Shown here: positions 1-39,261 of the stretch, piece by piece
How positions within the stretch are numbered: the first letter of the stretch is position 1
Layout of the letters: every line of letters begins with the position of its first letter
Source of the DNA: a virus
Virus record (IMG/VR): IMGVR_UViG_3300014839_000020
Location: 1 to 39,261 of that record
Length of the DNA stretch: 39,261 bases
Strand: one strand, 5' to 3'
Notes under the pieces: generated by a model
Database searches by the model: none
Told to the model about the DNA's origin: nothing
The model's input: only the letters and a program-made list of their open reading frames with translations
Made by a program: the position numbers and the translations under genes

Positions 1-160
1 GGAATCAGCGCCGGGTGGGGAATCAGCGCCGGGGATGGAATCAGCGCCGGGTGTGGAATCAGCGCCGGGGATGGAATCAGCGCCGGGTGGGGAATCAGCG
101 CCGGGTGGGGAATCAGCGCCGGGGATGGAATCAGCGCCGGGTGGGGAATCAGCGCCGGGC
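1..160. repeat. 18-bp tandem repeat at the left edge
   Basis: About nine head-to-tail copies of an 18-base unit whose core is GGAATCAGCGCCGGG followed by a variable triplet (TGG, GAT or TGT). The unit is a multiple of three and all three + frames stay open through it, so it can be translated. The frame that reads ESAPG plus a variable residue ends at a stop that overlaps the next ATG, which makes that frame the likely coding one. The array is cut by the window edge, so the true copy number is unknown. There are no spacers, so it is not a CRISPR. Confidence 0.95.
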
Positions 161-199
161 TACATATCAAGTGCCGAAAAATTCTCAGATTTACGATGA
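2..199 (+). CDS. C-terminal part of a repetitive protein (ESAPG repeats), 5' partial
   Basis: The frame beginning at base 2 reads nine ESAPG units, each followed by G, M, V or Y, then a short unique tail ending in EKFSDLR and a TGA stop. The TGA overlaps the ATG of the next gene (ATGA), the same start-stop coupling used through this genome. The repeat would be a flexible, acidic, proline-containing linker. I infer that it is the end of the poly-Glu protein that runs off the right edge of the window, with the contig broken inside the repeats. Function unknown. The other two frames of the repeat (GISAG or NQRR) are less likely because they do not fit the overlap pattern. Confidence 0.5.
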   Translation, partial: ESAPGGESAPGMESAPGVESAPGMESAPGGESAPGGESAPGMESAPGGESAPGYISSAEKFSDLR

Positions 200-351
200 A
201 TCTTTTCGCGGGCATCGTAGTTTATAAGAAGCCGACTGCGGACGAACAAACCGTTGAATGCGCCGCTATCGAGGGTGGCGGGGAAATCAAGAGCGGCATC
301 TTAAAACTGCTAACCGATAAAAGGACGACAAGAAATGAAATCGAAAACTGA
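196..351 (+). CDS. Small hypothetical protein, 51 aa
   Basis: Begins MNLFAGIVVYKKP and ends RTTRNEIEN. I do not recognise it. The ATG overlaps the TGA of the preceding repeat frame (ATGA), and its own end overlaps the next gene by 17 bases, consistent with a tightly packed early operon. No clear Shine-Dalgarno precedes it, so it would rely on translational coupling. It is short and soluble-looking with mixed charge and no membrane segment. The same frame is also open leftwards through the repeat (GISAG units), so a longer form cannot be excluded. Confidence 0.5.
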   Translation: MNLFAGIVVYKKPTADEQTVECAAIEGGGEIKSGILKLLTDKRTTRNEIEN

Positions 352-727
352 GCAACCGTCATTACCCGGAATTTTGGAAGCAATAAAACATGACGGCGGT
401 AAGCCACAAATGGGCTTAATCTCATCAAAGTTTCTCGTCGGACTTTCGGGCGTTCTGACGTTCGGGGCAAAGAAGTATCAAGCTCATAACTGGCGAGCGG
501 GCGCGGGTTTCAAATACTCTCGACTGTACGACGCGCTTCAAAGGCATCTAACCGCGTGGAATGATTGCGAGGACAAAGACCCTGAAAGCGGGCTTTCTCA
601 CCTATACCATGCCGCTTGCATGTTGATGTTCTTAGCGGAAACGGTCGAGACTCGGCCCGAGAATGACGACCGTTATCACGCGCCAAAGCGAAACGTGAAA
701 GCCCTTATTGATCGGAGCAAGCTATGA
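335..727 (+). CDS. DUF5664-type dATP/dGTP diphosphohydrolase (N-terminal domain family)
   Basis: This 130-residue protein has the pattern of the phage DUF5664 family, described as the N-terminal domain of dATP/dGTP diphosphohydrolases, an all-alpha MazG-like fold. Visible family features are the early HDGGKPQMGL segment, FGAKKYQAHNWRAG, and the helix RHLTAWNDCEDKDPESGLSHLYHAA, whose acidic residues and His would bind metal. Such enzymes hydrolyse purine dNTPs and adjust the pool for phage replication. It is followed, with an ATGA overlap, by a deoxynucleoside kinase, which supports a nucleotide role. AAAAGGA lies upstream of the ATG. Enzymatic activity and substrate are inferred from family only. 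Confidence 0.75.
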   Translation: MKSKTEQPSLPGILEAIKHDGGKPQMGLISSKFLVGLSGVLTFGAKKYQAHNWRAGAGFKYSRLYDALQRHLTAWNDCEDKDPESGLSHLYHAACMLMFLAETVETRPENDDRYHAPKRNVKALIDRSKL

Positions 728-1359
728 GTGCGACGCCGTACGCAATTACTCGACCGTCGATGCGGTTGATTTGTGTCGAGGGAAACGTCGGAGCCGGTAA
801 GTCCACGCTGACAAGTGAGCTTGCGAACGTAATGCACGCGCACGCAATGTTTGAGCCGGTAACGGAAAATCCGTATTTAGAAAAATACTACCAAGACCCG
901 AAACGGTATGCGCTCGAAATGCAATTTTGGCTTATGTCCCGGCGTTTTGAAATGCACGAAACGGCGATTAGACACATTTGGGCAACCGGGCAATCGGTCG
1001 TCATGGACCGAAGTATTTACGGCGATTGGGTGTTTGCCAAAAAGAACATGCTTGATGGCAACATCGACGATACGGGTTACCATAATTACGTTCATCACCG
1101 CGAGGTTATGAACCGCTATTTACTCGCTCCGCATGTTGTCGTTTCTCTCGACGCCGAGCCCTCGACTTGTCTTGAGCGGATCGAAGCGCGAGGGCGTACT
1201 TGCGAGCGTGGCATACCGCTTGCTTATCTTTTGGGGCTGCAAGACTTGCACCGTGAATTGATGATTGAAATGGAAAGTCGCGGCTCGAAAGTGCTGCGTC
1301 TTGACTGGAATAAGTTTTGTGACGCCCGAGAAGTCGCCGAAAGGATTGTGTCGTTATGA
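724..1359 (+). CDS. Deoxynucleoside kinase (dNK/dGK/dAK family)
   Basis: A 211-residue kinase that should transfer phosphate from ATP to a deoxynucleoside, a salvage step feeding dNTP synthesis in the cytoplasm. The P-loop GNVGAGKST is at residues 20-28. EPVTENPYLEKYY provides the catalytic and substrate-pocket Glu region, MDRSIYGDWVFAKKN is the DRS-type motif, and RIEARGRTCERGIPLAYL is the Arg-rich lid. Length matches the family. GGAG stands six bases before the ATG, and the start overlaps the upstream TGA. It is linked to the upstream pyrophosphohydrolase and the downstream DNA polymerase. Base specificity cannot be read from the sequence. Confidence 0.9.
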   Translation: MSATPYAITRPSMRLICVEGNVGAGKSTLTSELANVMHAHAMFEPVTENPYLEKYYQDPKRYALEMQFWLMSRRFEMHETAIRHIWATGQSVVMDRSIYGDWVFAKKNMLDGNIDDTGYHNYVHHREVMNRYLLAPHVVVSLDAEPSTCLERIEARGRTCERGIPLAYLLGLQDLHRELMIEMESRGSKVLRLDWNKFCDAREVAERIVSL

Positions 1360-1676
1360 GTAAGTTTGAGGAGATTTTCAAAAAACTGGTACAGCTTCAA
1401 AACTACATTTCTAAATTTGGCGTTGCCATCCAAATAAAAGTAGTTCAACAAAGCCTTACCGACACCCTTAACGGCATGGCCGAGGCTATGAAAGAAGAGG
1501 CAAACGAACCGAATCGGGAAATTGTTCAAATTGCCGGAAACCATGCCCGTCTGTATGCTCTTTGTAAAGATGGAACTCTTTGGACGAGAAACGAAGTTGA
1601 CTCACAATGGGTACTTGTACCGCCAATTCTTACGTTGTCGCCCGAATACGAAACGCACGTTCGGAATGAGAAATAG
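1356..1676 (+). CDS. Hypothetical protein with one tectonin-like beta-propeller repeat
   Basis: 106 residues; ATG overlaps the TGA of the kinase gene and the gene ends with TAG. The N-terminal 55 residues are helical (KFEEIFKKLVQLQNYI). The C-terminal part, EIVQIAGNHARLYALCKDGTLW followed by a W and V-P-P, resembles a single blade of a tectonin or RCC1-like propeller, a pattern often seen in small phage proteins. One blade cannot form a propeller alone, so it would need to oligomerise or act as a small binding module. Function unknown; reality of the gene is well supported by coupling and codon structure. Confidence 0.75.
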   Translation: MSKFEEIFKKLVQLQNYISKFGVAIQIKVVQQSLTDTLNGMAEAMKEEANEPNREIVQIAGNHARLYALCKDGTLWTRNEVDSQWVLVPPILTLSPEYETHVRNEK

Positions 1677-1679
1677 CTC

Positions 1680-2096
1680 ATGAAAAAATATCTCCTTTAT
1701 CTAATTTACGTTCTCGACCACAAGTGGTTAGTATTTCGCGAATGCGTCGAGCTTGGTATTTTTTGGCGCGGTGTAACTCACGACTTCTCGAAATTCTCGC
1801 GAGCGGAATTTAAGGCTTACGCAAATCATTTTTACGGAGTAAAAACGCGAGAAACCGACTTGGCTTTTGGCCGTGCGTGGGAGCATCATAAAGGACACAA
1901 TGCCCACCATTGGCAATATCATGTTAAGAATGGGTCGGTGCAGGAAATGCGGACGGCTGACGTTCTCGAAATGATTGCGGATTGGCGGGCGATGGCAAAA
2001 CGGTCGGGCGGTAGCCCAAGAGATTACTATGACGCAAACAAAGCAAAAATTATTCTCGCTCCCATGTCGCGGTACTTATTGGAATCCGTGATATGA
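1680..2096 (+). CDS. DUF5662 family protein
   Basis: 138 residues. The segment GIFWRGVTHDFSKFSRAEF followed by AFGRAWEHHKGHNAHHWQYH is characteristic of DUF5662, a family common in phages and bacteria whose many His and Asp residues suggest a metal-binding helical fold reminiscent of HD-type proteins. No activity is established for it that I know of. It lies directly before the DNA polymerase with an ATGA overlap, so it belongs to the replication and nucleotide operon. It starts four bases after the previous TAG. Confidence 0.75.
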   Translation: MKKYLLYLIYVLDHKWLVFRECVELGIFWRGVTHDFSKFSRAEFKAYANHFYGVKTRETDLAFGRAWEHHKGHNAHHWQYHVKNGSVQEMRTADVLEMIADWRAMAKRSGGSPRDYYDANKAKIILAPMSRYLLESVI

Positions 2097-4264
2097 AACG
2101 TCGTATTACCGCAGATTTTGAAACGCGTTCGGCATGTGACCTGAAAAAATCGGGTGCGTACAAATACAGTCTGCATCCGAGTACGCAGCCGACGTGTTTT
2201 GCGTTCAAGAAACATGGCAAGGCCAAAACATACTTGATGAAATTCGACCTCATTAATACGCCGTGGAAAAAGTTGCCTAAGAAGTTTCTGCAACGGTGGC
2301 AGTCGTGGATTGATGGGGGTTATGAATTCTCCGCCCATAACGCATTCTTTGAAACGTGCATCTATAAAAATATCTTGGTGAAGCGTTACGGATGGCCTGA
2401 CATTTCGTTTCGTCAGTTCCGTTGCACTGCCGCAAAAGCTGCCACGTGCGCGTTGCCTCGTAATCTTGAGGGCGCGGGCTCGGCAATGAACCTATCCGTT
2501 CAGAAGGATAAGAACGGATACAACGCGATGATGGCGACCTGCAAACCCACTAAGCAATGGAACGCTTGGAAAAAGGCTTGCGTAGAGCAAATGCTCGGGA
2601 AAAAGATCGGAGTACGAAAACTTACCCTCATCGAGAAGGGCGAACCAAAACAATTTCTTGACTACGCCGACGCGCCCGAAACGTGGAATACACTCTATCG
2701 CTATTGTGTAATCGACGTTTGCGCCGAGGAAAAACTCGACGACTCGTTACCCGATCTTATCCCCGCCGAGCAAGAGATTTGGTTTCTTAATCAACGGCTC
2801 AACTGGAATGGACTACGCGTGGACATTCCCACCATTGAGAAAGTCGTCGGCATCATGGCCATCGAGTCGCGCAAGAAACTGAAAGAGCTGGACGCCCTGA
2901 CGCTTGGGCTTGTGACAAAGGCGGGCGCACGAAAATCAATCCTTAGATTTCTCGAACTTGAGGACGTAAAGTTACCGGACATTCGGGCCAAGACCGTTGA
3001 AGACTCGCTCAGTAGTTTCAAGCTGAGCGACGACGCCCGGCGGCTCCTCGAAATCCGAAAGGCACTTAGTAAAGCCTCGACGAAAAAATATCAAGGCTTT
3101 CTTGATCGTGTAATGTCCGATGGTCGATGCCGTGACATTCTGCTTTATCATGGTGCGAGCACTGGCCGAGACACGGGTACGGGAACGATTCAGCCGCACA
3201 ATTTCCCAAAAGGCGTTATGGAAGTCGATGAGGCGCGTCCTTACGCCGCAGTCGAAAACGTCGTCAAGTACGACCCCGATACGCTTCGGATGCTATACGG
3301 TGACAGTCTCGCGATGGTTTTCTCGTCCATACTCCGCAACATGATTGTGGCGTCACCGGGATATGAAATGTTTGTCGCGGACTTCTCGAAAATCGAAGTC
3401 GCAATGCTTTGGTGGCTGGCCGATAACGGCCCCGGCCTCGAAATTCTAATCAGCGGTAAAGACCCGTATATTTACCAAGCGGCGGCGAATCTTGGCAAAA
3501 GCTATGAAGAGGTCGAGCGCGGAGTTAAATCGGGCGAGAAATGGGCGATAGATGCCCGGCAGCTCGGCAAAGCTCAGGTTCTCGGTTGCGGGTACGGCAT
3601 GGCGTGGGAAAAATTTCAAACTTCTGCCTATGACGGGTACAGACTCAAACTCACTGAAACGCAAAGTAAAGAGGCGGTTGAGAATTATCGCGGGGCCAAC
3701 GACTCAGTTGTTTGGCTTTGGTATGAATACGAGAATGCCACGATTGAAGCGATTGAACAAGGAAAGAAGGTTAAGGCCGGAAAATGCACGTTTTATTGTA
3801 AGCGTGGTTTTCTTTGGATTCGTCTGCCCTCGGGCCGAAAACTTGCCTATCGCAAGCCCCGCATTATGTGGCGTACACGCCCATTCGAGGTTACGGAGAA
3901 ACACCCGGTCACGGGCAAGAAAGTTCGGGTCACGCGAATAAGCAAGCCACGAAAAACGATCGAGTATCTTGGCGTTGATAAAAGTAAAAAGGGTATGTGT
4001 TGGGAGCGGACGTGGGGCGGGAAGCTAACCGAAAATATTGACCAAGCTATAAGCCGCGATCTTATGATGCCAGCTATGTTGCGCCTTGAGAAAGCAAAGT
4101 ATCGTCCGTTACTCATGGTGCATGACGAAGGAATTTGCGAAAGGAAAAAAAGGCGAGGGGACTTGAAAGAATTTATTCGCATTCTCTGTCAACGACCCGC
4201 GTGGGCCGACGAGAAATTACCACTTGCCGCAAAGGGCTGGATTGGGCCGAGGTACAGGAAATAA
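2093..4264 (+). CDS. Family A DNA polymerase, bacteriophage type, with 3'-5' exonuclease
   Basis: 723 residues, the probable replicative polymerase. The exonuclease domain is complete in outline: D8 and E10 in DFE, a SAHNAFFE segment near residue 82, and Y204/D208 in YCVID. The polymerase domain shows motif A DFSKIEVAML with D430, motif B R489-x3-K493 with Y501 in GYG, and motif C VHDE with H677, D678 and E679. No 5'-3' exonuclease domain is present, as is normal for the phage type. Two insertions rich in basic residues lie between motifs B and C. Motif A has Ala437 where E. coli Pol I has a conserved Arg (R712), an unusual change. Start overlaps the upstream TGA. Confidence 0.95.
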   Translation: MKRRITADFETRSACDLKKSGAYKYSLHPSTQPTCFAFKKHGKAKTYLMKFDLINTPWKKLPKKFLQRWQSWIDGGYEFSAHNAFFETCIYKNILVKRYGWPDISFRQFRCTAAKAATCALPRNLEGAGSAMNLSVQKDKNGYNAMMATCKPTKQWNAWKKACVEQMLGKKIGVRKLTLIEKGEPKQFLDYADAPETWNTLYRYCVIDVCAEEKLDDSLPDLIPAEQEIWFLNQRLNWNGLRVDIPTIEKVVGIMAIESRKKLKELDALTLGLVTKAGARKSILRFLELEDVKLPDIRAKTVEDSLSSFKLSDDARRLLEIRKALSKASTKKYQGFLDRVMSDGRCRDILLYHGASTGRDTGTGTIQPHNFPKGVMEVDEARPYAAVENVVKYDPDTLRMLYGDSLAMVFSSILRNMIVASPGYEMFVADFSKIEVAMLWWLADNGPGLEILISGKDPYIYQAAANLGKSYEEVERGVKSGEKWAIDARQLGKAQVLGCGYGMAWEKFQTSAYDGYRLKLTETQSKEAVENYRGANDSVVWLWYEYENATIEAIEQGKKVKAGKCTFYCKRGFLWIRLPSGRKLAYRKPRIMWRTRPFEVTEKHPVTGKKVRVTRISKPRKTIEYLGVDKSKKGMCWERTWGGKLTENIDQAISRDLMMPAMLRLEKAKYRPLLMVHDEGICERKKRRGDLKEFIRILCQRPAWADEKLPLAAKGWIGPRYRK

Positions 4265-4267
4265 TTT

Positions 4268-4426
4268 ATGAAATATTTAATCGCGTTCGGTACCTATGTT
4301 GCCGTTGTCACCGTCATTTTGCTTTTTAATTGGCGATTTCATTCAGTCATGGACAATAAGAAAAGGTGGCTCCGACGGGACCCGAACCGTAACCGTCCTT
4401 GGTGCCTAGAACACTGTTCAAGGTAG
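4268..4426 (+). CDS. Possible small membrane protein, 52 aa
   Basis: The frame starts three bases after the polymerase stop, with AGGA eight bases upstream, and reads a hydrophobic N-terminal helix (YLIAFGTYVAVVTVILLF) followed by a short basic tail. The second half overlaps the tRNA-like element on the other strand, which makes the tail suspicious. It may be a real single-span membrane protein ending the + operon, or a chance frame. No homology recognised. Confidence 0.3.
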   Translation: MKYLIAFGTYVAVVTVILLFNWRFHSVMDNKKRWLRRDPNRNRPWCLEHCSR

Positions 4427-4453
4427 CTCTGCCGTTGAGCATTACGGAGCCAC
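4366..4453 (-). tRNA. tRNA-like element with irregular arms (no confident isotype)
   Basis: Read on the minus strand, GTGGCTCCG at the 5' end pairs perfectly with CGGAGCCAC at the 3' end (nine pairs). A D-like arm GCTC/GAGC with loop AACGGCA and a T-like arm ACGG/CCGT around TTCGGGTC lie in the expected places, and the bases after the 7-bp acceptor are A-C-C. The middle is abnormal: CCTTG and GTG pair with CAC and CAAGG around a seven-base loop TTCTAGG, with AACA bulged on one side. That loop would present CTA, an amber anticodon. The T stem lacks one G and the D linker has two extra bases. It could be a degenerate tRNA, a structural mimic, or a two-way terminator between the converging operons. 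Confidence 0.45.
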
Positions 4454-4463
4454 GCTTTTAATT

Positions 4464-4907
4464 CTATGGGTTTTGAATAGCGCCTGCAATGCCGTTTAGT
4501 GAATCGAGCTTCACTTTAAATTTGGTGACATCATCACTGCAATTCATTTTCTTGCACGCATTGATGATATACGTTGCCAAGGGCGCGTAACTCTCTTGCG
4601 CGGGTAAGTAAACGGATTCGCGTCGCAGTTGCGACCACGGCTTTCCGTTCCACCAATGGCCTCTACCTTCACCAAGAAAAGCCTCTTGGCCCTCGACAAC
4701 CCATACGCAATGACCGCATTCGGGCTCGCCAATTTGTTTCATGCACGTCGGACTTGGAGTCAAAAGTAAATGTCCGGTTACAGCATCGGTTGAAAGGTGT
4801 TGCGACAGGTGCTCGCACGCGGCAATGTTAGGCGGCGCTGTCGCGCAGCCCTCAATTAGTGAACATGACAAAATTGCGAAAAGCAACCATTTGGCGTTTT
4901 TCGGCAT
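4464..4907 (-). CDS. Predicted lipoprotein, last gene of the late operon
   Basis: 147 residues from the ATG chosen because GGAG stands seven bases upstream; the frame is open further upstream without support. The N-terminus MPKNAKWLLFAILSCSLIEGC is a lipoprotein-type signal with the lipobox Cys at residue 21 (IEGC, an atypical but plausible box). The mature part has six further cysteines (AAC, PTC, PEC, GHC, NAC, NC) and a W-rich GRGHWWNGKPW segment. It overlaps the upstream gene by 56 bases. Position near the lysis genes would suit an outer-membrane spanin-like or host-envelope role, but its size and Cys content do not match a classic Rz1, so function is open. Confidence 0.65.
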   Translation of the reverse strand: MPKNAKWLLFAILSCSLIEGCATAPPNIAACEHLSQHLSTDAVTGHLLLTPSPTCMKQIGEPECGHCVWVVEGQEAFLGEGRGHWWNGKPWSQLRRESVYLPAQESYAPLATYIINACKKMNCSDDVTKFKVKLDSLNGIAGAIQNP

Positions 4908-5271
4908 TCTCGTACTCCTCGTTACTTGCTGTCGGCGGCAATGCTTCTTTGGCGGCAACTGCATCGACGAAATCTTTTGCTTGGCTCGCTTTCCGAATCG
5001 CGGTGTTCATAAAGAAGCCCTGCATTTCCATCGCTTTTGAAAGAACGTCTAGTAGTTTGTTAACGATGAACTGAAAGAGTTGTCGGATGACCGGAAGCCC
5101 AAGCCATGACAAATACGGCACCGCTGCGGCGGCGTTGATAATAAACTGCGTGCCCCAACGCACGAACGCTTGCCGCAATTGCTCGACTAGGTTTGTAATG
5201 TCGATCGTACCCGAGGGCGGCGGGTTTGCGGGCAAAGCAGGTTGTGCGCTGGGGCTTGGTTGCACGGTCAT
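4852..5271 (-). CDS. Hypothetical protein with hydrophobic amphipathic centre
   Basis: 139 residues. A Pro/Ser-rich N-terminus (about 20 residues) precedes a helical part with the hydrophobic stretch FIINAAAAVPYLSWLGLPVI and LFQFIVNKLLDVL, then a charged C-terminus. The hydrophobic part could insert into or lie on the membrane. GAGG precedes the ATG. It sits between the large fibre gene and the lipoprotein gene, overlapping the latter. A holin-like or virion-associated role is possible but not shown. Confidence 0.55.
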   Translation of the reverse strand: MTVQPSPSAQPALPANPPPSGTIDITNLVEQLRQAFVRWGTQFIINAAAAVPYLSWLGLPVIRQLFQFIVNKLLDVLSKAMEMQGFFMNTAIRKASQAKDFVDAVAAKEALPPTASNEEYENAEKRQMVAFRNFVMFTN

Positions 5272-5281
5272 CTATGTTACC

Positions 5282-7192
5282 TCAGAAGGTACAAGCCGTC
5301 GAGCCGTCGGCAGTCTTTACCCAACTTGAGCCGTTGCACACGCACATAATGAACGCGCTTGTGATGGCGATTTTTCCGGCTGCGTCGCACGTCGGCGTGG
5401 TACTGACGGGCTGCACGGGAAGTTGCAAAATGCCGGACATTTTCACGTCACCTGTTGCGCGGGTAACGCCGAATGTTTTATCGCCGGAATCTTTTGCGAG
5501 ATACAATTCGGTGCCGTCCACTCTGAAATAGTAGTGTTGCACACCTGCAAGCGATTGAAGGAGCCCGAAACGATTCGGTTTAATCCGGGCGTAACCCCAA
5601 GTATCTGCCGTCATGGTGTCCTCGGCGGCGTCAAAGCCAATAACAATTTGGCCATTCGAGGGAATGTTACCCGGTGCATCGCCGTCGCTCGCTAATGACC
5701 CAAGCCGAAGCTCCGCTTCCGGGCCGTAATTCCAAAGTTTGTTACGCCCGTACGATCCAACGCCACCGACCTGAACCGTATTAGCCGAAAACATTCCTGT
5801 ACCCGCTGCCGTTAAGTTTCCTGTTGGCCTCTCGACAGAAAACGTATTATTTCCGGCGTCGTTCGCGGTCTGTATGCCAGTCTGATCGGCGTTGAACGCG
5901 CTGACTTGTGTACCGTTTTCGCTATTCAGAATCAGGATTTGGCCTTGCCCGAACAGCATGAGATTTCCATAGAGGTTATTTAGGGCATGACCCGAAAACG
6001 AATTGAAGTACGAAACCAACCCTTGCGATGCGACGTTACGCGGCGACCCGTCAACTTCCCATCCACCAAGTAACAACGTGTTGTTTGGTGCGTTCCATTG
6101 AACCGATGGCCGTCCGAAAGCATCGGGAACCCCCACCAAAAAATCACGATCAGTCACGCCAACGCCTGCGCTAAGCCAACTGCCGGGGTCGGCAAATGTG
6201 AACGTATCGCTTGCAACCGTTGTCCCGGCGGCAAAAGTAAGCGTCACCCGGCTATTGAGCACGTCCACACTAGACACTCGGTAAAAAGATTCGATCAGGT
6301 CGGGCGACCAATTCGACGCCGTAAATGCCCCGCCGGAGTCCGCTACCCACATGCCGGGAACGATGTTTGCAGTCGAAGCGACGTTAATGATATTGCTTGT
6401 TGCGGTCGTGCTCCCGCTCACGGTAAAGCTGTACTTATGAAACGCCGCCGCGCCTGCCGCGACTTCCGATTGGACTCCGCGTTTCATAATTGTCGATGCC
6501 GCAGCCAAGCTTGTCGCGGCGACCGTATCGAGCTGCGATTGGTGAACGTCAGCGGCACTTGACCCGCCAATGCTATTCACCGTCGCGTGCGCGACGCCCG
6601 CGCCCGAAGCCGATACGTCAGTATCGAGTCCGGTAAGATAATTCCCTGCCGGTTGTTTCCCGTTAAAAGTCGCATGATCCGCTGCCGTCAATGCTCCCGG
6701 TACGGAATCGGTCGCGGCCTGTAGACTTAGCTGTTGCCCGGAAAGGCCGAGGCCGTTTGCCGTTCCGAGTGTGACCGCCGCGTGACGGGCCGACGTGTTC
6801 GCGGCAACATCGGTATTGGCGCTGACAGTCGTTTGAAAGTCGCTAATGAAAGAAGCGGTCAAGGTCGGGATATCGGACGATACCAACAAACGAAACGTTG
6901 GTGCGGCAGGCGAACCCGTCAGCGGTCCGGCCCATACACGGCTGGCCGCTTGGGTCGCAAGAGTCGCCGTCAGCGTCCCGCTTGTCGTAACCGGGGAATG
7001 CGTTACTGTAAATAGACTCGGGAGCGAAAGCCCGACACTGGTTACGCCACCCCCACCAACAGAAGGAATACAGGCGTGCGTAATAAGATTGTACGCGCAT
7101 CCGGGGCCGTAAATAATGGGGCTTGCGGCCTGGACACTTCCGGGCAGCGAGCACACCAAAAACGTGAGGAGAAAAGCTGTTAATCGGTTCAT
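5282..7192 (-). CDS. Large fibre-like protein with Sec signal peptide
   Basis: 636 residues from the ATG that has AAAGGG six bases upstream; a TTG fifteen bases earlier is unlikely. The N-terminus MNRLTAFLLTFLVCSLPGSVQA is a textbook signal peptide with A-x-A-type cleavage before ASP. The following segment with VGLSLPSLFTV, SPVTTSGTLTATL and DIPTL is the repeat style of phage tail fibres. The rest is Gly/Ser/Thr/Ala-rich, beta-type. The mature protein has six cysteines, two at the start (GPGC, HAC) and four at the end, which could form disulfides after export. It is the largest fibre candidate. An exported tail fibre is unusual; it could be an adhesin placed on the host surface or assembled onto virions in the periplasm. 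Confidence 0.75.
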   Translation of the reverse strand: MNRLTAFLLTFLVCSLPGSVQAASPIIYGPGCAYNLITHACIPSVGGGGVTSVGLSLPSLFTVTHSPVTTSGTLTATLATQAASRVWAGPLTGSPAAPTFRLLVSSDIPTLTASFISDFQTTVSANTDVAANTSARHAAVTLGTANGLGLSGQQLSLQAATDSVPGALTAADHATFNGKQPAGNYLTGLDTDVSASGAGVAHATVNSIGGSSAADVHQSQLDTVAATSLAAASTIMKRGVQSEVAAGAAAFHKYSFTVSGSTTATSNIINVASTANIVPGMWVADSGGAFTASNWSPDLIESFYRVSSVDVLNSRVTLTFAAGTTVASDTFTFADPGSWLSAGVGVTDRDFLVGVPDAFGRPSVQWNAPNNTLLLGGWEVDGSPRNVASQGLVSYFNSFSGHALNNLYGNLMLFGQGQILILNSENGTQVSAFNADQTGIQTANDAGNNTFSVERPTGNLTAAGTGMFSANTVQVGGVGSYGRNKLWNYGPEAELRLGSLASDGDAPGNIPSNGQIVIGFDAAEDTMTADTWGYARIKPNRFGLLQSLAGVQHYYFRVDGTELYLAKDSGDKTFGVTRATGDVKMSGILQLPVQPVSTTPTCDAAGKIAITSAFIMCVCNGSSWVKTADGSTACTF

Positions 7193-7207
7193 GTGAAGCC
7201 CTTTCAA

Positions 7208-7564
7208 TCAATAGAAAAAGTTGATGTCATTCTCGCCCGCGCTTGCTGTGCCCGTAATGGCCCGGATTGAAACGCGCGTACCAGCGGAAACGGTTAAAGC
7301 GAACTCGCCGCCGCCGGGCGGAAGGATGAACAGACGGCTTTCGTTACCCGCGCTGCCTGTACCGATTTCCATCGTCTGTCCGCTCGAATCAAAAATGGTG
7401 AGCTTATAGACCGACGCGGGTAAAGACGAATAGAGTTCAACCCAAGACGACGTACCGACACTCGTAACCGTATAATCGGTCCGGGTGTTTACCGAATGCG
7501 AAACATCGGCGCGCGCAATGGCGGTAAAAACCAACAACATCAAAATAAAAAATAGGTGTTTCAT
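7208..7564 (-). CDS. Small exported protein, probable minor virion or surface protein
   Basis: 118 residues. MKHLFFILMLLVFTAIARA is a clear signal peptide with cleavage before DVSH. The mature part is all-beta: SSWVELYSSLPASVYKLTIFDSSGQTMEIGTG, then LFILPPGGGEF and AGTRVSIRAI, ending INFFY. This arrangement is seen in small phage structural or decoration proteins, though normally without a signal. It has no cysteine in the mature part. GAGGG precedes the ATG, and it is the first gene downstream of an intrinsic terminator, so it may have its own promoter or depend on readthrough. Confidence 0.6.
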   Translation of the reverse strand: MKHLFFILMLLVFTAIARADVSHSVNTRTDYTVTSVGTSSWVELYSSLPASVYKLTIFDSSGQTMEIGTGSAGNESRLFILPPGGGEFALTVSAGTRVSIRAITGTASAGENDINFFY

Positions 7565-7586
7565 TTTCTCGCCCTCTTAAAAGAAA

Positions 7587-7617
7587 GGCCGCGCAATCGG
7601 CTTGAAATTGCGCGGCC
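7587..7617 (-). terminator. Intrinsic terminator after the 7695-8138 gene
   Basis: GGCCGCGCAAT and ATTGCGCGGCC form a perfect 11-bp stem with a 9-base loop. On the minus strand it is followed at once by TTTCTTTT. It lies about 80 bases after the stop of the lysis-region gene and just before the start of the small exported protein, so it separates the lysis and baseplate genes from the last four genes. Confidence 0.85.
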
Positions 7618-7694
7618 CCTCGGTGTGATTGTGGTGCGCCGTTGTAGCGGGCGCGGAGTGGTAAACGATTGAACAAGCCTTGAGGAGTCCCACG

Positions 7695-8138
7695 TTACCC
7701 GATGGCCTTAACCGCCTGGATGATAATGGCCTTAACGGTTTCCTCGATCGGAACCGCGCCCGCCGGGCTCTTAGCCTCGATTTCGGCGAACAGTTTGCCG
7801 AGGAGTTTTTCGGCGTCGCACTTCACGAATGCGCCGCCCTCAATGCCCGCGTCACCCGGAACGGCTGCGGAAATCGAAATGGTCGCAATACCTTTTTCGA
7901 GCTTGAGGTCAACGTCGCCGACCGTACCCAACTTAACGTCTTTTTCCATGTTACTTTTGCCCTTTCTGAAGTACCGCCGGATCACCCAAGCCCCGATATT
8001 CTCGATCAGTTCCCAAGACGAATTGGCGGCGAGTTTTTTGGTCTTACCTAACCAATACTCCCATACCGAAAAACCTATTGCAATTGCGTTTTGTTTAATG
8101 AACGCCAGGACTGACAGCGACCAATGCGGTAAAGTCAA
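7695..8138 (-). CDS. Two-part lysis-region protein (holin-like N-terminus), TTG start
   Basis: 147 residues. The start is a TTG six bases after a perfect AAAGGAG that lies inside the upstream lysozyme gene; the 44-base overlap is therefore genuine. The N-terminal 60 residues contain a hydrophobic stretch and the phage-typical string EYWLGKTKKLAANSSWELIENI, followed by a basic patch RRYFRKGK. The C-terminal part from Met64 (MEKDVKLGTVGDVDLKLEKG) is acidic and Ala/Ile-rich. A second ATG at Met64 has AAAGGG upstream, so an 84-residue short form may also be made. A small membrane-active role beside the endolysin is plausible; not proven. Confidence 0.65.
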   Translation of the reverse strand: MTLPHWSLSVLAFIKQNAIAIGFSVWEYWLGKTKKLAANSSWELIENIGAWVIRRYFRKGKSNMEKDVKLGTVGDVDLKLEKGIATISISAAVPGDAGIEGGAFVKCDAEKLLGKLFAEIEAKSPAGAVPIEETVKAIIIQAVKAIG

Positions 8139-8691
8139 GCGAGACTCCTTTCGCTTCCAGCGTTTTTAGAATGGCAGCGGCACCGGGTCTTGACTCCTTT
8201 TTTGTGGGGTCAAACGTACCGTCAGCGACGAATAGCCCGGACGTGTACGCGTCGGTGTAATCCCATAGATACGGGGTATTTACCCCGCGTTTCTGGTATC
8301 CCCCACCATTGTAATACTCCATGAATTCGAGGCATCCGGCCAGGTCCCAGGCGGGCGGTTGCACTCGTCCGGTAAGCGCGTTGCAAGCTGAATCTATCCA
8401 GGTAAAGGGCGGCGCTCCTTTGGCGGGTCGGCCCGCCGGAATGTGTACCGTCCGGGCCGAGAGCGGATCGCCATTGTGTAAATGACACTTGAAATTTTGC
8501 CCGGATTCCCGAAAGTGAATGGCCGCGATGACGGGCCATGGAATCGAAACGAATTTCTCAACCGTACTATAGAAACACTGATTCGCGAGTGCGACCCGGC
8601 AAACCGAATCGAGTTCTTTCAGTTTGCGCGGGTCATCGGTTAGACGGCAAGAGGCGTATAGATTCGAGTAATCGCTTGGCGTCATCGACAT
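8095..8691 (-). CDS. Endolysin / lysozyme-like peptidoglycan hydrolase
   Basis: 198 residues from the ATG with AAAGGA eight bases upstream; earlier in-frame starts would extend deep into the previous gene. The central segment WPVIAAIHFRESGQNFKCHLHNGDPL carries a Glu in the place of a lysozyme or transglycosylase catalytic residue, followed by FTWIDSACNAL, and EYYNGGGYQKRGVNTPYLW, a signature of goose-type or SLT-like phage lysozymes. It would cleave cell-wall glycan at lysis. There is no signal peptide, so a holin is needed; small membrane proteins on both sides could serve. Confidence 0.8.
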   Translation of the reverse strand: MSMTPSDYSNLYASCRLTDDPRKLKELDSVCRVALANQCFYSTVEKFVSIPWPVIAAIHFRESGQNFKCHLHNGDPLSARTVHIPAGRPAKGAPPFTWIDSACNALTGRVQPPAWDLAGCLEFMEYYNGGGYQKRGVNTPYLWDYTDAYTSGLFVADGTFDPTKKESRPGAAAILKTLEAKGVSLDFTALVAVSPGVH

Positions 8692-8908
8692 GCGGCGTGT
8701 CCTTTCCGGCGGCGAATGCCTCGACCCCAACGGATGGTATGACATTCTCGGCGCGATATGCAGGGATGCCGAGTTTTTCTTCGATCCGTTGAAGCCGGAA
8801 GTTTACGGCGGCGACCCAAAACGATCCCACGACCGTTACGGAAATCATAACGCCGAAACCTGCAAGAGCCCATCCGATAGGCATAACCGTCTTTTCATCT
8901 ATTTTCAT
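8633..8908 (-). CDS. Small membrane protein of the lysis cassette (holin/antiholin candidate)
   Basis: 91 residues. After a short N-terminus (MKIDEKTVMP) comes one membrane segment, IGWALAGFGVMISVTVVGSFWVAAV, then NFRLQRIEEKLGIP, which looks like a short coiled coil, and a hydrophilic tail. Arrangement and position immediately before the endolysin, with a 59-base overlap, suggest a holin or spanin-type function. The family of similar small phage proteins is not functionally assigned as far as I know. Confidence 0.7.
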   Translation of the reverse strand: MKIDEKTVMPIGWALAGFGVMISVTVVGSFWVAAVNFRLQRIEEKLGIPAYRAENVIPSVGVEAFAAGKDTPHVDDAKRLLESIRLLPSNR

Positions 8909-8914
8909 AACTCA

Positions 8915-8974
8915 CTAACCCCGATACATCAGAATCAAAACCATCGCGATTCCGACGAGGAAAATAAGGCGCAC
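8915..8974 (-). CDS. Possible 19-residue membrane peptide
   Basis: A GTG start two bases after the previous stop gives MRLIFLVGIAMVLILMYRG and a TAG stop that lies just before the holin-candidate gene. It is almost entirely hydrophobic, and it fills the only gap between two genes in the lysis cassette. The Shine-Dalgarno is weak. It may be a real micro-protein of the membrane or chance. Confidence 0.25.
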   Translation of the reverse strand: MRLIFLVGIAMVLILMYRG

Positions 8975-8975
8975 G

Positions 8976-10070
8976 TTAGTTCACTTTCTTAAATCTCCAA
9001 CCTCCTGTGCGGGACATGATTGAGCCACTATTATTAAACGCCGCGCCAGTTGAAGACGTCAGCCCAAAAAGAAAATGAATTTGTTGTGCCCCGGTCGTGG
9101 TCGCTGTCATGAATCCGCAAATTTCGTAATTCGCGGGCTGGTTTACAACGGTGTACCACGCTTTTGCGCCGCCCATTGTATTGTTGTTCGTATCTTGTAA
9201 TTCGTAATTGACGTAAGTATTTATTGCCGTCGGGTAACCGATAGCGTCGACACATGCCTCGAATGAGTCACCAGCCACGGCGTTGAAAGCGAGATTAACA
9301 CCATGTGGATCGGTGCCGGTAAACGTAACTGATCCGGCGTTCACGTTGAGTGTTGGGACGAGTTCGCAGCTCGCGCCCCATCCTGAGCCCCCCATGTCAT
9401 ACATGGTGTTGGCTGTCCATGTCCCGCTTGAAACGCTGCAACTTGTCCACCAACCTTGATATATAACTGGAATTTTCTGCGCGGGCACGGGCACGACCAA
9501 AGAGGGTGACGCCCAATTCGGATTGCTCCAAATTGCCGTCAGTGCCCCTAAGAGGCGAACCGGGCGAGAAGTATGAACACTCGTACACCAAAGTTTGGTG
9601 CGGTCGGTGTCCGCACTTCCGGTCAAGGCAGAGGCAGATTGCACGACTTGTTCGTCGAACTGAGAAGCAGATAGGCAGATTTCCGAAGTCGTGTCGGAAA
9701 TCAGATAAACGTACAACTTGGTTGCCGCCGAGGCCGTCGCTCCGATCGAGTCCGCCGCCGCGAGTGTGATTGAATTCGCCGCCGTGAAATCTTTTATGGT
9801 TGCCGCTCCGCTTGTGGCCGTCGCGCTTCGGAAGCGAGCCCGAACCGTTCCCGAGCCCGTGGTCGGGGCCGAGCTGCCGTCGGCTTGGACGAGGCTTACA
9901 ACAAGCGTGTTTGACGACGCGGTTGCCGAAATTCCGGCGTTATACAAGCCGAGAGAATCGGCGGCACTAGCCGCAAGTTTTGGTGCGGTAATGCCGCCGT
10001 CAGGCACGACGTAACTTGCATTCGCGGTCAACGAGAAAACAAAAGCTAAAAGTACGCATAGATTTTTCAT
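8976..10070 (-). CDS. Fibre-like protein with Sec signal peptide
   Basis: 364 residues. MKNLCVLLAFVFSLTANA is a signal peptide with A-N-A cleavage before SYVVPDGGITAPKLA, a start typical of tail-fibre proteins (DGGIT..KLA). The middle is Ser/Ala/Thr-rich beta repeat; the C-terminal 160 residues (from YQGWWTSCSVSSGTW) look like a compact beta-sandwich carbohydrate-binding type domain. Six cysteines in the mature part. AAGGAG precedes the ATG. It lies directly upstream of the lysis cassette and downstream of a cytoplasmic-type fibre. Likely a receptor-binding or surface adhesin; route to the virion is unclear because of the signal. Confidence 0.7.
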   Translation of the reverse strand: MKNLCVLLAFVFSLTANASYVVPDGGITAPKLAASAADSLGLYNAGISATASSNTLVVSLVQADGSSAPTTGSGTVRARFRSATATSGAATIKDFTAANSITLAAADSIGATASAATKLYVYLISDTTSEICLSASQFDEQVVQSASALTGSADTDRTKLWCTSVHTSRPVRLLGALTAIWSNPNWASPSLVVPVPAQKIPVIYQGWWTSCSVSSGTWTANTMYDMGGSGWGASCELVPTLNVNAGSVTFTGTDPHGVNLAFNAVAGDSFEACVDAIGYPTAINTYVNYELQDTNNNTMGGAKAWYTVVNQPANYEICGFMTATTTGAQQIHFLFGLTSSTGAAFNNSGSIMSRTGGWRFKKVN

Positions 10071-10083
10071 GACGAATTTCTCC

Positions 10084-10749
10084 TTAGATTACATCCCATA
10101 CAGAAGTTGCCCCGCGAACGTCTACAGCTTCGCCAGGGTTGTTAAGCTCAAATGTGTTTGCAAAGTCGATGAGTTCGGAACCGTTTCCGGCGACAATAAC
10201 CGGATTGAGCGAGCTATCGACCTTTTTTATTTTGATGTCTTTACCGAACGCGGTTGCAATCGCGGGCAAAGTCACGGCAACCGGCCCGGCGGTCGCGTCA
10301 ACCCTAATCATGTCGTCATTCAAAGTTGCCGCTCCGCTCGCCGTAATTGTTCTCGAAGCTGCGCCCCAAATCCGCCATTTCGTTACGTCTGTGACCGGAT
10401 TGCCGGTGTTGTTGTCTGCAATCGAAATATAGAGAATGCCGCCCGCCAGCGCAAAGTTGTTGGTGTAATAGGTCGTTCCGGCGTCGTATTCGGGGATGCC
10501 GGATTGCATGAGGTAAGCCAACTGATAGGCGACGACGAAACAAAAAGCGTTCATGTCTTCGATTGCCGGGCTATTGCTACCAAGGATTGCGCCGAACCAG
10601 CCATCAAGCCAATTCGACAGCGATTGCGCAAGCGTCGGATCAGTCGTAAAAGTCGGACTTCCGGCGGCGAGACTTCCGAAAATGCCAATCTGATTCGCCG
10701 CCGCGTTTGATCCGAAAATTTTCTGCGTTACTCTTGCTAAACGTCCCAT
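10084..10749 (-). CDS. Tail fibre protein (no signal peptide)
   Basis: 221 residues. The N-terminal half (GRLARVTQKIFGS, then NWLDGWFGAILGSNSPAIEDMNA and YLMQSGIPEYDAG) is a widespread tail-fibre or tail-attachment segment. The C-terminal 90 residues (IRVDATAGPVAVTLPA ... VDSSLNPVIVAGNGSELIDFANTF) form a domain shared with the exported 158-residue protein encoded two genes upstream. AAAGGGG precedes the ATG. It follows the DUF2612 gene, so it probably attaches at the baseplate. It contrasts with its neighbours by lacking an export signal. Confidence 0.8.
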   Translation of the reverse strand: MGRLARVTQKIFGSNAAANQIGIFGSLAAGSPTFTTDPTLAQSLSNWLDGWFGAILGSNSPAIEDMNAFCFVVAYQLAYLMQSGIPEYDAGTTYYTNNFALAGGILYISIADNNTGNPVTDVTKWRIWGAASRTITASGAATLNDDMIRVDATAGPVAVTLPAIATAFGKDIKIKKVDSSLNPVIVAGNGSELIDFANTFELNNPGEAVDVRGATSVWDVI

Positions 10750-10768
10750 GTGAACCCCTTTTGTTTCT

Positions 10769-11392
10769 TTACCCTAACTTGTCCGCATACGTCAGCCAAT
10801 GCCAATGCATCTGATACGCGGCATAGCTGTTGAACGGCGTTACGTTGAAGCCCGGCAAATCGTAAGTACGGAATCCGAAAAAAGTCGTAATCGCTGGCGC
10901 GTAAATAATCGAGCTGAGTTGCACGCCCATTGGCTTCGGTAATAGCCCCTCGGTTAAAAACAACTGCGCAAGATTCGAGCTAATATAATCGGCGTTGATG
11001 ATGAAATCCATTTGCATGTTCTTTTTGTCGAACACCAAAATGACACCGAGGAAATAGATTGCGAGCAATGCTTGAATCGCTGCAAGCGAACTGCCCGAAT
11101 TGTTTCGGATGATAGCGAGCTTAATCAGTTCTCGGAACTCATCGTCGCCAAGAGTAATTGGCCCCGTGAATCCCGTACCTGATCGGGTCACGCCCGCGTA
11201 CTTACCGACAACGTCGAGCTGAACGCCGACGGCGGACGCAACCGAAAAAGCGTCTTGAACCGTAAGCGGTAAGTTGTCCATAAGGAAAGGTTTCACGACC
11301 GTCTGGATCGTTGCGTATGCTTTCGGCTTTCCGCGATATTGCAGAATGAGGAGGTTCGCGTAATAGTCGATGATATCTTGAAGCGACATCAT
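10769..11392 (-). CDS. DUF2612 baseplate-peripheral protein
   Basis: 207 residues. The features YANLLILQYRGKPKAYATIQ, VGVQLDVVGKYAGVTRSG and LGDDEFRELIKLAIIRNNSGSS match phage DUF2612 proteins, which follow baseplate J in many myoviruses and occupy the place of the gpI-type baseplate protein linking to fibres. The start ATG overlaps the stop of baseplate J (ATGATG). It probably sits at the baseplate rim and connects the J protein to the tail fibre encoded next. Confidence 0.8.
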   Translation of the reverse strand: MMSLQDIIDYYANLLILQYRGKPKAYATIQTVVKPFLMDNLPLTVQDAFSVASAVGVQLDVVGKYAGVTRSGTGFTGPITLGDDEFRELIKLAIIRNNSGSSLAAIQALLAIYFLGVILVFDKKNMQMDFIINADYISSNLAQLFLTEGLLPKPMGVQLSSIIYAPAITTFFGFRTYDLPGFNVTPFNSYAAYQMHWHWLTYADKLG

Positions 11393-12774
11393 GTCACCGT
11401 AACCGTCGCTTGCGCGACGTTCCCGACTGCATCCGTTACTTGCACAACGTCTGTACCCGGACCCGCCGACGTGTAAACGCCCGTGGACGGGTTAACTGAT
11501 CCCGCGCCCGAGGCCATCGAGTACACATACGGCGCGAGGCCGTTAGAGGCGGTAAAGGAAACATTCTGTCCGCTTCCGACAACTGCCGTTTTGAATGGTG
11601 AGATTCCAACCGAATAGGTCGCAACGACGTTGAATTGATTTTTCTTTGACGACGGTGATAGAGAATTCTTGTATGTTCCGAGCTGCGTAAGGGAAAACCC
11701 GGCCCCCGTCACCAAGCAATTCGGATCAATGGCTTGAATCAAAGTTGCAAGCGCGTTGATGTTGACCTCTTCATTGACCCCATAAATCGTGGGCAAGCCC
11801 GCAAGAATCGCCGAAAGATTGGGCGGCGTAACACCGTCGAGCGAGGACGCCGAAAACTTCACATAGAGATTTTCAGAGGCGACAATATCCCAATTGACGA
11901 TAAATGGGCTTCCATCGGCTTGCGTGATAATAGCGGACTGTGCGCCCTTCATTCCGCAACCGGCGTTACGCTTGAGGTAAATCGCGTTGGCGACTGCATT
12001 CGGATCAAACGTACCCGCGACAATAACCCAAATCGAATGACCGGGTACGCCGTTTAAGTCGGTCGTTCCGGTGTTGTTCTCGTATACGAAAGCGGACGTG
12101 ACGCCGTTGATGTTGCGAAGTGCCGCGAGAAGCCCGGCCAAGAATCCTTGCGAGGCGAGAGATACGGATTTTTGACGGCGGATTTTGAGTGCGGCGTCGG
12201 TTTCCTCGTTGAGCCCGGACGAAGTATACGTCGTTGGGTTATTGATGGACGAAACGCCGAGAACAATTGACACCGGAACGGTAATGGTGTTGACCGTCGT
12301 AAGAACAGCGCCCGGATTCGCGGCGCGAAATGCGTAAACGTAGGTGCCCGGACCCGCCGGACTTTGAGTCGCGATAAGGCGCCATTTATTGCCCGCGTTG
12401 TCGGCAACCGTATAGGCATCGGATTCGACCGAAACGGTGTCAAGACCGGGAAGCGTTAGCGCCCGATCAGCGACAATCGTCACGTTCGTAATCGTGTAAG
12501 TACCGGCGAGCCGTTGAATTCCGTTGAACGCAACTCGGCTATCGAGCACGACACCGAACGCTCGATCGGGGTCCATACTGTTATAGATTTCAGCGAGCAA
12601 GTCCTGTTCGTCCAAGATGGCCTGAATCATAATATTCATCCATTGGCCGTCAGGGGAACTTTGGCTTAGGTCGATGTCGGACCCGTAAATTGCTTGGAGC
12701 TGCGCCACGAAATAAGCGACCAACTCGTCATAGGTTGCCGTCGTAAGGCCGCTTGCGGTGAGTGCGTTTGACAT
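11389..12774 (-). CDS. Baseplate J-like protein with C-terminal Ig-like domain
   Basis: 461 residues. The N-terminus (YDELVAYFVAQLQAIYGSDIDLSQSSPDGQW, then LLAEIYNSMDPDRAFGVVLDSRVAFNGIQRLAGT) and the central EETDAALKIRRQKSVSLASQGFLAGLLAAL are typical of the baseplate J family, the wedge component that triggers sheath contraction. The last 85 residues (NVSFTASNGLAPYVYSMASG ... VQVTDAVGNVAQATVTVT) form an immunoglobulin-like domain, related to those at the N-termini of two other virion proteins here. AAAGGGG lies before the ATG. Confidence 0.92.
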   Translation of the reverse strand: MSNALTASGLTTATYDELVAYFVAQLQAIYGSDIDLSQSSPDGQWMNIMIQAILDEQDLLAEIYNSMDPDRAFGVVLDSRVAFNGIQRLAGTYTITNVTIVADRALTLPGLDTVSVESDAYTVADNAGNKWRLIATQSPAGPGTYVYAFRAANPGAVLTTVNTITVPVSIVLGVSSINNPTTYTSSGLNEETDAALKIRRQKSVSLASQGFLAGLLAALRNINGVTSAFVYENNTGTTDLNGVPGHSIWVIVAGTFDPNAVANAIYLKRNAGCGMKGAQSAIITQADGSPFIVNWDIVASENLYVKFSASSLDGVTPPNLSAILAGLPTIYGVNEEVNINALATLIQAIDPNCLVTGAGFSLTQLGTYKNSLSPSSKKNQFNVVATYSVGISPFKTAVVGSGQNVSFTASNGLAPYVYSMASGAGSVNPSTGVYTSAGPGTDVVQVTDAVGNVAQATVTVT

Positions 12775-12783
12775 AGTGCCCCT

Positions 12784-13260
12784 TTACAGAATATCCCAAT
12801 TCGTCCCGTTACAATAAATCTGCAACGTGTCGCCTGGATTTACCAGTAAAAATGTGTTTGCCAAGTCGATCAGCTCCGAGGAATTCCCTTTAATCGTGAC
12901 CGCGTTCGCGCTTGAATCAACTTTTTTAACGTAAAGCGTGGTGCCGGATGACGATGCAGCGGCGGGCAAAGTAATTTGAAATGTCCCGCCTGTTGCGTCG
13001 CAACGAATGATTCCGTCAGAAGTTGTCGCCGTATAGTTTGCTGTTTTTGTTACTGCGGTCAAGGCAACTGCCGAAGGCGCCGAAAATGAAGCGCCGCCGG
13101 AGCCGTCGGCTTTTAGTACATACCCGGATGACGCCGCGCCCGAGTTAATTTTTGTAGCCGCGATTGTTTTGGGCACATGATATTTACCATCAATTTCTGC
13201 GGCGAAAACCGACCCGGTCAAAGCCCCAATCAGTACGCCCACCAAAAGAAGATTTCGCAT
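12784..13260 (-). CDS. Exported fibre-tip-like protein with Sec signal
   Basis: 158 residues. MRNLLLVGVLIGALTGSVFA is a signal peptide, cleaved before AEIDGKYHVP. KINSGAASSGYVLKADGSGG is fibre-like. The C-terminal domain (IRCDATGGTFQITLPAA ... VDSSANAVTIKGNSSELIDLANTF ... NWDIL) is clearly paralogous to the end of the cytoplasmic-type fibre at 10084-10749. Two cysteines in the mature part. AGAGGAAA precedes the ATG. It is located just upstream of baseplate J, inside the baseplate operon. Confidence 0.7.
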   Translation of the reverse strand: MRNLLLVGVLIGALTGSVFAAEIDGKYHVPKTIAATKINSGAASSGYVLKADGSGGASFSAPSAVALTAVTKTANYTATTSDGIIRCDATGGTFQITLPAAASSSGTTLYVKKVDSSANAVTIKGNSSELIDLANTFLLVNPGDTLQIYCNGTNWDIL

Positions 13261-13296
13261 AAAATGTTTCCTCTCTGTGCGATCAGTTTCCCTAGA

Positions 13297-13325
13297 GAAG
13301 CCGCGAAATGCTCATTCGTGGCTTC
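13297..13325 (-). other. Intergenic hairpin between two exported-protein genes
   Basis: GAAGCCGCGAA and TTCGTGGCTTC form an 11-bp stem with one G-U pair and the loop ATGCTCA. There is no T-run after it on either strand, so it is not a standard terminator. It may act as an mRNA stability or processing element between two fibre-like genes. Confidence 0.5.
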
Positions 13326-13338
13326 AAACGAAAACAGA

Positions 13339-14112
13339 TTAATAAACACACTTTGCGTACAGGACGTTGCTCGCTGCAAGTGGGGTTGCCCCGGCAGTTG
13401 CCAGGTCGCCCGCGAACGTCACGCGAGTTTTGGAGCTTACGACCGAAACCGTAAAATCCACATCCTCGATAACATAACCAAGACCGCCCACGGCCAAATG
13501 CAAGCTGTTGGCTTTGCATTGCTGGCTAAGATCAACATACTGAGCGGTGATGTCGCCAGTAACCAGGGTAATGGCTTGTTTTAGATAGCTCACGGCGGCG
13601 GGAACGGCGGCGTCAACATAAGCAGTCGTCGCAAGTTTTGTGCTGTTGTCGGCGGGCGACTGAGTCGTCGCGGTCGTGCCGTTCGGCAGGGCGGGCGTAC
13701 CGGACAGGTTTGCCGCCGTTCCGCTTGTGCTCTGATTCAGGGTCGGGACATCGCCCGCCTGAATCGCGGCCACGCTGCAATGAGTACCATTACAGCGGAT
13801 ATAATCACCCGACGTTACCGCTCCTGCAATGGCGTCAAGCGCGGCTTGCTGAGTCGTTGCGCCTGTGCCGCCTTGCCCGATAGACAGCGCGGTTGTCAGC
13901 CCCGACAAAGAGGTAATGTCGGAGTTCGCGCCGCTTGCGGCCTTTCCGCCGAGGGCAGTATACACGGCACCATTTGTCGGCGCGTGCGTGCTATCGCCGC
14001 TCGTAATCGTTCCGTTTAAGAGCTGTTGCAAGTACGTTCCGCTGATTTGCGCGCCATACGCAAGGCTCGTCACCAAAAGAATGCTCAGAATCCAAAGATA
14101 TGACCGTTTCAT
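13339..14112 (-). CDS. Exported fibre-like protein with Sec signal
   Basis: 257 residues from the ATG preceded by AAGGAGGTAACGACA, the strongest Shine-Dalgarno of the region; the frame's earlier start is not needed. MKRSYLWILSILLVTSLAYG is a signal peptide with cleavage before AQISG. The motifs SIGQGGTGATTQQAALDAI and TQSPADNSTKLATTAYVD are standard lambda Stf-like tail-fibre repeats. Four cysteines in the mature part (RCNGTHC, QQCK, AKC). It sits between the gp25-like and baseplate J genes. A fibre with unmistakable tail-fibre repeats plus a signal peptide makes accidental misassignment of the export signal unlikely. Confidence 0.75.
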   Translation of the reverse strand: MKRSYLWILSILLVTSLAYGAQISGTYLQQLLNGTITSGDSTHAPTNGAVYTALGGKAASGANSDITSLSGLTTALSIGQGGTGATTQQAALDAIAGAVTSGDYIRCNGTHCSVAAIQAGDVPTLNQSTSGTAANLSGTPALPNGTTATTQSPADNSTKLATTAYVDAAVPAAVSYLKQAITLVTGDITAQYVDLSQQCKANSLHLAVGGLGYVIEDVDFTVSVVSSKTRVTFAGDLATAGATPLAASNVLYAKCVY

Positions 14113-14126
14113 TGTCGTTACCTCCT

Positions 14127-14591
14127 TCAAGGTAGTACCATAATTCGGTATTCAGTCCCGAGACTGATACCTGTTAGTGGGTTTAAGTCCCCGTCGAGTC
14201 TCAACCCGTCCCATCGGAGCTGATTACCCACAACGCGATAGTCCGCCGGATGATTTGGCGGGTTATTCGTAGTTCCATAAATTTGCGGTGCGCCCGTATT
14301 CAAATCAAAAACGACTTTCGTCGGAGTCGATGGGACGAACCCGAGCGAGATATATTTATTGATGAGGTCCGAGGCTTGAACCACACCATAGAGAGGAGCG
14401 GGCGGGACGTTTGGCAAACTGAAAATGTCTTGCAGCTTGAGCCGCTTTGTCACGTTGTTGACCGAATCGACATAAGGAAATGAATCGTTGATGTTGGTGG
14501 CCGGGGCCGAACCGAGCGGCAAGTCGCCTATCTTTACGTCAGCCGCGAGACAGGTACTTGCGAGTAGAATCAGCAAAATGTATTTCATCAT
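14127..14591 (-). CDS. Exported small fibre-like protein with Sec signal
   Basis: 154 residues. MMKYILLILLASTCLA is a short signal peptide with cleavage before ADVKIG. The segment KIGDLPLGSAPATNINDSFPYVDSVNNVTKRLKLQDIF is the type found at the N-termini of small phage fibre or adhesin proteins. The C-terminal part (VVGNQLRWDGLRLDGDLNPLTGISLGTEYRIMVLP) is beta-type. Its start overlaps the stop of the gp25-like gene (TGATG), so it is translated coupled to a baseplate component. No cysteine remains after cleavage. Confidence 0.7.
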   Translation of the reverse strand: MMKYILLILLASTCLAADVKIGDLPLGSAPATNINDSFPYVDSVNNVTKRLKLQDIFSLPNVPPAPLYGVVQASDLINKYISLGFVPSTPTKVVFDLNTGAPQIYGTTNNPPNHPADYRVVGNQLRWDGLRLDGDLNPLTGISLGTEYRIMVLP

Positions 14592-15007
14592 ATTGTTATC
14601 CGATCCCCGGTTTGAGTGTTGATGTCTTCACCGGCTTGAGTGAGTAAATATCGTGTAATCGCGGGCGCTGCAATCGTACTCGAAATCGCTCCGTAAACCG
14701 TGTCCACGCTATAAACAATGGTGATGAGGCGGTGAATATCGACCGTAAGCGAAAGTTCGGTCAAGGTTGATACGCCGTCAGTGTTCACAATGACGGCGGC
14801 GACCGCGAGGTTAAGAGCGGTTTGGTTTTTCGCGCCGAGAAGATTGAACCAATCGACCCCGGCAGCGAGGTCAAAAAAGCAATCGCCTAGAAATGACAGC
14901 ACGTTTGTTTTGATGAGCTGCGCGGTCGCTTCCTTATTTTGCTGATAATTATTCTTGCCGCGCCCGAAGGTCCAATCACCGTGCGAATCTATTGATCTAA
15001 CTATCAT
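14588..15007 (-). CDS. Baseplate wedge protein, gp25-like
   Basis: 139 residues. DSHGDWTFGRGKNNYQQNKEATAQLIKTNVLSFLGDCFFDLAAGVDW, followed by LG and the C-terminal RLITIVYSVDTVYG, is the pattern of the GPW/gp25 family, the inner wedge component that contacts the sheath. Size fits the family. It is between the spike gene and the exported proteins, and the order spike, gp25, J is conserved in myoviruses, apart from the three exported genes inserted here before J. Confidence 0.82.
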   Translation of the reverse strand: MIVRSIDSHGDWTFGRGKNNYQQNKEATAQLIKTNVLSFLGDCFFDLAAGVDWFNLLGAKNQTALNLAVAAVIVNTDGVSTLTELSLTVDIHRLITIVYSVDTVYGAISSTIAAPAITRYLLTQAGEDINTQTGDRITI

Positions 15008-15837
15008 ACGAGTAACCCCGCAATCTTTGTCGCCGTCGCCGCGAGTTCCGTACCCGCCTGGAATACCGCCGACTGACTGGCGGGGTTAAGCTGTACCGGA
15101 TTCCCGACCACACACGGAGTTGTAACAATTCCAGCCGTGGCTGTCACCAAATCTTGAACGTCCTGAATCAGCTCTTGCAAGAGGGCGTTCAGAGTGTAGA
15201 GCGAATTTGCGATTTTGACTTTGCTCGCTTGCGCCTCGACGATTGTGGTGCCTTTGAAAAGCCGGGCATAGGCCGCGCCAACTTCCAAGCCCCGCGTTTC
15301 GTTCATGTCCGTAAGACGGGCGAGCACCGGGCCGGTCCCGCCCGCTTGCCCGAATGTGACTTTGTAATTGCCGTCTGTGAACGCCGGGCGGTAAGCGTCG
15401 TAATCATCTATGGTGTTATTCATCGCCCGAATGCCGACAAGCGCGATGCCGTCGGCGAGCGAGTGCATTCTTGAGGTCGAAAGTGCGTTGATTTGTCCGC
15501 TGTGAAACCAATTATCAATGTCCCGGTCATTGAAAAGAATCGAGCATGTCGCGCCCTGCTTAATCGGAAACGTCAGATTGCAAAGGTCGCCGTCGCTCAA
15601 AACATAAATCGGGCAGTCAATCAAAATCGGGTAATCAACAAGTACCGGCTCCTCGCTCGATGACTTGAAATACATTTTCTTATAATTAATCGTGGCCGTA
15701 ACGGTTTGCTTAACCGAGTCAAAGCTCTGAACGGTCGCGAGCGCATGGCAGTTGAATGACAAGAAAATGTCACGCTTGGCGAGGTCCAAGAGGTCTTTCA
15801 GCGTCGGCGATTCTGGCGTGACTTTGTTTAGATTCAT
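15004..15837 (-). CDS. Membrane-piercing baseplate spike, Gp138-like
   Basis: 277 residues. The N-terminal 200 residues (FLSFNCHALATVQSFDSVKQTVTATINY ... VDYPILIDCPIYVLSDGDLCNLTFPIKQGATCSILFNDRDIDNWFHSG) match the OB-fold domain of the Gp138 family, the central spike that punctures the host envelope. The C-terminal part has a helical segment and an Ala/Thr-rich tail. Expected to be a trimer at the tip of the tail tube. Overlaps neighbours by four bases on both sides. Confidence 0.85.
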   Translation of the reverse strand: MNLNKVTPESPTLKDLLDLAKRDIFLSFNCHALATVQSFDSVKQTVTATINYKKMYFKSSSEEPVLVDYPILIDCPIYVLSDGDLCNLTFPIKQGATCSILFNDRDIDNWFHSGQINALSTSRMHSLADGIALVGIRAMNNTIDDYDAYRPAFTDGNYKVTFGQAGGTGPVLARLTDMNETRGLEVGAAYARLFKGTTIVEAQASKVKIANSLYTLNALLQELIQDVQDLVTATAGIVTTPCVVGNPVQLNPASQSAVFQAGTELAATATKIAGLLV

Positions 15838-16697
15838 TGTTTAATCACCGTCAAAGATTTTGCTCCATAAAATAACTCTACTGTCGTTATTGCGTCCCCG
15901 CAAATGGCGTCCGAAATCATGCCCCGGTGTTTTACGCCGACGACTTTATAGAGGCCATTATAGCTTGCACCTGTCGAGCTTTTGAGGTTGATCGCTTGGC
16001 CGATCAACATTCGAGGCTCAAAAATCATGTCAAAACGCAAATACGTTTCCTCGCGCACGGGTGTACCGAGTAAGCCGACCGAGCTGTCAATCGTTTCAAT
16101 CTCGCCTTGAATACATTCGTCATCGGCCAAGCAATGCGCTTTGCCGTTATCGACAAAAAATCCGCCGCCGGTAAGCGTCTTGAGAATATCGGTTGTTGAC
16201 CCGCTATAAGACGAACCCCGCTGTAGCGTGCTGTCATAGGTCTTGCCGACAACGCCGGGCGAGACTCCTGACACACCAAGGGACTTAACCAAGTTCTCGA
16301 TGATTTCTTTTTGATTCGAGCCCGCTGGAAATGCGCTATTAGTGACTGAGTTCGCGAACGCGTACCCGCCGTCATAAGATTCAACTTGCGTAATGAAGTT
16401 GACACCCTCGCGGACCGACCACGCTCTTGAAACATTGCCGTTAAAAATCTCGGGGATATTTTGCCCGTATCCGGCCTTGAACGAAATGAGCTTGAGTACG
16501 TCGTAATCAAACTGATCTTTGAAAATCTGCCGACGATGATTTTCGTTGAGGTTGTAAATGCGGATTGAGGATGTATTTGCCGAGCTTAAAATATTTCGGG
16601 TGATGTCGAATTCGACGGTGAAAGGATTCGCTATTGTGAGAAACAACCCTTCCGGTGTCTGAATCGACAGTGAATATTTACGCCCCAACTTGTCCAC
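15834..16697 (-). CDS. Baseplate hub protein (gp44/gpD-like)
   Basis: 287 residues starting with GTG, seven bases after GGAG. The start IANPFTVEFDITRNILSSANTSSIRIYNLNENHRRQIFKD and LISFKAGYGQNIPEIFNGNVSRAWS match the hub proteins of small myoviruses, which form the trimeric ring above the spike. ILKTLTGGGFFVDNGKAHCLADDE and RFDMIFEPRMLIGQAINLKSS continue the family pattern. It precedes the spike gene, as usual. Confidence 0.82.
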   Translation of the reverse strand: MDKLGRKYSLSIQTPEGLFLTIANPFTVEFDITRNILSSANTSSIRIYNLNENHRRQIFKDQFDYDVLKLISFKAGYGQNIPEIFNGNVSRAWSVREGVNFITQVESYDGGYAFANSVTNSAFPAGSNQKEIIENLVKSLGVSGVSPGVVGKTYDSTLQRGSSYSGSTTDILKTLTGGGFFVDNGKAHCLADDECIQGEIETIDSSVGLLGTPVREETYLRFDMIFEPRMLIGQAINLKSSTGASYNGLYKVVGVKHRGMISDAICGDAITTVELFYGAKSLTVIKQ

Positions 16698-17031
16698 TTA
16701 AATACTCCGTATAGTAGTTAACCTCATCCGCCGTCAGTAAATATAGATTCGCGGCGCCGCTCGAAAAATCCTGTTGCTCGGTCGGCTCGCGGCTGTCCGT
16801 ACTCAGGCACGCGATGCCGAAAGGAATCTGATTCTTAAATTGATGCAACATATTTGGGCTCACGCAAATGCGAACGCCATACAACGAAAACGAACCGTAC
16901 ACCAACTCTTGAATGAACCAACCGTATTGCTGCGGCTTGAAACAAAACGTAAGCGACAATACGGACCCATCGGCCATTTGAATCTTTTGCTTTTGAAGCG
17001 GGTCGGAAGTGAATTGCTGTATCCGGTTCAT
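16678..17031 (-). CDS. Baseplate plug protein (Pam3 gp18-like)
   Basis: 117 residues. QMADGSVLSLTFCFKPQQYGWFIQELVYGSFSLYGVRICVSPNMLHQFKNQIPFGIACLS matches the small proteins described as the baseplate plug in the cyanophage Pam3-type simple contractile tail, which fill the tube end inside the hub. The end FSSGAANLYLLTADEVNYY is also typical. GAGG precedes the ATG. It lies between the Dit-like protein and the hub, the expected order. Confidence 0.75.
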   Translation of the reverse strand: MNRIQQFTSDPLQKQKIQMADGSVLSLTFCFKPQQYGWFIQELVYGSFSLYGVRICVSPNMLHQFKNQIPFGIACLSTDSREPTEQQDFSSGAANLYLLTADEVNYYTEYLSGQVGA

Positions 17032-17831
17032 GCTAACCTCTGCGTTTCACTCGCGCCCGCCGCCGTGGCGCCTTGGTCAACCAAGCCCGCCGCTTGCGCA
17101 TTCAGCCGACCGTCAACCATTTTGCCGCCCGATACGCTTAGGCTCGATGTCTTAGCGAATCGAACGGTTTTGAAAGTAATCTCAAAATCAGAAATCGTGC
17201 GCGTGTCCGGGTCTTGAATTGCACGCAGCGAACGTATTGCCATATTGGTGAAAACCTTCCACGGTGTTTGAACCTGAAAAAGCCGTCTTTGTAGCCACCA
17301 ATTATAGAATTTATTAAATGCGTCCTCTTGTTTTGTCGTGGGCGGGGAACTGAGCCCGAGCAAGCCGCCGATAGATTTGACCGTATTGATCGCCGAGTTC
17401 GCCGTCGCGTACACTTGCGAGGCCGTGTTGATGGCGTTCATCGCGGTTGTGGACACGCTAGGGGCAAACGCACCAATGAGAGTGAGCTTACTTTGCGCGA
17501 GTTTTAGAAGCCCGCCGCCAATCGGAGCCACGTCGTTTAGTTCGCCGATGAAACCGTGAACGGTAATAGTCTCGGGCTTGAGCGCGATTTGATCTTGCAG
17601 CGCCGTATTATCCTCAACGTAATGGTCGGTGATGTCGCTTTCGATAAGCGCGGTATTCTCGCCCTCGTAATTGAAAAGAAATGCGTCTTCTTGCGCGAGC
17701 GCGGTCCCGTCAGGGGCAACGCCCGGAAGCGCGGTGTACTCATTGTACCCCATCGGACTGATCGCAAGTAAGTTCGATACGGAACTGACTGCCCCGGCGA
17801 TTGCTGAGATTGAGCCAAGGTTAAGTGCCAT
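17028..17831 (-). CDS. Baseplate/tail protein, Dit-like N-terminal family
   Basis: 267 residues. Recognisable are LIESDITDHYVEDNTALQDQIALKPETITVHGFIGEL and FQVQTPWKVFTNMAIRSLRAIQDPDTRTISDFEITFKTVRF, the two halves of a distal-tail (Dit)-like domain found directly after the tape measure in simple myoviruses. Between them is an Ala/Ser/Thr-rich helical region. AGGGGG precedes the ATG; start follows the tape-measure stop as TAAATG. It probably forms the ring joining tube and baseplate. Confidence 0.78.
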   Translation of the reverse strand: MALNLGSISAIAGAVSSVSNLLAISPMGYNEYTALPGVAPDGTALAQEDAFLFNYEGENTALIESDITDHYVEDNTALQDQIALKPETITVHGFIGELNDVAPIGGGLLKLAQSKLTLIGAFAPSVSTTAMNAINTASQVYATANSAINTVKSIGGLLGLSSPPTTKQEDAFNKFYNWWLQRRLFQVQTPWKVFTNMAIRSLRAIQDPDTRTISDFEITFKTVRFAKTSSLSVSGGKMVDGRLNAQAAGLVDQGATAAGASETQRLA

Positions 17832-19073
17832 TTAAGCCCCCTGCCCTTGCGCGTGCATTTGTCTGTACGCGTCTTGAATCGCTTTTTTCGTCGAATCCCC
17901 GGTTTGTTTGGCGTCCTTTCCTTCGTGCTGAAAATGCAAGTCCTGCTTGACGTTGATGTTCTGTGTCGGCTTGGTGGGCGACGATTTTGCCATTGTTGGC
18001 AAAGCCGCGCGATGAATAGCAGTCGTTGAAACAGCCTTTCGCGTTGGTTCAACGCCGCCCCACGGAAGCGGGCCAGTATACTTAGCAGCGGGAGCGCCGG
18101 GCGCTGCGGACGTTTTAGGCGATGACAAAGATTCTTTGATGCTCTTAAAAAACTGTCCAGCCGGTGACTCGGACAAGCCGGGAATCGCCTCTTGACCTGG
18201 CGGCGTGTAGAGCAAGTCGCCCTTTTTAGATTCCTTACCCGCAAACTTGTCCATTATTTCGGTAATCAATTTTATGGTGTTACCCACGCCCTCGGCGGCG
18301 TGCGACATCGTTTCAAAAACTTTCACTTTTTCGGATAGCACAACAAGCGCGTCAACGAGTTTGAAAACTTCTTTCGTGACCTTGGACAAATCCGCAATGA
18401 CGCCTAGACCGCGTTTTGCGGTAAGATGACCCATCGCCATTTCAATTTCACGACCAAAGTTTGACCAAGCGACCTCGACTTTTGAAAGCGTTCCAATTTC
18501 GCCAGGCGAGAAAATCGTACTTGGCTTAATCTTATCGAGTTCAACTTTTGTCGTCTTGAGAAATGCGACGGTGTTCTCACCAAGGCCGAACGATTTAAGA
18601 ATTGGATTTGCAATGGTAGGCGGCGCGATGCGGGAAAATTCCTTGAGCTTTTCCAAAACGTAAAAGGTGTCTTTAGCTTTGGACATGTCAAAACCGACAG
18701 CCCGAGCAAAGACACCCATACCCTCGGGAGCACCTTTACCCAAGAGCATATCCCCAATTGCCTGTTGAACGCCCTTAATCGACGAAGTCATTTCCTCGGC
18801 GGATACACCTGACTGGCGGGCTGCATACTGCCAGCGTTGAAGCGCGTCAGTCGAAAGGCCGGTAAAGTTCTCGAACTGTTGGAGCCCCATACCGACCTTG
18901 GCCGAATGACTCATCATCCGTTCTAGGCCGTAAATGACGCCGACGATTGCCGCTTTCGCTTGTAAGGAGGACGACGCGATATCGCCCAAGCCTTTTTGCG
19001 TTCCCGCTAAAGCCTTTTGCGATTGATCGCTTCCCTTAACCCCCAAATTTACAAACAGCTCGGCTATCTTAAT
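17832..19073 (-). CDS. Tail tape measure protein, probable ATT start
   Basis: 413 residues if it begins at ATT, 404 if at the TTG nine codons later. The ATT start gives KIAELFVNLGVKGSDQSQKALAGTQ, which matches the usual N-terminus of short tape-measure proteins, and it stands seven bases after GAGGG; no ATG, GTG or TTG fits that context. The body is helical and amphipathic with LQQFENFTGLSTDALQRWQYAARQSGV, a recurrent tape-measure motif; the C-terminal 120 residues are Pro/Ala/Lys-rich and disordered. Length suggests a short tail. It follows the chaperone genes in the canonical place. Confidence 0.88.
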   Translation of the reverse strand: MKIAELFVNLGVKGSDQSQKALAGTQKGLGDIASSSLQAKAAIVGVIYGLERMMSHSAKVGMGLQQFENFTGLSTDALQRWQYAARQSGVSAEEMTSSIKGVQQAIGDMLLGKGAPEGMGVFARAVGFDMSKAKDTFYVLEKLKEFSRIAPPTIANPILKSFGLGENTVAFLKTTKVELDKIKPSTIFSPGEIGTLSKVEVAWSNFGREIEMAMGHLTAKRGLGVIADLSKVTKEVFKLVDALVVLSEKVKVFETMSHAAEGVGNTIKLITEIMDKFAGKESKKGDLLYTPPGQEAIPGLSESPAGQFFKSIKESLSSPKTSAAPGAPAAKYTGPLPWGGVEPTRKAVSTTAIHRAALPTMAKSSPTKPTQNINVKQDLHFQHEGKDAKQTGDSTKKAIQDAYRQMHAQGQGA

Positions 19074-19083
19074 GGGACTACCC

Positions 19084-19311
19084 TCACTTATTTATCTCCA
19101 AGTACGCCGATTGGTACTCGTTACAAAAGGTTTCATAGTTAAGCGCCTGCAACACCTTTCGGGCATCGTACTCCTCGACCTCCCTTAGTGACCCGTAACC
19201 GGCTTTCGACAACTTCAAGTGAATCAACAGCGGATCGTCTGAAACCTCTACACTAGGGAGTTTTTCAGAATCGCCAGTATATGACCGTACTGAGCATAGA
19301 GGCTTTTCGTA
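19084..19311 (-). CDS. Tail assembly chaperone, -1 frameshift extension (T-like part)
   Basis: An open stretch of 75 codons in the -1 frame relative to the preceding chaperone gene. It has no ATG, GTG or TTG near its beginning but encodes a plausible protein (for example LREVEEYDARKVLQALNY) that ends in NK and TGA just before the tape-measure start. This is the layout of lambda G/GT: the extension is fused to the upstream gene by ribosomal slippage. Fusion product would be about 181 residues. The alternative, an independent small gene from an internal TTG, lacks a Shine-Dalgarno. Confidence 0.65.
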   Translation of the reverse strand, partial: YEKPLCSVRSYTGDSEKLPSVEVSDDPLLIHLKLSKAGYGSLREVEEYDARKVLQALNYETFCNEYQSAYLEINK

Positions 19312-19628
19312 AAAGGGAGGATGTTCGCCTTTGTCGTTTCAAAGCACACCGAAAAATAGTCGTCGCGTGCCGCTTCCGGCTCAAACGTATCTTCGGTGAT
19401 TTTCAAACCGTTATAGGTCGCCCGCTTCATGCACTCCCAAATACATGCTTCAATCTTTTTTGAAGAGAGAAACGTACAGAACAAATCCTTGAGCAGATTC
19501 ACGTCAACGTCAGCTTTGGGGTCAAGTTTCAACAACTTCGATTCGTCCAGAATCGCTTGAAATAACGCCCTCGACGTTGCGAACGGCGAAAGCGTTATTT
19601 CAAGTTCGGCACCACTTGGAAGTTTCAT
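19248..19628 (-). CDS. Tail assembly chaperone (G-like part)
   Basis: 126 residues from the ATG that overlaps the stop of the tail tube gene (TAATG), with AAGGG ten bases upstream; a TTG 14 codons earlier would add residues inside the tube gene. The start MKLPSGAELEITLSPFATSRALFQAIL resembles chaperones that coat the tape measure during tail assembly. Ends with TAG. Position between tube and tape-measure genes and the overlapping -1 frame are the best evidence; the family has low sequence conservation. Confidence 0.78.
   Translation of the reverse strand: MKLPSGAELEITLSPFATSRALFQAILDESKLLKLDPKADVDVNLLKDLFCTFLSSKKIEACIWECMKRATYNGLKITEDTFEPEAARDDYFSVCFETTKANILPFTKSLYAQYGHILAILKNSLV
19260..19317 (-). 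other. Programmed -1 frameshift region (two candidate slippery sites)
   Basis: On the minus strand the chaperone frame reads CTC CCT TTT ACG, giving the canonical heptamer C CCT TTT (19311-19317). Further down it reads CTG AAA AAC, giving G AAA AAC (19260-19266), a weaker site just before the TAG. Slipping back by one base at either enters the same extension frame. Confidence 0.6.
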
Positions 19629-20083
19629 TACGAAATCACCCTTGGCGCGTTCGAGAATTTCATATGCCAAATCGAAATGCTCTGTTCAGTGTCGCCCTCG
19701 ACGTTGCTCTTTCCTTCGATTTGCTTGGTGAACACGCCGCCGCTCATGATGTAAGTATCGCTCGCGACATTGCCCAAACCGTCACCAAGTTTCTTGACGA
19801 GGTTCGCGGACATGAGGACGAATCCGGCGAAGTTGGCCTGTTGGCCCGCGAGAAGTCCATTCAAGAACTTGTCGTCAGCCGACCCGCGGATGACCCGCAG
19901 CACGAATTCGCACTGTTTGCCGCTTTCGTTCAGACCGTAAATGGAGTTTCCATTTTTGCCGGTCTTTACGTTGGCAATGTCATTCGGATACGTCAGGTGA
20001 GCACAGTCACCGTCGGCAAGGTCCGCGAAAATCCTGTTATTGATCGAGATTGTGTCGTTTCCCGACATCGCTGTTGTGGACAT
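19628..20083 (-). CDS. Tail tube protein
   Basis: 151 residues. MSGNDTISINNRIFADLADGDCAHLTYPNDIANVKTGKNGNSIYGLNESGKQCEFVLRVIRGSADDKFLN matches tail-tube proteins of the DUF3277 type that follow the DUF3383 sheath. It would form stacked hexamers inside the sheath. Strong AAAGGGGG before the ATG indicates high expression, as expected for a repeated virion subunit. Confidence 0.85.
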   Translation of the reverse strand: MSTTAMSGNDTISINNRIFADLADGDCAHLTYPNDIANVKTGKNGNSIYGLNESGKQCEFVLRVIRGSADDKFLNGLLAGQQANFAGFVLMSANLVKKLGDGLGNVASDTYIMSGGVFTKQIEGKSNVEGDTEQSISIWHMKFSNAPRVIS

Positions 20084-20097
20084 TTGACCCCCTTTAT

Positions 20098-21555
20098 TTA
20101 AGCATTAATGTTTACAATTACCGAACTCGAATGTTCGGCCCCGGCCTCTTTGACCGCGATTTGAATGAGCGGGCAACGACGGGCAGCGCGCTCGGTCGGA
20201 AGCTGTTGACCGATCGGCTGAGAGTAAATGTAATAACCTCGCTGCGTGATGTTCGCCAAAAAGTCAGCCTGATTGCCGAACGTCGTCGAGCTTGTCCAGA
20301 CCCCCGGTGCGGCGTACTGATTGGTGACGGCCTGTTCGCACACCTGCCGGTACGCGCTCTTGAGCCCGCTGATACCGTCCTCGGTCTGCGGAATCTTGGT
20401 AGCGGCTTGGGCAAGATAGTTGAACCCGGCAATCTTGAGCGAGGTCACAAGCCAAAGCAGATTGTATACCTGATCGAAAAACTTGTTTGCTCCGCTTGTG
20501 AAAACCTTAGGCACACCCTGGAAGCTCGCGTAAATGTCCGCTCCTGCCGCCTGGCATAGCCCGAGAAGGGTTTGAGTCATGGTCGGATCGGGTTGTACGC
20601 CAGCAAGCCCCTTTAAGTGCATGGTGGCCGTCGTATTGCTTCCGTTGAAATTCGTTGACAAGGCGCGTCCAACGTAAGCGGCCATCATGAGGAGCGCGGT
20701 CAAGTCATCAGCCGCACCATAGAACAGACCCCGGCTATGGTTGAGACTGCCTGCCCGCAAGAGGTCGAGCATTCCGCTAACGGCCACGTCCGCCGGATTG
20801 CGCGAGACAAAGAATGCGATTTTATCCATCGCCTGAACTACAGACGCCGCAGCCAGCATATCGACTTGGCTGAGAATGTCCGAGGTCATGACGCCGAAAT
20901 AGAGGACAAGACCGACGGTGCGGTTGATGGCGGCGGCAAGAGTTTCCGCGCTTCCGGCGGCAACGCCCGGCGTGGTCGTGGTCGGAGTAACGAACACGTC
21001 AAAGCCGTCCGTGTCCTGTAACGAATCGTGCCGGACAACCAAGAGAGGGGCCGGGCCGCTCACGCCCGTAAAGGTCACGTCGAACCCGACAGAGGTATCG
21101 CCCGCGACGGTAACGGTGCCAAGACCGGCCAAGAGCCGCAAAGCCGTCTGTACGGCAGCGGCGTCGGCGCTGAAAGGCAGGTCGGTCGTATAGTTTCCAA
21201 CGAATCCAAGCTGATAATTGCCGACGGTCGGCACTGTCGAAAAACTCAAGTGCTGAACGGCGGTCACGGCAGAGAGGTTATTTAACATGAGGATGACAAC
21301 CAAGTAACCGTTGTTCGCCAGAATGTTCGGCGACTGCGAAAAGATTTGGTTCGCCATTTGATACGTCTTGCTCGACGTTCCGAAGTCCACACCAACCTGA
21401 ATTGGGTCGAGATACATGGCGTATCCGAGCGAGCCGAACGAGCCCGCCGGTACTTCATGTGTGAACAACGCGACGTTTGACGTGTTGAAGCTACCGAGCC
21501 CGGCCTGACTTTCGAGCACGCTGACGTTGATGACGTTTGAAATTGAAAGGTCCAT
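20098..21555 (-). CDS. Tail sheath protein (DUF3383 family)
   Basis: 485 residues. MDLSISNVINVSVLESQAGLGSFNTSNVALFTHE and the long central region with FGTSSKTYQMANQIFSQSPNILANNG are the marks of DUF3383, the sheath subunit of many small myoviruses. The central part contains an extra beta domain (ATVAGDTSVGFDVTFTG region in outline), and the C-terminus (GYYIYSQPIGQQLPTERAARRCPLIQIAVKEAGAEHSSSVIVNINA) matches the conserved end that weaves the sheath together. AAAGGAG precedes the ATG. This gene is why I call the phage a myovirus. Confidence 0.92.
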   Translation of the reverse strand: MDLSISNVINVSVLESQAGLGSFNTSNVALFTHEVPAGSFGSLGYAMYLDPIQVGVDFGTSSKTYQMANQIFSQSPNILANNGYLVVILMLNNLSAVTAVQHLSFSTVPTVGNYQLGFVGNYTTDLPFSADAAAVQTALRLLAGLGTVTVAGDTSVGFDVTFTGVSGPAPLLVVRHDSLQDTDGFDVFVTPTTTTPGVAAGSAETLAAAINRTVGLVLYFGVMTSDILSQVDMLAAASVVQAMDKIAFFVSRNPADVAVSGMLDLLRAGSLNHSRGLFYGAADDLTALLMMAAYVGRALSTNFNGSNTTATMHLKGLAGVQPDPTMTQTLLGLCQAAGADIYASFQGVPKVFTSGANKFFDQVYNLLWLVTSLKIAGFNYLAQAATKIPQTEDGISGLKSAYRQVCEQAVTNQYAAPGVWTSSTTFGNQADFLANITQRGYYIYSQPIGQQLPTERAARRCPLIQIAVKEAGAEHSSSVIVNINA

Positions 21556-21567
21556 GTTCGTTCTCCT

Positions 21568-22305
21568 TTAAGTTCCTGTCGTAACTTCAGCGTCCGAAAA
21601 CTGCGTGTACAGAGGCACCGCTTTCGTCTTGGATACTGAATATTGTATGTTAGCCGACAAATTATATCTATACGGAATCGCGGCCCCGTCGATTTCCGAA
21701 AGATTGACAATGTGACCGATGACCGGAAAAATCCGAAAGTTGTTTGCGTTCTGTTGTTGCTCCGAGTAAATCGACTTCAAGGCCATGACGACCTCTTCTT
21801 TTCGGTCCCTCGCTTCTGGCCCACGACTCTTGATGTCAATGCTCAACATCGAGTGCATATTGACCGACTGAAGAGAATCGCCCGTAATCGGATCGTTCTT
21901 GATGATGTTACCGAAACACTTCGGATTGAGTTCTTGCACGACGATAAACATGCCCGCGTCGGTGGGCTGCATATTTTTCTGATCCCACAAATACACGCGG
22001 CCCGGCGCAAGCCCGAGTTCAGTTGCAAGAACGTCGCAAAGAAGTTGAAGCGGATTACCGACAAGAATTTGCGCCGTTGCCGTCGCAGCGAGTGAATCGG
22101 TTACTTGAATAGTGTCGTAAACCTTTTTTGGATCGGGGTTAACGACGATTGGAGCCGTGTAAATACCGGACGAGGAGTCAATCGAACCGCCCGCGCCGCC
22201 TGGCAAAACAGCATAGGCGTAAGGTGCCGTTCCGCCCGTCGCTTGAAACGGGGCTGAGATTCGAGGCGCAATCGCGGTTAGGCTTTGAAGTAAAGATAGG
22301 CTCAT
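21568..22305 (-). CDS. Tail terminator/completion protein with N-terminal Ig-like domain
   Basis: 245 residues. Residues 1-85 (ATGGTAPYAYAVLPGGAGG ... YDTIQVTDSLAATATAQILV) form an immunoglobulin-like domain that in close relatives is absent; its DNA is near-identical over a short stretch to the Ig domain of the head decoration protein. The remainder (LQLLCDVLATELGLAPGRVYLWDQKNMQPTDAGMFIVVQELN, then DIKSRGPEARDRKEEVVMAL) matches tail-terminator-like proteins encoded before the sheath, which cap the tail for joining to the head. Start overlaps the upstream stop (ATGA). Confidence 0.78.
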   Translation of the reverse strand: MSLSLLQSLTAIAPRISAPFQATGGTAPYAYAVLPGGAGGSIDSSSGIYTAPIVVNPDPKKVYDTIQVTDSLAATATAQILVGNPLQLLCDVLATELGLAPGRVYLWDQKNMQPTDAGMFIVVQELNPKCFGNIIKNDPITGDSLQSVNMHSMLSIDIKSRGPEARDRKEEVVMALKSIYSEQQQNANNFRIFPVIGHIVNLSEIDGAAIPYRYNLSANIQYSVSKTKAVPLYTQFSDAEVTTGT

Positions 22306-22694
22306 GGCCCGGCCCCCTGCCAGTCTTGCACCAAATGGTATTCAACATAGCCATAGAGCCCGTAATCCTTACGAGACATTACACGGGTCTGAATACCGTT
22401 GTATGTGACAACCTCGTCCACTTCAAGGGTCAAGACCGGATCAGCGTGCAACCAAAGCCAAGTCCAAGCTCGTTGACCTTCGGGCTTGAGAAATAGTTGG
22501 CGCTCCGTGAACGGCTGAATGACGCCCTGAAAATGAATTGGTGTCGGAGTCTCGACCGCTTGAAAGCCGAGAACTTCTTTCAACACGCGAATGAAAGTCA
22601 TGGGCTGAAAATAATCAGTCATCGCGCCCGACACGTCCGGCACGGTTCCGGCGGCAGCGAAGAGCGGGCGATCTTTGGCGTTTGAGATAATCAT
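22302..22694 (-). CDS. Neck / head-tail joining protein
   Basis: 130 residues. TDYFQPMTFIRVLKEVLGFQAVETPTPIHFQGVIQPFTERQLFLKPEGQRAWTWLWLHADPVLTL and the C-terminal RVMSRKDYGLYGYVEYHLVQDW fit a conserved small protein encoded between the completion protein and tail terminator in such myoviruses. Mostly beta. Assignment rests on position and family feel. Coupled to both neighbours by ATGA overlaps. Confidence 0.65.
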   Translation of the reverse strand: MIISNAKDRPLFAAAGTVPDVSGAMTDYFQPMTFIRVLKEVLGFQAVETPTPIHFQGVIQPFTERQLFLKPEGQRAWTWLWLHADPVLTLEVDEVVTYNGIQTRVMSRKDYGLYGYVEYHLVQDWQGAGP

Positions 22695-23023
22695 TTTAAG
22701 GTTAACTGCCTCTTGATTTCTTTTTTCAACGCTTCCCGCATTTCCGGGTCTTTTTCCGTTTCCAGTTCTTTTTTAAGCTTTTCGTGCAGCTCTTTGTCAA
22801 ACTTCTTAGAGGGGTCCTTAAGAGCTTTTTTGAGTCTTGTCGCCGGTCCGTCTATTCTAGCTTTCTTTTCTCCGCTACCGCCTGCTCCGAATTGACCGGA
22901 TTCGCTGCGCGGATGCTTAGACTCTTCCCAAGAATTTTCGTTTTGAATGGTCGTAGACCCGTAACGATTTTTCCCAAGTTCAGACGAAAAGTTGTGCTCA
23001 AAATCGTAATTGTCGTGTTTCAT
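22691..23023 (-). CDS. Small Lys/Glu-rich protein with HPRSESGQF motif
   Basis: 110 residues. The N-terminal half carries SKHPRSESGQFGAGGSG, a motif (HPRxxSGQF) seen near the ends of phage head proteins and proteases. The C-terminal half is a highly charged helix rich in Lys and Glu (KKALKDPSKKFDKELHEKLKKELE). It could be a processed or disordered virion component, or a connector accessory. Coupled to neighbours by ATGA overlaps. Function unknown. Confidence 0.65.
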   Translation of the reverse strand: MKHDNYDFEHNFSSELGKNRYGSTTIQNENSWEESKHPRSESGQFGAGGSGEKKARIDGPATRLKKALKDPSKKFDKELHEKLKKELETEKDPEMREALKKEIKRQLTLK

Positions 23024-23520
23024 GACGCCTCTTTGACCTCACTCGTAATGGATTCGCGAAGCTGTTTGGTTTCAACTAGAGTCTGGTGATTCTTTTTGTG
23101 AGCCATGTTCGATGGGCGCCATTTCCCATAGCCGCCGCTATCGAATGCGCCCGCGACAATGTTCTCGGCGAGAATGGCGACTTTTTTTAACCACGGAATC
23201 ACTGTGCCTTGTTTAACGACTTCTTTCAAAACCTCTTCGTCGAGTGCCCCGGCCTGATCCATTTCCTTTTGCAAGTTGTCACTGATCGGGACGCGGAGAA
23301 ACGAACCGCCCGCTCGATCGGGGTTATCGTTGTACTCGTAAAGAGCGCCAACTTCGGCGTTGGTCTTGGCCGCTTTTTCTTTTTCTTTTTCTTTTTTGCC
23401 TGGCTTTCGATTTGATGAGCCGAGGATACCGACGCGTGCGATTGGTAACTGAGCTTTCAAAGCCTTTACCAGCTTATCGAGCCCTTTCGTATCAATCGTG
23501 TAAGCATCGGCTGCGCTCAA
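23020..23520 (-). CDS. Virion morphogenesis / gp10-like head-tail protein, TTG start
   Basis: 166 residues from a TTG that overlaps the upstream TGA (TTGA) and has GGGAG nine bases before it; the longer frame lies within the upstream gene. KGLDKLVKALKAQLPIARVGILGS, EVGALYEYNDNP and SFLRVPISDNLQKEM resemble the HK97 gp10 or phage-virion-morphogenesis family (head closure or neck). A low-complexity KKEKEKEKAA segment occurs at about residue 45. It is followed by IVAGAFDSGGYGKWRPS, the typical C-terminal signature. Confidence 0.75.
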   Translation of the reverse strand: MSAADAYTIDTKGLDKLVKALKAQLPIARVGILGSSNRKPGKKEKEKEKAAKTNAEVGALYEYNDNPDRAGGSFLRVPISDNLQKEMDQAGALDEEVLKEVVKQGTVIPWLKKVAILAENIVAGAFDSGGYGKWRPSNMAHKKNHQTLVETKQLRESITSEVKEAS

Positions 23521-23951
23521 GGTCTTGTACTCCCTGCAACTGAAAAAATGTTTCCCGCCATTTGCGGCAAAACGAGTTGAAGAAACATGGCTCCATAATT
23601 GGTCTTGCAAAGTATCGCCCATTCGGGATTGTCAAGAATACGTTGCGGAATTCCGAACGCCTCGGCGACTGAGCCGACATTTTTGCTTTGCTGCAAGAAA
23701 TTAAATTGCCCGCTGATCCCCTGAGAACTGGCGCGAATACTCATCACCATGAAGTGCGCCGCGAGGAGCAAGTACCCAAGTGAATAGCTTGCTTGGTCGC
23801 CAAAGAGGTCCGAGTTGAAATTGATGTTCACTTGCTGAAAGGCGCTTGTGATGTCCTGATCGAGAATAGAGGTTGCCGGATCGGTCCCGTAAGGGAAGTC
23901 TCGAAAAAACTTGGTTTTGAAATCCGCAACCGATGGGTTGTTGAAAGCCAT
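23517..23951 (-). CDS. Head-tail connector, DUF4054 family
   Basis: 144 residues. SVADFKTKFFRDFPYGTDPATSILDQDITSAFQQVNINFNSDLFGDQASYSLGYLLLAAHFMVM is the DUF4054 pattern, the head-tail adaptor (gp6-like) that sits under the portal. AAAAGG precedes the ATG. It is the first gene after the terminator that follows the major capsid gene. Confidence 0.85.
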   Translation of the reverse strand: MAFNNPSVADFKTKFFRDFPYGTDPATSILDQDITSAFQQVNINFNSDLFGDQASYSLGYLLLAAHFMVMSIRASSQGISGQFNFLQQSKNVGSVAEAFGIPQRILDNPEWAILCKTNYGAMFLQLVLPQMAGNIFSVAGSTRP

Positions 23952-23970
23952 TGCGCCGCCTTTTAGAGAA

Positions 23971-24003
23971 ACGCCCGAGGAGATTTGTAACCCCCTCGGG
24001 CGT
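23971..24003 (-). terminator. Intrinsic terminator after the major capsid gene
   Basis: ACGCCCGAGG and CCTCGGGCGT form a perfect 10-bp stem with a 13-base loop; on the minus strand TTTCTCT follows. It probably terminates part of transcription so that the capsid protein is made in excess over the downstream connector and tail proteins, a common arrangement. Confidence 0.8.
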
Positions 24004-24024
24004 CATCATGCCAACCGAAGAGGC

Positions 24025-25092
24025 TCAATACTGAAAATACAGCATTTCCAGCGGACGATAAGCCAAAACGCCCGTGAACTGCCCGTAACCCGCATTCTGG
24101 AATGCGAAGTTATCGAGCGAGTTTGCGAGGGTGTTGGTGTAGTCCAACGGAAGGTCCATGCGAACGGACTCCTCATCGTAATTCAGAAGGACGTACTTCT
24201 GAACGCCGAAGCCGCTGTAAGCCTGATCCCCGTAAGCGAGCGGCAGAATCTTGAAAGCCTTGTTTCGGGTGATGACCTGAAACATTTCCTCAAGAACCTG
24301 CAAGATCGACTTGATAGGGAAATCAGGAGACGACTGAGCCGCAAGACCGTTGTAATCCGACTCGGGAATAATGAAATGAGTCGGCCAAGCGGTGCGGTTA
24401 CAGTTCGAGCGGTAATCCTCGATGACCCCGGCGCAAAAGGTTTTCAGTTCCGTGGTGGTCATGGAGCTGATCGCCTTGGTGATGCGAGTCGTGTTGACGG
24501 TAACGCCCGGCTGATTGAGCAAGCCCAAACAACCGACCTGTCCGCGAGCGCCGAGGAACGCAATGCGCTGGATACCCAAATCCCAATTGCGCTTGCGAGC
24601 TTTTTCCTTGGCGGCGACCAAATCCCAATTGCCGGACTTGGCGGCGAACTCAAGATCAAAGATCGTGTATCCGATGGACTTGGCCCACGGAAACACTTTG
24701 ATGTTGAGCGCGTCAACGGCGGCGTCAGCCGACGCGAGGCGGGCATTCTGTCCGCCCGTGTTGATGATGCCGGTCTCGAACTCGTCGGCAGCGTCGAACG
24801 ACCGGAAGGTCGTCAGGTTCGTGCTCCAAGTTCCCTCACCAACGCGAATCGGCAGATAGTCCGCCGGGGCAATCTCGAAATACTTCTGAGTCGAGATTTT
24901 CTTGGTGATCGTGGTCAAGGTCGTGATTGCGACCTCGTAACCCATCGAGTTCAGCATCGGCGTCATGGGGTTTTGACCATGCTGCGCCTTGAGCTGTGCA
25001 GAAATCCAACCGACATTATGCTTCTCGACCGAGTTCAGCATAATCGGCTTACCCTGCGAATTCAGAACAACCATTCTCTTTCTGAGTCCCAT
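24025..25092 (-). CDS. Major capsid protein (DUF2184 family)
   Basis: 355 residues. The start (MGLRKRMVVLNSQGKPIMLNS), central KFEIAPADYLPIRVGEG-like region and the C-terminal DNFAFQNAGYGQFTGVLAYRPLEMLYFQY correspond to DUF2184 capsid proteins with an HK97-type fold. AAGGAG precedes the ATG strongly. Flanked by decoration protein upstream and an intrinsic terminator downstream, as expected for the most abundant virion protein. Confidence 0.9.
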   Translation of the reverse strand: MGLRKRMVVLNSQGKPIMLNSVEKHNVGWISAQLKAQHGQNPMTPMLNSMGYEVAITTLTTITKKISTQKYFEIAPADYLPIRVGEGTWSTNLTTFRSFDAADEFETGIINTGGQNARLASADAAVDALNIKVFPWAKSIGYTIFDLEFAAKSGNWDLVAAKEKARKRNWDLGIQRIAFLGARGQVGCLGLLNQPGVTVNTTRITKAISSMTTTELKTFCAGVIEDYRSNCNRTAWPTHFIIPESDYNGLAAQSSPDFPIKSILQVLEEMFQVITRNKAFKILPLAYGDQAYSGFGVQKYVLLNYDEESVRMDLPLDYTNTLANSLDNFAFQNAGYGQFTGVLAYRPLEMLYFQY

Positions 25093-25121
25093 TGTTTTCT
25101 CCTTTTCCTTGTTTCAGCCGA

Positions 25122-25889
25122 TTAAACTTTCAGGAAGCTCGGCGTTTTGATGAACACGCGGATCAATGCGCCCGCCGCTGCCGCCTTGTCGTAAGCCCAA
25201 CCGACGATATCGTCGCCGGTATGACCTGCCGCCGCCCGGACACCGCCCATCGTGGAAATGTCGAGCGAGACCTGAACGCCTCGGGCAATCGCGCCCGTCG
25301 CGTACAAGAACATGACGTTACCGGCCATCGAGATTTCAGCCATCGAGCCCGCGACAAACTGTACGGTCTTGATGTCGAAATTGATGAATCCGAGAACTTC
25401 GTCGGAGTTGGCCGAACAGCCGACAACCTTCGGCACGCCGTCCGCGCTATCGACCATTCGCACCGCTGCACCGGCATAGAGCGCCGTTGCCTGAGTCGCG
25501 TCGATTTGCACCGACACGGTGTTGAACGGAAACCGCATGTCGATCATGCCGACAAGTGGAGTCTGCGCAAACTGGTTTTGGCTGAGCACGGCGACAGCGG
25601 TGGCAACCGCAAGCAACGCGCTCGTGGCAGTCGCGGGCGTCGGGCTCGCGCTGTCAGTCACGACCACGGCATAGAAATACTGTGTGTTCGGAATGAGGCC
25701 GGAATCGCTGAGAGCGAGGGCCGTTGCGCCAGCAATAGCGTTGCCCGGTCCCGGCGTGAAACCAGAAACAGTCGAGCGATACCACTGGTAAGCGTAAGGG
25801 GCCGTTCCGCCGGTTGCGGCAGGGGCCGAAAGCTGCGCGGTCGTCGGATTGACCGCAACCTGACTGAGTGCTCCAATTGCTAAAGACAT
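25122..25889 (-). CDS. Capsid decoration/cement protein with N-terminal Ig-like domain
   Basis: 255 residues. Residues 1-95 (TGGTAPYAYQWYRSTVSGF ... TQYFYAVVVTDSASPTPATATSALLAV) are an Ig- or fibronectin-III-like domain. The rest (EVLGFINFDIKTVQFVAGSMAEISMAGNVMFLYATGAIARGVQVS ... DDIVGWAYDKAAAAGALIRVFIKTPSF) is like DUF2190-type structural cement proteins, which bind the capsid surface. The Ig domain would project from the capsid and could bind weakly to cell-surface or mucus glycans, as proposed for phage Ig domains. AAAGGAG precedes the ATG. Confidence 0.75.
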   Translation of the reverse strand: MSLAIGALSQVAVNPTTAQLSAPAATGGTAPYAYQWYRSTVSGFTPGPGNAIAGATALALSDSGLIPNTQYFYAVVVTDSASPTPATATSALLAVATAVAVLSQNQFAQTPLVGMIDMRFPFNTVSVQIDATQATALYAGAAVRMVDSADGVPKVVGCSANSDEVLGFINFDIKTVQFVAGSMAEISMAGNVMFLYATGAIARGVQVSLDISTMGGVRAAAGHTGDDIVGWAYDKAAAAGALIRVFIKTPSFLKV

Positions 25890-25916
25890 AGTGTGTTCTC
25901 CTTTTTCCTTTTCGGG

Positions 25917-26504
25917 TTAGTTCGAGCCGTACCGCGATTTGCCACGGGCAACCTGATCGCCGGAAAATTCGACCGCGACGGTCTCCTCTTCCAAGCTTCG
26001 GGTGTTGGCGTTCTTGAGGGCTTCCGCCTTTTTCTTGGCGGCTTCCTTTTTCGCGGTAGCGTCGGCGGTGTTCTTTTTCTTGGCCGCTTCGATTTCTTTC
26101 TCTTCGTGCTCGGCGAGTTCTAGCGCCTTTTTCTTGGCGTCCTCGTCCTCGGGCATATCGTCGTTGTCGAGGGACTTGTCGCCGCCACGGTCTCCGACCT
26201 CTTCCGTACCCTCTTCGATTTCGGGGTCGGCGTCCTCTTTCTTACCCTTCATGGCTTCAAGCTCATCGTTCAAAGCCTTGTGCTTCTCGACGAGTTCGCC
26301 GACGGTGCAGTGAGCGCCGTCGTGCATCTTGACCTTGTGTGACAGGTCCGCCATGCCCGCGTTCTTATCAACTTCTTTTTCGTCGGCATCATTGACGAGC
26401 TTCTGAATAGAAACTTCTTTACCGCTTTTCGGCAACACGACCGACATCACCTCGATGTCGATTGCGTTTTCAACCTTAGTACGCTTGAACAGTTTAAAAG
26501 CCAT
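25917..26504 (-). CDS. Scaffold protein from internal start inside the protease gene
   Basis: An in-frame ATG (MAFKLFKRTKVENAI) lies eight bases after CTCCTTTT on the opposite strand, that is AAAAGGAG on the coding strand, a strong Shine-Dalgarno in the middle of the protease-scaffold gene. It would give 195 residues: an acidic segment with EDADPEIEEGTEEV and a Lys/Glu/Ala coiled coil. This shorter product would be made in excess to template the prohead. Confidence 0.65.
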   Translation of the reverse strand: MAFKLFKRTKVENAIDIEVMSVVLPKSGKEVSIQKLVNDADEKEVDKNAGMADLSHKVKMHDGAHCTVGELVEKHKALNDELEAMKGKKEDADPEIEEGTEEVGDRGGDKSLDNDDMPEDEDAKKKALELAEHEEKEIEAAKKKNTADATAKKEAAKKKAEALKNANTRSLEEETVAVEFSGDQVARGKSRYGSN

Positions 26505-27053
26505 TTTCGTTTCTCCTTTTTGGTCTTTACTGTTTGACAACCGCTTGAGTTCAACGAGCTTGTCCTCGTTATACGTTTTGAACTCCTCGGGTGTCATGAT
26601 GACAGACTCCTCATACCGGGGATGCCTGACAATCGCCAAGTGCTCGTATTCGCCCCCGGTGATTTCTTTGGTGTACGCGACGCCGTTCCAAAGTCCGGCC
26701 TCGCCGAATGCTTTCGGTAAATACGCATTGGACAAACGAAAGCCCGCCGCAATCGCCCGTTCCGCATGTTCACCAACGACAATGAATTTCACCCAATGCT
26801 TGCCGTCGGCGGCGTTGAAGAAAGATTCGATAACCCAACCCTCGGCCTCTCCTCGGAGCTTCTGAATGTCCTCTTCGACCTCTTCAACGTGCTCGACGAA
26901 AATAGGACGGCCCGAAAAGGTCGGGTCCATTGCTCTTAAAGTGTCCTCATTTAAAAATACGCGATATGGGTCTTTGCCGGGCTCTTGGTATTCCGCCACG
27001 CCGGGATAGAAATGAATACCATAATAGATTTTGCCTTTGGCGTTCAAACTCAC
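25917..27053 (-). CDS. Prohead protease fused to scaffold (DUF2213 family), GTG start
   Basis: 378 residues. The N-terminal 165 residues (YYGIHFYPGVAEYQEPG, FSGRPIFVEHVEEVEED, GEYEHLAIVRHPRYEESVI) are a DUF2213 domain, the presumed capsid maturation protease, with His in RPIFVEH and RHPRYE as candidate catalytic positions. The C-terminal 195 residues are acidic then Lys/Ala/Glu-rich coiled coil, typical of scaffold. The GTG start overlaps the stop of the preceding gene. This is the lambda C/Nu3-like arrangement, reinforced by an internal start. Confidence 0.82.
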   Translation of the reverse strand: MSLNAKGKIYYGIHFYPGVAEYQEPGKDPYRVFLNEDTLRAMDPTFSGRPIFVEHVEEVEEDIQKLRGEAEGWVIESFFNAADGKHWVKFIVVGEHAERAIAAGFRLSNAYLPKAFGEAGLWNGVAYTKEITGGEYEHLAIVRHPRYEESVIMTPEEFKTYNEDKLVELKRLSNSKDQKGETKMAFKLFKRTKVENAIDIEVMSVVLPKSGKEVSIQKLVNDADEKEVDKNAGMADLSHKVKMHDGAHCTVGELVEKHKALNDELEAMKGKKEDADPEIEEGTEEVGDRGGDKSLDNDDMPEDEDAKKKALELAEHEEKEIEAAKKKNTADATAKKEAAKKKAEALKNANTRSLEEETVAVEFSGDQVARGKSRYGSN

Positions 27054-28039
27054 TTCTTAAACCTCACGACCGGCCTTGCAAAACACCGGCAGTTGTAATC
27101 TTGACCCGGATTATTCCGGCGCACCGGATCGCCCGGCTCCGACGTGATTGGTGGGTCATCCCATCTATAAATTTTCCCTCTTTTGGACTCGTCCGCAAGA
27201 AATTTATGGCGGGGTCGAACCGGATGCTTTGGCGAGCCCGCGACGTTGTGCCAAGTGTATTCATGAACGCCCGCCGACGTGTACCGGGTTTCTTTGAGCT
27301 TGGTCATGAGTAAGGACGTTTCTTGACGCGCAAGAAAGCGAGCTTTATTAACACTCACACCAAAGGATTTCTGAATAGCACTCACCGCAAATTCGTGTCG
27401 ATTCCCCGCTAAAACGGCCTTTCCCATATCAGCGCGAAGTTTCTTAATTTCGTCCGCAGTCCACTCTTTGATTTTCAGCCGCGCGTTGTTCGACCATTCG
27501 CGGGCAATCTTTTGACGTTCTCGTTCGGTCAAGGTCGGAGAGACAACCAAACCCCGAATTGTTGCTTGTATCTGCCGCTCAGTTTTCCAAATGGTGCGGT
27601 CAAAAAGGTCTGTCAGCCGCAAGCGGTCTGAAATTTCTTCCGGTAAAATTTTCGCGAGCTTTTCATCAACGCGCCTAATTTTTTCCTTGAAACGCCATTC
27701 AGTTGAGGCTATGGCGCCGCGAACCTCGGGCGGTAGAAAACCGAGCTGAATTTTGTACGATGAGGTTTTGCGATCCCACGTTGCACCGAGTGCCCGCAAC
27801 TCGCTTGAAATGAATGAATCGAACTTTCCGCGAAAAGCGCCGCGATAGAAAAAGAGTTGGCCGTCGCGAATAGCTTCAATCAAATCCTCTTCGCTATTCT
27901 TTAAAGTTTTACGAGGCTCCTCGAATTCTTGGAGTAAGGGAAAGTATAACGTGCGTTTGAGTAGTTCCTTTATCCGTTTTTCGATGGCCTCGTAATCTTG
28001 TGGCGTTTCCTTGATGGGGTTGAGCTGTACGATTCTCAA
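27050..28039 (-). CDS. Head morphogenesis protein, Mu gpF / SPP1 gp7-like, TTG start
   Basis: 329 residues, TTG start overlapping the upstream TGA with AAGG four bases before. The C-terminal region (RFLARQETSLLMTKLKETRYTSAGVHEYTWHN, HPVRPRHKFLADESKRGKIYRWDDPP and NNPGQDYNCRCFARPVV) is the conserved signature of minor head proteins that bind the portal and stabilise incoming DNA. The N-terminal half is helical. Located after the portal gene, as usual. Confidence 0.88.
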   Translation of the reverse strand: MRIVQLNPIKETPQDYEAIEKRIKELLKRTLYFPLLQEFEEPRKTLKNSEEDLIEAIRDGQLFFYRGAFRGKFDSFISSELRALGATWDRKTSSYKIQLGFLPPEVRGAIASTEWRFKEKIRRVDEKLAKILPEEISDRLRLTDLFDRTIWKTERQIQATIRGLVVSPTLTERERQKIAREWSNNARLKIKEWTADEIKKLRADMGKAVLAGNRHEFAVSAIQKSFGVSVNKARFLARQETSLLMTKLKETRYTSAGVHEYTWHNVAGSPKHPVRPRHKFLADESKRGKIYRWDDPPITSEPGDPVRRNNPGQDYNCRCFARPVVRFKK

Positions 28040-28533
28040 GACGCCTTATCCTCGTCACCAATTGGATTACACTCATGCGGCGGAATCGACGGTTTACCGC
28101 AACCGGGGCAAATCTCGGGCTCGTCTTTTTCTGGCCCCGGACAGTCGTGCGGTCCCGCGATGAGGGCGCCGCAGTGCTCGCAATGTTTCGCGTCCTTAAC
28201 GGCCCGCTGTAACTTGTTCTCATTTTCCTTGGTGATGAAAATAAGGTCGGGCTTTGCCATTTGCTCTTTGAAGCCCTCAACGAGATTTACGGGAATGTAA
28301 TGCGGCAGCCTGTTGAGGCAACACGCCTTGAACTTCTTTCCGCTCAGACACGGGCACGGTCTGTTGCGTGGCAGGTCCACTAGGGGATTGCGTGCGAATC
28401 CCGGCATCGGCCCCATCATCACCCGACCTTTGGGGCGCGGCTGTTGCAGCGGGGCCGTCGAATCCGGTGCCAATGTTGTCGGGGACATTTCCCCGGTGTC
28501 GCTTGAGCATTTCTTGGGCGTCGCCTCTTCCAT
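28036..28533 (-). CDS. SEC-C and Cys-pair zinc-binding protein
   Basis: 165 residues. NRPCPCLSGKKFKACC at about residues 57-72 is a SEC-C metal-binding motif. The C-terminus has CEHCGALI and CPGCGKPSIPPHEC, two further Cys-pair zinc-ribbon-like knuckles. The N-terminal 50 residues are Pro-rich. It would bind zinc and probably protein or nucleic acid. AAAGG stands seven bases before the ATG, and the first half overlaps the HTH gene out of frame by 257 bases. Inserted between portal and head morphogenesis genes. Function unknown. Confidence 0.7.
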   Translation of the reverse strand: MEEATPKKCSSDTGEMSPTTLAPDSTAPLQQPRPKGRVMMGPMPGFARNPLVDLPRNRPCPCLSGKKFKACCLNRLPHYIPVNLVEGFKEQMAKPDLIFITKENENKLQRAVKDAKHCEHCGALIAGPHDCPGPEKDEPEICPGCGKPSIPPHECNPIGDEDKAS

Positions 28534-28729
28534 TCTCGAACCTTTCTTTTTCGGCCTTTCCCTCGACCTCGTATTTTTCCAACTTGTTGTCCACGGTCTT
28601 TACCGAGATGCCCAAGGCATTCGCGGTTGCGGTCTTGTTGCCCCGGTAATGTCTGAATGCGGCGAGAATGACTTGCTTCTCAACCGCCTCAAGCGTCACG
28701 CCGGGCGACCATTGAATCAATCCGTTCAT
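28277..28729 (-). CDS. Fis-type helix-turn-helix protein
   Basis: 150 residues from the ATG overlapping the portal stop (ATGA). Residues 14-48 (VEKQVILAAFRHYRGNKTATANALGISVKTVDNKL) are a Fis/NtrC-C-terminal-type HTH (HTH_8). The tail is rich in Gly, Gln, Arg and Ser and coincides with the start of the SEC-C gene in another frame, so its composition may be shaped by that overlap. It would bind DNA; a role in late regulation or in DNA packaging near the portal is speculative. Confidence 0.7.
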   Translation of the reverse strand: MNGLIQWSPGVTLEAVEKQVILAAFRHYRGNKTATANALGISVKTVDNKLEKYEVEGKAEKERFENGRGDAQEMLKRHRGNVPDNIGTGFDGPAATAAPQRSGDDGADAGIRTQSPSGPATQQTVPVSERKEVQGVLPQQAAALHSRKSR

Positions 28730-30435
28730 TTGAAAGTACCTCCCATTTTCTTGTAAAGAGCGGTCACAACCGCCCACTTGATTTCTCCGTAAGATTTCAT
28801 GCAAGCGGCTTTGGCCTTACTCCAAAGCGCCTCATCGACCTTGCCGGGGTTTTCCACGTCCTCACTGTCAACAGAGTTATGTTTCTTTTCGGCGTCTTTG
28901 CCGCCGTATTCCCATTCGCGTTTAAGCGCCTTACCTTTTCGCGTGTCTTCACGGTTCGCGCCGGGATCGCGTTCGTCAATCGGGTGAGCCGGGTCCACGT
29001 CGCCCTCTTTAACGACTTCCCTTGCTTCCGGGTCATTCGGGTTAAGTACGTCGGTAGACGTGTCGAGCGTGATGTCGTACAGGTTGCCCTTGTTACACGC
29101 CTCGCGAAACTCAATCGTCGTCAGTTCGCCCGCAGCTTTGGCTTGGATGAGCCGATTAAATTTCTGCGTCTTAACGTTCTCCTCTTGCTCGGCGGTAAGA
29201 ACACGGAGCGGCTTAAACCCCAACGCCAAATCATCCGGCACCATGCCGAATAGCTTCTGACATTTGATTTCACAAATGCGTAAGAGGTCATACTTGATCT
29301 TGTTGCGCACTTGGCTTTCAACCATCGAGTTGTAAACTTCCAAGCTTTCCGCGTCGCTCGCGTTCAGCCCTTGCGCGGGCGTGCCAAAAAGTTTCAACAT
29401 CGTGAAACGCATGTCGCTTGCAACCTGCATACGAATACCCGACATCGCCTCGGCCAAGCCCGCAAAGCTCAGTTGCTTGTGGTCGAAATCGTCCTCGGAA
29501 TCCATGACGACGGCATTTTGATAATTCTTTTGCCAGTTGGCAAGCTGTACACGTTGCTGCACTTTCTGTTGGCCGTTCGGTGACAGAAGCGTGTTGACGA
29601 GGTTCTTGATCTTGTACACGTCGAGCTTGAATTCGTCCAAGACCTCGAAACCAAGGTCGGTCGCTTTAAGGTATTGATTAATCGAACGCACCAACACTTC
29701 AACGACTGAGAAGCCCCAACCACGCAAACGGGGACGAATGAAACTCGGGGCCACGAGCCCCTTGAGCCGCATCACGCGCGACTTGTGCAACCTCTCGCCA
29801 TAATAATTATAGTGCTCGAAATCTTGTGACTGAACCGCCGGGTCATACCCCTCGGTATTCTGTTTGTCCCAAAAGAGTTCCCACATATCGACCGCGCGGA
29901 ATTCAAGCGGCGTATCTTTGGTGATGGCGTCGAGGTCAAGCGATTCCTCGGGGTCTTGATCGGTAAGCACGATGATTCCAGCCCCACCAAATAGACGATT
30001 CCATTTTGCGGCTTGCCCCGCAACGTTTATGTCGTCGTCACGGTCGAGAGAAATAATCAGCTCTTGAATTTGCTCCTCACTCAGTTGCTTGGATTTGATT
30101 TCGATGCCGCCGCGTAAGGCATCATCAACCGGCACGTCGACGATGGTTTGGATGAGGCCGATTTCTACATACGCCTGTGAAAGTACTTGCCGGAAGTTAG
30201 AAACCAAATACCAACGGAGATTCTTGAAAATCGTTGCCGTGTCCGAAATCGTTTCACTACCAGGAAATCCGCCCGGCATTCCCGGCATGTTGAACGGGTT
30301 AAACTGCGTCATGCCGACGGCATCGGCCAATCCGTTCTTGATTTGTTCTTGCGTCTGCGCCGCCAATAAGGGCACGGAGTTTTGAACCGCTTCTTTTACC
30401 GCTCGTTGAATAGCTGCCGGAATTTTTTTAGCCAT
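28726..30435 (-). CDS. Portal protein (DUF1073 family)
   Basis: 569 residues from the ATG preceded by AAGGG. DTATIFKNLRWYLVSNFRQVLSQAYVEIGLIQTIVDVPVDDALRGGIEI and NRLFGGAGIIVLTDQDPEESLDL match the DUF1073 portal family, the dodecameric DNA-translocation channel. The C-terminal 45 residues (NPGKVDEALWSKAKAACMKSYGEIKWAVVTALYKKMGGTF) form a small appended module that occurs on several phage head proteins. The portal N-terminal domain is related to that of Acb1-type proteins, but no Acb1 catalytic part is present. Confidence 0.9.
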   Translation of the reverse strand: MAKKIPAAIQRAVKEAVQNSVPLLAAQTQEQIKNGLADAVGMTQFNPFNMPGMPGGFPGSETISDTATIFKNLRWYLVSNFRQVLSQAYVEIGLIQTIVDVPVDDALRGGIEIKSKQLSEEQIQELIISLDRDDDINVAGQAAKWNRLFGGAGIIVLTDQDPEESLDLDAITKDTPLEFRAVDMWELFWDKQNTEGYDPAVQSQDFEHYNYYGERLHKSRVMRLKGLVAPSFIRPRLRGWGFSVVEVLVRSINQYLKATDLGFEVLDEFKLDVYKIKNLVNTLLSPNGQQKVQQRVQLANWQKNYQNAVVMDSEDDFDHKQLSFAGLAEAMSGIRMQVASDMRFTMLKLFGTPAQGLNASDAESLEVYNSMVESQVRNKIKYDLLRICEIKCQKLFGMVPDDLALGFKPLRVLTAEQEENVKTQKFNRLIQAKAAGELTTIEFREACNKGNLYDITLDTSTDVLNPNDPEAREVVKEGDVDPAHPIDERDPGANREDTRKGKALKREWEYGGKDAEKKHNSVDSEDVENPGKVDEALWSKAKAACMKSYGEIKWAVVTALYKKMGGTFK

Positions 30436-30449
30436 AAATTTGTTTCCCT

Positions 30450-31814
30450 TCACATGGCGTCACAAATAGACATGCCGCCGCTCAAATCGTTAAAGCCCCC
30501 GCTGAGTACATCGACAATATCGTCGTGTGCCCCGTCTGGAAAGTTTTCGAGTTCACTGAAAAAGTCCTCATTCCAGGGTGCCCTAAGTACGCGGATATTT
30601 CCAGCTTCCGCTTGTGCGCTGACTGGCTTTGCTCGCGTCACTTTGTCTTTACTCATCGTTTCAACGTGTACGTCATACCCGGCGAGCATTCTAATAAAAT
30701 GTTCGGCCTCGCTCACGCCCGCGCTTCCGGGGTCTTGTTGGCTCATAATCTTTACCGCTTGAGTATCGTGAGTCGCCGTCGTCTTCACAAGCGTTTCGAT
30801 TTGACCGGGCGTGTCCCGCGCCGAGCGTAAGTCAACGACGCACCATGTGCCGTTGCCGTACTTGTAGATTTTCAGCCCACGCGTCCAATCCGGGTCTTTG
30901 TTTGTCTCGCTTGGCTTGGTGGCCGCTCGGTCCCAAAAACGAATTGCGCTAATCCAACCGTCCGGCACCGTATCGACAATCGGAAACCATTCGCGCTTAA
31001 ACAACGAGCCCGCGCTTGCTCGCGCGTTCCAATCCCCGTCTTTGAGCCGAGCCCTATCGACTCGGTTCATTGCAAGCAAGTTACCGAGATAGGCCGGATC
31101 AGATTTCATTAAGATTTTGTTGTCTTCAAGTTTCGCCGCAATGAACGTTACGGATTTCGGTTGAATCTCGTCGCCGTTTCCAAACTGCGCGTGAATCTCT
31201 CCCTTGGTGTCAGCCCAATGAATCGCGTCGTTTATGCGAATGAACCAACGCAGCTTGCCCGAGCGATCAGCGCGAGGAAAACGCCCCTCATCGTCCAGCC
31301 ACCATAGAATGAACTTCTTAACCCACGAATCCGGGTCGGGGTTACAGGTCGCTCGAATACGCGCCCGAACGCCTGATGTCGATCGGTTACGACTCAACAT
31401 ATAAAAGAATTGATTCTCAGTGAAATGCGTAAGCTCGTCGAACCCAATCCAGGGAATTTGAGCGCCTTGATAATTAAGAACGTCCTTTTCGTATTCGAGG
31501 TTTCCGAATGACATCGACATGCCGCTCGGAAATCTCCATTCATGAACGTGGGCGCGAGGCTTGGCATGGAATAGCGGATAGAGCGTCATGGACGTATCCC
31601 ATAAACCACCTTCGTTCGTAACCTGTACCATCGTCCGACGAAATATAGTTCCACCAAAGGCGGAAACATTACGATGAGCGAGCGGGTCGAGGAGTAGTCC
31701 AAACGTCTTGCCGCCGCCCGCAGCGCCGCCATAAATTACTATGTCGGCGTCGGATTCTATGAAGTCGGTTTGCGGCCCCTCTTGGGGCTCAATGACGATG
31801 ACGTTCTTTTTCAC
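30450..31814 (-). CDS. Terminase large subunit (ATPase-nuclease)
   Basis: 454 residues, GTG start overlapping the upstream TGA with GAAGGTAACGC before it. Walker A is GGAAGGGKTF with K36; Walker B is WIGFDELTH with D126 and E127. The nuclease has FWDRAAT (first Asp), a mid segment SQQDPGSAGVSE, and HDDIVDVLSGG near the end. It packages DNA by ATP-driven translocation and cuts concatemers. Length and layout match P22/Mu-type large subunits. The packaging mode cannot be derived here. Confidence 0.92.
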   Translation of the reverse strand: MKKNVIVIEPQEGPQTDFIESDADIVIYGGAAGGGKTFGLLLDPLAHRNVSAFGGTIFRRTMVQVTNEGGLWDTSMTLYPLFHAKPRAHVHEWRFPSGMSMSFGNLEYEKDVLNYQGAQIPWIGFDELTHFTENQFFYMLSRNRSTSGVRARIRATCNPDPDSWVKKFILWWLDDEGRFPRADRSGKLRWFIRINDAIHWADTKGEIHAQFGNGDEIQPKSVTFIAAKLEDNKILMKSDPAYLGNLLAMNRVDRARLKDGDWNARASAGSLFKREWFPIVDTVPDGWISAIRFWDRAATKPSETNKDPDWTRGLKIYKYGNGTWCVVDLRSARDTPGQIETLVKTTATHDTQAVKIMSQQDPGSAGVSEAEHFIRMLAGYDVHVETMSKDKVTRAKPVSAQAEAGNIRVLRAPWNEDFFSELENFPDGAHDDIVDVLSGGFNDLSGGMSICDAM

Positions 31815-32218
31815 GCGTTACCTTCGTCAACGCGTTTCTTTACTCCGGCGGGCAGACGGTAGACGACCTGTACCGGGTCGCCGTCTTTACCCGTCAGCTC
31901 TTGAACGTCGGTAAACTGTCTGAAGTGCTTACCGATTAGCTCACATGCCTTGAGTACGTCCGTATATTTCGCTCGCGGCGCGTGATACGCAATTTCAGCG
32001 ATACGAGAGAGATTTCGCTCAGCGGAAATATCGAGTTTTGCCTCAAGACGAGCAAGGTTCTTTGCGACGGCCTCGGACACCTTAGTTATTCTAAGTAACT
32101 TGGCGGCGGACTGATCCGAGCCTTTTACTTGGCCGTAAATCGCACGATATGCGCGACCGCCGTTGCGATCTTTCACGTACTCTCGGACGAAAAGCCGATG
32201 TTTTGCACTGAGCGCCAT
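31811..32218 (-). CDS. Terminase small subunit
   Basis: 135 residues from the ATG (MALSAKHRLFVREYVKDRNGGRAY), where small subunits normally start; an earlier GTG is possible. The HTH-like region GGRAYRAIYGQVKGSDQSAAKLLRITKVSEAVAKNLARLEAK recognises the packaging site. It is encoded directly before the large subunit with a four-base overlap. The Shine-Dalgarno is poor (TGGG), so coupling to the upstream genes is likely. Confidence 0.8.
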   Translation of the reverse strand: MALSAKHRLFVREYVKDRNGGRAYRAIYGQVKGSDQSAAKLLRITKVSEAVAKNLARLEAKLDISAERNLSRIAEIAYHAPRAKYTDVLKACELIGKHFRQFTDVQELTGKDGDPVQVVYRLPAGVKKRVDEGNA

Positions 32219-32289
32219 GAGCCCAACGATGGGAGAACGCACCGCAGAATGTCAAGAGAATTTTACCGGCAGAAATTTCCGAGCCGCCT

Positions 32290-32460
32290 TTACCGAACAA
32301 TCAAAGTCTTTACTGGCTTGAAGTGCAGCCCCGCAAAACGTAACCAAGCCGACAAGTTACCGCCCGCGTACTTCTCGGCGGCAGCGAGCAAAGCGCGGCG
32401 GTCTTTGCCGTTGACTTTGATGTTGATGAGGCGCATCGGCTTTTGTGATTTTCGTTTCAT
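32290..32460 (-). CDS. Small basic protein, ribbon-helix-helix-like, 56 aa
   Basis: MKRKSQKPMRLINIKVNGKD followed by RRALLAAAEKYAGGNLSAWLRFAG and ends TLIVR. The strand-turn-helix-helix layout (INIKV, then two helices with NLSAWLRFA) is typical of small phage RHH-type DNA-binding proteins. It overlaps the upstream stop as ATGA and lies 70 bases before the small terminase gene. It may be a local regulator or packaging accessory. Confidence 0.65.
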   Translation of the reverse strand: MKRKSQKPMRLINIKVNGKDRRALLAAAEKYAGGNLSAWLRFAGLHFKPVKTLIVR

Positions 32461-32663
32461 TGTGGCCCCCGACTCTTAAAATCCTCAATGACATATCGAA
32501 CGCGAAGCATGTGTTGAGAGAGTTCAATTAACTCCGCTTGAAAACTATCGTTGAATAACAGCTCCTCGGGTATCTGATTCGTGCCCAACAACACGAATAG
32601 GTGCCCGGCTTTCTCGGCTGCGTCCGCAACAACGACTTTCGCAAGTGTTCGGTTTGTCGTCAT
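32457..32663 (-). CDS. Small hypothetical protein, 68 aa
   Basis: A strong GGGAGG nine bases before the ATG and ATGA overlaps on both sides show it is translated. MTTNRTLAKVVVADAAEKAGHLFVLLGTNQIPEEL ends in SRGPQ. It looks helical and soluble with no recognised domain. It belongs to the row of micro-genes before the terminase. Confidence 0.65.
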   Translation of the reverse strand: MTTNRTLAKVVVADAAEKAGHLFVLLGTNQIPEELLFNDSFQAELIELSQHMLRVRYVIEDFKSRGPQ

Positions 32664-32851
32664 GACTTTTTACCTCCCGGTAACGAATTCGCCGGTTTAC
32701 GGCCTGGCCAAGTATTGAGCAACCGCGTTGAGCGAAACCCGAAATCATGAAACCGTTTGGTCACGTCGCACTTATAACAGTACACTCGCCAAATCCGCCC
32801 GACCCGTCCGAGAACTTCCAACGTGCGTGTGGCATGATTACATCGCTTCAT
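32660..32851 (-). CDS. Small protein with one zinc-knuckle-like motif, 63 aa
   Basis: MKRCNHATRTLEVLGRVGRIWRVYCYKCDVTKRF has CNH then CYKC, spaced like a treble-clef or zinc-ribbon. The basic tail ends LPGGKKS. It overlaps the upstream gene as ATGA and the downstream one as ATGA. GAGAG stands seven bases before the start. It probably binds zinc and nucleic acid; function unknown. Confidence 0.6.
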   Translation of the reverse strand: MKRCNHATRTLEVLGRVGRIWRVYCYKCDVTKRFHDFGFRSTRLLNTWPGRKPANSLPGGKKS

Positions 32852-32994
32852 TTCGTAACTCTCTCAAGCAAACGACGAGCAAGAGTCTTGGCACCCGGAA
32901 ACTTGAAAGCCATAAGCGCCGCCACGATTAACGTAATCTCCGCGCCCGTCATCCGTACCGTGTAGAATTTCGTTACTGTATTTTTCGATTTCAT
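32848..32994 (-). CDS. Small hypothetical protein, 48 aa, first gene of the micro-gene row
   Basis: MKSKNTVTKFYTVRMTGAEI continues with TLIVAALMAFKFPGAKTLARRLLERVTK. The middle is hydrophobic but Lys- and Arg-rich ends make an amphipathic helix more likely than a membrane span. The ATG lies inside a 10-bp inverted repeat and about 20 bases downstream of a promoter-like sequence, so it may be the first gene of a separately controlled unit. Its stop overlaps the next ATG. Confidence 0.6.
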   Translation of the reverse strand: MKSKNTVTKFYTVRMTGAEITLIVAALMAFKFPGAKTLARRLLERVTK

Positions 32995-33042
32995 AAATAC
33001 AGTATGACACAATCCGGTAAAGACTTCAACTAAAATCGTTAG
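32974..33042 (-). promoter_or_regulatory. Promoter-like sequence with 10-bp operator-type inverted repeat
   Basis: On the minus strand TTGAAG and CATACT are separated by 17 bases, close to sigma-70 spacing (four of six matches each). Immediately downstream TACTGTATTT and AAATACAGTA (32974-32983 and 32995-33004) form a perfect inverted repeat around the ATG of the first micro-gene. A protein on this site would block both transcription start and translation start. Confidence 0.45.
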
Positions 33043-33062
33043 GGTAAAGACGTGGTAAAGAC
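33016..33062. repeat. Three direct repeats GGTAAAGAC
   Basis: The nonamer occurs exactly at 33016, 33043 and 33054 (spacings 27 and 11 bases) in the non-coding gap between two minus-strand genes, with the last copy touching the stop of the upstream gene. On the minus strand this is GTCTTTACC, lying upstream of and overlapping the -35 region of the promoter-like sequence, so it may be activator or repressor binding sites. Confidence 0.7.
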
Positions 33063-33340
33063 TAAAGAAAACTAAGTTCTTTCTTAAATTTCTTTAATGC
33101 GTGATTATGCCCGCCCGAAATAATGAGCGTATGATTTTGTATGTCATACAGGGGCCAGTATTTGATAACGGCGTCGCAACAAAGAAGTACCGCAAGTCGA
33201 TCGCCAGTTGATTTATACTCCCGCTTCACAAAATCGAATTCAATCTTTGCCGTTCGTTTCACGTCGTCGTACCAAACTTTAAATGCCCTAATCGTAACGC
33301 CGCCTTGCTGAACAAGCACCGCATTTTCAAAAATACTCAT
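33062..33340 (-). CDS. Hypothetical protein, 92 aa
   Basis: AAAGG stands nine bases before the ATG, which overlaps the HNH gene stop (ATGA). VLVQQGGVTIRAFKVWYDDVKRTAKIEFDFVKREY is beta-rich, followed by a Cys-Cys pair (LLCCDAV) and a basic C-terminus. I do not recognise the family. It ends with TAG inside the direct-repeat region. It probably belongs to the primase-to-packaging transition genes. Confidence 0.6.
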   Translation of the reverse strand: MSIFENAVLVQQGGVTIRAFKVWYDDVKRTAKIEFDFVKREYKSTGDRLAVLLCCDAVIKYWPLYDIQNHTLIISGGHNHALKKFKKELSFL

Positions 33341-33750
33341 AAGAAACTACCTTTCGACAAAACTTTCTTTTCGACTTTTTCTAGTTGCGCATTTTCTTTC
33401 TTCGTCTTCGCCGCGCGTTCTTGTCGTGTCTTCGCGTCGTGGCATCGCTTACACCAACACTGCAACATGCGCGAGGGGACAAACATGCGTTGAATATATT
33501 TTGGCCCGCCAACCTCACCAACAGGATGAATGTGGTCAACCGCAACGTGCGGGACGGGTTTGCCCTTTTGTTTGCATTTAGGATTCTCGCAACGGTAAAA
33601 GCCGTCCGAATGCAAAGCTCGCTTTTTCGCCAACCGCCATGTGTGCGACCAAGACCATACTTGCCGAACCGCTTTATGCAATCGGGCCAAATCGCGCGGC
33701 CCTAAACCGTCAATTTGCGGTAATTTTGCTATTTGTGACTTTTTACTCAT
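33337..33750 (-). CDS. HNH endonuclease
   Basis: 137 residues. CENPKCKQKGKPVPHVAVDHIHPVGEVGG and CWCKRCHDAKTRQERAA form the HNH fold: two CxxC-type zinc pairs, the DHIHP catalytic His segment, and the HDAKT end. In many phages such an HNH protein assists terminase in cutting the packaging site. Here it lies a few small genes upstream of the terminase, which suits that role. GGGGG lies before the ATG. It could instead be a homing-type nuclease, but its position and size favour a packaging helper. Confidence 0.85.
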   Translation of the reverse strand: MSKKSQIAKLPQIDGLGPRDLARLHKAVRQVWSWSHTWRLAKKRALHSDGFYRCENPKCKQKGKPVPHVAVDHIHPVGEVGGPKYIQRMFVPSRMLQCWCKRCHDAKTRQERAAKTKKENAQLEKVEKKVLSKGSFL

Positions 33751-33764
33751 ATGTTTCTACCCCC

Positions 33765-34097
33765 GAACCTTGCGCGACCCCTAGCCGCACCTTAGAAACT
33801 TTTTTTGCGGTTCGTGCTTTTCGGGGCCTTTTTTCAGTGTTTTTCTCTCTCAAAAGTGACTCGGCGAACCTTTGAACCTTTAAAACCCTTATACCTTTCT
33901 AATATACGTCTTGAAGGGGGTAACCCCCCTACCCCCATACCCCTATACCCTTAATACCCTGTTTTAGTCTCATAATAGTTTAAGGTTCTAAGGTTCCAAA
34001 ACGACATTTCGTTCATAAAAAACTCATTTTTAATGGTGTTTTTTGACGAACCTTAGAATCAATATTCTGCGGTTCCGCTAAGGTTCCGCTAAGGTTC
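33765..34097. repeat. Cluster of eight AAGGTTC motifs, candidate origin region
   Basis: AAGGTTC or its complement GAACCTT occurs at 33765, 33866, 33874, 33982, 33990, 34048, 34080 and 34091, half in each orientation, four of them as CTAAGGTTC. Two copies form an 11-bp inverted repeat (TTCTAAGGTTC at 33986-33996 and GAACCTTAGAA at 34048-34058). The cluster spans the non-coding gap after the primase-helicase gene and enters its 3' end. Such clusters are typical of iterons at replication origins or of regulator sites. Confidence 0.6.
33924..33959 (-). other. G-quadruplex motif in the non-coding gap
   Basis: The minus strand has five guanine tracts of 3, 3, 4, 5 and 6 bases separated by loops of 2-6 bases. 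Next to it GGGGGTAACCCCC (33916-33928) can form a hairpin. The rest of the 262-base gap (33751-34012) holds only the AAGGTTC motifs and A/T-rich sequence; I see no gene in it. Confidence 0.75.
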
Positions 34098-36418
34098 CGC
34101 GATGCTTTTTTACGCCATAGCTTGCGGCGCGCGCCGCCTCTTTCTTGGAACTTTTCGTACCCCATCGTCCTCAAGCATTTCGCAATCCTCTTTTGATCCC
34201 ACGGTGATAATTGATGCGCGTTTGAGAACTGATCCATACATTTTGAAACCTCTCTCATTTCAAACGAGTGACGCGGGAACATGGGGCCGTCAACGATATC
34301 GACAACCGCGCCGTACCATTCGTCAACCTCTGCGCGCTTCTCTTGTTCCATTTGCGCTACGGCATTCAGCTCCGTACCTTCAAGGTAAAGCGTTTCACCA
34401 AGCAAATAATATTGGTACGCTTCGGCAAAGAGTTGACTGCGCCATTTTTTGACGGCTTTAAAATCAATTGAGTCGCCGCACTTCACGGGCCAAAAGCGGC
34501 GATTGCCGGTTTCGTCCCGTAAATATTCGTCCAAGTTCGTCGAGCCAATGAAAATACATTGACGTGGAAACTCTTCAACACGCTTACCGTATGGCGCGCG
34601 AATGCGATCGGTACGCCTTGTGATAAACGCTTTCATGTCATTAATCTCCGAACGGCTCAAAGCGGATAGCTCACCAAGTTCGATGAGCCATTTGGATTGC
34701 ATCGTGAGTACCGCGTCTTTATCGCCGATGTTCAATGCCTCGTCGCTAAACCATTCCGTACCGGCGAGGTTGGCAAGTAGTGTTGACTTGCCTGAGCCTT
34801 GTATCCCTTCCAAGATTAGGACGTGATCGAACTTACAGCCTGGCTCGAATACACGTTTAACCATCGCAACCAATACTTTCCGGGACACGGCCTCTAGGTA
34901 ATCGGCGGGGCCAACGGCTCCCGCGAAATCCCTAATCCAAGTTTCTAAGCGATGCACGCCGTCCCATCGCAGTGACTTAATCCATGTTCGCACCGGATGA
35001 AAGCGGTTGATGTCCGCCACCTTCATAAGTGATTGATTAATCGTATTGTCGTTGAACTCGACGCCAAAAGTCTCGGCGCAATAATCCTTGATACGAATGA
35101 TGTCGATATCGGTTACGGCGTCCCCTTTCTTCGAGCCCCACGGGACGCCGCAAAGATAATAGTCGTTAGCCGCGAATTCGTTACGCCCGACAAAATCGGG
35201 TGATTCGCAAACATGCGTGAGTATGGTTTTACAGTTGTTAAATGAAGCGACGAACCGGCCCTTGTCCGTCTGTTCGAGGTCGGCGGTCCATTTGTGGTCT
35301 TTCATTATGCGTTTCGTCTGTGCTTCGATTTCGTCCGCATTGAGCACGCTGTCGCGTTTCACGGGTAAGTCACTAAACACGGCGGTTGGATTGTGTTCGC
35401 TCATGATTTTCTTTAGCGTATAATTCCAGACCCATTGCGCCGCCCGTTTACGGGAATCGGTTTGTGCGTGGTCATACGCGCATTCACCTAGAAACGTCGA
35501 ACGATCGGTAAGCATGGTTAAGACCTGATTTTTGTCGAGTCCCGCGCACACTAACGCCCGAGCTGCCGGAAGCAAGAACGCCGAGCGGTCATTAACCTCT
35601 CTGTCCCTGTACTTTCCTTTCGTGATGAGAGTCGCCATACGGCGGCTGAGACTCTTCACGTTGAACGCGGTAAGACCGGGCGCGACCTCAAAGTCTTCAA
35701 CCGTTTCTTGCGGACCGCGCGTCCTGCCCGGCGCGTGCATGAAACTTATTGCGTCGCTTGCCGCACTCGTTGCACCCGCAAAATTAATGACGGGCACAGT
35801 GCTGATGTCGCTAAGCGGACGTTCCCAATAGTACGGTTTACGAGTGTCCGGGTGAATGGACGGCGGCAACACGACTTGACGACCGTCCGAATATAATGAA
35901 ATTTCCCACGCCGGGCCAAGTCTCAAGCCTGCCTTGATTTCTTTCGCGCTTAGTTCTGCGAGTTCTTTCTTGCTTGGTGATTTTGAGGGCGAGAGATATT
36001 TTATGCGTTCGTCACTACGCTTAGGCGTGAACGTCTTGAACGGTTCGGGCGTAACGCAGTAAAGGTGTTTCGAGCCGCCGCCTCGTCCGCTATGGACCTC
36101 CGGGCAACGCTGAGCGTTCTTTTTGCCGATGAGTTCGGTAAGCGCGGCCTTTGCTTCGCGTCGATGGCGTTTTTCGCTTCCCTTTACGTCAACGTCGATG
36201 ACGGCGAGATAACCGCGCCCTTTAATCTTACTTGGCGTTCCAAGGCGCACACCGACATTATAGTTGTCTTGATGTTCTTTTTTAAGCATATCCCACTTTT
36301 TGCGCGGGCCGCTTGTCCATTCGTTCCCGATGGGACGTTTTTGGCCGGGGTGCAGCCAATGCAGACCAAACCCGAAATCATACAGACGTTTCAACTCTTT
36401 GAGCGAAGTAACTGACAT
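34013..36418 (-). CDS. Primase-polymerase / helicase (AEP primase with VirE domain)
   Basis: 801 residues. The N-terminal third is a bifunctional primase-polymerase (AEP) domain: YLAVIDVDVKG with D75 and D77, HSGRGGGSKHLY with H118, and WEISLYSDGRQVVLPPSIHPDTRKPYYWE. The C-terminal half is a VirE (virulence-associated E) helicase with the Walker A GIQGSGKST (K near residue 544), then SKWLIELGELSAL and the arginine-finger-type FIGSTNLDEYLRDETGNRRFWPV. It would prime and unwind DNA for the PolA enzyme. AAGGCGGTGG lies before the ATG. Confidence 0.92.
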   Translation of the reverse strand: MSVTSLKELKRLYDFGFGLHWLHPGQKRPIGNEWTSGPRKKWDMLKKEHQDNYNVGVRLGTPSKIKGRGYLAVIDVDVKGSEKRHRREAKAALTELIGKKNAQRCPEVHSGRGGGSKHLYCVTPEPFKTFTPKRSDERIKYLSPSKSPSKKELAELSAKEIKAGLRLGPAWEISLYSDGRQVVLPPSIHPDTRKPYYWERPLSDISTVPVINFAGATSAASDAISFMHAPGRTRGPQETVEDFEVAPGLTAFNVKSLSRRMATLITKGKYRDREVNDRSAFLLPAARALVCAGLDKNQVLTMLTDRSTFLGECAYDHAQTDSRKRAAQWVWNYTLKKIMSEHNPTAVFSDLPVKRDSVLNADEIEAQTKRIMKDHKWTADLEQTDKGRFVASFNNCKTILTHVCESPDFVGRNEFAANDYYLCGVPWGSKKGDAVTDIDIIRIKDYCAETFGVEFNDNTINQSLMKVADINRFHPVRTWIKSLRWDGVHRLETWIRDFAGAVGPADYLEAVSRKVLVAMVKRVFEPGCKFDHVLILEGIQGSGKSTLLANLAGTEWFSDEALNIGDKDAVLTMQSKWLIELGELSALSRSEINDMKAFITRRTDRIRAPYGKRVEEFPRQCIFIGSTNLDEYLRDETGNRRFWPVKCGDSIDFKAVKKWRSQLFAEAYQYYLLGETLYLEGTELNAVAQMEQEKRAEVDEWYGAVVDIVDGPMFPRHSFEMREVSKCMDQFSNAHQLSPWDQKRIAKCLRTMGYEKFQERGGARRKLWRKKASRNLSGTLAEPQNIDSKVRQKTPLKMSFL

Positions 36419-36430
36419 GGAGCCACCGCC

Positions 36431-36688
36431 TTAATTATTTTTACCCGTCGTTTTCCAATGATTCGGCCCGTTCTCTTTCGAGTGAGTGCGTTCGATCATT
36501 TCATCATAGGTAACAGCCCCGCGTGACAGTTTCTTAATTAAGATTTTGACTTCGTCCCTTGGTGAGCAATATCCTCGGTGCCAATGACCGACCGAAGAAA
36601 TGTTAACGCCGAGAAGTTTTGCGACTCGTTCAGGTCCGGTTTTTTCAATCCATTCTTTTAGGGTGAGTTTGGTCAAGGTCTTTGCCAT
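36431..36688 (-). CDS. Cro/YdaS-like HTH regulator
   Basis: 85 residues. KEWIEKTGPERVAKLLGVNISSVGHWHRGYCSPRDEVKILIKKL has the pattern of YdaS- or Cro-type HTH proteins (L-G-V..S.V..W..G...P). AAAGGAG lies before the ATG. As the first gene of the leftward unit and next to the divergent promoter gap, it is the likely autoregulator that balances the two directions. There is no integrase or larger repressor, so it need not imply lysogeny. Confidence 0.8.
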   Translation of the reverse strand: MAKTLTKLTLKEWIEKTGPERVAKLLGVNISSVGHWHRGYCSPRDEVKILIKKLSRGAVTYDEMIERTHSKENGPNHWKTTGKNN

Positions 36689-36835
36689 AATTAATTTCTC
36701 CTTTAAAAAATTGTTGTTGACTGCCGCATTCTCTTGTACTAACCGTATTAGCGCAACCTAAAAATTTGCAAAAACGAAATTCGGAAAAACGGAAACTCGA
36801 AAACGGAAAAGCGGATTGCAGGGGGTATTGGCGCA
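36689..36835. promoter_or_regulatory. Divergent promoter/operator region
   Basis: 147 bases without a gene between the leftward HTH gene and the rightward SNF2 gene. A row of about six CGAAAA or CGGAAA units spaced 6-8 bases lies at about 36776-36815. TATTAGCGCAA and TATTGGCGCAA flank it at 36746-36756 and 36826-36836. TTGACT at about 36718 and several A/T-rich hexamers could be promoter elements, but no clean -35/-10 pair stands out. The repeated units are the likely operators for the HTH protein. Confidence 0.6.
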
Positions 36836-38389
36836 ATGTGGTTAACGTGGGAGGGCGGCAAGTTCGTTTTAGAAAACGACTTGCGGCTCGCATTAGGCAT
36901 TGACGTTTGGGAAGTGATGTCCGACGGTCGGTGTGCTACAAATGATTTTAAGGCAGCGGCGAAGTTTAGGGCATTCGCATCGAGCAAAGCGCAAAAAATC
37001 TTAAATAGAGCCTTTGTCAAGCGTTATCCTGCCCCCGCTTCCCCGCTGCCCCCTTTTCTTGACCCCCACCAAATAGACGGCGTGCGTTGGGTTTTGACCC
37101 GCTCGCGCTCGTACCTCGCCCACGCGCCGGGAGCTGGCAAGACGTGGGAAGCGGTTATAGCGGCGATCTTGACCGAGGCCGGGGGCCAAGCCCTATTTGT
37201 CGTCCCGCCGTCGCTTACGGTCAATTGGGCGAGGGAAGTAACCTATATTGCCGCGCTCATGCGGCCTCGTTCGTTCCCGATGGTGGCCGTAATACCCGAC
37301 TCAGCGAATCAAGATTATGCCGGATGGGGCGCCGAGTTCGTCATTGTGCCCGATTCCATGCTGACGAGGGATTGGGTCTTGACCCGCCTGATCGAGATGC
37401 CGAAACGGTTTGTCGCGGTCGATGAGGCATCGCGTTTCAAAGAGGCGACGGCTCAACGGACGCTCGCACTCTTTGGCGGTGAGCTTAGTGACGGGCGCGT
37501 TTCACCCGGACTCATTCACGATGAGCATTGCCGTCACGCGGTCTTGCTCGATGGCTCGCCAATGCCGAATCGTCCAATGGAGCTTTGGGCGCCGACTTAC
37601 GCTATGTGCCCCGAATCCATTGACTTCATGAACCAACAGGAATTCGGGATGCAGTTTTGCGGTGCGAGGTTGAACGACTTCGGGCGTTGGGAGTTTCGGC
37701 ACGACTCGAATGCCGACGAACTCAAACGGCGATTACAAAAAGATTTCATGCACGTCGTACCCGAAGAGGCATTGAAGCATCCCGAGCGGCGGCGGTCTTT
37801 ACTGCTTATGAGTGATGATGTCCGCACTCTCGCAATGCAAAAGTGGGAGCGCACGAATCTGAGTAAAATCAGTTTTGACGATATTTCGGAAGGGATGAGC
37901 AAGGGCGACATTGCCCACCATAGAAAAGAACTCGGGCTTAAAAAAGTTCCATGGACGGTGAATTACGTCAAGCAACGATGCGAGGACAAGAACGAGGCCA
38001 TACTCGTATTTGCGTGGCACCGCGAGGTTTGTCATGAGCTTGAGAGGCAACTAGGCGGTATCGGATTCCGCCTCATCATGGGCGGCACGCCGAAAGACGA
38101 GCGCACTACCATTATAGAGCGGTTTCAAGAGGGGACTATTAGGGGAATCATCGGCAACATCGCGGCAATGGGACGCGGTAACAATCTACAAGCGGGCGAC
38201 CGCGCCGTTTTCCATGAGTGGTCGTGGTCGGACGAGGACAACAAACAGTGCGAGAAACGTATCAGTCGGCGCGGGAATAACAAAGCGTTCATGCGGAGCG
38301 ATTACATTGCGTGTCCGAACAGTTTGGACGAAATTACCCTTGGTGCGGTTTTCCGCAAGGCCGATCGAGTGAAACGGATTGTCGGATGA
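36836..38389 (+). CDS. SNF2-type DEAD-like helicase/translocase
   Basis: 517 residues. The start of the ATPase is at APGAGKTWEA with K102; motif Ia ALFVVPPSLTVNWAREV; the Walker B is VAVDEASRFK with D196 and E197; motif III LDGSPMPNRPMELW; the second RecA lobe has ILVFAWHREVCHELE and motif VI QCEKRISRRGNNKAF. This is the HARP/SMARCAL1-like SNF2 subclass common in phages, thought to remodel or anneal DNA at forks. No extra domains. AGGGGG precedes the ATG by about ten bases. First gene of the rightward replication unit. Confidence 0.9.
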   Translation: MWLTWEGGKFVLENDLRLALGIDVWEVMSDGRCATNDFKAAAKFRAFASSKAQKILNRAFVKRYPAPASPLPPFLDPHQIDGVRWVLTRSRSYLAHAPGAGKTWEAVIAAILTEAGGQALFVVPPSLTVNWAREVTYIAALMRPRSFPMVAVIPDSANQDYAGWGAEFVIVPDSMLTRDWVLTRLIEMPKRFVAVDEASRFKEATAQRTLALFGGELSDGRVSPGLIHDEHCRHAVLLDGSPMPNRPMELWAPTYAMCPESIDFMNQQEFGMQFCGARLNDFGRWEFRHDSNADELKRRLQKDFMHVVPEEALKHPERRRSLLLMSDDVRTLAMQKWERTNLSKISFDDISEGMSKGDIAHHRKELGLKKVPWTVNYVKQRCEDKNEAILVFAWHREVCHELERQLGGIGFRLIMGGTPKDERTTIIERFQEGTIRGIIGNIAAMGRGNNLQAGDRAVFHEWSWSDEDNKQCEKRISRRGNNKAFMRSDYIACPNSLDEITLGAVFRKADRVKRIVG

Positions 38390-38796
38390 CAGAGTGCAGA
38401 TGCGTTCGATGCGTGAATGCTTGTCGAATTACGCCTGGATGGTTCGCACCGGGCGAGGCGGAAAGAGCTGCCGAATATATGAAGTTGCATTTTGAAGAGT
38501 TCAAAACGCGTTTCTTGATTCTTGATTCTTGCGATAATCCTGACGCACCCGATGCGCCGTATGTTTGGTCACCAAGAAAAAGTTGTGATGGCATGGGTAA
38601 TTTGATCCGGCTTCCGTTCGATCAAAGACGGCGCGGAATCTGTGTTTTCTTTTCAGACGATCGGTGCGTAATACATCCCACGAAACCATATGAATGCCGA
38701 GAGACAAACGCGTGCAATTTCAAATATGGTGCTCGCGATAAGATCGAACAACTTTACATTGCGGCAGGCGCACCGCTTGGGATGAGGCCGGAATGA
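38386..38796 (+). CDS. YkgJ-like Cys-cluster protein
   Basis: 136 residues from the ATG that overlaps the SNF2 stop (ATGA). CRCVRCVNAC at the N-terminus and ICVFFSDDRCVIHPTKPYECRETNAC at the C-terminus are the YkgJ-family pattern, predicted to bind zinc or an iron-sulfur cluster. The middle, WFAPGEAERAAEYMKLHFEEF, is helical. Function of YkgJ proteins is not known to me; here it may be a DNA- or RNA-linked partner of the SNF2 enzyme. Confidence 0.72.
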   Translation: MTECRCVRCVNACRITPGWFAPGEAERAAEYMKLHFEEFKTRFLILDSCDNPDAPDAPYVWSPRKSCDGMGNLIRLPFDQRRRGICVFFSDDRCVIHPTKPYECRETNACNFKYGARDKIEQLYIAAGAPLGMRPE

Positions 38797-39011
38797 CACT
38801 TACAAAACTAACAGGCAGCGAGCGAGAGAAAGCGATTGCGTTCACAATTCGCGAGATTGAGGAAAACATGTCAAGCCGGGATTATCAGCGCGAATTCTTT
38901 GAAAGCGTAAGCAATCAGTTCGAGCGAACGCATTCCATCAGTGATAAGCAGCTTATGGCACTACAGAAAATTTACAATAGAGTAACTGACGCACGGGTGA
39001 CCTGGCGTTAA
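38793..39011 (+). CDS. Small hypothetical protein, 72 aa
   Basis: ATGA overlap with the previous gene. MTLTKLTGSEREKAIAFTIREIEE is helical; the C-terminal RTHSISDKQLMALQKIYNRVTDARVTW contains the phage-typical ISDKQ..AL..IYNR segment seen next to replication proteins. No catalytic motif. Part of the replication unit; function unknown. Confidence 0.65.
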   Translation: MTLTKLTGSEREKAIAFTIREIEENMSSRDYQREFFESVSNQFERTHSISDKQLMALQKIYNRVTDARVTWR

Positions 39012-39075
39012 CAAGTTTGTTCGGTATGTCGCCGGACAAAAACCGTCCGAGAGTTCGGGCAAAGGAGAAAAGCAC

Positions 39076-39261
39076 ATGGCAAAGAAAAAGGTCGAATTGA
39101 AAGAAGCGGTTGCGGATTTCATCGACGAGGTAAACGAACAGCTTGAGGCATTGGCCGCGCTTGTCAACGGCAAAAAGTCCAAGGTAAAGAACGAAGAGGA
39201 AGAGGAAGAGGAAGAGGAAGAGGAAGAGGAAGAGGAAGAGGAAGAGGAAGAGGAAGAGGAA
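39076..39261 (+). CDS. Lys-rich then poly-Glu protein, 3' partial
   Basis: AAAGGAG lies before the ATG. Residues 1-39 (MAKKKVELKEAVADFIDEVN, then EQLEALAALVNGKKSKVKN) are a charged amphipathic helix. From residue 40 the sequence is uninterrupted Glu (GAA/GAG) to the window edge. The frame is still open at the edge and the repeat is six bases, so the gene continues. I infer that it continues at the left edge of the window as the ESAPG repeats. A long acidic tail on a small helix suggests a DNA-mimic or nucleic-acid-protein chaperone, but this is conjecture. Confidence 0.6.
   Translation, partial: MAKKKVELKEAVADFIDEVNEQLEALAALVNGKKSKVKNEEEEEEEEEEEEEEEEEEEEEEE
39193..39261 (+). repeat. 6-bp tandem repeat GAAGAG at the right edge
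   Basis: About eleven and a half perfect copies of GAAGAG run to the end of the window, all in the reading frame of the last gene (poly-Glu). The assembly probably ended because reads could not span it. Confidence 0.95.

Follow-up and report, generated by a model that had tools for sequence, protein, structure and literature searches.

Tail fibres of tailed phages are regarded as cytoplasmic products that are assembled prior to lysis. To our knowledge, no tailed phage completes its fibres from the periplasm, and neither tail fibres bearing signal peptides (SP) nor periplasmic fibre completion was found reported in the literature searched. Lambda, a temperate phage, encodes two exported morons near its tail genes, the outer-membrane barrel Lom and the lipoprotein Bor. 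Bdellovibrio exports and displays fibre adhesins of its own, the mosaic adhesive trimer (MAT) proteins, which carry signal peptides (PMC10769870). Signals on the fibres of phi1422, a Bdellovibrio phage of the phiPLPE group of dwarf myoviruses, are not mentioned in the searched passages of its description (PMC3391216).

Fibre region of a phi1422-like phage

The window analyzed here is the whole 39,261-nucleotide stretch of a metagenome record (IMG/VR IMGVR_UViG_3300014839_000020). Its genes identify it as a contractile-tail phage of the phi1422-like type. Its proteins from portal to anchor fibre match locus L027 in the same order at 29-55% identity; the head and tail module of phi1422 is collinear with that of the window (29-55% identity), and the order of the fibre region is the same in both phages. 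Bdellovibrio is the known host of phi1422 and a related prophage sits in UBA4095, relatives from which the host of the window phage is most likely a Bdellovibrio-like predator. The first-pass annotation had described six genes of the fibre region as encoding Sec signal peptides. All six open reading frames were found, each on the (-) strand, and are listed here with their SP-less neighbours (^, predicted cleavage).

14588..15007, (-) strand: gp25-like baseplate wedge, no SP, overlapping the first SP fibre gene at its start (phrog_120)
14127..14591, (-) strand: predicted SP and KIS-type fibre N-terminal domain (ADVKIGDLPLGSA...NDSFPYVDS...TKRL), 154 aa, from SP screen and clade homologues; signal MMKYILLILLASTCLA(A)^DVKIG
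13339..14112, (-) strand: predicted SP and a QGGTGATT-repeat shaft of tail-fibre type (PHROG tail fiber, E=1.8e-8), 257 aa, 4 Cys; signal MKRSYLWILSILLVTSLA^Y (alternative ...AYG^A)
12784..13260, (-) strand: predicted SP and C-terminal domain that the SP-less anchor fibre also has, 158 aa, 2 Cys, from SP screen and homology; signal MRNLLLVGVLIGALTGSVFA^A
11389..12774, (-) strand: gpJ-like baseplate wedge, no SP (phrog_6, E=6e-36)
10769..11392, (-) strand: gpI-like tail structural protein, no SP (phrog_587, E=7e-28)
10084..10749, (-) strand: anchor tail fibre, SP-less, internal negative control (PHROG tail fiber, E=9e-13)
8976..10070, (-) strand: predicted SP, PDGGITxxKLA motif and fibre module, 364 aa, 6 Cys, from architecture in relatives; signal MKNLCVLLAFVFSLTANA^S
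7208..7564, (-) strand: predicted SP followed by a small beta-rich domain, 118 aa, leading gene of a cassette of two, from the L062 homologue; signal MKHLFFILMLLVFTAIARA^D
5282..7192, (-) strand: predicted SP, Cys pair and fibre shaft repeats, 636 aa, 6 Cys, second cassette gene, from its syntenic L062 partner; signal MNRLTAFLLTFLVCSLPGSVQA^A

A rule-based screen, calibrated on signal peptides of E. coli (26 of 27 recovered), was positive for all six proteins, in agreement with the earlier description. The signal is encoded from the best start in each gene. The good starts described previously were likewise recovered, with a Shine-Dalgarno-like sequence at five of the six genes (AAGGAGG for 13339-14112) and with the start of 14127-14591 overlapping the gp25-like gene by 4 nt (ATGA), which couples the two. 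Small residues at -3/-1 provide good predicted cleavage sites in all six genes and in their relatives, where the letters of the signal sequences have diverged and the signal character is retained. No lipobox, second transmembrane segment or lysis domain, the features of phage lipoproteins, spanins and SAR endolysins, was detected in the six proteins by the screen and Pfam. The only other screen-positive gene among those called in the window encodes a lipoprotein (4464-4907) and is separate from the six.

Distribution of the predicted signals

Within the window, signals were predicted for 6 of 12 fibre-region genes compared to 1 of 42 other genes (Fisher p = 2e-4). It is highly improbable that these represent chance hydrophobic N-termini or gene-start artefacts. 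False positives do occur in a screen of this type (8 of 382 genes of control phages), but the fibre-region rate of the window alone departs from that background (p = 7e-8), and across 88 related loci signals were found in 46 of 490 genes downstream of gpJ versus 7 of 795 upstream (p = 1e-13). Both values contradict a chance origin, and the gene starts are backed by Shine-Dalgarno sequences and homology. Signals were detected in none of 452 homologues of neighbouring virion proteins and in none of 16 fibre genes of eight control phages with a related baseplate and other hosts. Counts for the individual SP-less neighbours were 0/82 for the gp25-like, 0/76 for the gpJ-like and 0/39 for the gpI-like protein, and 0/63 distinct homologues for the anchor fibre.

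Comparison with homologues of other phages, as had been proposed, revealed that the signals recur. Signal-bearing fibre genes are carried by isolated phi1422 (gp68 and gp75), by an integrated prophage in a Bdellovibrio genome and by at least 16 metagenomic relatives. They are absent from 40 related loci with enough sequence, and about 10 label changes are needed to place their presence and absence on a tree of the relatives. The window has six such fibres, compared to two in phi1422. The gp75 protein combines an SP with PDG.VT..KLA as in 8976-10070, and gp73 is an SP-less homologue of 10084-10749. The KIS-domain fibre of phi1422 (gp67) lacks a signal, whereas that of the window (14127-14591) has one; in both phi1422 and the UBA4095 prophage the signal is on another fibre instead.

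The tail genes and the signal-bearing genes form one gene run with ATGA overlap, in which promoter and terminator signals showed no excess over shuffles. By operon position, four of the six genes lie inside or directly adjoin the baseplate gene run.

Mature parts of the signal-bearing proteins

The motifs noted in the first-pass annotation (QGGTGATT, SLPSLFTV..SPVTTSGTL and DGGIT..KLA) were all present. Among the six, a tail-fibre identity was backed by a family match only for 13339-14112, which also matches the solved phage tail fibres 7z47 and 8vbx; for the other five it rests on position, motifs and relatives. Fibre hallmarks were detected behind the signal in relatives, including phage Tail Collar (PF07484) in locus L044 and, in L035, an S74 tip as in MATs.

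The 14127-14591 protein is 60% identical to its L043 homologue. Its KIS-type domain occurs with an SP in 12 clade proteins and without one in phi1422 gp67, the UBA4095 prophage, L110 and L088. Predicted cleavage coincides with the start of this domain, and the SP-less homologues have Met at the same point. Searches of the domain against PDB sequences returned chance matches only, and no capture by hosts was detected in 144 genomes of the class with a profile short enough to overlook the SP-less prophage copy as well. We assume from its N-terminal position and gene order that the KIS domain is a virion anchor.

The 12784-13260 protein shares 49% identity over 88 aa with the anchor fibre. Directly after the anchor fibre, a placement seen in 14 of 55 loci, lies 8976-10070; no direct relatives were found in viral contigs, and its architecture (SP followed by [IV]PDG.[IV]T) recurs in phi1422 gp75, L029, L038, L045 and L064. 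The 7208-7564 protein has a full-length homologue with its own SP (L062:20489-20833, 51% identity), and 5282-7192 has a syntenic SP-bearing partner (L062:19154-20482) in which the Cys pair is conserved. The L062 cassette forms a block of its own, in opposite orientation, beyond the lysis genes. No match to PDB sequences was found for 5282-7192 or 8976-10070, and AlphaFold models were poor (mean pLDDT of 37 for 8976-10070 and 51 for 14127-14591).

Exported proteins are biased towards even numbers of cysteine, for which a rationale has been given (PMC7678975). Mature chains had an even number in 36 of 44 signal-bearing proteins compared to 396 of 977 signal-less genes (p = 5e-8); in MAT open reading frames the number was even in 17 of 17.

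Like MATs, the window proteins have a Sec signal and phage-like shaft modules, and shaft modules are common to phage SP-fibres and chromosomal MATs (5282-7192 versus MAT L206, 57% identity over 53 aa and 51% over 65 aa). By contrast, the phage proteins do not have the conserved LTYQGRI N-domain; most of them are shorter, and they are located in a phage late gene run. An HMM of 17 MAT N-domains gave nothing significant in the window or the phage relatives, and membership of the MAT family was rejected based on the absence of this conserved domain of about 130 aa after the signal. A further character of MATs is a trimeric beta-prism shaft with a variable tip. Ordinary cytoplasmic fibres (KIS-domain and QGGTG-shaft) share the N-terminal domain, the shaft motifs and the position after gpI; they begin with Met and the domain, however, while all six window proteins have an SP. 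Lom/Bor-type morons are also secretory and encoded beside tail-fibre genes, but the window proteins are predicted to be soluble fibres of several genes in a phage with no recognised lysogeny module.

Possible fates of the probably exported proteins

Several independent tests support true Sec signals on fibre-type proteins, namely the controls with neighbours and other hosts, the conservation of the signals, the even-cysteine bias and a domain that starts where cleavage is predicted. The signals suggest that the six proteins reach their fold beyond the cytoplasm, not a place in which tail fibres are expected to be made. Export itself is very probable. The six proteins would be expressed late, alongside the baseplate genes, pass the inner membrane via Sec and be trimmed by signal peptidase I, which would expose a normal fibre N-terminal domain. 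The mature chains would fold as fibres in the oxidising periplasm, probably as trimers and often stabilised by disulfides. At lysis, with the mixing of compartments, they would most probably dock on virions beside the cytoplasmic anchor fibre 10084-10749, since cleavage frees a normal fibre N-terminal domain. Taken as a whole, this account of export followed by docking is, in our view, just probable; docking as a separate step is plausible at somewhat less than even confidence.

Three meanings were originally considered for the signals: addition of the fibres to virions in the periplasm or at lysis, a role as surface adhesins, and signals that act differently. The third appears least likely in view of the even-cysteine bias and of the domain N-terminus that cleavage would restore. 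Cleavage is predicted from sequence, and the hydrophobic N-termini could be uncleaved membrane or virion anchors on fibres assembled in the cytoplasm; this is improbable given the good -3/-1 sites in all six proteins and relatives, the even-cysteine bias of the mature part, the exact start of the KIS domain at the cleavage site and the divergence of signal sequences that keep their character. A more serious alternative, which we hold possible but short of probable, is that the exported proteins never join the virion and either remain periplasmic or become exposed on the infected predator's surface. There they may alter prey attachment, occupy the phage's own receptor (as superinfection exclusion or a progeny-sparing decoy) or have a MAT-like function in the bdelloplast. 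The display of SP-bearing fibres by the host and the shaft modules shared with chromosomal MATs are consistent with such adhesins, and exported 12784-13260 resembles a decoy in bearing the terminal domain of a virion fibre. The L062 cassette stands in a separate block, and thus an accessory role fits it better than docking. Against adhesins are the missing MAT N-domain and the location of four genes within or directly beside the baseplate run; with no lipobox, second membrane segment or known outer-membrane route, surface display would be unexplained. Lysogenic conversion by the window phage is also unlikely, as neither integrase nor repressor was found among the window genes scanned, in a record that may be incomplete. 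Between the two fates, docking on virions at lysis is slightly favoured over a periplasmic or surface adhesin or decoy.

The finding becomes intelligible in that the nearest characterised relatives infect Bdellovibrio, itself an exporter of phage-like fibre adhesins. More broadly, and tentatively, the host periplasm may serve this lineage of tailed phages as an oxidative folding compartment, with Sec export, trimming, disulfide formation and addition to virions at lysis. If true, conserved, Sec-exported and probably disulfide-bonded fibres would break the rule of cytoplasmic assembly, or else reveal phage adhesins that act on the infected predator; phage fibres would in addition be tied to the MAT adhesins of Bdellovibrio. 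Genes amenable to testing are present in an isolated phage, as gp68 and gp75 of phi1422.

Signal peptides in the fibre region of the window

The window was found to carry the gene set of a contractile-tail phage (portal, sheath, hub, spike, gp25-like, gpJ-like and gpI-like proteins) on a 39-kb virus record, and all six ORFs for which the first-pass annotation had claimed Sec signal peptides (SP) were located on its minus strand. Features of the region are listed with the cysteine (Cys) number of each SP protein.

5282-7192, minus strand, SP protein, 6 Cys
7208-7564, minus strand, SP protein, 0 Cys
8095-8745, lysin-like ORF (by inspection)
8976-10070, minus strand, SP protein, 6 Cys
10084-10749, tail fibre without SP (anchor fibre)
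12784-13260, minus strand, SP protein, 2 Cys
13339-14112, minus strand, SP protein, 4 Cys
14127-14591, minus strand, SP protein, 0 Cys

The baseplate/fibre run is ordered gp25-like, 14127, 13339, 12784, gpJ-like, gpI-like, 10084 and 8976; four of the six SP genes (14127, 13339, 12784 and 8976) lie inside or immediately adjoin it, and those at 7208 and 5282 are separated from it by three small ORFs, including the lysin-like one.

SP and cleavage sites were predicted on ORFs from a crude gene caller by a simple Sec/SPI rule (charged n-region, h-region of 8-17 residues, small residues at -3/-1), which recovered 26 of 27 E. coli signals. Among about 54 called ORFs of the window, exactly the six SP genes, as had been claimed, and a lipoprotein gene were positive. 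The best start of each of the six includes the SP, and SP were enriched in the fibre region (Fisher p = 2e-4; p = 7e-8 versus the control-phage rate). Judged by sequence, the six signals are real. The lipoprotein (4464-4907, minus strand; signal and lipobox LIEGC, 6 Cys) adjoins the fibre block, has resembling lipoproteins in loci L050, L054 and L062, and is a further predicted envelope protein alongside the SP-bearing fibres (SP-fibres).

No SP was detected in 452 distinct same-clade homologues of conserved virion proteins (anchor fibre, 63; gpI, 39; gpJ, 76; gp25, 82; spike, 75; hub, 78; sheath, 39), nor in the 16 fibre-region genes examined from eight control phages with a related baseplate and other hosts (Proteus, Aggregatibacter, Salmonella, Rhizobium, Vibrio, cyanobacterial, Aeromonas and Iodobacter). 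Across all control-phage genes, 8/382 were screen-positive, lysis proteins among them. A hypothetical gene adjoining the tail-fibre genes of control Pseudanabaena phage Pam3 (L158:19649-20104) has a screen-positive Sec-type start; not annotated as a fibre, it was left out of the 16.

Signal-bearing fibres in relatives

The comparison with homologues in other phages proposed in the first-pass annotation revealed that SP-fibres recur in the isolated Bdellovibrio phage phi1422 (gp68, MKFMIAFIIALFSVTMATA^Q; gp75, MKSFAFLFILLFGFLAQA^SFWIPDGSVTNKKLA), in a prophage flanked by bacterial genes and tRNA-Leu on a contig of Bdellovibrio sp. UBA4095, and in at least 16 relatives from IMG/VR. The prophage, of the window's clade (L148-L151; G001:C12, about 96.4-138.9 kb), extends from an integrase-like gene to tRNA-Leu. 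In 88 loci with a gpJ homologue, 46/490 downstream genes (some of them lipoproteins and other short exported non-fibre proteins) had SP versus 7/795 upstream. The SP label was clustered on the gpJ tree (10 changes versus a shuffled mean of 17.2; 0/500 shuffles as low) and has been repeatedly gained or lost. No SP-fibre was found in 40 loci having at least 4.5 kb of downstream sequence; in several of these, ordinary SP-less fibres occupy the slot behind the anchor fibre.

The L062 homologue of 7208-7564 (51% identity) has its own diverged SP, and in L062, as in the window, the next gene encodes another SP-fibre whose SP precedes a Cys pair. These two genes, the syntenic counterparts of window 7208-7564 and 5282-7192, belong to a three-gene SP block (L062:18741-20833, minus strand) that runs opposite to the tail genes, past lysis-type genes. 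The phenomenon may be wider than the gpJ clade, since a phage not recovered via gpJ carries two adjacent SP proteins of >1100 aa beside structural genes (L161:4576-11639); the first, the only one searched, has matches among the fibre or decoration proteins of isolates. No prior report of signal-bearing tail fibres was found in the literature searched, which was covered in part.

Probable export and possible docking at lysis

Even cysteine numbers are favoured in exported bacterial proteins (PMC7678975). Among Cys-containing, non-redundant clade-locus proteins, the count was even in 36/44 SP chains (non-lipoproteins, some of them not fibres) versus 396/977 signal-less chains (p = 5e-8). Host mosaic adhesive trimer (MAT) proteins, the positive control, had even counts in 17/17 cases. 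Cysteine parity is an independent sign of export.

Fibre domains lie behind several of the signals. In a dozen clade proteins, 14127-14591 of the window among them, the SP is immediately followed by a KIS-type N-terminal domain (KISQLPLGS...NDSFPYV...TKRL); one, from L073, was screen-negative and has no charged n-region. The domain begins with Met, without SP, in phi1422 gp67, the UBA4095 prophage, L110 and L088, and therefore SP cleavage would restore an ordinary fibre N-terminus. Other SP-fibres have a C-terminal S74 chaperone domain (L035) or a phage Tail Collar domain (L044), and window 13339-14112 matches PHROG and solved tail fibres.

From gene order and ATGA overlap, we infer that SP-fibres are expressed late together with baseplate genes; a scan for consensus promoters and terminators showed no excess over shuffled sequence. 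Export by Sec and cleavage by SPase I, predicted by sequence, are strongly supported, and disulfide-linked folding in the periplasm would follow, as supported by parity. In the slightly favoured reading, the fibres would then dock onto virions at lysis via the restored N-terminal domain. Fibres of T4 and P22 can be added in vitro to particles in lysates, and thus such docking is feasible. The main alternative is that SP-fibres serve as adhesins in the periplasm or at the surface, or as decoys; it fits as well with the C-terminal domain that exported 12784-13260 has in common with virion fibre 10084-10749 (49%), and with the separate position of the L062 SP cassette.

Relation to Bdellovibrio MAT fibres

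MAT fibres with signal peptides have been shown on the Bdellovibrio surface (PMC10769870), and Bdellovibrio-class genomes had up to 23 S74 matches each. That the phage SP-fibres are themselves MATs was rejected because they lack the MAT N-domain. Shaft modules are common to both (window 5282-7192 versus a MAT of genome G016, 57% over 53 aa and 51% over 65 aa; L043 versus a MAT of G001, 54% over 46 aa). This sharing is only suggestive of the window's host, as short motifs of the same kind occur in other phages' fibres; we infer the host from relatives. The C-terminus of the gpJ-like protein (11389-12774; residues about 390-461) consists of an Ig-like repeat, with further matches to tandem repeats of very large proteins encoded on the chromosome in 16/144 Bdellovibrio-class genomes. 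At the extreme contig end, a degenerate short tandem repeat over the first 200 bp (15-227; translation GNQRRGWNQRRV...) is possibly a terminal repeat or assembly edge.
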